Source: Tillus elongatus
Lineage: Eukaryota; Arthropoda; Insecta; Coleoptera; Cleridae
Assembly: GCA_964006375.1 (NCBI GenBank)
Contig: OZ023267.1
Span: 14,418,846 to 14,482,845, forward strand
Direction: 5' to 3'
DNA length: 64,000 bases
The position numbers were made by a program, and so were the translations under genes. Below the pieces are notes generated by a model that worked only from the letters and a program-made list of their open reading frames with translations, searched no databases and had not been told where the DNA came from. Below are positions 1 through 64,000 of this stretch, piece by piece. Positions within the stretch are counted from its first letter, which is position 1. The number at the start of each line of letters is the position of its first letter.

Positions 1-193
1 TTCTCGTTTTGAAGTTGTAAACCGGTCCTATCGTTTTGGCATTATCGAAGTCTATTTTGTGTCCTGTATGAATATGATGCATGGCCAGCGCCGATGAGGG
101 GTCGGATTTTCTAACTACGAGAGTGTGTTCATATATTCTATTGTGGACGCGTCAATTTGTTTGTCCTACATAAGTTCGTAGGACAAACCTGTC
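1..193 (-). pseudogene. Penelope-like element GIY-YIG endonuclease fragment
   Basis: Read on the minus strand, this edge fragment gives one frame with a single stop (TGA at 152-154). It contains RTYVGQT, then RIYEHT, then SALAMHH and TGHKIDF. That order (YVGQT strand, R..EH helix, SALA.H, GHKIDF) is the pattern of the C-terminal GIY-YIG nuclease of Penelope-like retroelements, which nicks DNA for target-primed insertion. The part before YVGQT is missing and the element leaves the window at base 1. It is a dead remnant. A second, better GIY-YIG relic on the same strand lies at 3336-3760. Confidence 0.6.
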
Positions 194-339
194 AAAAAGT
201 GACTCGATATATATTTAAATAGGTTGGCAGAAAACATTATCAAATAATATTTATTTTTATTGTTCACAAGTTTACATTCGTCGGAGGTACACAGTGCCTT
301 ATTTATAAGCGTGAGGCAAGCCACACATAACTACGGAAA

Positions 340-660
340 AGAAAGACAGCATAATTTGGAATCCAGGCGTCTTTTTTTGAGGCAAACATATCTGTTATAA
401 TGTCGCCTTCAATATTTATGTTCCTGTTCATTAGAGCCAAACGGTCGAGTCTTGTTTCACTTCTTGAATTTCTGAAGTACTTTTTGATTCTCCTCAAACT
501 AGAAAAGTTCGTTTTGGTGGATGCTATAGTCACAGGTAAAATGCAAAATATTTTGAACAACCCTCTAATAATGGGAAAAAATTATTCAGAACATTTCCTT
601 GGTGCTTCGAAACAATTATTTGTGGCGTCTTTTTCATTTAACCAATTAAATCTATAAAAT
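340..660 (-). pseudogene. hAT-type transposase C-terminal dimerisation domain relic
   Basis: The minus-strand frame reads ILPVTIASTKTNFSSLRRIK, then YFRNSRSETRLDRLALMNRN and finally DIITDMFASKK. This matches the hATC signature: hydrophobic stretch, PVT.A..E.(S)FS.L..IK, then S..RL..LA.L.I, and a closing helix ending FA..K. The usual glutamate of the AERSFS motif is lysine here. Upstream codons as far as about 660 stay in the same style but include a stop. The catalytic RNase H-like core is absent, so only the domain that pairs transposase monomers survives. Its relationship to the hAT superfamily is inferred from motif order only. Confidence 0.5.
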
Positions 661-1199
661 ATGTTATTCCAAGAACTTTTTCCATTATAAATATAGTGAT
701 TAGAAATGGAAAGCTACGAAGTGATTTGTGTAACTGATTAGCAGATTTGTCATGTTCTTCTGACATGACTTCTTCCAATGCACTTACAATTTCAAAGAAG
801 CCATCAACAAATATTTAAATCGATTCGTGTCTGTCCACCCAACGCAAATTTAACATCCGTGGTTAAAAAATTTCGGGGAGGGGGAGCACAGGCCCCTAGT
901 ACTACGACACTGCTTAATAAATATACCAATTATTTCAGCAAATTAGATACCGATGCAACATACTCGATAAAGGCACATCTGCTGATTCTCAAGGTAGCTT
1001 CTTAAACATTTAATTGTTACTTTTCTGACAATCTTAAGCCATAACACATTTCAAACTTTAAATAAACTTTAAAGCTCTCGACATTTGCAAATTTCACTAA
1101 GAATGCAAATGTTTTTGTACTATATTTTCTGATCATGAAAGTAATAGTTATTCATCTGCGGGTTTCATTACTTGTAAGCGACAAAATCTTTTATTCGCA
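661..1199. other. unassigned, possibly degraded hAT sequence
   Basis: No convincing coding or repeat structure was seen. Short minus-strand stretches around 720-1000 could be more of the hAT relic but are broken in every frame. Confidence 0.3.
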
Positions 1200-1530
1200 G
1201 TCTCGATGTTCCAGGATGTACCTCTGGGCTCCAGGGTCCCGGGTTAAATTCCCAGGATAAACGTAAAATTATTTTTCAATACATACTGTAACTTAACATC
1301 AACCGAGGTTGTGGAATTGTGTTTGTTGAATGTATGCACGTTCCGCCCTTCGGGGGGAGGGTAAGCCGTCGGTCCGGTGTACCATGCGATGTTGAGCAGA
1401 TTAAATATCCATATCCTCCTTACAGAAAGATAATAGAGTCGGCAAAATTTCCAGGATATTGAGGTGAAACTTCTCCCTGTCGTCGGTGATTCTCCACAGT
1501 CGCGAAAAAAAACGACGTTAAAGAAACAAG
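1200..1530 (+). repeat. tRNA-derived SINE, copy 1
   Basis: A box-B-like motif (gtcccgggttaaattccc) near 1232 is followed by the shared body of this family: catcaaccgaggtt, cgttccgcccttcgg, gtaagccgtcggtcc, then a tail ending acgttaaagaaac. The same body occurs at 12125-12455, 43655-43955, 47809-48086, 48897-49174 (minus) and 63836-63975 (minus). The head is worn and the 5' limit is uncertain. Confidence 0.7.
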
Positions 1531-1874
1531 ATTTTAAAAAAAATTCTTTCATTTACTAAAATTCGTCGGTGAAACGCACTTGCCGAGACGATACTTCTCT
1601 GAACGACACTTTTTTCATTGATAAACCGTTTCAAAAAGTATGAAAATCAGTGGAGTGGAAGGTTGAACAGTAGGTGATATTTGAATTAGTTCTCAAACAG
1701 AACAATTTTAAACACAGGCGTAAAGATTATTTCTCTGGCTTCACGAATTATCTGCTCTACAGCCTGCTTCTTGCACCTTTTACGGCCGTAAATAATAGGC
1801 TTTTACAAAGCCTGAGGAAACGTATCTACGTCTCATTTCGCATGGAACCATTGCACACACAAATCAATCAAATG
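1531..1874. other. no feature seen
   Basis: AT-rich sequence between the SINE and the LINE fragment. Nothing recognisable was found. Confidence 0.3.
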
Positions 1875-2520
1875 TTTTCAGATAGCCAAGCTGATATACA
1901 GCCCCTTGGTTCCTACCGTTGCAATTCAAAAACGGTATGGAGCTGCAAAACTGTACTCAACGAACTGGGCAGCTGCAATAAGGAGTCACTGGTCTGGATA
2001 CCGGAGCACTCGGACCTTGGTGGCAATGTAGCGGGCGACCCGCTTACCAGGGTAGGGTCTCCGGGAGGACTTTATCGGACCAGAACCTGTGCTGAGAGTA
2101 TCCTCATGCACTGCAAAACGCATCCTAAAGACCTGGACAGGTGGAAAGACAAGCCAACAATATCAAAATCTTGCCGGGATTAGCACAACAAACTTCTAGA
2201 ACTATAATACAGACGACAACTGGGAACTGTGGTCGGACTTGCCGCTTGCGTCACCACATGAAGATAATTGGGGTCGGACAAGAAATTGAGTGCCTGGTGT
2301 GTATGAAGAGTGACGAAACAGCAGAGCACGTGCTATTTTCCTGTCCGGCTGCGGACAGAACAAGACACAACTTGCATCAGAAGACCTGGATCCACTTTCG
2401 CCCACAAAAGTTATCGATCTCTGTAAAAGGCTGGACTTGTTGAGTGAAATATCTAAGACAAATAGGCGTGAGAGTCGGAGTGGAGGGAACGCTATGCCCA
2501 CTCACAATATAATCTAACCT
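1875..2520 (+). pseudogene. LINE 3' end: RNase H tail and zinc knuckle, broken
   Basis: The first frame gives LVWIPEHSDLGGN and then AGDPLTRVGS. This is the end of a LINE-encoded RNase H, where families normally show WVPGHSG..GNE.AD.LA..GS. A frameshift near 2150 moves into ECLVCMKSDETAEHVLFSC, the C-x2-C...H-x4-C zinc knuckle that closes ORF2 of RNase H-bearing LINEs. The 3' untranslated part (gtcggagtggagggaacgct, then cccactcacaat and ctaacctacc) ends near 2520. The same 3' end occurs as a tiny nested insertion at 57880-57933. The copy is 5' truncated and inactive. Confidence 0.65.
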
Positions 2521-2525
2521 ACCTA

Positions 2526-2985
2526 GGATTGAACCGTTTCACCAAGAAAGGGCCCCAGGAATAAATGGGGCAAATTTATTTTTCTCTGACTTGATTTGAG
2601 TTATTTTTGAATTTATGAAAACTGAAAACATTTATTATATATAAATAAAAAATTCATCCTACAGTTAAACAAAAATGCAACTGTTTGCAAGCAGTGTGTT
2701 GGTAGTGCATTTGTCTGTTATGTGCAGCCTCGTTTAAAAATATGATTGTGCAGTAAACGAAGTCTATTAATATCAGTTTAACAGTTCACTGTGACATTTT
2801 AATCAGTAGTAATAGCAAGATTTATTGAGACAAAATTTTACAATACGTCACTTGACAAATAAGTTTTAAACTTGTTCTTGCACAAGATGTAATTTTGACA
2901 GCACACCTCCAAAAATTGATACTTAAAGCGTCACAATGACATTAATTTGAATTTTAACGTACCATAAGTACACTTGGAGAACCCA
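2526..2985. other. no feature seen
   Basis: AT-rich spacer. No ORF, inverted repeat or family match was recognised. Confidence 0.3.
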
Positions 2986-2989
2986 AATC

Positions 2990-3062
2990 ACCACAACACA
3001 TTTTAAAAGACCTGGCCATCGCTTCACTAACCAAGTTAGCGTCATCAGATGATGAAACATTA
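2990..3062 (-). ncRNA. degenerate hammerhead-like motif of a Penelope terminal repeat
   Basis: On the minus strand there is CUGAUGA, a hairpin CUAAC-UUG-GUUAG, then UGAAGCG where an active hammerhead needs GAAA. The position, downstream of a same-strand GIY-YIG relic (3336-3760), fits the terminal repeat of Penelope-like elements, which often carry hammerhead ribozymes. The broken GAAA box argues against activity. Confidence 0.35.
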
Positions 3063-3335
3063 TAAATACTTAAAAAACTAACATCAACTTATATACCGGA
3101 TCTTAGGTAAAGAGATCGAACTGAGATGGGAAACTAGTCGCAGGCAAATTTCACAGTGTATCGTATTTTTATTGCCGGACAAGGTCTTTGCGCTGTCCCA
3201 ACTACTTTATCTAAAAAGTGTCCATCTGTAATAGTTTTGAGAAGGTTCAACGACAGCTAAATTAACATCGATTCCTTTGGCGGCAATAACTGTATACTTA
3301 TGTTATCTTTAGAACGTGCCGAAAACGTGGGAATT

Positions 3336-3760
3336 TTATTTAACAAAGCAATCGATCAGGTGACTCGTAATTGGCGGTGGTGAAGCGATCATACAGTTTT
3401 TGTTATAACTATATTTCGCAATATATACACTTTCGAACCCGTTTAGCTGTCCTGGTATTCTAACATTTTTTATTAATTTCAGATTATCTTTATCAACGTG
3501 ATGATTATCCCAAATGTGTCGGGCGACGGAAGACTTATCTACAGTACCGTAACGTAATTGGGATAAGTGTTCTTTGAATCTAATTCCAATCGATCTTTTT
3601 GTTTGTCCGACGTATTTAAGATTACAATCTTTAAAACTTATTTCATAAATTCCCGACCACATCTCGCGGGAGGTCTAATTTTAAAGAAGGCAATAGTATG
3701 GGAAGGAAATCAAGATCCGGTCGTAGGAAAACGGAAAACATTATACATGATGCCATAGAA
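3336..3760 (-). pseudogene. Penelope-like element, GIY-YIG endonuclease domain
   Basis: An uninterrupted minus-strand stretch of 108 codons from 3662 begins MWSGIYEISFKDCNLKYVGQ and continues TKRSIGIRFKEH. It then has SSVARHIWDNHH and a closing FESVYIAKY. GIY and YVG are the name-giving motifs, R of IGIRF is the usual catalytic arginine position, and E of FESVYI fits the metal-binding glutamate. This is the C-terminal nuclease of Penelope-like retroelements, which combine a telomerase-like reverse transcriptase with GIY-YIG. About 100 bp upstream (to 3760) still looks coding, but no RT core is left. It probably belongs with the hammerhead-like motif at 2990-3062. Confidence 0.75.
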
Positions 3761-3918
3761 CTGTTAAGCAAAGAGCGAAAGCATTTGTAATTTGCACTTC
3801 GCGAAAATCAAGTGATCAGTGTAAATATCTACCATATCCTTTCAACCTGCAGTTTTACACTTTGTTTCTTCCATACTTAAAAACAATGTTTGTGATCAAT
3901 TATTTGTGTATCTCTCTC

Positions 3919-4019
<101 letters not shown>

Positions 4020-4228
4020 TTTGTTTTTTAAATTCTAACAATGTTTTAAGAAGTGTCTTGTCTTGTTTTTGTAGGTCTTGTAGATGTAAAGTACGTATCT
4101 GCAACCTTGATGGGATGCAAAACATTGTTGTTTCTGTTCTTAACCTGACAGTTTTCTCATAGTTCGGCTTTCGGTAAGATAACTGACAATTTTATGTATT
4201 GTGTACCGTAGGCTGCATGATTTTTAGT

Positions 4229-4266
4229 CTCCTGAAGAAGCGTCGAAGTAGACGCGAAATATAGAG
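4229..4266 (+). ncRNA. hammerhead-like motif
   Basis: CTC pairs with GAG (4264-4266) as a 3-bp stem I. CUGAAGA (4232-4238) is followed by one extra A and a perfect 5-bp stem II, GCGUC/GACGC (4240-4244 with 4251-4255). Then comes GAAA (4256-4259) and a very short AUAU stem III. The core letters fit the hammerhead consensus CUGANGA...GAAA. The extra A before stem II and the weak stem III make cleavage doubtful. The surrounding 4030-4390 has no coding potential and may be a Penelope terminal repeat. Confidence 0.4.
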
Positions 4267-4458
4267 CATCTTTGAGCAAAGAATGATTTTCTTGTCCGTT
4301 TTGAAAGAGGTTGGTAGCGCCTAATGTGATTTTCAGTTTATATGTACATATTATTAAAGTGTGGTGACTTTGGAATGTGACCATCTATTTAACAGTCTTG
4401 GATTTTAAAGTCTTTAAATTATGTTAGTGTTTAGCACAAGTCTGACTTTTTGTAATAT

Positions 4459-5107
4459 GTCGGCTGGGCAGAACGAGGTGACCCTCATCTGGGTGCCGGG
4501 TCACTCGGGGGTCAAAGGCAATGAAGAAGCTGACAGTCTCGCGAAGAGAGGGTCAGCAGAACCATTTATGGGACCAGAACCGGCTATGGGCGTGTCAAAG
4601 AGCACTGCCAGGGGAGCCATTAAGTCCTGGGTCAGAAACCAACACAAGGTGTACTGGGCGGACTGTCCAGGGCTCAGACATGGGAAGTCAATAATTGACG
4701 GACCCAGTTCAAAGAGAGCTGTGGAGCTGCTAAACCTTAGCAGAGGACAGCTCAGAAACACAACAGGTCTCTTGACGGGACACATGGCCGTCAAGAAACA
4801 CCTGCATAAAATGGGGCGGTTCGAAGGGGACCTCGCATGCAGACTCTGCGGCGAGGGGGAGGAATCAGCCCAGCACATCTTGTGTGAGTGTATAGCTCTG
4901 GACCGGAAAAGACAACTGATCTACGGTCACTCTAGACCGGAGACAGAGCAATATAAAACTTCACCCTACCAATCGCTGTGCAGACTAGTTCAAGGCACAG
5001 TGATTTTGGAATGGGTGGAGTAAGACTAAGGGTATGCACAATCAACCAAGGGTTGCGGTGCTATCGGGGCGGCAAGGCCGCGGACGAGCCCTGAGGGAAC
5101 AAAAAAA
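4459..5107 (+). pseudogene. LINE family alpha, 3' fragment, first tandem copy
   Basis: An open frame to 5023 reads [20 protein letters not shown], the end of RNase H with its last catalytic aspartate in GNEEAD. About 100 codons further on comes the zinc knuckle CRLCGEGEESAQHILCEC (C-x2-C-x8-H-x4-C). The stop is followed by a GC-rich 3' tail ending in an A-run near 5100. The copy lacks APE and RT because it is 5' truncated. Related copies are at 5122-5700, 24005-25755, 46155-47715 (minus) and 49265-50315. The immediate repeat of 591 bp to the right is discussed as a finding. Confidence 0.8.
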
Positions 5108-5121
5108 ATATGACATATTGC

Positions 5122-5700
5122 TGACAGTCTCGCGAAGAGAGGGTCAGCAGAACCATTTATGGGACCAGAACCGGCTCTGGGCGTGTCAAAGAGCACTGCC
5201 AGGGGAGCCATTAAGTCCTGGGTCAGAAACCAACACAAGGTGTACTGGGCGGACTGTCCAGGGCTCAGACATGGGAAGTCAATAATTGACGGACCCAGTT
5301 CAAAGAGAGCTGTGGAGCTGCTAAGCCTTAGCAGAGGACAGCTCAGAAACACAACAGGTTTCTTGACGGGACACATGGCCGTCAAGAAACACCTGCATAA
5401 AATGAGGCGGTTGGAAGGGGACCTCGCATGCAGACTCTGCGGCGAGGGGGAGGAATCAGCCCAGCACATCTTGTGTGAGTGTATAGCTCTGGACCGGAAA
5501 AGACAACTGATCTATGGTCACTCTAGACCGGAGACAGAGCAATATAAAACTTCACCCTACCAATCGCTGTGTAGACTAGTTCAAGGCACAGTGATTTTGG
5601 AATGGGTGGAGTAAGACTAAGGGTATGCACAATCAACCAAGAGTTGCGGTGCTATCGGGGCGGCAAGGCCGCGGACGAGCCCTGAGGGAACAAAAAAAAT
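5122..5700 (+). pseudogene. LINE family alpha, 3' fragment, second tandem copy
   Basis: This is nearly the same as 4531-5107, shifted by 591 bp, and starts inside the RNase H end (at tgacagtctcgcg). The frame from 5159 runs through the same zinc knuckle, with Met/Leu and Gly/Arg differences from the first copy. It ends in the same GC-rich tail and A-run, followed by atgacatattg, a string that also follows the first copy. It therefore arose either by local duplication or by a second truncated insertion at the same spot. Confidence 0.8.
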
Positions 5701-6214
5701 GACATATTGAACAATTTTCCACCACAGAACCTATTAATATTATCACATATAGCTCGGTGTTATGGTAATGTAATCCGTCAAACTATTTTGAAGGATTTTT
5801 TAAATTAAAATTCTATAATGCAATAATATAATTCTTAGTGGTGATGTATTGTCTATATTAATTTTTAACGAATCGTCACAAAAAAAAATGGATAGTAGAA
5901 AGGTCACGACATTGAACATTCAAAAAATTCACCTCGACAGCTAGAACAGTGATGGGACGATTTTGATAACATTTGGCAACTATGTTACTTTTGTTAATCG
6001 CTTGGATAAGTTCATTAGCTGGCATACCTGGAGGGAGAAGTTTTTCCAAGGTCCCATTAAAATGAATTACATCTAAAAATAATTATTTTTTTTAATTAGG
6101 TTTATGCGCATATTTCCTTTGCGAGGGCGGTACTTTGACAGATTAGTGCGCTATCAGACTTCTAAAAACTGTCTTCATAAACCTGCCTAGCACCACCTAC
6201 CCCCCCCCCCCATA
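5701..6214. other. spacer with a worn piece of dispersed repeat A
   Basis: Around 5945-6055 there is gggacgattttgat, then cttggataagttc and attagctgg. These match parts of repeat A near its (TA)n end (50490-50560). The rest is AT-rich with no recognised feature. Confidence 0.4.
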
Positions 6215-6925
6215 GCTGGTTGCACAAACCACAAGAAACATTTCTTGTTCACACACCCCCAATGAAGTTACGGGACCAGGAGTGAATAGGGGTGCTTGGC
6301 GAGGTAGGAAATAGAAGCAGAAAATGCAAAGAAAACAGGCTTGAAAGCTGTCTTTTTCACATCTTGAAGCCATATCTCCCTTAAACCTTGCCTACCCCGC
6401 ACAGCACCCATATTCCCCCAGGTGCCGTAACTTTTGGCGGGTATGAACAAGACATTTTTGTTGTGGTTTATTCAACGAGAGTGGTTGTATGCCCACGAGA
6501 GGGGAAGGAAAATCCCCACGAGAGGGGAAGGAAAATCTTCATGATGAAGCACCCAACCCCAATCTCCTACTGTCACAAGTTGAACCGGGGTGGGGGGTCC
6601 TGCTCGTCGTAGGCATTTTCCTTCCCCTCTCGTGTGCATACAACCACCCTCGTTACATAAACCACAAGAAAAATTCTTGTTCAACACCCCCACCCCCAAG
6701 AAAGTTACGGGACCTGGGGCGAATAGGGGTGCTGTGCGGGGTGGGCAGTGTTTAATGGGGGGCATGGCTTCAAATAAGACAACTTTTAAGCCGTTTTCTT
6801 CGCATTTTCGGCTCATATTACCTTTTTACAACCTACCCCGCTCAGCACCCCTATTCACTCCTGGTCACGTAACATCCTTGGGAGGTGTAAACAAGAAATG
6901 TTTCTTGTGGTTTTTGCATCCAGGA
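6215..6925. mobile_element. nested fold-back (MITE-like) elements
   Basis: Two fold-back units share arms. At 6217-6310 the sequence caaaccacaagaaacatttc ... ttacgggaccaggagtgaat reappears inverted at 6380-6475. It appears again at 6655-6750 with its inverse at 6835-6925. Between them an outer inverted pair, tggttgtatgc + cacgagaggggaagg, sits near 6480 and 6625. Chance open frames in both directions come from these GC-rich arms. Another copy, split by later insertions, has its ends at 33330-33412 and 34160-34270. Confidence 0.65.
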
Positions 6926-7670
6926 AGTGTCCTAGTAATGTTTCTGAAAACAATTTTTTGAAAAGCGTTCGGGAGCTAATCTGCAAATTCACCGAAATGT
7001 TTTTTAATTTTTTTATTTGTTTACACATTCCAGTAACTTTTCACAAATCCACAACACGCTCACAAACAAATTTATTGAAATTTGGACAGGGCATCCTCAG
7101 TCGGGTAGCTAGTAAAATATAAAATTAAGATTACCGCACAGGCGCATGAGGCCCTGGGCAGGCCTCGGCAATGCAGATATTGTGTATCTTCTAAAATTAA
7201 TAGTAATTAATTACTGACAATTCAAAAAAGAGGTAAATGGTAAACTCTATGGTAAATTAATTTATGAAGGCAAGGAAAGTTGCGCTTTAAACGAACATTT
7301 CTTTATTCATTAGGAATACTAAAAAACATGATTCAGAATTTAAGTGTGATTTTTTTAACACAAGACTGAATTTTTTTTACCTAAGAGTGTGATTTTTTCT
7401 ATTTCCGAATATGTTTTCAATTTTCGTATCTTATTTTTGTGTTTATGTTAATTCCAAAAATAAAAAATATAATTTTATGCGCTATTTCCATCCCTTTCTT
7501 AGGATGGTGAATGGGGGGCCTCCAGATCAGTTTGTGCCTGGGGCCCCACAAAGACATGATCCGCTACTGATTAGGCTCTTATAAGGTTACAATTGAACCT
7601 TTTATTTTATTCTTAAAAAATTGATTTAGATTGCATTTAGGTGTAAGAAAAAATGTGATTGTCATCAATA
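6926..7670. other. no gene seen
   Basis: AT-rich DNA with two short GC-rich patches (about 7145-7185 and 7510-7560) that resemble TE debris. No frame or repeat could be assigned. Confidence 0.3.
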
Positions 7671-9141
7671 CAGTGTGCCCCAAACTGGATGGGAATGTAT
7701 TGCTATATCCGTTATTATTAGAGATAGGGAGACGGCTAAATTAGCAATGTTTTGTGGAATTTCATCCTCGTTCCAAATATGACTTGTATTTTGCCCTGCC
7801 TCTTTTCGTTTTCGAGTTATTTTGAAAAAAATAAAATTTGTCAATTTCTTTTTTCTTCAATATCTAAGTAGGCGTTGATCTGACATGTCTAAGACTTGCA
7901 CATTATCAGGACACTTTTTACAGTGTAATCATTTTGTGCCATCCTCAACTTTGGATCGTCATTTGTTTTTGAGCTATAGGTATCAACATTTGTTTTTATT
8001 ATGGCAGTCATATTGAATTTGTTGTTCATGTGACAGCCTGTGAAAAGAGCTTTCCAATGATGTACAACATGCTTGAGAAATCTTGTAATTGCACTGACAA
8101 TTTTGAGAAAAACCGTTTTAAGGATAGTAGGCAATGAAATTCAATACTAGAAAACAAATGACAAAAAAAAGTGTTCAAAAAGCAGTAGGCCTTGGAGTCT
8201 AACAATAGACTTCTACTTTCAACATAATTTTCTGTAATGATTCAAGATAAAAAATATTGTGATTTAATTTAGAATACTTAATTAGGTAATAATGAAACAA
8301 TTTCATAACGAAACCCGGTAATAACAAACAGAAACTTAAACTCCACAAAACAACACAATTAAAAACGGAACTCGACAAATAATAAAATAGATAAACTTAA
8401 AAATACACTAAATAGAAAATTGTTCAATATGGCCACCGTTTTGTTCAATGCACTTTATACACTTTTTTGAAACATGCCTGCAAACTGTGGTGAGGGTGTT
8501 TTGGTTAATATGATTTAGAGCTTCCGTGATTCTGTTTCGTAATTCATTGATATTTTGTGGTGGATCGAATTTATACACATCATTCTTTAGAGTACGCCAA
8601 AAATAAAAATCCATGGGTGTTATATCAGGACATCGAGCACACTTTGAAGACTTTTTTTGTAATTTGTTTTATGGTATTGTATTTCATAGCCTACTATCCT
8701 CAAAACGCTTTTTCTCAAAATTGTCAGTGCAATTACAAGATTTCTAAAGCATGTTGTACATCATTGGAAAGCTCTTTTCACAGGCTATCACATGAGCAAA
8801 AAATCCAATATGGCTGCCATAATAAAAACAAACGTTGATACCTGTAGCTCAAAAACAAATGACAATCCAAAGTTGAGAATAGCACAAAAAGATTACTGTG
8901 GAAAAAGTGTCCTGATAATGTGCAAGTCTTAGACATGTCAGATCAACGCCTACTTAGATATTGAGGAAAAATAAATCGACATTTTTTTTTCAAAATAACT
9001 CGACGAAAATAGGCAGGGCAAAATACAAGTCATATTTGGAACGAGCATGAAATTCTACAAAACCTTGCTAATTTAGCAGTCTCCCTATTTCTAATAATAA
9101 CGGAGATAGCACTACATTCCCATCCAGTTTGGGACACACTG
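7671..9141 (-). mobile_element. Tc1/mariner element with ~460-bp terminal inverted repeats
   Basis: The element begins CAGTGTGCCCCAAACTGG and ends with the near-inverse CCAGTTTGGGACACACTG. Both ends are flanked by TA, the target duplication of the Tc1/mariner superfamily. The arms extend about 460 bp inward (7671-8130 against 8688-9141), including a shared block around gaaaagagctttcca. The middle keeps only the C-terminal end of a transposase (8408-8640, minus). It is therefore an internally deleted element, mobile only if a full transposase is supplied. Confidence 0.8.
8408..8640 (-). pseudogene. mariner-type transposase, C-terminal remnant
   Basis: The minus strand reads CPDITPMDFYFWRTLKNDVY and, some 35 residues later, KKCIKCIEQNGGHIEQFSI. 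The third catalytic acidic residue of Tc1/mariner transposases sits in this SPDL.P.DF context and is present here as D. The ending C(I/V)E..GGH.E.. is typical of DUF4817-type mariner proteins. The N-terminal DNA-binding domain and the first two catalytic residues are lost. Confidence 0.75.
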
Positions 9142-10850
9142 TATAGTGTTCTGTTGGCAAGTATGTATTTCAACAAAATTACAGATGTCCTCGAATGCCC
9201 TTATATTCAGCAAAGAAAAATATTCAAAACGTGATTTATCATTTGATTTTTCAAATTTTAAAACCAAGTGAATAATTTGTTTTATCAGTAATTTGGCTTA
9301 ATTTTAGTCAATTGTCTTAAACATTTATATTCGTTATGGCCTGCTAAGAATATTTGTTTATATATGTTCTCTATACAGGTTATATTCGTCATTTTTCAGA
9401 TACATTATAAAATTACTATACTATAGGTAAACCTTTTACAAAAGTACGAGTTTGAAAATAATAAAAGCTTCTCATGCACATATATGAAACTGAAAACACT
9501 ATTGGATGAACATGCCGATGATTTGAAAGAATAATGTGTTTAATAAGTGATGATTTAAATTCAGGGATTTGCATATATTATTGCTATATAAATAATAAAC
9601 TTAAGGTAGGTACAATAGATGAAATGTTGATCTAAAGGATGACAGGATATTTTGGATAGTTCCTCTTTTTGAGGCATTATTTGTTAATTGGCAACAATTA
9701 TCCTTATTTGCAGCAGGTTGGTGGTCTTAAATGATGTTAGCAACACAAACAAAAGCATGCAAGGCAAACTTGATGAAGAGAGGATCAAAGCTGATGAGGA
9801 CGATTGTACTCGCATGTGTGTAGGCAGAGGGTAAATATAAATATTTACCTTGCGTTTAACCACCTGCTACAACTAGGAATATCACTTGATGTAAGTTTAT
9901 GTTTTCCACAGACAATTTGTGACGAATGACACTGTTTCACGTGCTCAAACAAACACAAATTCGTAACGACTGTAACGTGCTTATAATACATCTCATATGT
10001 CGCCTCTATCAGCTAGCTTATCCGCCCGCGGTGTTCGCTGAACTAAAACATTCAAACACTCCCAGCGCGAATTTACCTTTTATACGGGCTATTTTTAGTC
10101 CTTGATGTCATGTAGCGCCCGCACGATTGGACGGCCATGACATCATGACGCAAGCTCATTGGTTGGAACCGTCGCCGATTGAATGTATTTAAGATCTAAC
10201 GCGCCCGCCAATGTGAATATTAAGATTGAAAACAAACGAACTTTTAACGCCTTTTTTTATCGATACGATTATAATTTTACATACATCAAGTTGTCTTTAA
10301 CCATAACCACTGACATGTGTCTTGTGTCTTATTATATGTAACAAGTAAAAGAGCTTTTGCAGTTTGCAGAGCGCTCGTTTCATTTCTACGATTTGTGAAT
10401 CGAGATCGCTGGTCACTTGATTGTTATCAGATGCATAGTAAAACCGCAACCGGAACTTGGTGCCAGGTATTTGAGATCGTAAATGCAATTTAATTTTTAT
10501 TGTTTACTTTATTGATTCATGTAGCGTTGTAAATTTTAAATTACAACGTTTTAGTATGCATGAAGTACTTTATTCTTTAGTTAGTTATTCCTATTCGAGA
10601 TAAAAGCTGATAGGGACGATTAAAAATTGAAGTACCTGCATACTTGGGCACGTTATATTGCATAAACGACCACAATACCATAGATGCAGAACAAATTGAG
10701 TTTATAACGCAGGGTAACAATAAATTTATACGTTTGTGTGGTCGCATATTATTTTGCAGGCGACTAGGTATTAGGTTGATAAATTTATACGGTTCTCTTT
10801 AGAAGCAAGTTTTAAAATTTGAATATTTTAGTCTGCTTTACACCTGATTT
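9142..10850. other. unassigned; contains a promoter-like island
   Basis: Most of this is AT-rich without features. From about 10010 to 10230 the base composition is richer in CpG and includes ATTGG and CATTGG (CCAAT-type) boxes, tgacatcatgac (CRE-like) and a TATA-like gtatttaag near 10188. It could be an old LTR or a promoter, but no LTR partner or linked gene is visible. A 63-codon minus-strand frame at 10297-10488 is not recognised. Confidence 0.3.
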
Positions 10851-10854
10851 AGAG

Positions 10855-12115
10855 CCTCAGTATCCTGGGTATCACAGGCGCTATGAGGATGACACCCTCA
10901 GCCGCGCTAGAGGTCCTGTAGATGCTGCCACCGCTTCCCATCTGTATCAGAAGGGAGGCTATGGCGTCATATCTTAGGATGCGGGACTCAGGAAACTGGT
11001 GCGGAGAGGGAGCAGTAATAGGCCATCTAAGAGTCGCTAAGGAGGTGGAAAAGGAAATTCCGATTTCCGCCATAAAGGTGCGGGATGCCGAGGACCATAT
11101 TAGGTTGACTAGACCATACACCCTCAGGATCCCCAGTAGGGATCAGTGGAGGGAAAATGAGATGGCATTCCAGACCGCTACTCTAGTCTGTTTCACTGAC
11201 GGATCGCGGCTGGAGGACCAACAATCTTCCGGGGCAGGAATATACATCGAGGGCCTGGGGGTGCGCGAGAGCTATGCTCTTGGCGCATATACCACGGCAT
11301 TCGAAACAAAGGTGTACGCTATCCTGTCTGTGGCCAATAGACAGGATGTGAAGAGGAGTCCCGAGAAATGTGTGTACATCTGCTCGGATAGCCAGGCGGT
11401 CCTCGGGACAGTCTGCGCGGCCAGAATCAGGTCAACACTGGTTCAGGGGTGCGCTGACGCCCTTAGAGGACTAGCCAGGACCTACGGAGGTGCAACTGGT
11501 GTGGGTTCCGGGACACTGTGGCGTAGCGGGGAATGAGGTGGCGAATAATCTCTCAAGACTCGGTTCCCGGCGGCCGTTCTGTGGCCCGGGGCCTGCGATG
11601 GGCATAAGTAGGAAGACAGTCTCTGTCGCCTTAGACAGGTGGACCGAGGAAGCAATGGAGAGGCACTGGGGGTCGGTTGGTGGCTGCAGGCAGGCGAGGG
11701 ACTTCGTGGAGGGGCCGGACAGAGATAAAGCTGTCTGGCTACTCGGAAGGAGTCGACCTACGCTTCGCCGCATCCTGGGGGTGCTGACAGGCCACTGCGC
11801 CCTTAGAAAACACCTCACATTGATAGGCGTAGAGAGGGATGCCATTTGCTAGGAATGCGGCGAGGATGAAGAAACGTCCTACCACTACCTGTGTGATTGC
11901 GAGGCTTTTGAGAGTCTTCGAGCAGAATTGTTCGGATCGAGGACTCTGCAGAGGAATCAGGTAAGTACCGTCCAATTGAAGACCGTCACGGCCTTCATCT
12001 CGAGGTCGAGGAGGTTGGGCGACGGAACAGAGGAAGAGTTGCTGGATTGCTGGGGTTGGCAAAAAGGGCCCATTGTGGCCTACTTGCTTGGCGTTGGCCT
12101 CCCCACCACTGCTAC
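10855..12115 (+). pseudogene. LINE family gamma: RT end, RNase H and zinc knuckle
   Basis: The start reads GAMRMTPSAALEVL, stop, MLPPLPICI, the linker after RT seen in RNase H-bearing LINEs. RNase H follows with FTDGSR (first D), FETKVYAIL (E) and CSDSQAVL (second D). A one-base frameshift near 11485 then leads to LVWVPGHCGVAGNEVANNL, where the last catalytic Asp is Asn. The C-terminal knuckle C-x2-C...H-x4-C is cut by TAG after its first Cys (about 11850). It then continues in frame with ECGEDEETSYHYLCDC, up to about 12115, where a CTA-rich tail starts. This is a dead 5'-truncated copy of a family distinct from alpha. Confidence 0.75.
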
Positions 12116-12124
12116 TACTACTAG

Positions 12125-12455
12125 AGCCTCAGTGGTCGAGGGGTATGAACCTCTGAACTTAAGGGTACTGTGTTCGATCCCCAAGGTTCCCCTTTCACTT
12201 TTTCAGTACATACTGAATTAACATCAACCGGGGTTCTGGCATATTTGAGCAAATGTCTTCGCGTTCCGCCCTTCGGAGGGGGCATAAAGCCGTCGGTCCT
12301 GCGTCCATGCTATGTTGAGCACGTTAAATATATCTACCCTCCTTACAGAAAGACAGGAGTTCGGCAAAATTTCCAGGACAGTGAGGCGAAACTGCTCCTT
12401 GGCGTCGCTGATTGGCCATAGTTACGGAAATAGGCTGACAAAGTTAAAAATATAC
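12125..12455 (+). repeat. tRNA-derived SINE, copy 2 (best head)
   Basis: The head shows an A box, agtggtcgagggg (12131 on), and a B box, tgttcgatcccc (12171 on), 40 bp apart as in a tRNA gene. The family body follows (catcaaccggggtt, gttccgcccttcgg, aaagccgtcggtcc, cacgttaaat) with an A-rich end. The SINE begins immediately at the tail of LINE gamma. No full tRNA fold is claimed. Confidence 0.8.
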
Positions 12456-12529
12456 ACTTGAGTTTACTTTCACATGGTCACAACGTGTGCAAGTATCGCA
12501 TCGGCGACAAAAATTTCAAATTTTTGTTT

Positions 12530-15005
<2,476 letters not shown>

Positions 15006-15235
15006 AAGTTTAGAGGTACAGGAATACAAATAGTTTCTTTGTGGACAAGCCGTGGGCACTAAATTCATTCCATGAGAATGTCTTTATGAGGATAATACAT
15101 TATCACAGCTATGTGGAAGTTATGATTCAATTTGCAGCACCATTTTTATTATTAGAAAAACCCAAAAAAATACAATTATGTTATTCAGAAATCTTTACCA
15201 GTTACGCCATAACCAAGATCTAAAATAATTACTGT

Positions 15236-15720
15236 ACAGGGTGTTTCTATCGGTTTACCATCTCTTTGTCATTTATCTCCATGTCCGCATTTCAAAAGTT
15301 TCTATTAGCTTCAGGTCTTGCTAAGTTATAGCCCAAGTTTCCGCCCCGTAACTACCACACTCCACACGTACCACTTGATGAACTGTTTGCTCATGTCCTA
15401 GTTAAATGTTTATACGTAAGAAGGATCCTTTGTTTGTTGAATGCTTGCTTTGCCATCGCGATCCTCCTCTTCAGATCTTCGCTACATTTGCCATCATCTG
15501 TGATAATACTTTAAGGGTACGTGAATATTTTGACTTGTTCTGATCAATTTGAATATATCATCTATACGTAAGAAGAGTCCTTTGTTTGTTGAATGCTTGC
15601 TTTGCCATCGCGGCCGTCCTATTCAGATCTTTGCTACATTTACCATCATCTGTGATAATACTTTAAAGGTACGTGAATATTTCGACTTGTTCTGATCAAT
15701 TTGGATAATTCGTCTATCGT
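15236..15720 (-). pseudogene. LINE reverse transcriptase fragment with an internal tandem duplication
   Basis: On the minus strand one frame reads EQVEIFTYL, stop, SIITDDGKCSKDL and NRTAAMAKQAFNKQRTLLT. After a repeat of the same block it reads YGAETWAIT and then LIETFEMRTWR. This is the thumb and connection region of an RTE/CR1-like RT (F.YLGS.IT.DG.C, MAK.AF, YGAETW, FEMW.WR). The block at about 15415-15565 is repeated at 15566-15715 with a few differences, so the fragment has undergone a roughly 150-bp local duplication. The catalytic YADD region is not present. Confidence 0.65.
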
Positions 15721-15899
15721 TATTTTACCACTATTTAAATGTAGCAGACCAAAATCGTTATTGTAATTGCTAACTGAAGCGACGAGATGCTTTCGTCGAC
15801 TATTTTAGCAGCAAGTGCGTTATGGAAGTGAATTTTCTTCAAATGTTTTAAAAAGTTACAAAAGTTTAATCTTGCAGGTAGGTCATTACGTAACAAAGT

Positions 15900-16256
15900 G
15901 TGGACAGGGGTAAAATGGTACGGATAAAGTCCTTCATCATGAAGAATTTTGAGGATTATAAGTTTATTAACCCCGGTTGCTGCGCACGTAAGCGCCTGGT
16001 GCTACACGCACTAGACTTTATTCTTCCTGCTGAACAGTTACCGTCTTTGGACGGGCAATCCTATGCTGACGATGAAATTCACCCGGTTCTTCCAATCGGA
16101 AAAAAGCTTTTGAAACATTTTATGATCTGGCTGTCTCCGGCTCGGGTACAGTTCGAAATATCTTCTGGCTGCGGAACGGCGATTACAATTGACTTGAGCA
16201 TATACACAAATCATATCTCGCATTACAAAATTTGTAAATGCGTTATGCTTCGGCAT
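15900..16256 (-). pseudogene. mariner-type transposase N-terminal (DUF4817-like) relic
   Basis: The minus strand from 16256 reads FVMRDMICVYAQVNCNRRSA, then ARRYFELYPSRRQP and FQKLFSDW. This matches the helix-turn-helix domain at the start of DUF4817-type mariner transposases (E..DM...Y....N...A..+Y...FP.R..P....F.R). The second mariner in this window starts the same way at 26853. Beyond a stop, RPKTVTVQQEE near 16030 fits the linker that follows. The catalytic domain is missing. Just left, 15808-15850 carries one end of the repeat A TIR (agcaagtgcgttatgg). Confidence 0.55.
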
Positions 16257-16548
16257 TTTTTCAACACTTTTATAAGGTAAACGTAACTAAAAGATAATGT
16301 TTTCTGCAACTGTTGGCGTTAGTTGTCAAGTAAAGTCACACCGTTTAATTTGTCCGCGTTAGCGTCTGTTTCTTAAGGCAAAGCATACTTGGGTTAGTAA
16401 GGAAATAATATTGGCAGTGATCAGAAAGTTCACGAGAATTGAATGATTAAAATGCAAATATCTCGACACCGGCGTGTTTTATTTTCTTCCTTAAAAATTG
16501 TCAGTTTATCTGCATTTTCATTCAAAATCGTGTTACAGTTTTGCATAA
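16257..16548. other. no feature seen
   Basis: AT-rich spacer between the mariner relic and the nested element. Confidence 0.3.
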
Positions 16549-16633
16549 ATCCAGACAGCACAGACACATTCTGAGAATATACCAGGAATATTCGAAAGAA
16601 TATTCAATTATCCCCAGAACATTCTCACAAGGT

Positions 16634-16807
<174 letters not shown>

Positions 16808-16860
16808 TCATAGAACATTCTATGAACATGAGAATGGGACAGATTCTGTCATACTAATAA

Positions 16861-18456
16861 AATAGATAGATAGATAGGTGCTTTATTGTCCAAAGATAAA
16901 AATCTTATTGACAAGCAAAGTGTTAACATATAAAAGTAAAAGGTGTCAAAATATAAAAACACAAAAATATAAGTTCACAACAAATAGTAATATAAGTGCC
17001 TAAGTAACTAGTAAAACTATATATAAACAACAAAATAAAAAACAATATAAACATAAATACACAGCTAACCAACAATATAATAAAAACACACAATATATAG
17101 AAAGCAGTCCAAACGAAAACTCCCAAAGAACACCAATCGAATCTGTCACAGTAGTGCATCATTACAAAATTCATCTATTGAATAATAACATTTTGCAATT
17201 AAAAATTCCCTAAGCTCTTTCCTAAAACTTTCAATGTCACCAATCCTCCTCAAGTTTAGTGGTATCTGGTTAAATATCTTCTTACTATTATACATTAACG
17301 ACCTCTTTAATAATGATGTGGACGGTATAGGAAGAGGAATGCAGTTCTTTTGTCTTGTATCACGAGAAGACATTGACCTGATTTCATTTTTGTATTTTTC
17401 ATGCATAAGGCATGCAGTCTCCAAAACAAACAGAGAGAGGTCAATATCTGCTCAGAAACAAATAAAGGTCTACAAGAGTCACGGACACTAACCCCACACA
17501 AATATCTGATGGCTCTTTTCTGCAGAATAAACACAGAATTGAAAAGATAACCTGCACAAGACCCCCGTAACAAATGCCATGTCTTAGATGGGACTCCACA
17601 AGTGAGAAGTAAACACTTCTAGATGTACTTTTGTCCAAGCTTTTTGAAACAACTCTTAGTGCGTGACAACCTGATGAAAGCTTCTTACATAGATGATTTA
17701 TATGTGTTTCAAATTTTAACGATTGATCAATGTATAGTCCCAAAAACCTAACACAGCTCCTCTTTCCAAGTTCCTCAGCTGCTAGAGTCACAGCAGGCAG
17801 ACTACATTTAAAATGCATGATATTAGTCTTAGAGACATTCAAAGTTAACAGATTTGAAATGAACCAGTTTTCTATCATCTTCATATCCTCTGCCACAGTG
17901 CGCTCCAGTGCTCCAACACTATCACTACTCCACAAGATGGTTATATCATCAGCATAGATAGTCATATGACCCTTAATTTTCAACATAGACAGGTCATTAA
18001 TATAGAGTAAAAACAGCAGTGGGCCAAGAACAGACCCCTGTGGAACACCATGGTGAATATGTTGTTACCCAGAGCTAATATGACCAAGTTCAACACTCTG
18101 CTGACGATCAGATAAATAGGACCTCAACCATTCAAGCAAAGTCCCTCTAAAGCCGTATATAGGAAGTTTACGTAACAGTATATCCTGATCAACACAATCA
18201 AATGCTTTAGTGGCATCACAGAACACTGCTGCAGCCACCTGATTGTTATTAAGCGAAAGGTACAGATTTTCAAGAAAAGAAAATATTGCATCATTTGTAC
18301 CTTTTTTATGTTGAAATCCAAACTGGGAAGATGTTAGGATCTTGTGTTTACAAAGAAATACCTGCATTCTATTTTTAATTAATTTCTCAACTATTTTAGA
18401 GATGGTAGGAAGTAGAGACAGAGCACGAAAACTATTTGGAGAATCTGTTTCACCTC
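16861..18456 (-). pseudogene. LINE (CR1/jockey-like) reverse transcriptase, 5' truncated
   Basis: The minus strand starts near 18456 with SLLPTISKIVEKL and SSQFGFQHKKGTNDAI. Next come AAVFCDATKAFDCVD (first catalytic Asp) and, after one in-frame stop, HHGVPQGSVLGPLLFLLYIN. Then follow MTIYADDITI (catalytic YADD) and VRFLGLYIDQSLKFETHI. Frameshifts near 17565 and 17430 break the C-terminal part. The 3' untranslated region runs from 17146 to 16861 and ends in a (TAGA)n-type tail. The RT motifs are all present, so it was once active. The next LINE abuts its 5' end. Confidence 0.85.
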
Positions 18457-21455
18457 CTTTATATTTATTTTTATTTTTTTTATTTATTTATTTATTTATT
18501 TATTTTCCATACATACAATAATACTTACTGACTAATATTAAGAACACTAGCACGTAAGTTCAGAAGAACTTGTATGTGCTGAAAAACTCCTCCTACATAT
18601 TCTACAGAGCAGTTGCATGCATCTTTCCAGCTACAGTGCAACAGGACGTATCACGTCCGTATGATCCGGTTCTCCAATCTTATCTCTATTATTTACCATT
18701 AAATGATCTCTACAATCAGCCGTGATTAAAGTCTACTCCCCTCTCATCACCATAAAAAGGAGGAAAGAGGAAGATCCGATATTTACAACAAATTACTAAA
18801 CCACTTGTTTCCCGATTCAATATATACCTACCCAATCACAATTGAAAATAACACTCACTTACCAAGTTAAATACCCACCAAGTCTCTCACGTACGCGCAC
18901 TCACACTCACACATTCCCACACATCCACACTCTTTCATGTACATTCATTATCCAAATATATACACGCAGTATGAAAACATCATTCCCTCTTTTCCCGTAT
19001 CACTTGCTCAAATGTTACAAAGTTCTCAATTAAATGATTTAAAAGTTTTTTCCTAAACTTATAATTATCTTTCATTTTTTTAATCTCCAGTGGCACAAGA
19101 TTAAGTAGCACTGGACCAAGGTACGATACATATCGCTGTGAAATGTTCTTCCTACACGCCGCAGCCGTCATAAAATCACCCATTTTGCCCCTTGTACTGT
19201 AACCATGCGTTAACAATTTCTGAAGGCTTATAGTTGTGTGCGTGTATTGTATGAGTGCCATTATGTACAATCCAGTGATATTGAGTACATTGGTTGCCTG
19301 GTTATACAACAAGTTAGTGGGATATTTAATCTCCTTGTTCAATATAGTCTTCATTATAAAGTTCTGTGTGATGCGTAGAGGATTCATGTAAGTGTCATAT
19401 GCCGATCCCCAACACGATATTCCATACCTCAAAATTGACTGGACCAGGCTATCATACGTCAGAAGCAAAATCCTTTGACTTAAGATGCCTCGTAGAATAT
19501 AAAAAATATGTACAAATTTCCTGAGCCTTTTGTTCAGGGTTTCAAGATGACAATTCCATTTTAGATGCTGGTCTATGATGATCCCCAGATACTTCACGTT
19601 AGTGTCGCACTTGATTATTTCATCTTTCACTCGTATTACGGGAACAATGTGCGGGAGACCCACCTTCGTAGGTGAAAAAGTGATAACCTTCGACATCTTT
19701 GCGCTCAGATTTAGATTGTTAGAAGCCAAAGACGCAACAAGGTCTTGAAAAATATTAGAACTGCACACAACAGCCTCGCTCCAGGTATTTGCACCATACA
19801 TCATCACAATATCATCCGCATAAGCTACAAGATCGCAGCGGGTCTCAAATTTCTCAAGGATGTCATTTATGTAAATCAAAAACAGTATGGGCCCCAGTAT
19901 AGACCCCTGAGGAACCCCACATTTTATTACTTGTGGATTACTTAGAACATTACCTATTTTTACTACCTGCTGTCGGTTGTTCAAGTAGTTCCCAATTAAA
20001 GTGAGGCCTACACCCCTTACACCCACCCGGTCCAGTTTTTGCATCAGTATGTCGTGGCTCACCGTATCAAATGCCTTATGAAGGTCTAAAAATATTCCAA
20101 CTGTTTTTAAATCTTTATCAAAATTAGTCAACACCTTCGAGCAAAGTTTGTGTAGGGCCTGTTCGGTAGAATAGTTTTCCCTGAAGCCAAACTGATTAAT
20201 AGATATTAAGTTATTTTTATTGAAATACTCAGTAAGTCGTAAATAAAGAGCTTTCTCAAATATTTTGGCCAGTGTGTTAAGTAAGCTTATGGGACGATAG
20301 TTGGCGGGGTCAATTCGACTTCCTGTTTTAAATATGGGCGAAACTACAGATATCTTAAACTGCTCGGGCACCAAACCTGTTTCAAAAATTCTGTTTACTA
20401 TGTGAACGATTGGTTCAACCAAAAAAAGATGACCAACCTGGAAAAGCCAACCACCCTGTCCGTCCATGCCAGGTGCAGATCTTGCCTTCAATTTGCCAAT
20501 TATAATAGTAATTTCACTACCAGAAACAGGGCGGAGGAAAAACGAACTGGCGCCTGATCTTGCAGTCTGATAATGCACCGTTTGTGTACCAACATTAGAA
20601 TCCTCAGCACCCACTGACACAAAATACCTGTTGAAAATATTTGCTATTTGTTTCTTATCTCGTACCACTTCATTGTCGCTTATTCTCACGGCTTCAATTC
20701 TTCCCTGGTCTTTACCTCTGCCCAATGCAACGTCTGAAATAACATTCCATATTTTCCTGATATCTTTTCCTGCATTCACGACCCTACCTTTATAGTAATT
20801 ATTCTTGGTAATCTTTATTAAATTAGTCAACTTGTTTTTATAGACTTTATATTCCAGTTCCAGTTGCCTATTATTCCTGTCATTAAGCCACTTAATTTTT
20901 AATTTGTCTCTAGTTTTAAGTGATGCAACAAGACCATTCGTTATCCATGGGCTTTTCTTTCTAGTTTTATTAATAGGTAATACAACCTTTGACTTCTGTA
21001 CTATAGTACTTAGTTTATTTACAAACCCATCCACAGCACCCTGCACATCTTCACAGTAAATAATATCATCCCACTCTGTTGTTTCCAAGTTTTTTAAGTA
21101 TTCCACCTCATCTATTCTTTGGTACGTGCCGTTTCCATCACTCGCACTAGCAATGTTAGTTTCATCAGAGTGAAGACCACCACCCAAATCAATCGTCAGA
21201 AATACAGGGTAGTGATCGGTAACATCCGACTTTATTATGTAAGATCTTGTTGCAGACCCATCACCCTTCATCTCTTTGTCAAAATTTTTACTATACCGTA
21301 AGAACATGTGATCGATACAGCTTTCAGATCTGTCCGTAATGCGCGTGGGAGAATTAATGCAGGCAATATATCCATTTTTTTCAAGTACATTGATATAAGT
21401 GAGGCTTGAAGGATTTTGAAGATTCAACAGGTCAATATGCAAGAATTACTCTAGC
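18457..21455 (-). mobile_element. LINE with uninterrupted ORF2, inserted beside the older LINE
   Basis: Its 3' end on the minus strand is an (AAAT)n tail at 18470-18513. Then come about 470 bp of 3' untranslated sequence and the 820-codon frame at 18980-21442. The 5' end is truncated inside the endonuclease. The clean tail and open frame make it the youngest LINE in the window. It lies exactly at the truncated 5' edge of the LINE at 16861-18456, in the same orientation. Confidence 0.8.
18980..21442 (-). CDS. LINE ORF2: partial AP endonuclease plus reverse transcriptase
   Basis: 820 residues without a stop. Residues 1-90 are the end of the apurinic-type endonuclease, including SDVTDHYPVF (72-81), whose D-H pair is the conserved catalytic SDHxP-like motif. 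Residues 310-640 hold the reverse transcriptase: RSAPGMDG, NYRPISLL (381-388), FGFRENYSTEQAL, FLDLHKAFD (first Asp at 453), GVPQGSILGPILF (509-521), and YADD (541-544). The last 180 residues are the LINE C-terminal region, with RYGISCWGS but no RNase H or zinc knuckle. The protein would copy its own RNA at a nicked target. The first Met shown is only the first one inside the truncated frame. No promoter is present, so the copy is probably immobile. Confidence 0.85.
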   Translation of the reverse strand: MHIDLLNLQNPSSLTYINVLEKNGYIACINSPTRITDRSESCIDHMFLRYSKNFDKEMKGDGSATRSYIIKSDVTDHYPVFLTIDLGGGLHSDETNIASASDGNGTYQRIDEVEYLKNLETTEWDDIIYCEDVQGAVDGFVNKLSTIVQKSKVVLPINKTRKKSPWITNGLVASLKTRDKLKIKWLNDRNNRQLELEYKVYKNKLTNLIKITKNNYYKGRVVNAGKDIRKIWNVISDVALGRGKDQGRIEAVRISDNEVVRDKKQIANIFNRYFVSVGAEDSNVGTQTVHYQTARSGASSFFLRPVSGSEITIIIGKLKARSAPGMDGQGGWLFQVGHLFLVEPIVHIVNRIFETGLVPEQFKISVVSPIFKTGSRIDPANYRPISLLNTLAKIFEKALYLRLTEYFNKNNLISINQFGFRENYSTEQALHKLCSKVLTNFDKDLKTVGIFLDLHKAFDTVSHDILMQKLDRVGVRGVGLTLIGNYLNNRQQVVKIGNVLSNPQVIKCGVPQGSILGPILFLIYINDILEKFETRCDLVAYADDIVMMYGANTWSEAVVCSSNIFQDLVASLASNNLNLSAKMSKVITFSPTKVGLPHIVPVIRVKDEIIKCDTNVKYLGIIIDQHLKWNCHLETLNKRLRKFVHIFYILRGILSQRILLLTYDSLVQSILRYGISCWGSAYDTYMNPLRITQNFIMKTILNKEIKYPTNLLYNQATNVLNITGLYIMALIQYTHTTISLQKLLTHGYSTRGKMGDFMTAAACRKNISQRYVSYLGPVLLNLVPLEIKKMKDNYKFRKKLLNHLIENFVTFEQVIREKRE

Positions 21456-21610
21456 CGTTTTCAGAGACGAAGGAAAAGAATCATAGAATGTTATTTATAA
21501 TATTCTTAGGAGCTCCCAGTATCTTCTGAAAATGTTCCACGAACATTCAAATCTTCTAAAAATGTTTATACATATATTCATGGGAACATTTCGTTTTTAA
21601 AAAAGATATA

Positions 21611-22080
21611 CAGGGTGTTTCGCATAAGAAACGACACAGAGCAGGGGCATGTAGGGGAACCTAAAATATGGTGATTTAACGCAACTTACCCCTATACTAA
21701 GGTGCATCCCTGAGAGGTTATAGGCCTTGAAAGTAAATTTCTCATAAAATGAAATATTTTCTTAAATCTACCAATCTGTTAAAAAATTGTGACATTTTAA
21801 GGGTGGATCGCCCCTAATCAACCCTTTAAAATGCCTTAATTGAACTCTACTTACCATTGATTAATGCTTTTGGTACACTCAAAACGGATACTAAATTTGG
21901 TTTTTCTAAGTTAAAGTATTACATGGATATTGATTATTTTCGAAATCTGAAACCCCGATTTGAAGGCCTATAACTTCTCAGGGCTGCAACTTAATATAGG
22001 GGTAAGTTGCGTTAAATCACCATATTATACGTTTACCTAGATGCCCCTGCCCTGTGTCGGTTCTTATGCAAAACACCCTG
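21611..22080. mobile_element. Tc1/mariner MITE with ~115-bp inverted repeats
   Basis: It begins CAGGGTGTTTCGCATAAG and ends CTTATGCAAAACACCCTG, flanked by TA on both sides. The arms match over about 115 bp (21611-21727 with 21965-22080), including gatttaacgcaacttacccc and its inverse. The 240-bp centre has no coding content. Confidence 0.85.
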
Positions 22081-22562
22081 TACACAGACCATTCATTTTG
22101 ACATTAATTTTCATTTACGTCTAGCGGCCATCTTTCAATTTGCTATCTTCCCTTCCCGGCGGCATGGACATGCGCTCTATGCCTAAAGAAGGGATTGCCT
22201 AAATATACAATATGTTTACCATAGACAGGTAACAGAATCAAACATGCAAAATAGTTACTATTTTAATTCTCACCACTATACCGCAATCATCATCTATCTT
22301 TTTCATTAAATTTTACAGTTATATAATATTATAAGGACATCTCCAGCACATTCTAAGCGAATATTCGGAATAATAATCTATTCAAATAGTCTCAGTATAT
22401 TGATGAAGAATTTTCTTAGAATGTGATTGAATGAATGTACTCAGAATATTCCAGATTGAAGTTTGAAATTCCATAAATGTTACTAGAACATTCCGAAACA
22501 AATATTCTGAAAAAAGAATGTTCTCACATTGTGAGAACATTCTGAGAATAGTTGTGCTGTAT

Positions 22563-23429
22563 GGGAGAACGTTATGATAAAGAATTGGTACTAGACAGTG
22601 TGTAACTGGCGCCCTCTGGAGCCAACCCAAAAACTAAGTTTCGATTCGGATTTTCCACTATCTAGAATCCCCCATTTCGAGTTTTCACGACATTTTTGTA
22701 AAAACTATCCAAATTATCAAATAAATCTCAAAGTTAAGATCAATATTTAACACCTCGTATTCCTTAAATGGGCAACATTTTAGTAAGACATATTTGGCGG
22801 AAAATCGTATTATTTTCAAGTCTAGAATCTACAGTTACTCTGTGGTCCATACATTACAGACCAGTCTGTATAAAGTAGCAAGTTCTACCTTTAACGTCAC
22901 AAACATACATTTCTTTCACCAAACACGAGTAAATCAAGCCTGAGCAAGTTTTTTTTCTACGTACATATCATCGATCGCAACGCTGCTAAATTAGAACTGA
23001 AAAGAAACATCAATTAGATTGCGTGAACATGCATCAAGATAAAATCTTTTTGAATAAACTTCAGACTTACTTTCAATAATAATTAATGATGGTAATAATG
23101 AAATACAAGATTAACACTATGTTAAGGTCACCGGGACACATTGGTAGGTGTGAGCTAGCAACCACTGTATGTTCGTTTGTTTACGTGTTTATGATTGATA
23201 TGCCTGATTACTTGATTTAGAGAACACGATTTCTGAACATAGAATGTGCCAATCAAAATAGGTATAATCATGTCTTAGTTGATACCAAAATAGCTTTTGA
23301 ATGTTAAGCTCTATTAAGATTTTCACATATCGATTTTAGTTCTGTGAAAACTTTTTCTACAACTATAAAATAACTTTTATGTAGTAGTTTGAAAGGCCAT
23401 GTGTCTCTATAAGACATTATGAACTTAAT
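22563..23429. other. no feature seen
   Basis: AT-rich sequence. No ORF longer than 60 codons and no repeat structure recognised. Confidence 0.3.
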
Positions 23430-23995
23430 TGTTTGCCACATGGTGGGCGTTTACTCGCATCTTAACTAGTTGGGAGATTATGTGTCTGTGGAAACATGGC
23501 ATTCCAAAGTTTAGATGCTCTAGAAGAAAACGAAGATTTGTAAAGAACTTTTTGATAAGTGTGGTAATTTGACAGTAAAAGCGTGCGATTTTCGACCAAA
23601 ACCGGTGTTCCAATTAAAGGTCGCAAGCAGAGGTACCAACGAAGCAATTTCCAAAAATTAATATTTCGATGGTAATATCTATAGAAGAAGCAGAGATCTT
23701 CAACATGCTTCCTGTGGTCTAGAGAAGAGAGATTGACTATGCTAGATAATAGAGCTTATATAAGGGGAACAAATAATTTGTCTTAGCGGCAACACCCCAA
23801 ACGTGAGAACAATATTCCAACTGTGGACGTATATATGCTTTATACAGCGTCAAAGGCTGCTGTGATAAAAACAAGCTTTTAGCCTGAAACAGAAACCCAA
23901 GCTTTTTTATTCTTATTAGCTCCACAGAAGACAAAAGCTGTTGTGCTGGTAGGCAGACAGTTGGTGTTAAAATGGGGGATTTATAGAGATTGCGT
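23430..23995 (-). pseudogene. LINE RT C-terminal fragment
   Basis: The minus strand reads KKLGFLFQAKSLF, then LYKAYIRPQLEYCSHVWGVA. Further down and in another frame it reads SFSSRASKLWNAMFP. This is the post-catalytic region of CR1/jockey-like RTs (KKLGFLF+A..., L...YIRP.LEYCS..W, ..R.SKLWN.LP). It resembles family beta but differs in most positions. It is frameshifted and truncated on both sides. Confidence 0.7.
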
Positions 23996-24004
23996 CCCAA
24001 CTAA

Positions 24005-25755
24005 GTATCAAATACCGTCATACCATTTACGAGGAGGAGGAAGTGGGAGAGCCACAGAACTCCGACTCTATATGGTAGAAACATTCCTATGGCCAGGGAG
24101 GTAAAATATCTTGGGGTAATACTGGCTCCAAGTAAACCTGGAACGGCCACCTTGAAAAAATACTGCGCGAGGCAGTCATGACCCTAGCCGTCACTAGGTG
24201 GCTATATAGAAAAACGTGGGGACTGAGACTATGGCCCACTGGCTGTACACAAGGGTGATCAGTTCATAGTTAACATACGCAGTACTGGTATGGTGGCCCA
24301 AGGTGATGCAATCCAATACCAGACAAAAACTGGGCAAGATTCAAAGGATGGCTTGCCTAGGCATCACAGGGGTCATGACCTCAACACCAAAAGCCGCCAT
24401 GGTGGTGTTGCTGGATCTGCCCCCCTCCTACACTTAGTCATCATGAAGGAGGCTAGGCTAGGACTATACAGACTAGTCTGCAATGGCAAACTGAAGGCCA
24501 ACCCAAGCTATAAGGGCCACTGCAAGATTCGAGAGATCGTGAAGGAGCCCATGCTTGAAATTAGGTCAGATTTCGCGAACCCGCGAATCTGTACGGAAAG
24601 TAGGTTTTCACTGGTAATCCCCGACCGCGAGGTATGGCGGGGGAGACGCCGGGCCTACTACGGGGCGCGCTCGTTTGGTTCATGAACGCATCCGGCCGGG
24701 AGCCTGGAACGGGGGCCGGCATTTACTCTGAAGGACCGAGGGTAAGTCATAGCATTTCTCTCGGGGCTCAAGCAACTGACTTTCAGGCTGAAGTGTACGC
24801 AATTCTGCACTTCGTACGAGAGAACAAGAGGAGGAGCTGCACCAACAAGCGGATCTTCATAGCCACAGGCAGCCAAGCAGCGCTTAAGGCTCTAAGCAGC
24901 CCTCGGGCAAACTCCAGGCTGATTAGCGAATGTAGAGACGAGATGAGTAACCTGGCTATACAGAATGAGGTTACCCTCTTCTGGGTGCCGGATCACTCGG
25001 TGGTCAAAGGCAATGAAGAGGTTGACAGTCTTGCGAAGAGAAGATCAGCAGAACAATTTATTGGACCAGAACTGGTCCTGTGCGTGACGAAGAGCACTGC
25101 CAGGGGATCCATTAAGTCCTGGGTCAGAAACCCACATAAGGCATACCTGGCAGATTGTCCAGGGCTCAGATATAGGAAGTCAGTAATTGAGGAACCCAGT
25201 TCAAAGAGAGCTGCTAAATTTTAGCAGATGACAGCTCAGGAACATAATAGGACTCTTGATAGGACATAGGGCTGTCAAGAAACACTTGCATATAATGGGG
25301 TGGTTCGAGCGGGACCTGGCATGCAGACTCTGCGGCGAGGGGGAGGAAACAGTCCTGCACATACTGTGCGAGTGTAAAGTTCTGGACCGTAAAAGACAAC
25401 TGCTTCTGGACAGCCTAGACCACAGGAAAATGTGCTGTTGGGGTAAATCTCTGAAAACGGAAAATCACGAATGATATGCAACGAGGAGGAGGCATCTGTT
25501 GTACCGATACGCAGCCCCGATAAAGCGCCATGCTGAGACAAGGGGACAAGACAATTAAGGCTTCTGGAGGAACTAGAGAAAGCGGTTAGAGGTAGATATT
25601 GATAACATGATGAGCTTTGCACGGAGCTAGAAATGCATCAAATTGAGATCTTAAAAGAGAGGTGGTGGGTTTAATCATATTGATAGGGTATCGCAATGGG
25701 GGTCAGTTCTCCGAGTTAAAAGTCAGCATGGATGCCACCTAACATAACCTAAGCT
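24005..25755 (+). pseudogene. LINE family alpha, RT end to 3' tail
   Basis: It starts in the RT C-terminus (REVKYLGVILAP-like, HLEKILREAV) and runs through the linker to a damaged RNase H. There the first FTDGS is lost and CSDSQ has become ATGSQ, while GNEEVDSLAKR keeps the last Asp. The zinc knuckle CRLCGEGEETVLHILCEC follows at about 25320-25375. The 3' untranslated part ends cacctaacataacctaa near 25755. At least three frameshifts or stops separate these parts. It is the longest alpha copy and shows the segment deleted in both arms of the palindrome at 46.7-50.3 kb. Confidence 0.75.
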
Positions 25756-25794
25756 ATCGCAACGTCTGCCATCAACAGTACTGGGTCGAACTAT

Positions 25795-26030
25795 TTAGAG
25801 CATCTACCTCATTCGCCAGATCTGGCATCAACAGACTTGTTATCGAAACTTATAGAAACTTTAAGGGGAAAATTTTTCGGCAGACTATTAAGTGTGGGCG
25901 ACTGTAAATGATTGATGTGAAGAAGTCAAGGAAGCATTTTATTTAGAAGCTATAAAAATGTTAGGGCGTCGTTGGGAAGAGTGTATTAACGAGTTAATCG
26001 CAATTATGTTGGGAAATATAAATAATTAAT
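25795..26030 (+). pseudogene. mariner transposase C-terminal fragment
   Basis: LPHSPDLASTDLL (third catalytic Asp context) is followed, after a frameshift, by KGKIFRQT and EEVKEAFYLEAIKMLGRRWE, ending CINELIA. This matches the mariner ending SPDLAP.D, GK.F, and FY..GI..L..RW.KCI. It is a different lineage from the DUF4817-type pieces in this window. Confidence 0.6.
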
Positions 26031-26112
26031 TATTTTCCTAGGCGTTCATCGTATTAGAGGTCAAGCGCCTAGCATAAGGATCCGCCTTCGTATACTGAAC
26101 GTTCTAAATATA

Positions 26113-28506
26113 CAGGTGTTACAAAAATGATGGTCTATGTTACAGCACAAAAAAATAAGACTATTTTTTCATATAAACATGGGTCCGCAAATGCTTAGTT
26201 TTTTAAATACAGCGTGTTAAATTTATTTGTTTTTGTCAGTTTTTCACGAATAAGTCCGAGTCAAATTAAAATTTTGACGTGAAAATTGGCATGTGGGGGT
26301 TTTCGAGGGCAAGAAATTTAAATATGTTATTGTTAATAACACTTTTGGCAGAGGGCGCCACCTGTAAGACATGGCTTGCATTCAATTGGCTATAATTTTT
26401 TGACACCCAGTAATATCGACCTACCGTATTGCTACATTCGAGCCCTTATCAATTGTAAGCAAAAAATGTATATTTGATTTAAATCTCTCAGACACACCAT
26501 TTTCGAGATATTTCAATGTCGATGTCGCTCAAAAATTAATTCTGCGACAAATCATAGGAATACATTTTTCACCTTTTAATTGCTATCAGTATGTATAAAC
26601 TTAATTTTCTCATTCTCTAGTTAAAAATTAAAATCTTACCAAAAAAGAACTGACAAGACACAACCATGAAGATAAAATAAAAAGACACGATAACAAACTT
26701 TGAACAAACCATTTAACAAAGTGGTTTCCATCGTTACGGGACTTGACTTTTGCGTTTTCGTCGTGACATATACTACATTTGACTTTTACGTTTGAGACTA
26801 CTCATTATTTTTAAGTAATTAATTGTATTGTCCGTAATTTTTCTAATTAAATATGGAAGTCTTTACCAACAATGAACTAACAGACATGCATGTTATGTAT
26901 TCACGGGCTTTTGGTAACTGTTATGAGGCGAAACGACTGTATGAAAAAACCTTCCCAAATCGGAAAATTACAGACAGAAGGATGTTTCAACGGATTGACA
27001 TCCGTCTGCGAGAAACACGTACATACTTACATTATCTAATACATCGATCTGTCTCTTTCGAATATATCTTTTTTTACCAGGTACCCATAATAAAGTTACT
27101 GCTGATCGAGGCAGACCACCAAGTGCACGAAATCCTGATTTTAAAGAGGCTGTTCTGGATGAAATTGAACAAAATCCAAAAATAAGTACTAGGGAAATGG
27201 CCAATCATCTGGGAGCATCCAATGCAACGATATGGCGAGTTCTTCACGAGCAACAATTGCCTCCATATCACATCCAACGTGTGCAGGCACTATCGCCTGA
27301 AAGAGATTTTATACCTCGCCTACAATTTTGCCAATGGTTTCTTCAACATAATAATGTAGAGAACTTGTTGAATTGTATATTGTTCACTAAAGAGTCTGGA
27401 TTTAGGCGTGACAGGATCGTGAATTTTCGTAACAGCCATATTTGGACTGACAAAAATCCCCACGCAGTTTTTGAAAGACATCATCAACAGCAATTTTCTT
27501 AAATGTATGGGCTGGAATTGTAGGGTATAATTTGATAGGACCAATTTTTTTTTACCTCACAGACTTAATGCTACAACTTATCTTGAATTCCTGAAAAACC
27601 AACTAAATGAGTTATTAGAAAATGTACCTCTTGACATAAGACATAACCTGTAGTTTATGCATGACGGAGCCCCCCCCCCCCAATATTTCGTCGTAAATGT
27701 CAGTAATTACCTAAACAATTCTTTTGCACGCAGATTAATCGGACGCGGTGGACCTCAGCCATGGCCGGCTCGATCCCCTCATTTAAAGCCAATGGACTTT
27801 TATTTATGCGGGGGCATCTCAAAAGTATTGTTTATGAAGCAAATGTTGAAAATGTTGACGATCTGCAGCAAAGAATTATACTTGGATGCGAACAAATTAG
27901 AAATACACCAGAAATATTTCACAGAGTACGAGGTTGTATGCTCCGCAGAATACGAAAGTGTATTGAAGTGGAGGGTGGCCATTTTGAACATTTATTGTGG
28001 TCAGGTATCATAAAATGTAATAAACTTTTTTACTTGTTGTTAAAATTTGCAGACAATACAATTAATTACTTGAGAAAAATTAATTTTTGAGAATTTTTGA
28101 AATATCTCGAAAATTGTGTGTCTGAGAGATTTGGATCAAATATACAATTTTTGCTTACAATTGATAAGGGCTGCAATGTAGCTATACGGTAGATCGATAT
28201 TACTGGATGTCAAAAAATTATATCCAATTGAATGCAAGCATAGTCTTACAGGTGGCGCCCTCTGCCAGCAGTGTTATTGACAATAACATATCTAAATTTC
28301 TTGCCCTCGAAAACCCACACATGCCAATTTTCACAATTAATTTGACTCGGACTTATTCGTGAAAAACTGGCAAAAACAAATAACTTTAACATGCTGTATT
28401 TAAAAAACTAAGCATTTGCGGACCAATGTTTATATGAAAAAATAGTCTTATTTTGTTGTGCTGAATGTGTACCTGTAACATAGACCATCATTTTTGAAAC
28501 ACTCTG
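26113..28506 (+). mobile_element. Tc1/mariner element with ~430-bp inverted repeats
   Basis: TA-flanked ends: left CAGGTGTTACAAAAATGATG, right the inverse of CAGAGTGTTTCAAAAATGAT. The arms pair over about 430 bp (26113-26540 with 28085-28506), including gtgaaaaac and the gtgtctgagagatt block. The transposase gene is inside and damaged. Confidence 0.85.
26853..28000 (+). pseudogene. mariner transposase, full length but broken
   Basis: The N-terminus reads ELTDMHVMYSRAFGNCYEAK and RLYEKTFPNRKITD (DUF4817-type helix-turn-helix). A frameshift near 27060 leads to ADRGRPPSARNPDF, STREMANHLGASNATIWRVL (second HTH), LSPERDFIPRLQFC and IWTDKNPHAV. After several stops comes HDGAPP (second catalytic Asp), disturbed by a C-run at 27669-27681. 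Then ARSPHLKPMDFYL follows, where the third catalytic acid, expected as SPDL, is His. The C-terminus RKCIEVEGGHFEHLL is in yet another frame. The encoded enzyme cannot work. Confidence 0.85.
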
Positions 28507-29545
28507 TATAATTCACCTTATTTTGTATTGTACGCATCTGGTACAGATAATTATGTTATTTGGAACAAGCGGTTAATATATTGCCCATTCTGCTATACTT
28601 ATTTTGCGAGGCAGTTAAACCAATAATTAGTGAAAATATAAAGTCTACTAAGTAGTTGTATTTTTTATGATGAAATCTTCCTAAACATAATATTTAGTAG
28701 AACTGAAGTTAATAATTATAGGTTTACTTAGTCGCAACATTATACATTTCGTCTATTTAAACGTATTTTATCGATTAAAAACAATACGAAAACTATATTT
28801 AGGGCGTATTCTGTAAATCGTCGGGTTTTAATAATTTCGCATTTAGATAATTTCTAATATTAAATTTTAAATACAATTTAAATAGAGCATCACTTCTACT
28901 TTCGCAGGTTTTATACTGAAATGTCAAACATTAATCTATTATAGAAAGGTTGTTGTTGGTATTAAAATAACTGTCTAAGCTAGTATAGTGGGTGTATGTA
29001 AATTATTTTCACGGATGATACAATGACTAAATATATATATGATACTCCCGGTACGTATTTTTGCACAACTACGCGCATGACGTCTTATTGAGAGTTTTAA
29101 TGGGGTTTAACATTCCGTCTTCTTCTTACCCTCCTCCTCAATCCCTATTACAATCAGCCATCTGCCTGAAAAGATGGAGAAACAATAGAAAAGTCACCCG
29201 TGGTCAGGCCAATTCAGCCGTATCACAACTTGAAAACCATCTTAATTTTTCCGACCCCCTAAGGAAATCAGGAAACTATCTGCAACAAGAAAACCCTAAA
29301 GTGCTATCTGTTTTAAAGCTTATTGGTGGCATTTTATAACAGAAAGAAAAAAGCTTAGCACGTTAAATTAGAAGAAACCCGAATCAGAAAAGAAGGACGT
29401 CAAATTGTTCAGTAACAAAGACAGATTCGAATAAACAAAAGACAATTAGAAAATAGGTCAAACACCCTAATTGGCAAGGAGAAAAGGACAGCTAATCCCA
29501 AGATGATAACCAACAGACGGAAAAGTATCTTATAGTAATAGTATT
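28507..29545. other. unassigned
   Basis: AT-rich. A 92-codon + frame at 29061-29339 with a basic middle (KRWRNNRKVTRGQ) is not recognised and may be chance or a LINE ORF1 scrap. Confidence 0.3.
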
Positions 29546-31315
29546 TTTATTTCAACAATTCCACAACTTGGAAGTCCTCGTGACAAAAGAGCGGGTATAA
29601 CAAGATGTTTTATATCTGGTGACCTGGACAGTAAAAGGGTGCATTCGCTCTGTTCCCCTGGTAGATGTGTTGGGAGCAGCAGGTGGAGGAACTATGGAAG
29701 AACTCCTCTGAGCAGTGCCCGTGCAGATATCTATAAAAGAGAGAGAGAGGTCACCAACAGCACGTTGGTGGGCGAGGGATGGCAGCCTTTGGGTGAGGGT
29801 AGGGTCACCGATGAGACGTATAGCTCTATTCTGAATGGAGTCCAGGATAGCGAGTGTAGAAGCGGCAGCCGCACCCTAGATGTGGGAGCAGTATTCGAGG
29901 TTTGGCCTTATTTGTGAAGTATATAAGGTATAGAGATTAACTGGTGAAAAGTATTTGCGGGCCCGGAAGAGGAAACCTAATTTCTTAGCAACCGCTTCTG
30001 CAATTGATGTGACATGTTGGTGCCAATTGAGACTTCGATCTACAGAAATACCAACAAGTGAAAAGGACTCATTACTTTGAATAACTTGGTTGTTCATTGT
30101 GATGGATCTAGGGCTGGTGTATTTCTTATGAGACTGCCATTTGGTGAAGTTGAATTGCACAAGATTTCTATTTCCCCAGTCTAATCTTTTTTGGAGATCC
30201 ACAGAGACAGAACCCTCCATGAGTCTGCGATCCAAAGAGACAGGCTTAGAATATTGTATATTTGAGTGGAGGGTGATGTCATCCGCGTAACTATGAACTG
30301 GGTTGGATGTGCTAGAGAGGAGCTCATTGATGTGGAGAAGAAACAAAGTAGGGACTAAAGCTGAACCTTGAGGGACTCCTGCATTAATTGGATACAGTTT
30401 AGAGAAATGGCCATCCACGACAACAGAAATGCTCTGGTTAGAAAGGAAATTTGCTGTCCAGGTACAGAGTTTTTGTGGTAGGCCATAGGCCGGAAGTTTA
30501 TTAAGCAGCGCTGCGTGCCAGACCTGGTCGAATGCTTTGGATATGTCAAGAGCGACAATCTGGGATTCATCGTGTAGTTCCATAGACTTGTTTCAAGAAT
30601 GGGTGACAAAGGAAAGAAGGTCGGCAGTTGATCTGCGCTGACGGAATCCATAGTGCTTGTCGTGGATTAGACTGTGTTTTTCAAGAAATTTTAGTAATTC
30701 GGTGTTTATATACTTTTTCATCACTTTAGAGATGACTGAAAGGAGAGAAATAGACCTGTAGTTGCTAGGAAGCGCTTTCGATCCTTTCTTGGGGACGGGT
30801 TGTACTCGAGCAGTTTTACAGTTACTAGGGAATATGCCTCTATTGTAAAATGTCTCAAGGAGACAAGTCAGGATAGGAGCAAGTTCTGGTGCGCATTTTT
30901 TGAGAACAATTGCTGGAATCTCGTCAAGGCCAGAGGCTTTCCTGGTATTAAGAGAAGAGTGCATCGTTCGTACCTTTTTAGTTTTGAAAATGATATCCGT
31001 CATTTTATGCGCGACATTGGGGGCTGTTGGTGGTTGAACATTTGGAGGTGGGTTGAGAGTGGAGTTGCCGGCGAACAACGAGGCCAAAAGTTCAGCTTTG
31101 CCCGGGGCAATTGAAACAATTGCATCCCCGGAAACAAGAGGTGCGAACGTGTTCTTGCAGAAATTATTCCCAATAGATTTAGCAAGAGTCCAGAAGGGTT
31201 TGCTGCCGTTGGAGCATGAGAGGACTTTGTTTTTGATGTGGTTATTAAACGATTTTTTTTGTCTCAGAATGAATGCGGACATAGCGGTTCCTTGCGTCGT
31301 TCTGTTACAGATAAT
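29546..31315 (-). pseudogene. LINE family beta, copy a (nearly intact RT)
   Basis: The minus strand carries one frame from 31282 to about 29600. It reads SGLDEIPAIVLKKCAPELAP, then SNYRSISLLSVISKVM, KHYGFRQRRSTADLL, VALDISKAFDQVWH, AGVPQGSALVPTLFLLHINE and HSYADDITL. Two Trp codons of sister copies are stops here (HSW to TGA at about 30589, and HIW to TAG near 29875). The ending TSKLWN is joined directly to the family's last bases (gttgaaataaaa), so about 150 bp of the 3' end is deleted. Its 5' end is truncated before RT motif 0. Other copies: 41148-43384, 54887-55940, 57371-58455, 60673-61196. Confidence 0.85.
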
Positions 31316-31324
31316 ATAACCTGA

Positions 31325-31440
31325 TCAGCAGTATCAGAGGGAGCGGATAATTAAATGATAGAGGTTTGTTTAGGAGGCCTGTACGCCAAGCCCTGTCGAA
31401 GACTTGAGCAATATGTCGAGAAATATTGCACTAGTTGACT
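31325..31440 (-). pseudogene. short jockey-like RT scrap
   Basis: The minus strand reads IAQVFDRAWRTGLLNKPLSF, resembling the RT motif KAFDRVWH.GLL.KL. It directly precedes family beta copy a and is too short for subfamily placement. Confidence 0.45.
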
Positions 31441-31703
31441 TGCTTTTGTTGTAAGAAACGTTGGTACAAAAATACAATGTAAGCTAAGGTCGGCCGCGAC
31501 ATTGTGAACTGTACGACATAAACGCCATCTGGGTGTGTAACCAGATACTATGTTGTCACCGCAGCTCTGATAACCACAAAATGTTATAAATAGAGACTGT
31601 GTACAACCAACGGACGATTTTGCAAATTGTCAGCCCTGGTACTTTCTTCCCTAACGCAGAGACAATGTATGTAGGGTTGGATGCATTCTGACAATAATTA
31701 AAA

Positions 31704-31744
31704 ACGCCTACCGGTTTCGCTCTCTATCGAGCTCATCAGTGTGC
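31704..31744 (-). ncRNA. hammerhead ribozyme core, unit 2
   Basis: On the minus strand: CUGAUGA (31739-31733), then stem II GCUC-gauaga-GAGC, then GAAA, then the self-complementary stem III ACCGGU (31715-31710) and A17 as the cleavage-site base. All invariant core bases are present. Stem I is weak (only scattered pairs between CACA and GGCG), so this copy may be slow or inactive. Confidence 0.65.
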
Positions 31745-31885
31745 TATACATTCATTCCATTCGTGCTGACCTGGTAATCAATCAAATGTAGTTATGAACT
31801 TGTCTATTCCTAACTAAGTGGGATCAACGAAGGTGCTTGGTTATGTCATGCAGTCATGCAGTTATTACATGTAACAAAGGCCATA

Positions 31886-31928
31886 CCGGTTACCGGTTTC
31901 ACTGTCATTAGAGCCCATAAGTGCGGTA
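31886..31928 (-). ncRNA. decayed hammerhead core, unit 1, interrupted by MITE B
   Basis: The minus strand reads ACCGCA, CUUAUGG (for CUGAUGA), GCUCU-aaug-ACAGU and GAAACCGGUA. G5 and A9 of the core are mutated and stem II is damaged. The upstream half of the unit continues only beyond MITE B at 32341, where TACCGCACT is repeated as the target duplication. Confidence 0.55.
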
Positions 31929-32340
31929 CATGATACAAATAACGACAGATATGATATTCAGACTACCTATTTTTAGACCTGTCACGCGCATGGTGTCAAG
32001 TGGTGAGTCCAATGCAACAATAATATGCTGTCGTGCAGTGGGGTTTGACGTTTCATCACAACCTCTTAACGAATTACGTATTTTACTAATATTTAAGTGC
32101 ATACAGTTGGAAGTAAGAAAAATGAAAAAGATTTAATTTAGTGCTGCAATCTATATTATCTGAAAGAGACAATATAGGCGTAACTTTAACCGCATTAAAC
32201 TGACGTATTGAAACTTTTTGATTGCGAATGACTTTGTTTTAAGTGTGTAGTCGGACTTCTATAACGTTACTCACCACGTGACGTCATAGGAGGGGGCGGG
32301 GCATATGCGCAATATATCTCTTCTAAGTCATTATATCATG
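31929..32340. mobile_element. MITE B, copy 1, 9-bp target duplication
   Basis: A 412-bp element with ends CATGATAC...ATATCATG. It is flanked by AGTGCGGTA at 31920-31928 and 32341-32349, a perfect 9-bp duplication. It is near-identical, in inverse orientation, to 35739-36153. A 9-bp duplication is typical of Mutator-like elements. No coding sequence of its own. Confidence 0.8.
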
Positions 32341-32480
32341 AGTGCGGTATACGTTTACTTTTCGTGCTGACCTTGTAACCAATCAAATGTAGTTATGAAG
32401 TAGCATATTGTGAACTATGTGCTATCGGCGAATTTACTTGGCTTTAAGCAAGTCTTGCAAATAAGTATAGACAACCATCT

Positions 32481-33329
32481 ATACGGAATTTACAAAAAAA
32501 TTGGTTGAATAGTGGTAATGCCAGTTGTTGTGTATTCTGTTCCATAATAAACCAAGCTACTATGAACTAATGTTAAACTGACAATGAGAAGAAAACGGAA
32601 AATCTCATGTTGGGTACACTCAAGGCTTATAGATTAGATAGGTTGTCTCGTAACTCTCGACCAATCAGGTCAGGTCAGTGGAGCGGGAATACGTGACATG
32701 AATTCCGAATTTAAATCTAGGGAAATAATAGTGCATTCAGTATTGAAATAAGACGTCATTTTTATGTTCGTCTCTCAAAGTTATGTTCTTTTTTAACTTA
32801 AAATAAGAATAACTATTTTTATCATAAGATTTTTTTCACATAGTAACAGAAAGTATTAAAATTTTAGGATATTAGTCGATTTTAAATTAACGGATTCAAT
32901 TGATTGGTTTACCTTGAAAATGATTAAAATAATTATTATTATTTCTGAAATTATAAAATCATGATGCCTCAAATTGAACAGAACGTTTTTTTCTAAACCC
33001 CAACCTAGGTTTTTAGTTTTTTTAACAGTTTACGTATTTTACTGGATATTGCTCACCTATGAACATGCAACTAATCACAATTATTAAATTATTTAAATTT
33101 ATAATACTTAGGTAGGTATTTATTTTTACACATACAAAATAGTAGGCTTATAATTTTTACAATCAATTTCTAAGCAAAAAACTCAGAGGTCTTATATTTA
33201 ATTTTAAAATAACAGTAAATTGTGCTAGCCCAATAAGTGAATTATAAATATGTAATAATACTTGGTGACCTTTCAGATGAGCTCACGGAGGCCTTTTAGA
33301 GAAAATTTTTCAGAAAGGTGCTAAGAACC
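32481..33329. other. no feature seen
   Basis: Very AT-rich. No ORF, inverted repeat or family match recognised. Confidence 0.3.
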
Positions 33330-34270
33330 TACCTTGGATACATAAGACACAAGAAAAACTTCTTGCAAACAACCCCCAAAAAATTACGGGACCAGGAGTG
33401 TTGCTGGGGAAGAAGAAAGGAAAAACTCTGGACGCAGCAAATGCATTATGGTAGTGAATTTTCATTAAAATGTTTTTAATAGCAAATATGTGTTTTTTTT
33501 TAAAGAAAGCAGGCATCAAATTTGGTTACCAGTATAACCTATATAGTAAAAACAATGTGTCATGTTTCATCAAAATAACTTTATTCTTTGAAAATGTACA
33601 AAAATGTCCGAAAATAAACTTAAAAGTATTCTCGAAAAAACTAGTTTCTTGGTCAACCTTATAGGTTAATAGCAAATTGAGCAATTCAAATATGAAGCAT
33701 TTGATCAAAATTCTCTACCACAACGCACTTGCTACGTTCAGAATTTATTTTCTTACAAACATGAATTATATTTCGATGGAAAATGCAATAAGGCGTGTTT
33801 GATTAAAAAAAAAGATAATTTGTATCACCAACGACTTATGGGCCAGCCTGTGATTGTAGAAATATTATTTTAAGATGTAGCTCAAGACACCCTATAATTA
33901 ATATATACAATTTTTTTTTCATATTTTGTATAATAACGGATATATTGGGCTGTATTGATTTTTTACGAAAATTCGACAAAAATTATATACCATTAAATGA
34001 TAAACTCTATAGCTAAGACTACCGCCAAGCATCAGATAAATTGTCTTCTTTCTTTAAAGGCCTATAACTGGTAGCCATACATACTACTTTATGCTATTTG
34101 GAGCTGGCGTGACAACATACTACTTGGTTCCGCAACTAAGTGGCGACACGTTCACCACTCACTTAGAGCCCTGTATCCTTTAAACCCTGTCTACCTCGCA
34201 TTCGCCGCAGGTCCGTAGCTTTTTTGGGAGTTGATATTTCATGTCGTTTATGTATTGTGGGTGGTTGCAG
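33330..34270. mobile_element. fold-back MITE (6.2-kb type) interrupted by repeat A
   Basis: The left arm at 33335-33405 (cacaagaaaaacttcttg, ttacgggaccaggagtg) and its worn inverse at 34165-34270 are the ends of the same fold-back family as 6215-6925. Between them lie a repeat A copy (33415-34035) and a 90-bp piece (34060-34150: gagctggcgtgacaacatac) of the hammerhead-element body. Confidence 0.55.
33415..34035 (+). repeat. dispersed repeat A, short copy
   Basis: It starts tctggacgcagcaaatgcat, the TIR of repeat A, with the inverted partner near 33740, then follows 12530-13150 to about 34035. The right part leading to (TA)n is missing. Confidence 0.7.
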
Positions 34271-35039
34271 CCGTGCAGGATGGGAAAAAAATCCCACTAG
34301 GAAGTAGTATTCCTTGTGTACTGTTCTTAATAATAATTTACCAGTACTTAAACGTCTACATACAATCCAAAACACCGAATAATAATAATAACATAACTTT
34401 TGTTTATCGTTACAGTTGACAGTTGACATAAACAGCAACAGATCGTTCGCCAGAACCAAAGAAAGAGGTTGTAACATTTACGAATGTCAAGATTTTGTAA
34501 CAATTTTTGACATAACCATACATCTGCTGGCAGCCCTGGCGGCCAATAAATATCAGATTCAGAATCCGTAGAGTAATTTCTCTATGTATATGTCATATAG
34601 GACGCATTCAGCGGGCACAACAGTTAAGTATGTTAAATTGTTTAGTCAGCTGAACGCTGAAAGTTGACTTGCGGTGACTCTCAACTGTTAGAACTTTTAG
34701 GCACCAAAATTATTTACGTGCACTGATATAAACGTTGGAATATAAACCAACAGGAACGAACATTATAAAGCATAGTTGGGACCTAAAAGGAGTTTGCAAC
34801 TGTCATAATATGACGTATTAGTTTTTAAAAATGAAATTGCGAAAATAATTACCTCTTTTACAAGACAAATCACAATAATAGCACTATTTCACACTAATTT
34901 CTCAACAAACACAAATGTAAGATATTGACGAACCGGCCCAAAACTGAACCATCAAATAAAACGATCAAGATGGCTGACATGTTACACGTCCTTCTATATA
35001 TAGTACAGGTGTGAAAATGCTCCCTCATGTTGTTTTATA
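34271..35039. other. no gene seen
   Basis: Mostly AT-rich. catctgctggcagccctggc near 34520 resembles the small GGCGCCAGC element at 37020-37290. Confidence 0.3.
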
Positions 35040-35385
35040 TAAGGACATCGCGACCCTGTCGTACACCTCACAATGTTCTAGGAGGCTGGCTACCATAGCT
35101 GTATTATATTATAGGTGTGTTCTCGCTGTAATTAGGATAATAGTGCACTGACGAGCTCTAATTAGAGCGAAACCGGTCTGCGGTTATAATTGTGGTAAGA
35201 ATACATCTAGCCTCCCAGTATTGGGGAAGAAATGGGCTAGGGCTGACAATTTACACGAATTGTTAGTTGGTTGTACACAGTCTCTATTTATAACATTTTG
35301 TGTTAATTTGGAGCTGTCGTGACAACATACTACCTGGTTCTGCACCGAGATGGCGACTCTGTCGTAATCTCGCAATGTTTTGTTG
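35040..35385 (+). repeat. hammerhead-bearing repeat, single unit
   Basis: It contains an intact hammerhead core at 35143-35183. A body follows with agggctgacaattt, ttggttgtacacagtctc and gtgacaacatactacctgg, the same order as after the core at 31704-31744 on the minus strand. The string gcgac.ctgtcgta..ctc.caatgtt occurs before the core (35048) and again after the body (35352), so a period of about 304 bp is visible, as in a tandem dimer. Confidence 0.65.
35143..35183 (+). ncRNA. type-I hammerhead ribozyme, apparently intact core
   Basis: Stem I 5' strand UGCA (35144-35147). CUGACGA (35148-35154). Perfect 5-bp stem II GCUCU-AAUU-AGAGC (35155-35168). GAAA (35169-35172). Self-complementary stem III ACCGGU (35172-35177), C17 (35178) as cleavage-site base, then UGCG (35179-35182), which pairs with UGCA (three Watson-Crick pairs plus one G-U). 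This meets the hammerhead consensus at every invariant core position. The very short stem III suggests cleavage in a dimeric form, as in Penelope and retrozyme hammerheads. Confidence 0.75.
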
Positions 35386-35659
35386 TTTTATATTCTAAGA
35401 AATAAACAGTAAATTCTAACCTTAAACCTTACTTTTTGTACAAATGTCAGTTTATCTGACGGCGATTGACTGTCATGACAGAATTTCATTGCATTTGATA
35501 TTTGAATAGCCTACTACATATAATTTAGACACATTTTGCTTTACCATAATAGAAACACGTTTGCGTTGTAAGTCAACAGTTGACGCTCCCATAGTCATAC
35601 TATTCATATAAATAATAATGCCATATCAAATATGCATTTGATATGGCATTATGTATGCA

Positions 35660-36200
35660 TAGTGGCCGAGTTTACCTGCGCCAGCAGCTGTATCAACAAT
35701 TTTTGACAACAATTTAACTGTTGGCAGCTACTGACACCCATGATATAATGACTTAGAAGAGATATGATATTGCGCATATGCCCCGCCCCCTCCTATGACG
35801 TCACGTGGTGAGTAACGTTATAGAAGTCCAACTACACACTTAAAACAAAGTCATTCGCAATCAAAAAGTTTCTATACGTCAGTTTATTGCGGTTGAAGTT
35901 ACGCTTATATTGTCTTTTTCAAATAATATAGATCGCAGCACTAAATTTGATCTTTTTCATTTTTATTACGTCCAACAGTATGCACTTAAATATTAGTAAA
36001 ATACGTAATTTGTTAATAGGATGTGATGAAACGTCAAACCTCACTGCACGACAGCATATTATTGTTGCATTGGACTCACCACTTGACACCATGCGCGTGA
36101 CAGGTCTAAAAATAGGTAGTCGGAATATCATATCTCTCGTTATTTGTATCATGACTGACACCTGTTGGCGCCTGGTAAGTTGGCCAATAATAAGCCTTTA
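35660..36200. mobile_element. small GGCGCCAGC-type MITE, interrupted by MITE B
   Basis: gagtttacctgcgccagcag at 35667 and the inverse-type end tgttggcgcctggtaagttg at 36163 bracket a unit of about 110 bp once MITE B is removed. The related sequence at 37020-37290 supports the family. Confidence 0.4.
35739..36153. mobile_element. MITE B, copy 2, 9-bp target duplication
   Basis: 415 bp from CATGATATAATGAC to TATTTGTATCATG. It is flanked by ACTGACACC at 35730-35738 and 36154-36162. It is inverted relative to copy 1 (31929-32340) and aligned with it end to end. Confidence 0.85.
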
Positions 36201-36403
36201 CGAAAAGTAACCGAGTAACCGGGTACATATCTACCGTTTACCGAAAAGTACACCGCTGGCTTTATGGCAAATGGACCCAGTACAGTAATTTTCGAACCCT
36301 TTTAAATGCGCGGTAACTAAATGACAAACGCCAAACTGTCAAAGGTTCGTCTTTGTTGTTTGATGATACTTTGGCTTTGAAGTAGTAATATTAATATATC
36401 AGT

Positions 36404-36511
36404 ATGCATATTGAAAAAATTGCTTCAGTTAATGTTGCATCTGAAATATTAGACAGCGATAGCGACGAAGAGTTATTAACAGGAGTTACGAGTTATTATA
36501 AATTACGTTAA
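36404..36511 (+). CDS. short acidic ORF, possible transposase N-terminal piece
   Basis: 35 codons, MHIEKIASVNVASEILDSDS, then DEELL and YYKLR before the stop. The DSDSDEELL cluster looks like protein-coding sequence. It lies 1 kb upstream of the PIF/Harbinger-like fragment at 37481-37640 on the same strand and could be its N-terminal exon. No function is assigned and it may be chance. Confidence 0.25.
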   Translation: MHIEKIASVNVASEILDSDSDEELLTGVTSYYKLR

Positions 36512-37019
36512 AAAATTTATTAAGATTAATATAAAAATATATTTAGGGGCCTCTCTTCAACACTTAGCAATACTAGACACTTTACACTAACTACTATTAA
36601 CATCCACTAAATGCCAATACAACACCTTCACCTTCTTTCAAGTAACGATTGAGAAATGAAGGAATGAAAATCAAAAACCTTAGGGTATCGGTATTGGTAT
36701 TAATATTTATTTACATCCAGTTTATAGGTTAGACTTTAGACAATTTGTATAGAGAAATAAGTTTGTTCTCTATATAACTCAATTTACCGACTGTTTGGTT
36801 CGGTACACAAATCCTGCACCAGGTTGATGCACCGGATAGATACCGTATAATATTCGAACGATGGAGAGAGTAACCAATTACATTTTCTAACGCTTGTGGT
36901 GTAACCGATATCTACCCGGTTACTTTTTGTAAACACCTATTTTGTATAAAGCTATGGTTCCAACGGCTAAGTTTAAGCGCTCACAACTTCAATGTTGATA
37001 CAAATCAGCGGTTGGAAAT

Positions 37020-37290
37020 CTTATGAACGCACTTGTGATTACAAGCAGTATTTTTAGATTGGGTAAGTTTACCAGGCGCCAGCGCTGCCAGCAACCGTAT
37101 TATTATATCAAAAATGTTGACGTTTGTCAGCATTTTTTGACAGTGCATTGGGTAAGTTCAGCAGTCGCCAGTAGCTGCCAGCAGTTTCTTATGTCAAGAA
37201 ATGTTGACAGATGTCGACATTTTTTAACATAACAATGGAGCTGCTGCCAGCGCTGGCGCCTGTTGAACTCGCTCATTGGTTATTGTTATT
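37020..37290. mobile_element. GGCGCCAGC-type MITE cluster
   Basis: gtaagtttaccaggcgccag at 37062 and the inverse-type agcgctggcgcctgttgaac at 37248 bracket internal ttgacagatgtcgacatttt-like blocks. Two or three overlapping inverted units seem nested. Non-coding. Confidence 0.45.
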
Positions 37291-37480
37291 TTAAAATCGT
37301 CACCATAGCCCCTGTTGTCGTCATAACATCAAATTAAACAAAGCAAAATTTTCAAGAAGTTTCAAAGTCGAGAATAGATGACGAAAATTATGATTACCTT
37401 GGATATTCTAACAGAATTAGCTAATGATTCACTTTATATATGTGATAGGACTGGCGATGGAAAAATTTTGCTTAGTCAGT

Positions 37481-37640
37481 GGATACAGTGCCGCCTAAAA
37501 GAATAAAACCAAGGCGAAAAGAGGAGTATCACAAGGATGTGATGTCAAATTACACTCCAGATGATTTTCATCACCATTTTAGAATGTCTCGAACAAATTT
37601 TCATGAATTTCGAATCACATAAAAACCGGAGAAAATAGTC
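37481..37640 (+). pseudogene. PIF/Harbinger-like transposase fragment
   Basis: One frame reads VPPKRIKPRRKEEYHKDVMS, then DDFHHHFRMSRTNFHEFRIT, before a stop. The F..HFRM....F pattern is the N-terminal region of HARBI1-type transposases, just before the catalytic DDE core. The next codons (KPEKIVKF.TMGDILSAHAA) continue loosely. It is short and without a catalytic residue, so the assignment is tentative. Confidence 0.45.
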
Positions 37641-38169
37641 AAATTCAGAACAATGGGTGATATCTTATCCGCGCATGCTGCAGTGGGATTAATAATTATT
37701 GTGTCTATTAACAGAATCAATAAATTCCATAGAGAAACGAGGTATTGTTTATTTGTCTATCATATTTTGATATAAAATTATAACAAACCGCTTTAAAGAC
37801 ACGACCTTAATTGCTCGACTCGCAACCCGACCACTGATTCAAAACAAATTTATACCTATGTAATATTTCTAGTTTCTGCACGCTGTGCGTCACAGATTAT
37901 GCACCTTCTTCCAAATGTTGTTAAGTTGTTGAACAAGTCTACCACCATTCAAACACTGAATACAGGAATACACATGATTCTATTCTATGTCTATTTTGTT
38001 TGACCTAAGACGTGGGTCCATTGAGCCATTAAACGTAGTCTAATCTAGTGACGGTTGTCGATTGTCGGACTTTATATTGGCATCGCCATATTTTCTCTAT
38101 TATGTTTGATAGTCTGATATTTATTTAGCGTAGGTACGGCTGATTGTAATAGTTGTAGAGTTTTTATTA
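37641..38169. other. spacer with an inverted LINE-end scrap
   Basis: 37858-37920 (atatttctagtttctgcac, cagattatgcaccttcttcc) matches the inverse of 38505-38565, so a fragment of the neighbouring LINE end is present in opposite orientation. Otherwise no feature. Confidence 0.35.
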
Positions 38170-38520
38170 AATCTTAATGTTCTTTTCTTTAAAAAATTCA
38201 TTTATTATCTTAATTGTTTTAGTGTTTAGTTCAGTTAGAATTTGTTGGGTGTGAATTGGTGTTGTTATGTGATTTTCAATAAGTTTTTTATATAGGTCCT
38301 TATTTTGTTGTTTTTACAGTTAAAGAGCATATGTGTTATGTCTTCTTCTTCTCCACAATCACAGTTTGGTGTATCTTTAACTCCTGTCCTATATAAATGT
38401 TTTGGGGTTGAGCAATATCCTGTTCTCATGATTCGAATGGTCTGTAAACCCTCCCAAAGTATTATTCTATGGTTCTGTGTCTATGTTGTGGGTCTTTTTC
38501 ACTATATGGAAGAAGGTGCA
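38170..38520 (-). pseudogene. LINE C-terminal zinc knuckle fragment
   Basis: The minus strand reads IRIMRTGYCSTPKHLYRTGV, then PNCDCGEEEDITHMLFNC. This C-x1-C...H-x4-C module with preceding LYR.G matches the end of ORF2 in jockey/I-type LINEs. About 130 bp of AT-rich 3' sequence follows. Nothing of RT is left. Confidence 0.6.
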
Positions 38521-39190
38521 TAATCTCTGATGTACAGGGTACAGAAACTAGAAATGCTATTGGTACAGGTTCTTCGTTGGTCATATTGGAATATTCAAGG
38601 CAAGATTATAAATATATTTGAGAACTTATTCGAAATAGGTATACATCTTAAATAAGTTTGTTTTTAAAAAGTGATGGGGTGGGGGGTGGGGGTGTTTGCA
38701 AGTCGGGAAATTAATCACTCGCCGTTAAAAAGTATATTTTGTTCTGTCGTAGTTATGTTGTGTTACTCTTTTAATTTCTCTTAAACATAAACCTTTTAAC
38801 GAATTATTAAATATTTGTACAAACTATCTAGCTGGGTTTTAATAATAAATTTACTCTTTGGATCAGAAGCCTTTCATTGAGTATTTGATTATGTCTATCC
38901 CAGACCATGTGACGTTTAGGAATGAAAACAAACTAGTTATAGTTATTAGTCTATTATTCTATTTGATTTAGAGCGATATTTCAATTAAATTTTCGATTCG
39001 CTAAAATTACATCCGAATCATATATCAAACAAACAAAAAAAGAAGAAGCAGTTATTGTTTATTGTATTTTCCCGCCTAATTTTAAATTACTGGAAATGGC
39101 GCTGAGATCGTTACATAAAAACCCCGCTAATTCTGCAACCTCAAGCGCCATCTACGTAAACGCTGTCGTTGTCGTTTGTCTTAAAGACGT
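38521..39190. other. upstream region of the MBD gene
   Basis: No TE recognised. From about 39060 the sequence becomes richer in CpG (gaaatggcgctgagatcg, caagcgccatctacgtaaac), fitting a promoter region of the gene starting at 39477. Confidence 0.35.
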
Positions 39191-39194
39191 GTGC

Positions 39195-39200
39195 TCAGTG
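39195..39200 (+). promoter_or_regulatory. possible arthropod initiator (TCAGTG)
   Basis: TCAGTG matches the arthropod Inr core TCAGT and lies 282 bp upstream of the MBD gene's ATG, next to the CpG-richer stretch. No TATA box or clear DPE was found. The start site is a guess. Confidence 0.3.
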
Positions 39201-39476
39201 CATTGTGAAAAAGTGTCTTGTTATTTTGACAATTTTTAATTGTTATTTAGTAATCCTACTTGGAGACACTGTTATAGATTGGTGCAATAAGTTATTTGTT
39301 AGAAATACTTTGAGGTTAAATGGAATATGGTTTCTTGTGAAGGAAATACAAAGGTAATGCAAATGACGCATTTCTGATCATTCCATGGCACCCATCAGCA
39401 AGTTGCTAAATGCCGACTAGCATTAACGTTTCTTTCATTACAAAAGACAGTTTAAAGTTGTTTTAGCTCGTAAGGC

Positions 39477-39921
39477 ATGGACACCGCTAAAAAGACACGA
39501 GGTAGGTCGAAATCAGTAAATCCTAATGAAGAGAATGAGAATTCTGTGGATGCATCAGCGAATCTGAATGGTGAGAATGCAAAAATGGTTGAGAAACAGG
39601 ACGGTACAAAAGGTGACAAGTTGGACAAGGACAGTGAGAAACCTGCCGGCAAAGATGAAGATAAAACAGATACTAGTAAAGAGAAAACAAAATCTCGAAA
39701 ACGGAAAGCCAGCGAAATGAAATCTGGTGATGAAAACAATCCCGAAGAAGTTTCGAAGGATCTCAAAGAAAAGGAAGGTGTTGTAGATAAACCGAAAGAA
39801 TCTGTAGATAGTAATAAGAGTAGTAAGGACTCTGATAAAAAGAAGGATAAAGATTCGAAGGAAGATATGGATGCATTGAAGGTATCTGATGTCGAGATGA
39901 AAGCTGCAGATGATGATAAAG
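39477..39921 (+). CDS. MBD-domain chromatin protein, exon 1
   Basis: The ATG (context aaggcATGG) opens 148 codons plus one base (phase 1), ending at G|gtatgt. The stretch is extremely rich in Lys, Glu, Asp and Ser, with basic nuclear-localisation-like runs (TKSRKRKASE, KKTRGRSK), and is probably disordered. There is no signal peptide or membrane segment. The last base G joins TT of exon 2 to give Val, so the frame continues without a stop. Base composition and absence of TE matches distinguish it from the surrounding repeats. The 16.4-kb intron that follows (39922-56280) holds satellites, a palindrome and at least ten TE copies. Confidence 0.8.
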
Positions 39922-40823
39922 GTATGTATCACATTAAACAAATAAGTTCTTAGCGTTGTTAATATTGATTGAATGGTTTTCGCTTTTTAATTTATCTTTA
40001 TTTTACATTTAGAATGTAATATTAGGCAGTAGTAAATCTGTTACTCCTAGTCCTCTGAGGTTTGAATATTCTTAAGTAAAATATAAAGTTTAAAGTAGTG
40101 TCACATAAATCTAACCATTTGGCAATCAGTTACAATTTAAATTTAAAAGTTTTGGTAGCCGAGCGTAGTTTGGCATATATGCTGATATTTGTGATTTCAA
40201 GTTATCTAATTTGCCAAATTCTTAATTTTTTTAAAAATTTAATGAATCCCATAAATATTTATGGTCATTAGTGAGATGATAAATGATGCAACACTAGAGA
40301 TGAATTTGATATTTCTCTAACAGAACAAGTTTACGTACTGCTCAGCTTGTGATGTGGCCTTAATAGAGCAGTTTATTAGGAATGAGAAAAAACAGTGAAT
40401 CATCCTTTAAAAAGCCTAATTATTAGGCACATGGTCTTGTTTGCACAGTTAAGAGCAAAAATGTTACTTGGTAGTTCAAAGTATTGTAACTTCTCGCTTT
40501 GCTCGGAAATTTTGTCACTGCTAATTCAAAAAGTAGTGCAAGATACAAGCGAATTAGAGCATGTGTATTAGATCACATTTTAATTGCATTGTTATATAAG
40601 TATTGTGATCAAAGTTAAAACTGCTCGCCTTATAAATTCTTGTTTGTTGTATATCATTCAAAACTGAAAAAGAAACTATGGTAATTCTGCAGTTGAACCG
40701 GGTGAACTAGCAGAGTCGTCGCATACTAAAATTTCATCGTTGCAGTTCACGCGCTGTTGCCACATCCTTCTAGTAGTAGAACTAAATTAAAAGATCAGAG
40801 AATTCATAACAATAAATATGCAT
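39922..40823. other. start of intron 1
   Basis: AT-rich intron sequence without recognised repeats. Confidence 0.4.
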
Positions 40824-41140
40824 GCAGTAAGTGCGTTATGGTAACGTATGGTATAATAATGTGTGTTTTAAGTGTTTTACCGTAATGAACACGAATATAA
40901 TAAATCCATGTCTGTTATGGTAGGGAGTATGATATAATTATGCAAGTAAAATGGAAAAAATTTAAAATATACCTATATTGACGCAGCAAGTGTTTTACGG
41001 TAATGAATACGAATATAATAAATACATGTGCATTATGGTAGGGGGTATGATATAAGTATGCAAGTAAAACAGAAACAATTTAAAATATACCTATATTGAT
41101 GCAGCAAGTGTGTTACGGTAATGAATATGAATAGAATAAA
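40824..41140. repeat. 118-bp satellite-like array, left part
   Basis: Units start gcagcaagtg at 40983 and 41101 (period 118) with a diverged first unit at 40824. Each contains ttacggtaatgaata, tgcgttatggtaggga and atgcaagtaaaatgg. The array resumes at 43385 after a LINE insertion. The start motif gacgcagcaagtg...ttatggta is the TIR of repeat A. Confidence 0.8.
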
Positions 41141-41147
41141 CGCTTCT

Positions 41148-43384
41148 ACACAATCCCAGTCAAGAAAACCGTCAAGCATTTAACGACGCAAGAAATCACT
41201 ATGTCCGCATTCTTTCTGAGGCAAAAAACTCGTTTAATAACCACATCAAAAACAAAGTCCTCTTAAGCTCAAACGGCAGCAATCCCTTCTGGACTCTTGC
41301 TAAATCTATTGGGAATAATTTCTGCAAGAGCATGTTCCCACCTCTTGTCTCAAGGGACGAAATTGTTTCTACCGCCCTGGGCAAGGCTGAACTTTTTGCT
41401 TCGTTATTCGCCGCCAATTCTACTCTCAACCCATCTCCAAATGTTCAACCACCAACAGTCCCCAATGTCGCACATAAAATGACGGATATCATTTTCAAAA
41501 CTCGAAAGGTATGAAAGATGCTCTCTTCTCTTAATACCAGGAAAGCCTCTGGCCTTGACGAGATCCCAGCAATTGTTCTCAAAAAATGCGCACCAAAACT
41601 TGCTCCTGTCCTGACTCGTCTGTTTCAGACATCTTACAATAGAGGCATATTCCCTAGTAGCTGGAAAACTGTTCGAGTACAACCCGTCCACAAGAAAGGA
41701 TCGAAAGCGCTTCCTAGCAACTACAGGCCTATTTTTCTCCTTTCAGTCATCTCTAAAGTGATGGAAAAGTATATAAACACCGAATTACTAAAATTTCTTG
41801 AAAAACAGTCTAATCCACGACAGGCAGTATGGATTCCGTCAGCGCAGATCAACTGCCGACCTCCTTTCCTTTGTCACCCATTCTTGGAACAACTCTATGG
41901 AACTACACGGTGAATCCCAGATTGTTGCTCTGGACATATCCAAAGCATTCGACCAGGTCTGGCACGCAGCGCTGCTTAATAAACTACCAGCCTATGGCCT
42001 ACCACCAAAACTGTACGTGGACAGCAAATTTCCTCTCCAACCGAAGCATTTCTGTTGTCGTGGATGGCCATTCCTCTAAACTGTATCCAATTAATGCAGG
42101 AGTTCCTCAAGGTTCAGCTTTAGCCCCTACTTTGTTTCTTCTCCACATCAATGACCTCCTCTCTAGCACATCCAATCCAGTTCACAGTTACGCGGACGAT
42201 AGCACCCTCCACTCAAATATACAATATTCTAAGCCTGTCTCTTTAGCCCAATTAGATGAGGATCGCAGACTCATGGAGGGTTCTATCTCCGTGGATCTCC
42301 AAAAAATATTAGACTGGGGAAGTAGAAATCTTGTACAATTCAACCCCACCAAATCACAGTCTTGCTTTCTTTCTCATAAGAGATACACCAGCCCTACACC
42401 CATCACATTAAACAACTTTGTTTCTTCTCCACATCAATGGCCTCCTCTCTAGCACATCCAATCCAGTTCACAGTTACGCGGACGATTACACCCTCCACTC
42501 AAATATACAATATTCTAAGCCTGTCTCTTAGCCCAATTAGATGAGGATCGCAGACTCATGGAGGGTTCTATCTCCGTGGATCTCCAAAAAATATTAGACT
42601 GGGGAAGTAGAAATCTTGTACAATTCAACCCCACCAAATCACAGTCTTGCTTTCTTTCTCATAAGAGATACACCAGCCCTAGACCCATCACAATGAACAA
42701 CCAAGTTATCCAAAGTAATGAGTCCTTTTCACTTGTTGGCATTTCTGTGGATCGAAGTCTCAATTGGCACCAATATGTCACTTCAATTGCAGAAGCGGCT
42801 GCCAAGAAATTAGGCTTCCTCTTCCGGGCTCGCAAATACTTTTCACCAGCTAATCTATATACTTTATATACTTCACAAATAAGACCAAACCTCGAATACT
42901 GCTCCACATCTGGGGTGCTGCTGCCGCTTCTACACTCGCTATCCTGAACTCCATTCAGAAGAGAGCTATATGTCTTATCGGTGACCCTACCCTTACCCAA
43001 AGGCTGCCATCCCTTGCCCACCGACGTGCCGTTGGTGACCTCTCTCTCTTTTATAGATATCTGCACGGGCACTGCTCAGAGGAGCTTTCTTCCATAGTTC
43101 CTCCACCTGCTGCCCCCAGCAGATCTACCAGGGGAACAGAGCGAATGGACCCTTTTACTGTCCAGGTCACCAGACATAGAACATCTTGTTATGCCCGCTT
43201 TTTTGTCCCGAGGACTTCCAAGTTGTGGAATTCTTTGCCGGCACATTTTTTCCTTCTCCTCCGAACCTCCAAACCTTCAAGTCCAGAATTAACAAGTTGC
43301 CTCTTTCCTCCTTGTCGACACCCATGGTACGATAGTATTTGGGCTGTAAGCCCTCGTGGTGTGTTGTCGGAATAATTTTTAAAA
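41148..43384 (+). pseudogene. LINE family beta, copy b, inserted in the satellite array
   Basis: It begins with the pre-RT region (FNDARNHYVRILSEAKNSFN) and continues with SGLDEIPAIVLKKCAPKLAP, SNYRPIFLLSVISKVMEK, VALDISKAFDQVWH, AGVPQGSALAPTLFLLHIND and HSYADD. C-terminal ARKYFSPANLYTLYTSQIRP and TSKLWNSLPAHF follow, with several frameshifts between. A 286-bp block (42131-42416) is repeated in tandem at 42417-42700, duplicating the YADD region. The 3' end (ctgtaagccctcgtgg, gtcggaataa, A-run) is complete at 43384, right against satellite DNA. It cannot encode a working protein. Confidence 0.85.
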
Positions 43385-43650
43385 AAATGTGCGTTATGGT
43401 AGGAAGTATGATATAATTATGCAAGTAAAATTGAAAAAAATTAAAATAGACCTATATTGATGCAGCAAGTTTTTACGGTAATGAATATGAATATAATAAA
43501 TACATGTGCGTTATGGTAGGGAGTATGATATAGGTATGCAAGTAAAATGGAAAAAATTTAAAATATACCTATATTGAGGCAGCAAGTGTTTTACGGTAAT
43601 GAATACGAATATAATAAATACATGTGCGTTATGGTAGAGAGTATGATACA
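43385..43650. repeat. 118-bp satellite-like array, right part
   Basis: About 2.2 units (gcagcaag at 43462 and 43579, period 117) with the same internal words as the left part. The break in the unit (after aataaa, before tgtgcgttatgg) marks the LINE insertion point. Confidence 0.8.
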
Positions 43651-43654
43651 ATTC

Positions 43655-43955
43655 ATCTAGTGAGTTCGTTCCCAGGGTATTTCATTCACTTTTTCAATAC
43701 AAACTGTAACATTTACATCTACCGAGGTTCTGCCATTGTATTTCAGCAAGTTGAATGTCTGCACGTTCCACCCTTCGGAGGGGGCGTAAAGCCGTCGGTC
43801 CCGTGACCATGCGATGTTGGGCACGTTAAAAATCCCTACCCTCTTTACAGAAAGGTACGGGTTCGGCCAAATTTCCAGGATATTGAGGTAAAACTGCTCC
43901 CTGCCGTCGGTGATTGGGCATAGTCGCGGAAATAGACCGACTTTAAAGAAACAAA
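43655..43955 (+). repeat. tRNA-derived SINE, copy 3
   Basis: It has a partial B box (gagttcgttcccaggg) and then the family body with gttccacccttcgg, gtaaagccgtcggtcccg, gcacgttaaa and an end at aaagaaacaaaaacacaca. It lies directly beside the satellite array. Confidence 0.8.
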
Positions 43956-44424
43956 AACACACATACACACATACACAAGGTGGATTTCCCATGTTGACGT
44001 ATGTCTGCTGAAAATCATGTTTGTAGGCTAATGGATGAGACACTGATAGTTTTTGTAACCGGATTCACCTCTCACCGCATCTTGAGGCGTGATACTTATT
44101 CTCAGTTAAGCGGGCAAATATATCGCCAAATAATCTAATTTTTATGACACTTTCATACATATTTTTACTCACCTTTCCTTTCTATTTCATTATAGGTATA
44201 AAATAAATTATTCCTGCCCGTCACAATAAACCTAATTTCTGTATTTCATTTGCCAAAATACTTCATGATAGGTAAAGCCCATGTGCCTATCTGCAAACGT
44301 ACGCGAATTTGTACCGAACTGTTTAATAATAAAAGTGGGTTATTTTACAGTACAACCTTTCTCCTGTGGGGGAGATTGTCTAAATTTGATGTGTGATAAA
44401 AACTATTTTTAACATTCAAAACAT
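43956..44424. other. no feature seen
   Basis: Starts with a short CA-rich run, then AT-rich intron sequence. Confidence 0.3.
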
Positions 44425-45105
44425 TGCTATGAAAATTCGCTACCATACCGCACTTGCTGTGTCCCGACTTTTTTAATTTGTCTAAATGTTATGTCTCATG
44501 AAAAAAACATATTTCACATTACAAATAGTTCTAGGAACATTCGCTACCATAGCGCGTCCCGACCTTTGAAGTTTGTACTAGATTTTATGTCTCATGAAAA
44601 AAGCATATTTAATATTCAAAATAGTTCTATGGAAATTCGCTACCTTAGCGCACTTGCTGCGTCCCGACTTTTTAACTTTGTAGTAAATTTTATGTCTCAT
44701 GAAAAAACATATTTAACATTAAAAATAGTTCTAGGAACATTCGCTACCATTGCTGCGTCCCGACTTTTTAAGTTTGTACTGAATATTATGACTCATTAAA
44801 AAGACATATTCATCATTAAAAACATTTCGATGAACATTCGCTACCATAGCGCACTTGCTGCGTCACGAGTTTTTAACTTTGTACAAAATGTTATGTCTCA
44901 TGAAGAAAACATATTTCACATTACAAATAGTTCTAAGGAACATTCGCTATCATAGCGCACTTTCTGCGTGCTGACCTTTGAAGTTTGTACTACATTTTAT
45001 GTCTCATGAAAAAAACATACATAACATTAAAAAAAGTTGTATGGCAATTCGCTACCACAGCGCACTTGCTGCGTCCCGACCTTTTAAGTTTGTACTGGAT
45101 ATTAT
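44425..45105. repeat. ~105-bp satellite-like array, about seven units
   Basis: Each unit has attcgctaccatagcgcact, tgctgcgtcccgact, ttaagtttgtact, atgtctcatgaaaaaa and catattta-cattaaaaa. This unit equals, base for base with some divergence, the terminal ~100 bp of the repeat A TIR element (for example 51470-51560). Some units lack gcacttgct (44545) or have other short deletions. Confidence 0.85.
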
Positions 45106-46154
45106 TTCCTTACAAAGTCGATAAAGAGAAGGATGTGGCAACAGCACGTGAACTCCAACGACGAAATTCTTGTGCGCGACGACTCTGCCGGTTCACCGGG
45201 TTCAACTGCAGAATTACCGAAATTATACTATGTATTTAGTTTAATAGTTATAAATTTAAAAGTACAAAACCAGTTATCTTCATTTGGTTTCTTTAATATT
45301 CTGTAAGAGCTATGAGTGCACGTTTGGTTAGTAAGATATATTTCCAGAATGATCACCCTATTGCAAAAAGCTTTATGTATATTTGTCAAAGACATATATC
45401 AAAAAATTTTGCCGTTGTAGTGCAAAAGATGCCTCATGATAATTTGGTTTCACATTATTCTTATAAAATTGTGAAATTTTGTTTACTTCAACAGTAGGCT
45501 ACTTTACTGTTTGACAGTGACAGTTAAATGATTCGTAAATTGGTATATAAGTGAATTGGTTAATAATGCTTGTATATTTCATTCGTTTGTGGAAACTTAA
45601 AGGTACGATATAGTTATTAGGAATCTTATTATGATTTTACTGATCATGTTAGTGTCAGTTTTAATTTAAAAGCAATTATTCTGCGCATGATACTGAAAAC
45701 GATTGACAGTCTAAAAATATAATAACATCCGTAATGGAAGTTAAGCATGCTTTCTAATGAGAGTAGATAAACATTGTCCTGATTTCCGTTTTAGTTAGTA
45801 ATAAATAGATTAGTATTTTATTAAATTCATTATACTTCCATGTCAGAGCATAACGAAATACCAAATATTTGGTTGCTATGCAGGCCGAATTACCAAATAT
45901 TTAGCCAAATTTCGTAACATTACAGCAAGGTTTGTATTTTTAAATTAATAAAATCCAAATAATCCTCTCTATCATCCAATGAGCAGGTTAACTCAAAGCA
46001 TACTAAAGTAGGAACGTTTGCCATAGGAAGAGTGGTTTTAATTCTTTTGGATGCTACCCTTTTCCGTGCCTTGTTTCCACTGATTGACCTAAAGCGTTAG
46101 GTTAGGATTATTCTTTGAGGTTGGTAATTTAAGAGCATAAATAAAAAAGGCTAT
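45106..46154. other. no feature seen
   Basis: AT-rich intron sequence. Two small frames (44985 and 45312) are not recognised. Confidence 0.3.
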
Positions 46155-47715
46155 TTTTTTCCTTCCTTGGAGCTCGCCCGCGTCTTTGCCGCCCCGATAG
46201 CACCGCAGCCTTTGTCTTATTGTGATGCCCTTTGTCTTTTCTACTCCACCCATTCCAAAATCACTGTGCCTTGAACTAGTCTGCACAGCAATGGGTAGGG
46301 TGAAGTTTTATATTGCTCTGTCTCCGGGCTAGACTGACCGTAGATCAGTTGTTTTTTGTGGTCCAGAGCTTTACACTCGCACAAGATGTGCTGCGCTCAT
46401 TCCTCCCCCTCGCCACAGAGTCTGCATGCCAGTTCCCCCTCGAACCGCCCTATTTTATGCAGGTGTTCCTTGACAGCCATGCGTCCTGTTATGTTCCTGA
46501 GCTGTCCTCTGATAAGATTTGTCAGCTCCACAGCTCTGTTTGGACTGGGTTGCCCAATTAAAGACTTGCCGTGTTTGAGCCCTGGACAATCTGCCCAGTA
46601 TGCATTATGCCGTTCCCTGTCCCAGGACTTCATAGTTCCCCTGGCCGTACCTTTCAACACGTCCAGGACCGGTTCTGGGCCCATAAATGGTTCTGCTGAT
46701 CCTCTTTTCGCGAGACTGTCAGCTTCTTCATTGTCTTTAACCCCCGAGTGACCCGGCACCCAGATGAGGGTGATCTCATACTGCCCAGCCAGGTCACTCG
46801 TCTCGTCTCAGCATTCACTTACTAGCCTGGAATTTACACGTGGACTACTTAGGGCCTTAAGGGCTGTCTATGGATTTGAGGATCCACTTGTTGGTGTAGC
46901 CCCTTCTCTTGTTCTCACACATACACTGCAAGATGGCGTACATTTCGGCCTGAAAGACCGTTGCATGAGCTCCTAGGGAAATTCTGTGATTTTCCCATCA
47001 GTCCTTCTGAATAAACGCCTGCCAGACGAGCACGTCCCGTGGTAGGCACGGCGTTTCCCCTCGCCATGTATCGCGGTCGGGTATTACCACTGTAAACTTG
47101 TCATCCCTGCAGATTTGCGGGCTTTCGAAGTCTCAGCTCATTTCATGCATGGACTTCTTCACGATCTCCTAAATTTTGCAGTGGCCCCTGCAGCGTGGGT
47201 TGGTCAGACCAGTGCCGCATATGTTAACGATGGTCTGACCACCCTTGTGTACAGTCAGTGGGCCATACTAGGTCTTAGCCCCCATGTTTTTCTATAAAGA
47301 CGCCTAGTGAGGGCTAAGGTCATGACTGCCTTACGCAGTATTTTTTCAACGTGACCATTCCAGGTTAGCTTAGAGTCCAATACGACCCTAAGATATTTTA
47401 CCTCCCTGACCATTGGGATGTTTCTACCGTATATAGAATGAGAGTTCTGTGGCTCTCCCACTGCCTCCTCGTAAACAGTATGACGGTTGCTTTCTCGGGG
47501 TTCAACCCGAGCCCTTGGCCAACCGTCCACCCTTCCACCACTTTCAGTGCTGTCTGCATGCGCTCCCACACTGACTTGGTAACCTTTCCTCGAAGATGAC
47601 AATGTCGTCCGCATAGCCCTGTACTTCGTCCCCCCTCCCAAGAGCCTCCCTAGCAGGCCGTCCATGACTAGGCACCAGAGCAGGGGAGACAGAAAGCTCC
47701 CCTGCAGACACCCAC
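46155..47715 (-). pseudogene. LINE family alpha, minus copy (left palindrome arm and beyond)
   Basis: On the minus strand: LQGSFLSPLLWCLVMDGLL (RT motif QG..LSPLLW), a frameshift, then GYADDIVIFEE in the next frame. Further frameshifts lead to LGLNPEKATVILFTRRQWES, EVKYLRVVLDSKLTWNGHVE and RLYRKTWGLRP. A deleted linker, a partial RNase H ([19 protein letters not shown]) and the zinc knuckle ending ACRLCGEGEE... follow, with the 3' tail ending in an A-run near 46160. It is the parent of the right arm copy at 49265-50315. Confidence 0.8.
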
Positions 47716-47808
47716 TTAATTTTGATTTAACATTAATTATTTTTATAAATTACAGAAAATTGTGCAATTAATGAATACAAAATAAACGAATTGAAAACCA
47801 AAAAGTGT

Positions 47809-48086
47809 TCACTTTTTCAGTACATACTGTACCATTAACATCAACCGAGGTTGTGGCATTGTATTTGAGCAAGTTGAATGTCTGCACGTTCCACCCTTCG
47901 GAGGCGGCTTAAAGTCGTCGGTCCCCTGTCTATGCGATGTTGGGTACGTTAAAGATCCCTACCCTCCTTACAGAAAAGCGGGGGTTCGGCAAAATTTCCA
48001 GGAAAGTGAGGTGAAGCTGCTCCCTGGCGTCGGTGATTGGTCATAGTCGCGGAAATAGGCCGACGTTAAAGAAATAAAAACACACA
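47809..48086 (+). repeat. SINE copy 4, 5' truncated, 16-bp target duplication
   Basis: The headless SINE body starts tcactttttcagtacat and ends aaataaaaacacaca. It is flanked by gaaaaccaaaaagtgt at 47793-47808 and 48087-48102. This shows LINE-type insertion of the family. Confidence 0.85.
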
Positions 48087-48339
48087 GAAAACCAAAAAGT
48101 GTGAATGTATTTTCATTCCAGTAAATATTTGAAACAAATATATAGTAAAACATGATTTAAGTGTTCTGCAAATGTTAACTGCTTGTCGATTGGTAATATA
48201 AGGTATTAGTGAATTTTCTTTAAAAAAAATCACTAATGAGGAGATCCCGACTTTTGAAGTTTGAAAAAATTTCTTCAAATGAGCGCTAATTAGGCCCCGT
48301 AGAACACATATCTCCGGGGTCAGTTTCGATTTTTTGATG

Positions 48340-48644
<305 letters not shown>

Positions 48645-48896
48645 ATCAAAAAATCGAAACTGACCCCGGAGATATGTGTTCTACGGGGCCTAATTAGCGC
48701 TCATTTGAAGAAATTTTTTCAAACTTCAAAAGTCGGGATCTCCTCATTAGTGATTTTTTTTAAAGAAAATTCACTAATACCTTATATTACCAATCGACAA
48801 GCAGTTAACATTTGCAAAACACTTAAATCATGTTTTACTATATATTTGTTTCAAATATTTACTGGAATGAAAATACATTCACACTTTTTGGTTTTC

Positions 48897-49174
48897 TGTG
48901 TGTTTTTATTTCTTTAACGTCGGCCTATTTCCGCGACTATGACCAATCACCGACGCCAGGGAGCAGCTTCACCTCACTTTCCTGGAAATTTTGCCGAACC
49001 CCCGCTTTTCTGTAAGGAGGGTAGGGATCTTTAACGTACCCAACATCGCATAGACAGGGGACCGACGACTTTAAGCCGCCTCCGAAGGGTGGAACGTGCA
49101 GACATTCAACTTGCTCAAATACAATGCCACAACCTCGGTTGATGTTAATGGTACAGTATGTACTGAAAAAGTGA
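48897..49174 (-). repeat. SINE copy in the right palindrome arm
   Basis: Mirror image of 47809-48086, with the same target duplication. It arose by the inverted duplication, not by a new insertion. Confidence 0.85.
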
Positions 49175-49264
49175 ACACTTTTTGGTTTTCAATTCGTTTA
49201 TTTTGTATTCATTAATTGCACAATTTTCTGTAATTTATAAAAATAATTAATGTTAAATCAAAAT

Positions 49265-51560
<2,296 letters not shown>

Positions 51561-51639
51561 TAGTTATCTACAGATTTTTTTTTGTTTTTGATTAGTTATA
51601 TTAATATTCATATCTTGTTACTTAATAACCAATTATATG

Positions 51640-52665
51640 CAGACTCATGAGGGTGAAGATCGGTAAGAGTTTGTCATCTGACTACCCTCTCGAGTGTGGA
51701 GTTCCGCAGGGATCAGTTCTGACTCTGTTAATGTTTCTGGCGTATCTTAATGACCTTCCTATTTAGCACACTGTGACGTGACAATGTACACTGAAGATGT
51801 TGCATTGGTGGTCTTGGCGACTACCCTGGTGGGCTTCTTGAGGCAACTAATAAAATTGTTATTGGTTTTAGGGAATGGTGTCAAGAAAATCTTCTGATTA
51901 ACATGAACTGTCCATTTTCCTAAATGGGGGGGTTCTTTCGGACGGTTTTGTCAAATCAATTGACACCATGGGTCTTCGCTTTTCTGAGTCTGTGACTTAC
52001 TTGGGCTCTGTTTTACAGGTAACATTTCATGGAACCTTCAGGTGCACTCGGTTTGTGGCAGGCTCAATTCATCATTTATTGCATTGGGGAGATTAAAGGA
52101 TGTGTTGGACTGGCATGTGTTGATATCTCTGTACTATGCACTTGTCTATTCCTCACTCTTTTACAACACTGTTGCTTGGGGTTGTGCTACTGAAATTGAG
52201 CGACTATTTATGGCACAGAAGAGAATCATTAGACTTATGTTTGATATTCAGCTGAAGGGTGGCTGTCGGCCTTATTTTCGTCAACACTCCATCTTGACTG
52301 TTCCTTGCGTCTACATTTACAAGGTTATTATGTTTGTGAGACTATATCCTCACTGTTCTTATTTTCATATCGACGTATTTGCTTACGATGCGAGAAATAA
52401 ATTCACCATTGACATAAGTAGCCACCACACAGCTGGCTATGAGCAGTCACCTTACTATGCTTCTGCCCGTCTGTATAATCTCCTGCCTATCATCATCAGG
52501 CGGATAGTTAATGTTAACCATTTCAAACGCCAACTTAAAGAAATTTTATCAAGAAATTGTTTTTATTTGACTAAGGAATATTTTACTTTCAAGTTGTTGC
52601 TTGCAGTTGTGTCTCAAGCTTTAGAAGGTGCATCTGCTATATTTGAACACTAGCGATTTATGTTT
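51640..52665 (+). pseudogene. LINE RT and C-terminal fragment
   Basis: RVKIGKSLSSDYPLECGVPQ, then GSVL.LLMF, is the RT motif around GVPQGSVL. The YADD box has decayed to YTEDVALVV. From 52042 an open frame of 203 codons covers the C-terminal region: LKDVLDWHVLISLYYALVYS, then LFYNTVAWG, RIIRLMFD and PYYASARLYNLLP. This is the CR1/jockey-like thumb and tail. It is truncated at the 5' end and the 3' end runs into the next LINE. Confidence 0.75.
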
Positions 52666-52719
52666 TGATTTGTTAAGATGTCTATTGTTAGTTTGTTTTT
52701 TATTAATATTTATATATTA

Positions 52720-53760
52720 TAATACTTCGGGCGTTCCTCAGGGCTCTAATCTGGGGCCGCTATTGTTCTTATTATTTATCAATGATTTGGACAGTAGTTT
52801 AAGTGTGTTGAGACTTTTCTATGCAGATGACTTGAAGCTGCTTATGAGAGTGACATCGCTGGATGATTGTGTTAGACTGCAGGAAGATCTAGACTTGCTC
52901 TATGGGTGGTGCTTAAAGAATGGATTGGAACTAAATGTGAGTAAATGTAAGGTCATGACTTTCACACGTAAAGCTTTCCCTGTTCAGTTTGAGTATACTG
53001 TGGGTCGGTTGGTGGTCGATCGTGTGGAGACTGTGAAGCACTTGGGGGTCCACTTTGATAAGAAACTGTCGTTTGACATCCAAATCAATACCATAGTAAA
53101 CGAGTGTAACAGGTTCTTGGGATTTATAGTGTGGAACGGTGGATCATTTACATGTTTTGGTGCTCTCAAAGCTTTGTTCTTTCGAAGTTATGATATGCAT
53201 CTTTTGTCTGGGGCCCATATTATAGTGTGCATATAAGCTCACTCGAATCTGTCCAGAGAAGGTTCCTAAAATATCTGTGGTTTGAGGAAACTAGGCGTTA
53301 TCCGGAGAGGGGGTTCGATCATTCTGTTTTGCTTGCACACTTTGAATTCGTCAGTTGTGTAAGCTAAGAAGAGTTGACTCAATCACGTTTTTATATAAAC
53401 TGATACACAATGTCATTGATTGTCCGGAATTATTGGCGCAGATAAATTTCCATGTTCCCAGGATGAGTGAACGGCACAATATGTTATTTTATAATAATCA
53501 TGCTAGGACTGTTGTTATGTTAAGATTTCCAATATATGTAATGTGTGAAACTTTTAATATCATTTGTTCACGTAGTGATATATTTGCGACAGTTTGTGTA
53601 CATTGTTACATAGAGCTATTGAAATGTTGTAGTTTTGGTTTGTTTTTGGATTAATATTTTGTTATTGTTAATTTATGGCCATCTCACTTGCTAATTAGTG
53701 TGTAAGTGTTCTGTAATTAGTCCTGTACTTGGTCTGTTAGACACAATAAATTATTATTAT
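52720..53760 (+). pseudogene. LINE RT fragment with (TTA)n tail
   Basis: The frame reads TSGVPQGSNLGPLLFLLFIN, then RLFYADDLKLLM (catalytic YADD), LNVSKCKVMTFTRK and VKHLGVHFDKKLSF. It ends by frameshift near 53236. Further C-terminal coding (LRRVDSITFLYKLIHN) follows in another frame to about 53640. The 3' end is ctgttagacacaataaattattattatta. It is 5' truncated just before motif GVPQG, and a different family from its left neighbour. Confidence 0.8.
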
Positions 53761-53899
53761 TATTACCTTTATTTTCCTTTTTCATGCGTATTTATTTGTT
53801 TTTGTTTTGTATTTTTTGGTCGTTGGTGTATATGTGTTGTATCTTTGTTGACGAGATCTGTTTTTGTAACAGCTTTGGTACAATAAATATCGATCTATC

Positions 53900-54680
53900 T
53901 ACGTATCATTGACTTTTTTCCAATGATATCTGGAAGTCTCGTGAATACAATAGCACTGTGTCATCCACCAAAGTTATGTATGTAGCTATTAATTTTGCTA
54001 ATGATGTTATCTCTACATGCAACAAATACAAAATAGGTCCAAGTACAGATCCCTGTGGGACACTAGCTTTTACAATTTTGACGATGCTGTTTTTTAGTAT
54101 TAACCACAGTTTGCTTCCTGCCAAATAGATAACTAGATGTAAGTTTTTGCGCAATGCCGTGTACTACCATATAATATAGTTTGTTTAATAGAATGCTAAG
54201 ATTAACTATGTCAAATGTTTTGTCTAAAATCTAGATTCCTAGCACATATTTTTTCTCGTCAAGGTTAGTAGTGATAAACTGTATTACTTTAGTACCTGCC
54301 AGGCATGTACTAATACTTTTTTGAAATCCAAACAAATGCTCATTAAATTTAATTGTGCTAGTCACAAAATTAACTATTCTAGACTTCACGAGCTTTTTCT
54401 AATATTTTCGAAGAATCATAATTAGAGAAATAGATCTTTTATTTTGAGGATTGCGGTAATTTGATTTCTGAATCTGTGTTACTAGCGCCTGCTTTAATAT
54501 TTCTGGATATACATCGCCACTTTCCAACACTTCATTAATTAATTTGATAATGATTGGCAATGCAGATTTTAAAATACATTTTTAAATCTCTTGTAGTAAT
54601 ATTATCAATGACAAGAGCTGTATTACCATTTAGATCATTTAAAATCTTAAGGATTTCTTCTTCATCACAAGGTTTAAGAT
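53900..54680 (-). pseudogene. degraded LINE RT, minus strand
   Basis: Fragments on the minus strand: PCDEEEILKILNDLNGNTAL (pre-motif region), VKASVPQGSVLGPILYLLHV (motif GVPQG...) and LVDDTVLLYS, where YADD has become LVDD. Many stops lie between them. It is old and inactive. Confidence 0.6.
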
Positions 54681-54687
54681 ATAGATA

Positions 54688-54880
54688 GATAGATTTATTT
54701 GTCATGAGCTGATACAATGTTTCAGATAGACACGTCAATAAAATTTTAAAAACATAATAATCAATAAGTAAAATAATGTAAAAAATATTCACATAAATAC
54801 AAACAGTCGCACACTATCACTGTGAAATAACAAATAAGATACCAAAAAGACTAAAAATACGAGACATCACAACAACTATG
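54688..54880 (-). repeat. LINE 3'-end stub with (TAGA)n tail
   Basis: It starts atagatagatagatttattt, like the 3' end of the LINE at 16861, and breaks off at 54880, where family beta copy c begins. Only the 3' untranslated end was inserted. Confidence 0.45.
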
Positions 54881-54886
54881 ATGACC

Positions 54887-55940
54887 TTAAGTACGTGGAC
54901 AGCAAATTTCTTCTCCAACCGGTGCATTTCTGTTGTTGTTGATGGCCATTCCTCTAAACTGTATCCAATTAATGCAGGAGTTCCTCAAGGTTCAGCTTTA
55001 GCCCCTACTTTGTTTCTTCTCCACATCAATGACCTCCTCTCTAGCACATCCAACCCAGTTCACAGTTACGACGATAACAGCACCCCCCACTCAAATATAC
55101 AATATTCTAAGCCTGTCTCTTTAGCCCAATTAGATGAGGATTGGAGACTCATGGAGGGTTCTGTCTCTGTGGATATCCAAAAAATATTGAACTGGGGAAG
55201 TAGAAATCTTGTACAATTCAACCCCACCAAATCACAGTCTTGCTTTCTTTCTCATGAGATACACCAGCCCTAGACCCATCACAATAAACAACCAATTTAT
55301 TGAAAGTAATGAGTTCTTTTCATTGTTGGCATTTCTGTGGATCGAAATCTCAATTGGCACCAACATGTCACATCAATTGCAGAAGCGGCTGCTAAGAAAT
55401 TAGGTTTCCTCTTCCGGGCTCGCAAATACTTTTCACCAGCTAATCTCTATACCTTATATACTTCACAAATAAGATCAAACCTCGAATACTACTCCCACGT
55501 CTGGGGTACTGCTGCTGCTTCTACACTCGCTATCCTGGACTCCATTCAGAAGAGAGCTATATGTCTCATCGGTGACCCTACCCTCACCCACAGGCTGCCA
55601 TCGCTTGCCCACCGACGTGCCGCTGGTGACCTTTCTCTCTTTTATAGATATCTGCATGGGCACTGCTCAGAGGAGCTTTCTTCCATAGTTCCTCCACCTG
55701 CTGCCCCCAACAGATCTACCAGGGGAACAGAGCGAATGCACCCTTTTACTGTCCAGGTCACCAGACATAGAACATCTTGTTATGCCCGCTCTTTTGTCCC
55801 GAGGACTTCCAAGTTATGGAATGCCTTGCCGGCACATGTTTTTCCTTCTCCCCCGAACCTCCAAATGTTGCCTCTTTCCTCCTTGTCGACACCCACAGTA
55901 CGATAGTATTTAGGCTGTAAGCTCTCGTGGTGTGTTTTTA
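54887..55940 (+). pseudogene. LINE family beta, copy c
   Basis: It starts inside RT (STWTANFFSNRCISVVVDGH) and has GVPQGSALAPTLFLLHIND. YADD is altered (HSYDDNST). From 55337 it keeps an open frame to the stop: [55 protein letters not shown] and [14 protein letters not shown] 24-bp stretch after PPNLQ is missing compared with copies d and e. The 3' end is at 55935, and a (TA)n tract follows almost directly. Confidence 0.85.
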
Positions 55941-55943
55941 TTA

Positions 55944-56048
<105 letters not shown>

Positions 56049-56280
56049 CTTCAGCCTGATTGTTTAATTGCATACCAGTTTTGTCTGTTTCAACTGTGCC
56101 AATCTTGTACCTCACATCCATTAAATAATCATCTTACTTATGGGCCATTTAATATTATGCTATACAACAGACTTTCCCTGCATTAATATAATATTGACTA
56201 AACGATAGAAAGTTAGTATTTTAAGGACTTATCAAATTTTTAGGAGTTTAAAATGAATTAAGTAATTATATTTGTTCTAG

Positions 56281-57152
56281 TTGAACCACCAAAAGAAAAC
56301 AGTACTTCAGACTTGGACCTACCACCCAAGCAGATGCTGGGCAAGGGCAAACGTGCAAGAATCCCTAACAAACGTTACAGTGACATTCTACTCGCACCGT
56401 CATCCAAAATTATGTCACCTAGGGTCATGCTTGAGAACGGCGATAAACGAATAATGGAAAAACTAGAAGCGGAAGAAGGCGAAGAGAAGAATCACCCTAC
56501 TGTAACTTCTATTAAAGCGAGAACATCTTCTGACAGTCCGGTAGCTAAGAAACCAAAGCTCAGTATAGACCTCAGCAATCCAAACTATCTTAAACCATTT
56601 AAGTTGGGTTGGAAAAGGGAACTGGTGTATAGAGCCACAAACGACAGTGCTAGTAAAAGAAACGGAGACATCTATTACTACACTCCAGGTGGCAAAAAGG
56701 TTAGATCGATGAGAGAGGTTGGCGAACACCTAGACATTAGTTCGGGCCTACGTTTGGAAGATTTCACTTTCTTTAAGGAGCCCCTGGGATTGGACGATCC
56801 TGAAAAGGAAACAATAAGAGATGCTAAAATTAAACTAGGCGGTAGCACTGGTGGAGGGAGTTTTATGAAGAAATCCTCAACCCCTAAACTGACCAAGACA
56901 CCGAAGCCTAAGGTGTCAGTAACACCATCAAAATCAACACCAGTTACTCCTAAGACACACGTTTCGCCTACTCACAAGCCAGCAGCCATTAAAACGACCC
57001 CAGCTGCAAAGTCTACAAGCGTGCCGAAGGCATCGACTACAACAAAAGATACAGTAAGGGTAGCCTCACCTCCTCATGTGAGCTCTGAAACCCCAGTCAG
57101 TGAACCTGTAGCAAACAAAACTAAGAGTGTTGCGAAACTAGGCAACTTTAAG
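56281..57152 (+). CDS. MBD-domain chromatin protein, exon 2 with the MBD
   Basis: Acceptor tttgttctag at 56280, donor AAG|gtgagc at 57152, 290 full codons. It starts VEPPKENSTSDLDLPPKQML, followed by KGKRARIPNKRYSDILL. Around protein residues 251-314 lies a methyl-CpG-binding (TAM/MBD) domain: LGWKRELVYR, GDIYYYTPGGKKVRSMREVG, then LRLEDFTFF. The two Arg of WKRE..YR and KKVRS, the Asp-Ile-Tyr triplet and Gly-Lys-Lys match the residues that contact methyl-CpG in MBD proteins. A long Thr/Pro/Lys/Ser-rich tail follows. The likely role is a nuclear reader of methylated DNA or a scaffold. It is not clearly MBD2/3, where the domain is N-terminal, and the orthologue is not identified. Confidence 0.85.
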
Positions 57153-57370
57153 GTGAGCAAGGATTGTTTTATAATAATTTTAAGTAGACGTTTAATATTG
57201 TGTATTACAAAACTTTAATTAATTGAATTATAAGAGTGAGTTTTTTTTTCTAAAAGTTATAAGTTTTATTGACAAATCATGTGATATTTACACACTTAAT
57301 TGCTCGGATCAAGATATTGAAGATATTAAAGTCATACTTGTAGTCATGGGTGTACAGTATACAGGCAGAA

Positions 57371-58455
57371 ACTCTAAACTCTATCCAATTAATGCAGGAG
57401 TTCCTCAAGGTTCAGCTTTAGCTCCTACTTTGTTTCTTCTCCACTTCATTGACCTCCTCTCCAGTTCACAGTTACGCGGACGACAGCACCCTCCTCTCAA
57501 ATATACAATATTCTAAGCCTGTCTCTTTAGCCCACTTAGATGAGGATCACAGACTCATAGGGGGTTCTATCTCCGTGGATCTCCAAAAAATATTAGATTA
57601 GGGACGTAGAAATCTTGTACAATTCAATCCCACCAAATCACAGTCTTGCTTTCTTTCTCATAACAGATACACCAGCCCTAGACCCATCACGATAAACAAC
57701 CAAGTTATTCAAAGTAATGAGTCCTTTTCACTTGTTGGCATTTCTGTGGATCAAAATCTCAATTGGCACCAACATGTCACATCAATTGCAGAAGCGGCTG
57801 CTAAGAAATTAGGTTTCCTCTTCCGGGCTCGCAAATACTTTTCACCAGCTAATCTCTATACCTTATATACTTCACAAATGGTCGCGGTGGAGGGACCGAT
57901 ATGGACCACTCACATTCAAACCTAACCCTAACCTACTTCACAAATAAGACCAAACCTAGAATACTGCTCCCACATCTGGGGTGCTGCTACCGCTTCTACA
58001 CTCGCTATCCTGGACTCCATTCAGAAGAGAGCTATACGTCTCATCGGTGACCCTACCCTCACCCAAAGGCTGCCATCCCTTACCCACCGACGTGCCGTTG
58101 GTGACCCCTCTCTCTTTTATAGATATCTGCACGTGTACTGCTCAGAGGAGCTTTCTTCCATAGTTCTTCCACCTGCTGCCCCTAACAGATCTACCAGGGG
58201 AACAGAGCAAATGCACCCTTTTACTGTCCAGGTCACCAGACACAGAACATCTTGTTATGCCTGCTCTTTTGTCCCGAGGACTTCCAAGTTGTGGAATTCC
58301 TTGCCGGCACATGTTTTTCCTTTTCCCCCGAACCTCCAAACCTTCAAGTCCAGAATTAACAAGTTGCCGCTTTCCTCCTTGTCGACACCCACAGTACGAT
58401 AGTATTTAGGCTGTAAGCCCTCGTAGTGGTTGTTGAAATAAAATTATTAAAAAAA
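57371..58455 (+). pseudogene. LINE family beta, copy d
   Basis: It starts at SKLYPINAGVPQGSALAPTL and is frameshifted soon after (YADD region ttacgcggacgacagc in another frame). It continues as KKLGFLFRARKYFSP to TLYTSQ. There a 54-bp insert sits inside a duplicated tacttcacaaat (see 57880-57933), after which the rest follows to TSKLWNSLPAHVFPFPPNLQ and the complete 3' end (ctgtaagccctcgtagtgg, A-rich tail). It lies in intron 2 of the MBD gene, same strand. Confidence 0.85.
57880..57933 (+). mobile_element. 54-bp 3' stub of a LINE, 12-bp target duplication
   Basis: It matches the 3' end of the LINE at 1875-2520 (gtcg.ggtggaggga.cg.ta, cactcaca.t, ctaacc). It is flanked by tacttcacaaat at 57868-57879 and 57934-57945. 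It is an extremely short target-primed insertion nested in LINE beta. Confidence 0.8.
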
Positions 58456-58479
58456 AATCTGTTTGGGCCGATATACTTG

Positions 58480-59180
58480 GTATTCAATAGCAATGAACTT
58501 GTGCACTTTCTCCTCCTTCTATCAGTGATGAACTTTCCTCTTTCGCCTGTTCAACAAAGAAGCAATTTAACATATATTATCAAAACGTCAGGGGCTTCCG
58601 GACACGAACTAATGATGTTTACTCTTTTGTTTGCTCGCAGGCACACCCTCTTGACTGTTTTGCTTTCACTGAGACTTGGCTGGATAGTGATATTTATAGT
58701 AGCGAACTGTTTGATGATCAATATACTGTCTATAGGTCAGATAGGGATTTTTCTTCCTCTTGCAAGACTAGGGGAGATGGTGTTCTGCTTGCTGTGCATT
58801 CTCGCTTTGCTACTCGTCTCCTTGATATTCGGAGGGACTGTAACGGGTTGGATGATCTTTCTAATATTATCATCAGGCCTCGTTTAATGTTTTTGTTGTT
58901 TATATACCTCCTAATATTCCAATTAATGATTACTGCCTTTTCTTTGAAACTCTCGAGTCCCTGTGCATAAAATATTGTCGTGAGACATTCTTAGTTGGCG
59001 ACTGTAACATGCCTGAATATGCTTCTTGTCGTCTGGACAACCCCTCTGCTCGTATGTCTGCTTTTCAAAATTGCTGTAATTACTACTCCTAGGACAATTT
59101 AATCATGTTGAGAATATTAACAATAGGATTCTTGACATGGTTTTGTTTACTGACGCTTGGTGGAGAAGGCTCTCGGATTT
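58480..59180 (+). pseudogene. LINE AP-endonuclease fragment
   Basis: A + frame near 58575 reads IYYQNVRGFRTRTNDVYSF, then DCFAFTETWLDSDIYSSELF (TETWL with the catalytic Glu), YTVYRSDRD and GDGVLLAVHSRF. After frameshifts comes FLVGDCNMPEY near 58989 (equivalent of GDFN). These are the ordered motifs of the N-terminal apurinic-type endonuclease of CR1/jockey-like LINEs, which nicks the target. No RT follows directly; the next RT scrap is at 59340. The large 58426-58887 frame is only a shadow. Confidence 0.7.
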
Positions 59181-59490
59181 CCCAGGAATCTTCCCATGGT
59201 GTGGGCAGTTGCAAGTAGTACCGCCTTCTGCATAACCTTATAAAGATGCTCTCCAAGTTCATGTTATTAATTTTTTTTAAAGCTGACTATTGAAAATAAT
59301 TATTACTGCAGTAATAGATTTAATTGTGGGAATAGCATAAGCTTTTGATGAAAAATGTGTACTACAAGCAACATTTAAAACATTCAACCGCATGCCTCAG
59401 CTTTTGACAAAACTTAAATATTATGGCATGAGAGGTGTACCATTAATGCTCAGTTTCACAAAGCTCAATTAAATATTTAACAGACGCTAA

Positions 59491-59594
59491 GTTAATCAAG
59501 GCTTCAGAACACCAATCAAAGACTATGATTCGGGTTTTTGCCGTGGCAACTAAATGTTTTAAACTTTGGTTGGTAGTATTAAGCCTTGATTAAC
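59491..59594. mobile_element. short MITE
   Basis: 104 bp with ends gttaatcaaggctt and aagccttgattaac, perfect inverses over 14 bp. Flanking TAA/TAA could be a 3-bp duplication of PIF/Harbinger type. Confidence 0.55.
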
Positions 59595-59599
59595 TAACC

Positions 59600-60395
59600 G
59601 GCCGTTATATGGTGTATATATACAATCAGATTTTCGCTGGTCAATGCACATTGAAAAGCTCCAGGGCACATTGGCGTCGTGTCTGTATCTGTTGAGGCGT
59701 CTGATGAACATCAGTAATTACCAGACAGTGTTGACAGCTTATCATGCATGTTTCCAAAGTAGGGCTACCTATGGTATCCTAATATGGGGGAGTAGCCCTG
59801 GAGTGTCTGAAATATTTCTGCAACAGAAAGCTGCAGTAAGAATAATCTGTTCTGTAGACAGCCGTACAAGTTGTAGAACTTTATTCACGAAGACAGGCAT
59901 ACTTACCATCTTTTCAGCATATATTTTGGAAAGTGTCTTATATACTTACCAACATCAAGAGGACTACAACCAAAATGGTGATTACCACGAATATGGTACC
60001 CGAGGCAGACAGAACATATCCATTCCTTATCATAGAATAAAAAGAGCTGAAACCGGGGTGAATTGCTGGGGTGTCAAGTTCTTCAATAAAATCCCCCAGA
60101 ATATAAGATCAAAACATAAGCGAGAATTTAGGAGAAATGTGAAAAACACTTATGAAGTATGCATTTTATTCTTTAAGTGAATACCTCAATATGGACATTG
60201 AGTGGATAGAGTAGAGCCACTAGAGACAACATAAGATGCCATTTTTTTTATGTGTGTAAATTTGTTTCTTTTGTTTTTTGTATTTTTGTTTGTTTTTGAT
60301 GTTTATTTCACAATTTTAGTTCTATAATCTTATATTTGGTATTTGTTTGACAAGGCTGTGTAATTTTTGCCAGAATAAATATTATTATTATTATT
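59600..60395 (+). pseudogene. LINE C-terminal fragment with (TTA)n tail
   Basis: An open frame 59644-60180 reads MHIEKLQGTLASCLYLLRRL, then YHACFQSRATYGILIWGSSP, RIICSVDSRTSCRTLF and NCWGVKFFNKIPQNIR. This is the region after YADD in CR1/jockey-like RTs: W..HI..L..KL.....LR, A......L.YG...WG, R........PC..LF. The 3' end is ggctgtgtaatttttgccag, aataaa and (TTA)n at 60378-60395. RT catalytic motifs are cut off by 5' truncation. Confidence 0.75.
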
Positions 60396-60672
60396 AAATG
60401 TTTAATCGAGCTTTGTGAAACTGTGCATAGGTCTGATGTATTCACACATTTTAAACTTAAAACAGAGTTTTAATTCGGAGGCAAGTGTTAGAGTGGAGAG
60501 CTATCATTTGGGGAGTTCCGCAGGATTCAATACTAGTACCCTTTCTGTTTTTAATATATTTTAATGACTCGATAGACAGTATGCATTGCAGGACTTATTC
60601 CTAAATGGATAAAGCATAGTTAAGGAATGTGAGTCAAACAACTACAGAAGTCGATATATAATCACAATCACA

Positions 60673-60816
60673 TACTGCTCCCACATCTGGGGTGCTGCTG
60701 CCTCTTCTACACTCGCTATCCTGGACTCTATTCAGAAGAGAGCTATATGTCTCATCGGTGACCCTACTCTCACCAAAAGGCTGCCATCCCTTGCCCGCCG
60801 ACGTGCCGTTGGTGAC

Positions 60817-60876
<60 letters not shown>

Positions 60877-61196
60877 TAGATATCTGCACGGGCACTGCTC
60901 AGAGGAGCTTTCTTCTATAGTTCCTCCACCTGCTGCCACCAACAGATCTACCAGGGGAAAAGGGCGAATTCACCCTTTTACTGTCCAGGTCACCAGAGAT
61001 AGAACACCTTGTTAAGCCCGCTCTTTTGTCCCGAGGACTTCCAAGTTGTGGAATTCCTTGCCGGCACATGTTTTTCCTTCTCCCCTGAACCACCAAACCT
61101 TCAAGTCCAGAATTAACAAGTTGCCTCTTTCCTCCCTGTCGACACCCACAGTACGATAGTATTTAGGCTGTAAGCCCTCATGGTGTGTTGTTGAAA
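60673..61196 (+). pseudogene. LINE family beta, copy e, with (CT)n expansion
   Basis: It starts at YCSHIWGAAASSTLAI and continues LDSIQKRAICLIGDPTL and SLARRRAVGDLS. There the sister sequence tctctcttttatag is expanded to a 47-bp (CT)n run (60826-60872). It then goes on with FYRYLHGHCSEELSSIVPPP to a new stop in TPC* (CYAR in sisters). The complete family 3' end follows (gtatttaggctgtaagccct, gttgttgaaaaaa). It lies in intron 2 of the MBD gene. Confidence 0.85.
60826..60872. repeat. (CT)n microsatellite inside a LINE
   Basis: Grown from the short ctctctctttt of sister LINE beta copies. Confidence 0.9.
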
Positions 61197-61842
61197 AAAA
61201 ACAAAAAAACAAACACTTGTTCTAGCAGTTTGATTGCAACATGATATGTCTCATTTTAAAAAAGAACACTACATTGAGATTCATGGCCAGTAATTTCTAC
61301 AAAGAAATAGCTGAGATTTGATTTGAAAGTAATTTGAAATTGGGACACCAATCACAAGGAAAAATAAAAAATGCATCGGCAGTGCATTTTATCAGAAGAA
61401 TGATGACTGTAACTTACCAATCTGTGTTACTTACATATCACACTTGTTTTTTTACAGAGTAGCATGGCATGATATCAAAGAGTGCCCTTCCTAAAATGGA
61501 ATGTGTTTTTTGTGTGTCTACTTTTGTAAAGCTAATGAAGTCTTTTTGTTCTTGTTATTTATATTTAAACCAAATGCTTTACAAAAAGCCAAATAAAAAT
61601 TCACTTTCATTTATAAAAATACAGGTTAAAAAAGGAAGGTGTAATTACTGACTCATATAGTTAATTTACAAATCATTTCTGCACCTTTATAATGTTGTTG
61701 GAAACCTCTGGTACTGCTTTTATTGTTGAAGATAATAAAACCATATTAGTAATCTCTGAAATGTCAGGGTGATTGACACAGATCATAATTTGAAAAAAAA
61801 ATTGATGAAAACTTTCAGAGCTGAAGATAGTTTTCTTTTCAG
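61197..61842. other. end of intron 2
   Basis: AT-rich. No TE recognised. Ends in the polypyrimidine acceptor of exon 3. Confidence 0.4.
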
Positions 61843-61958
61843 ATTAAACCACCAGCAAAAAAACAGGACAAGAAGGTCACAAAGGCAGGAGACACAAGCA
61901 TGGAAATAGAAGCTGGGCCATCCAAGTGGACACCGAAGAAAACTGGAAAATGGGCAAA
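61843..61958 (+). CDS. MBD-domain chromatin protein, exon 3
   Basis: Acceptor ttttcttttcag at 61842, donor AA|gtaagtt after 61958. It is in phase with exon 2: IKPPAKKQDKKVTKAGDTSM, then EIEAGPSKWTPKKTGKWA plus two bases (phase 2). The Lys-rich, Trp-containing style continues the tail of exon 2. No stop codon occurs, so the gene continues past the window; exon 4 was not found in 61959-64000. Partial protein so far: 477 residues. Confidence 0.75.
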
Positions 61959-62814
61959 GTAAGTTAATTTTTTCAGCATACTTTTTTCTGTTACATCTTC
62001 ATGGGTCAATTCTGGTAAATAGGCTAAGTAAATGTAAAAAAAAATAATTGCAGAAGAAACTTTTTAAATAATTAATTTGTCTTCTGTCTGAATTTACAGA
62101 AAGTCTTTTGGTATATTATTTCTTCTTTTTTTAAGCTTGTGGGTTGATTTTCACAAATTCTATTTTGTGGTCAATAACATGAACATTTTATGTGAGATGT
62201 ATCTTAATAGCTGCAGAATAACAAGTTTCGTTGAACATTAAAAAATAATTTTTCCCTTAGATTTGTAACTCAAGCTCTGAAGCTATGACCTTTTTAAAAT
62301 AAGACTGGAAATGGTTTTCTTATTCAAGCAGGTTTAATAAAATTTGCTCTATAATGTTTTTGCTAAATTGATATTTTTAATAGCATTTTAATTATTTCCT
62401 ATTTGAGCCGACACGACCATGGGCAAACCAGCGACAGTCGGTACAATGTTTGTTGACGGAATGTCAAGCAGAGAAGAAGCCAATACAGTTCTGTTATCAC
62501 AACTAGTGCAACAATTTGAGCTGGCAGTGTTCCTTGAAATTTTCATTTGGAAAAATTGTCTTAAAATAATTATACATGTTGAACACAATACTGTTCGACC
62601 GGTAATTAAATTCCTTTCATTTATTTGTGATCTCCATTGATTTATTTTAATAAGAAATAACACCGAAAATGCACAGGACCATACACTTCCGAATAAACAT
62701 GCGTTTATAACTAGAAAACACAGTATGCAAGCTGATACAGTGAATGCCACACCAGCAATGTCTTTCATACAACCTCAAGTGTCGAATGCCGTTAATTTAG
62801 CAGGTGGTAGTGTA
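61959..62814. other. intron 3, unassigned
   Basis: AT-rich. Frames of 73 codons (+, 62419) and 126 codons (-, 62768) overlap around 62400-62640 with coding-like base use (KPATVGTMFVDGMSSREEAN on +). No family is recognised. No further MBD exon with suitable phase was found. Confidence 0.3.
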
Positions 62815-63125
62815 ATTATCCTTTACGTAATAGTAAAGGATTTTTTTCTCGCCAGAGGGGGTACCACCCCATATATCAAGGGGCCGGTGAAGTCCCAACA
62901 GACGTTTCCGGTTCTGGTGTATGAATCGGTTACCCTTATAAGCAAAAATGATGATGGCTCCTCCTTGTACAAAAGATTCTGGAGGTAGAATACCCCTCCA
63001 TTGGGATCTCCAGGAGAGAGGTGTACAGGGGCCGCCAACATCAAGATTTAACATATCCTTTTCGAATATATGTGGCCTAAATTCTAACCTGAACTCCGTC
63101 CACCATTTCCTCCAGGCTAACAGGC
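62815..63125 (+). pseudogene. LINE 5' piece up to the endonuclease start
   Basis: GC-richer than its surroundings. The end reads GPPTSRFNISFSNICGLNSN, then LNSVHHFLQANRLE, the first strand and helix of a LINE AP-endonuclease (I.F.NI.GL.SN...V..FL). It stops at 63125, before the catalytic residues. The 220 bp before it would be the 5' region or the end of ORF1. It is one of the few 5' LINE parts in the window. Confidence 0.5.
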
Positions 63126-63300
63126 TAGAGGTGTGCGAAGCTTCGAAATTCCGAACCGAACCCGAACTCGAACCGAACCTTCGGTTCGAAAATATGTTCG
63201 CACAAGCGATGTTGAAGTAGTTCGAAGTTCGAAATATGTAATTCTTCAAAATAGTTCGAAGTTCGTTGCTCAAAAATACTTCGAAATTTCACTTTACAGG
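63126..63300. repeat. GAAC/TTCG-rich low-complexity stretch
   Basis: Many variants of ttcgaa, cgaaccg and gttcg, including ccgaaccgaacccgaactcg. No frame or family assigned. Confidence 0.5.
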
Positions 63301-63835
63301 CATTGAATGTTGCCAAAGGTAGCGAAGTTGCGGCCCCTTTAACTCGGTAGCGGCGCTTTAAACTCGTTATCGGTGTCATTGAGTCGATAGCGTAATTTCA
63401 GGAGATTTCGCTCATGCATATTTTTGACAGTAGATGGGACACATTGAGACACGACGGAGCCCTTTAGCAATCACAGAATTATTTTTCTTGTATATCCTAG
63501 CCTCCCAACACCTATTTCAGTAACAACATTATGATGGCGGTGTTCGAAGGCGATCGGTAACGTAAATTTTCAGAAGTTGAGGATAATTGCAGATTGTCTT
63601 TGGAAAACAATGGTTTCAACATGCTTTATTTCACAGTGAGCCAAAACAGTTAAATATTCAGGAGACAGTTCAAACTTGTAGTGGTTTATTTTATACCTAT
63701 CATGCTCACTTTGAACCCTCTCAATCTGTTTACTAAAACTGCCTAGCCAATACCAAACAACAACATATTTACAATTGAGCTTATCTATAGATCTAGAAAT
63801 CTAAAAAAAGTTTAAAATATTTTTTGTTTTTGTGT
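63301..63835. other. no feature seen
   Basis: Mixed sequence with a moderately CpG-rich part to 63450, then AT-rich. Nothing recognised. Confidence 0.3.
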
Positions 63836-63975
63836 TTTTGATTTAACGTTGACCCATCTCTACAACGATCAGCACCGGAAGGCATTTTCACCCAATCAAC
63901 CTGCAAATTTGTCAAACCCTTCCTTTTTGTAAAGAGAGTGGGAATCTTTTACATATCAAATATTGTATGTTACAA
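63836..63975 (-). repeat. SINE relic
   Basis: On the minus strand it follows the SINE 3' half: caggtt for the body, ttt-gtaaagagagtggga for the ctgtaaggagggtaggga block, and aacgttgaccc at the end. Strongly diverged. Confidence 0.5.
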
Positions 63976-64000
63976 TATTTCTAAATTTTGTATTTAAGAA

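What the first reader, a model, noticed from the sequence alone, without database searches (positions are those of the whole stretch)
31500..32480. Tandem repeat with hammerhead ribozymes, resembling an animal retrozyme
On the minus strand two units, 182 bp apart once MITE B is removed, each carry ttcataactacatttgatt, gtcagcacgaa, a CA-ending stem strand and a hammerhead core, with a third partial unit upstream. Short tandem, non-coding, ribozyme-bearing units are the hallmark of retrozymes, known from plants and animals, which spread as circular RNAs. Here the family is interrupted, so its history can be read. It might instead be the terminal repeat of a Penelope element.
Basis: partly seen in the sequence, partly recalled or inferred. 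Interest (0 to 1): 0.85.

Follow-up and report, generated by a model that had tools for sequence, protein, structure and literature searches.

The report
Decayed ribozyme-bearing retroelement (retrozyme-like)
An animal genome carries two old copies of a tiny non-coding mobile element whose RNA would have cut itself with a hammerhead ribozyme; it looks like a new, decayed relative of the known animal "retrozymes" rather than a new kind of system.

Summary
The hammerhead motifs are real. On the minus strand (locus 1) two non-coding units of about 180 bp (type A) each end in a type I hammerhead; the predicted cuts are 182 bp apart. The first core is mutated, and a MITE with a 9-bp target duplication sits in its helix I. 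The second core is intact but its helix I is mismatched. Downstream comes a different unit (type B). No further A unit was found upstream.

A second locus, not in the finding (plus strand, 35041-35380), holds a B element with an intact core and better helix I. It lies between exact 13-bp direct repeats, and its ends repeat about 34 bp, implying a unit of about 303 bp. Slightly more than one lap around a circular RNA, inserted with a target duplication, would leave this.

All three ribozymes have a loopless palindromic helix III (ACCGGU), closer to Penelope-type minimal hammerheads. A GIY-YIG ORF, probably Penelope-like, lies 28 kb away; the sequence after it does not resemble A or B.

Best reading: a decayed, non-autonomous retrozyme-like family. 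Copy number, self-cleavage and circular RNA could not be tested; the genome search did not complete in 11 of 11 tries.

The parts
31891..32490 (-). Locus 1, first A unit (about 179 bp without the MITE and one target duplication); its start is fuzzy, 32474-32494 among the best-scoring choices, near the point that matches the predicted hammerhead cut
   Evidence: Alignment to the second A unit, z 12.9 against shuffles; start-point ties; no further A unit found upstream
31929..32340 (-). MITE (412 bp) inserted in helix I of the first hammerhead, between 9-bp duplications TACCGCACT at 32349-32341 and 31928-31920
   Evidence: Second copy at 35739-36153 (94.5%) with its own 9-bp duplication
31880..31928 (-). 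Hammerhead of the first A unit; core mutated (CTTATGG in place of CTGATGA), GAAACCGGTA kept; predicted cut after 31891
31709..31890 (-). Locus 1, second A unit, 182 bp from cut to cut
31760..31798 (-). Conserved A block, 37 of 39 identical to 32399-32361 against 70% of columns overall (P about 0.0006 by column shuffling; block length chosen after seeing it)
31698..31751 (-). Hammerhead at the A/B junction, intact core CTGATGA / GAAA / UA, helix II 4 bp, helix I with mismatches; predicted cut after 31709
   Evidence: Rfam HH9 18.4 bits, E 0.33 in 2.2 kb, below its cut-off of 52
31499..31708 (-). Locus 1, B unit (partial); hammerhead plus B 74.6% identical to locus 2 over 252 columns
31575..31611 (-). 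Conserved B block, 37 of 37 identical to 35266-35302 against 74% of columns overall (P about 0.0002 by column shuffling; block length chosen after seeing it)
35041..35380 (+). Locus 2: bounded B element, 340 bp, about 303-bp unit plus about 34 bp of terminal redundancy (35045-35078 and 35348-35380)
   Evidence: 13-bp direct repeats at both edges; redundancy 28 of 34 columns, 46 of 3830 random zone pairs score as well
35028..35040 (+). Left copy of the 13-bp target-site duplication TGTTGTTTTATAT
35381..35393 (+). Right copy of the 13-bp target-site duplication
35136..35190 (+). Hammerhead of locus 2: CTGACGA, helix II GCTC/GAGC, GAAACCGGTC, inner helix I 4 pairs (TGCA/TGCG, one of them G-U); predicted cut after 35178
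   Evidence: Rfam Hammerhead_1 23.6 bits, E 0.0029 in 601 bp, below its cut-off of 34
34081..34147 (+). Short third B fragment
   Evidence: 86.5% over 52 nt to locus 2; 0 of 500 shuffles as good against locus 2, 4 of 500 against locus 1
3010..3048 (-). Hammerhead-like motif 288 nt after the stop of a GIY-YIG ORF (3674-3336) that I take for Penelope-type; an extra C and GAAG make it non-canonical
   Evidence: Random expectation 0.023 per window for a descriptor fitted after seeing it; GIY-YIG PF01541 E 5.5e-6; no homologue found

Best explanation
These are decayed copies of a non-autonomous, non-coding retroelement of the animal retrozyme kind. It comes in two unit types, A (about 182 nt) and B (about 303 nt), that share one type I hammerhead ribozyme. 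Transcripts carrying two or more units would be cut at each hammerhead, probably by pairs of hammerheads joined through the palindromic helix III ACCGGU. The unit-length RNAs with 5'-OH and cyclic-phosphate ends would be circularised by a host ligase, copied by a reverse transcriptase supplied by another element (a Penelope-like element is a good candidate) and inserted with a target-site duplication. Locus 2 is the product of just over one lap of a B template. Locus 1 is a chimeric A-A-B product whose switch from A to B lies in the shared ribozyme. Shown from sequence: the motifs, the A units, the A/B switch, the 13-bp duplication, the terminal redundancy, the MITE insertion, the lack of a shared reading frame in B. 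Inferred: cleavage, dimeric action, circularisation, the source of the reverse transcriptase, past mobility.
For: Three homologous hammerheads at two loci, 2 of 3 with a fully intact core; GAAACCGGT identical in 3 of 3. Rfam type I model hit at locus 2, below its cut-off. Two A units with predicted cuts 182 bp apart. B shared by two loci on opposite strands (z 27.8). Locus 2 flanked by an exact 13-bp repeat; 12 of 5000 random zone pairs have 12 or more and 8 of 5000 have 13 or more, simple repeats included. Its right edge (35381) lies 3 nt past the end of homology to locus 1 (35378), seen before the repeat was looked for. Terminal redundancy of locus 2. Blocks conserved above background. Stops in 3 of 3 forward frames of both B copies, frame-breaking indels between them, and no Pfam match for the one longer open stretch across the end of locus 1 B (31629-31354, 92 aa). 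GC 0.418 (A), 0.426 and 0.409 (B of locus 2 and locus 1). A B-length segment of locus 2 is predicted to be strongly self-paired as a circle (z -4.4 and -4.1; other strand -2.4).
Against: No whole-genome copy number: 11 of 11 genome-search runs did not complete. Locus 2 has one hammerhead, so nothing proves a B tandem beyond the 34-bp redundancy, which 46 of 3830 random pairs match. The locus 1 B tail does not match the pre-hammerhead part of B significantly (413 of 3923), and matches sequence beyond the right 13-bp repeat of locus 2 slightly better (37 of 3923 in a short zone; 101 of 1964, 222 of 1944 and 402 of 1931 in longer zones), which would argue against the right boundary if real. Self-pairing is not rare here: 3 of 60 random segments are as extreme, and A (z -1.2) and locus 1 B (z +0.4) are not unusual. 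Helix I at 31739 is mismatched. No hammerhead reaches an Rfam cut-off. Helix III is not that described for canonical invertebrate retrozymes.
Confidence: 0.6

Rival explanations
1. A and B are remnants of the pseudo-LTRs and 5' parts of an autonomous Penelope-like element; locus 2 is a solo pseudo-LTR and locus 1 a tandem of pseudo-LTRs with a stretch of element body.
For: Helix III has no loop and is palindromic, near the minimal type reported in Penelope-like elements (PMC7761336, passages). Pseudo-LTRs of 193-218 bp, partial tandems, solo pseudo-LTRs and 8-10 bp target duplications are reported for rotifer Penelope elements (PMC3846280, passages). A GIY-YIG ORF with a hammerhead-like motif 288 nt after its stop lies at 3674-3010.
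Against: No Penelope coding sequence seen next to either locus. B has frame-breaking indels and stops in all 3 forward frames of both copies, so it does not look like an ORF start. The 540 bp after the GIY-YIG ORF resembles neither A nor B beyond shuffles. A solo pseudo-LTR does not predict that both ends of locus 2 repeat the same 34 bp (inference).
Confidence: 0.27
2. The units are satellite DNA that carries a hammerhead, spread by unequal crossing-over and not by RNA.
For: Hammerheads in tandem repetitive DNA are classical (newt, schistosome, cave cricket; PMC6155905, passages).
Against: The arrays are very short and chimeric, and locus 2 is a single bounded copy between direct repeats.
Confidence: 0.08
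3. The hammerheads are chance or non-functional matches in ordinary repeats.
For: One of 3 cores is broken, no Rfam cut-off is reached, helix I is poor at 31739.
Against: Random sequence gives 0 in 300 windows for the descriptor with GAAACCGGT; two homologous loci keep core and helix II while the whole alignment is 74.6% identical.
Confidence: 0.05

Closest known systems
Metazoan non-LTR retrozymes (Cervera and de la Pena 2020, PMC7229834)
   Same: Non-coding units of 182 and about 303 bp within the reported 170-400 nt, type I hammerhead, GC below 50%, partial tandem, target duplication longer than 4 bp, no LTR or ORF seen; a probable Penelope-like element in the same window
   Different: Helix III is a loopless palindrome instead of a stable stem and loop; two unit types joined in one array; only two loci and one fragment seen, decayed; circular RNA not shown
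Minimal hammerheads of Penelope-like elements (PMC7761336 passages, PMC11167929 main text; the primary papers PMC4209133 and PMC5785218 are not held)
   Same: Very short palindromic helix III suited to paired (double) hammerheads, tandem arrangement
   Different: No adjoining reverse transcriptase / GIY-YIG frame seen; the unit is a few hundred bp; no similarity to the region after the GIY-YIG ORF of this window
Newt/axolotl hammerhead repeats (PMC7229834 results; PMC6155905 passages)
   Same: Weak helix III with palindromic closure, type I, tandem units, reported to act as dimers
   Different: Amphibian units are about 330-350 bp with a palindromic tetraloop; here there is no tetraloop and units are 182 and about 303 bp

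Membership tests
Type I hammerhead ribozyme | Conserved core C3-U4-G5-A6-N7-G8-A9, G12-A13-A14, A15.1-U16.1, H17 (positions recalled) | tested here: met
   2 of 3 motifs fully (31739, 35148); the third (31921) has G5 and A9 changed
Type I hammerhead ribozyme | Helix I open-ended, helix II closed by a loop | tested here: met
   Met in full only by the locus 2 motif. Helix II GCTC/GAGC in 2 of 3; inner helix I pairs (4, one G-U) at locus 2, mismatched in the other two
Type I hammerhead ribozyme | Score at the Rfam curated cut-off | tested here: not met
   Best 23.6 bits against 34; 0 matches in the window at the gathering cut-off
Metazoan retrozyme | Short (about 170-400 nt) non-coding unit with a type I hammerhead, GC below 50% | tested here: met
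   A 182 bp, GC 0.418; B about 303 bp, GC 0.426
Metazoan retrozyme | Tandem units, dimers or more | tested here: inconclusive
   Locus 1: two A units then B; locus 2: about 1.1 B units
Metazoan retrozyme | Target duplication longer than 4 bp when present, no LTR | tested here: met
   13 bp at locus 2; locus 1 has only an 8-bp candidate at chance level
Metazoan retrozyme | Canonical hammerhead with stable helix III (invertebrates) | tested here: not met
   Helix III is ACCGGU without a loop in 3 of 3
Metazoan retrozyme | Contacts between loops 1 and 2 | not tested
   No call addressed tertiary contacts
Metazoan retrozyme | Many dispersed genomic copies | not tested
   The genome search unanswered in 11 of 11 tries
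Metazoan retrozyme | Linear and circular unit-length RNA in vivo | not testable with these tools
   No RNA data
Penelope-like element (pseudo-LTR) | Reverse transcriptase and GIY-YIG frame between the repeats | tested here: not met
   No such frame seen next to either locus in this window; a genome-wide test was not possible
Penelope-like element (pseudo-LTR) | Minimal hammerhead lacking helix III nucleotides or loop, in tandem | tested here: inconclusive
   Helix III is loopless, but its CCGG is present

The most novel reading that the evidence does not exclude
The mixed A-A-B array records end-to-end template jumping: a reverse transcriptase ran off the ribozyme-cut 5' end of a B RNA and continued on the ribozyme-cut 3' end of A RNAs, so retrozyme tandems could arise from linear self-cleaved monomers as well as by running round a circle. 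It predicts that unlike units in retrozyme arrays always meet exactly at a hammerhead cut site. At the 31739 hammerhead two diagnostic positions up to the cut are A-like (one A and one B motif to compare with), and the sequence after the cut is B-like.
Probability: 0.12. Interest if true: 0.62.

Novelty: new member of a known kind. Interest (0 to 1): 0.4.

Why it matters
Animal retrozymes are known in general, and insects are named among their hosts (PMC7229834, results), but that paper leaves open which enzyme copies them; its circle-template route to tandems is a proposal. A bounded 1.1-unit copy with a target duplication, beside a chimeric array whose switch lies in the ribozyme, gives concrete breakpoints to test such models once the genome can be searched. 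If Penelope-type minimal ribozymes prove common in retrozyme-sized units, that would tie the two families together.

Tried and rejected
Rejected: a third A unit upstream of 32490. Similarity of the A and B conserved blocks to each other (865 of 1000 shuffles as good). Similarity of A or B to the region 3340-2800 after the GIY-YIG ORF. B as a coding start of a Penelope-like ORF. Further hammerheads in the window: the covariance model R1, built from these 3 motifs and so matching them by construction, listed 13 other hits up to E 10, none better than E 0.48, with filters off. An 8-bp candidate duplication at locus 1 (32498-32491 and 31472-31465): about 6% of random zone pairs reach 8 bp, so it is not used. 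Self-pairing as evidence: weak, 3 of 60 random segments equal it. Rfam hits to SCARNA7, CRISPR-DR46 and others are far below their cut-offs.

Searches without result: viral contigs for a B block and for a hammerhead pattern, 0 matches each; genome contigs (prokaryotes) for the hammerhead pattern, 0; protein homologues of the GIY-YIG ORF, 2 candidates, none at E 0.001 or better; solved structures, one meaningless hit at E 0.64; NCBIfam, one hit of that ORF far below its cut-off. The papers PMC4209133, PMC5785218 and PMC5850863 are not held; passages of PMC10085705 gave nothing of use.

Full report
WHAT IS THERE. The window (64000 bases, GC 0.377) looks like repeat-rich animal DNA; its source was not determined. 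It holds several RVT_1 reverse-transcriptase fragments, which I take for non-LTR elements from their look; an ORF matching a Tc-type transposase helix-turn-helix just below the Pfam cut-off; and an ORF with a methyl-CpG-binding domain. An arthropod is my guess from memory of such genes; no call tested it.

LOCUS 1 (minus strand, about 32490 to 31499). Two copies of a block (ttcataactacatttgattg ... gtcagcacgaa) start at 32399 and 31798. Two hammerhead motifs follow them. In the first (31921) the core reads CTTATGG in place of CTGATGA, so two conserved positions are lost. In the second (31739) the core is intact. Both continue into GAAACCGGTA. The nucleotides 5' of the predicted cut are 31891 and 31709, 182 bp apart. 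Its second copy in the window (35739-36153, 94.5% identical) has ACTGACACC on both sides. Discounting the MITE and one duplication, the first unit is about 179 bp and the spacing of the two blocks is 180. The start of the first unit lies near the position that matches the hammerhead cut, but equally or almost equally good alignments start anywhere from 32474 to 32494, so this coincidence is weak. Nothing like a further A unit was found upstream (707 of 1000 and 490 of 1000 shuffles as good in two tests).

THE SWITCH. After the hammerhead at 31739 the sequence is not A. It is a second unit type, B, found by comparing the region with the rest of the window. A and B share little beyond the ribozyme: their best local alignment, ribozyme included, scores 60.5 against a shuffled maximum of 67.5.

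LOCUS 2 (plus strand, 35041-35380). B and a third hammerhead occur here, 74.6% identical to locus 1 over 252 columns (z 27.8). The core is CTGACGA ... GAAACCGGTC, helix II is GCTC/GAGC, and the inner helix I forms four pairs, one of them G-U. Rfam's type I hammerhead model scores 23.6 bits (E 0.0029 in 601 bp), below its cut-off of 34. The element sits between two exact copies of TGTTGTTTTATAT (35028-35040 and 35381-35393). I saw this repeat by eye first and tested it afterwards: of 5000 random zone pairs 12 have a repeat of 12 or more and 8 have 13 or more, simple repeats included. The right copy begins 3 nt after the place where homology to locus 1 had already been seen to end (35378). The two ends of the element repeat each other (35045-35078 and 35348-35380, 28 of 34 columns); 46 of 3830 random pairs score as well. 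The unit is thus about 303 bp and the insertion about 1.1 units. A short third B fragment lies at 34081-34147.

RESULTS AGAINST. The tail of locus 1 beyond 31499 does not match the pre-hammerhead part of B significantly (413 of 3923), and matches sequence beyond the right duplication of locus 2 somewhat better (37 of 3923 in a short zone; 101 of 1964, 222 of 1944 and 402 of 1931 in longer zones). If that were real homology, the right boundary would be wrong. I think it is chance AT-rich similarity. Circular self-pairing is strong for locus 2 B (z -4.4 and -4.1; its other strand -2.4), but 3 of 60 random segments are as extreme, and A (z -1.2) and locus 1 B (z +0.4) are ordinary. None of the motifs reaches an Rfam cut-off.

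THE RIBOZYME. GAAACCGGT is identical in all three motifs. Between A15.1 and U16.1 lies only CCGG, so one molecule can hardly form a proper helix III, but two can share a 6-bp ACCGGU duplex. Reviews describe short helix III and paired (double) hammerheads for viroids, newts and Penelope-like elements, with palindromic closure and tandem arrangement as requirements (passages of PMC6466107, PMC6155905 and PMC7761336). That these motifs act as dimers is an inference; the dimer energies come from other pairings too and do not test it.

CONSERVED BLOCKS. Within A, 37 of 39 columns of the block are identical against 70% overall; within B, 37 of 37 against 74% (20000 column shuffles, P about 0.0006 and 0.0002; the block lengths were chosen after seeing them). 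They may be binding or priming sites for the borrowed reverse transcriptase; this is speculation.

RETROZYME OR PENELOPE. Published animal retrozymes are non-coding units of about 170-400 nt with type I hammerheads, GC below 50%, no LTR, and target duplications over 4 bp when present; they coexist with Penelope-like elements (PMC7229834: abstract, introduction, two of three parts of the results, and discussion read). Locus 2 fits. Penelope-like elements have minimal hammerheads in pseudo-LTRs (PMC7761336, passages and section 9); in a rotifer these are 193-218 bp long, with 8-10 bp target duplications and solo copies (PMC3846280, passages). In one lizard element the ORF begins inside the ribozyme (PMC11167929, abstract and main text). 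In this window a GIY-YIG ORF (3674-3336, PF01541) is followed 288 nt later by CTGATGA with a 6-bp helix II and GAA (random expectation 0.023 per window for a descriptor fitted to it), apparently a decayed Penelope-type ribozyme. That the ORF is Penelope-type is my recognition; the homologue search found nothing. The region after it (3340-2800) does not resemble A or B. B does not look like an ORF start: both copies carry stops in all 3 forward frames, the indels between them break frame, and the one longer open stretch, 92 aa across the end of locus 1 B, has no Pfam match. The RT beside locus 1 is 92% identical to 41182-42178 from 31301 on (1002 columns), so it belongs to another repeat family. 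I put the retrozyme reading at 0.6 and a Penelope pseudo-LTR remnant at 0.27.

HISTORY. The two A copies are 70-79% identical, depending on the stretch and on how gaps count, the two B copies 74.6%, the two MITE copies 94.5%. The ribozyme elements are therefore probably older than the MITE insertion, which broke a hammerhead whose core may already have been mutated.

LIMITS. A search of the paper library for retrozyme with template switching listed 4 papers (listing only); I read no part of them for this, so I claim nothing about priority for the template-jumping idea.

Noticed in passing
32340-31929 (-) and 35739-36153 (+): MITE family of 412-415 bp with ends CATGATATAA.../...TTGTATCATG and 9-bp target duplications; a sub-threshold SCARNA7 match inside it (23.5 bits against 65)
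   Followed up: partly
3674-3010 (-): Probable remnant of a Penelope-like element: GIY-YIG ORF followed by a hammerhead-like motif, with a TA microsatellite (3923-4016) upstream
   Followed up: partly
47255-47749 (-) and 49234-49728 (+): Inverted duplication, identical over 495 of 495 bases, on either side of a long TA microsatellite (48342-48641): a young palindrome or an assembly artefact
   Followed up: partly
35615-35652 (+): A 38-nt palindrome (89% self-complementary) between locus 2 and the second MITE copy
   Followed up: no
40870-43648 (+): A 285-bp tandem duplication (97%) at 42129-42701 inside an RT copy, with 117/118-bp tandem repeats on either side at 40870-41140 and 43380-43648
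   Followed up: no
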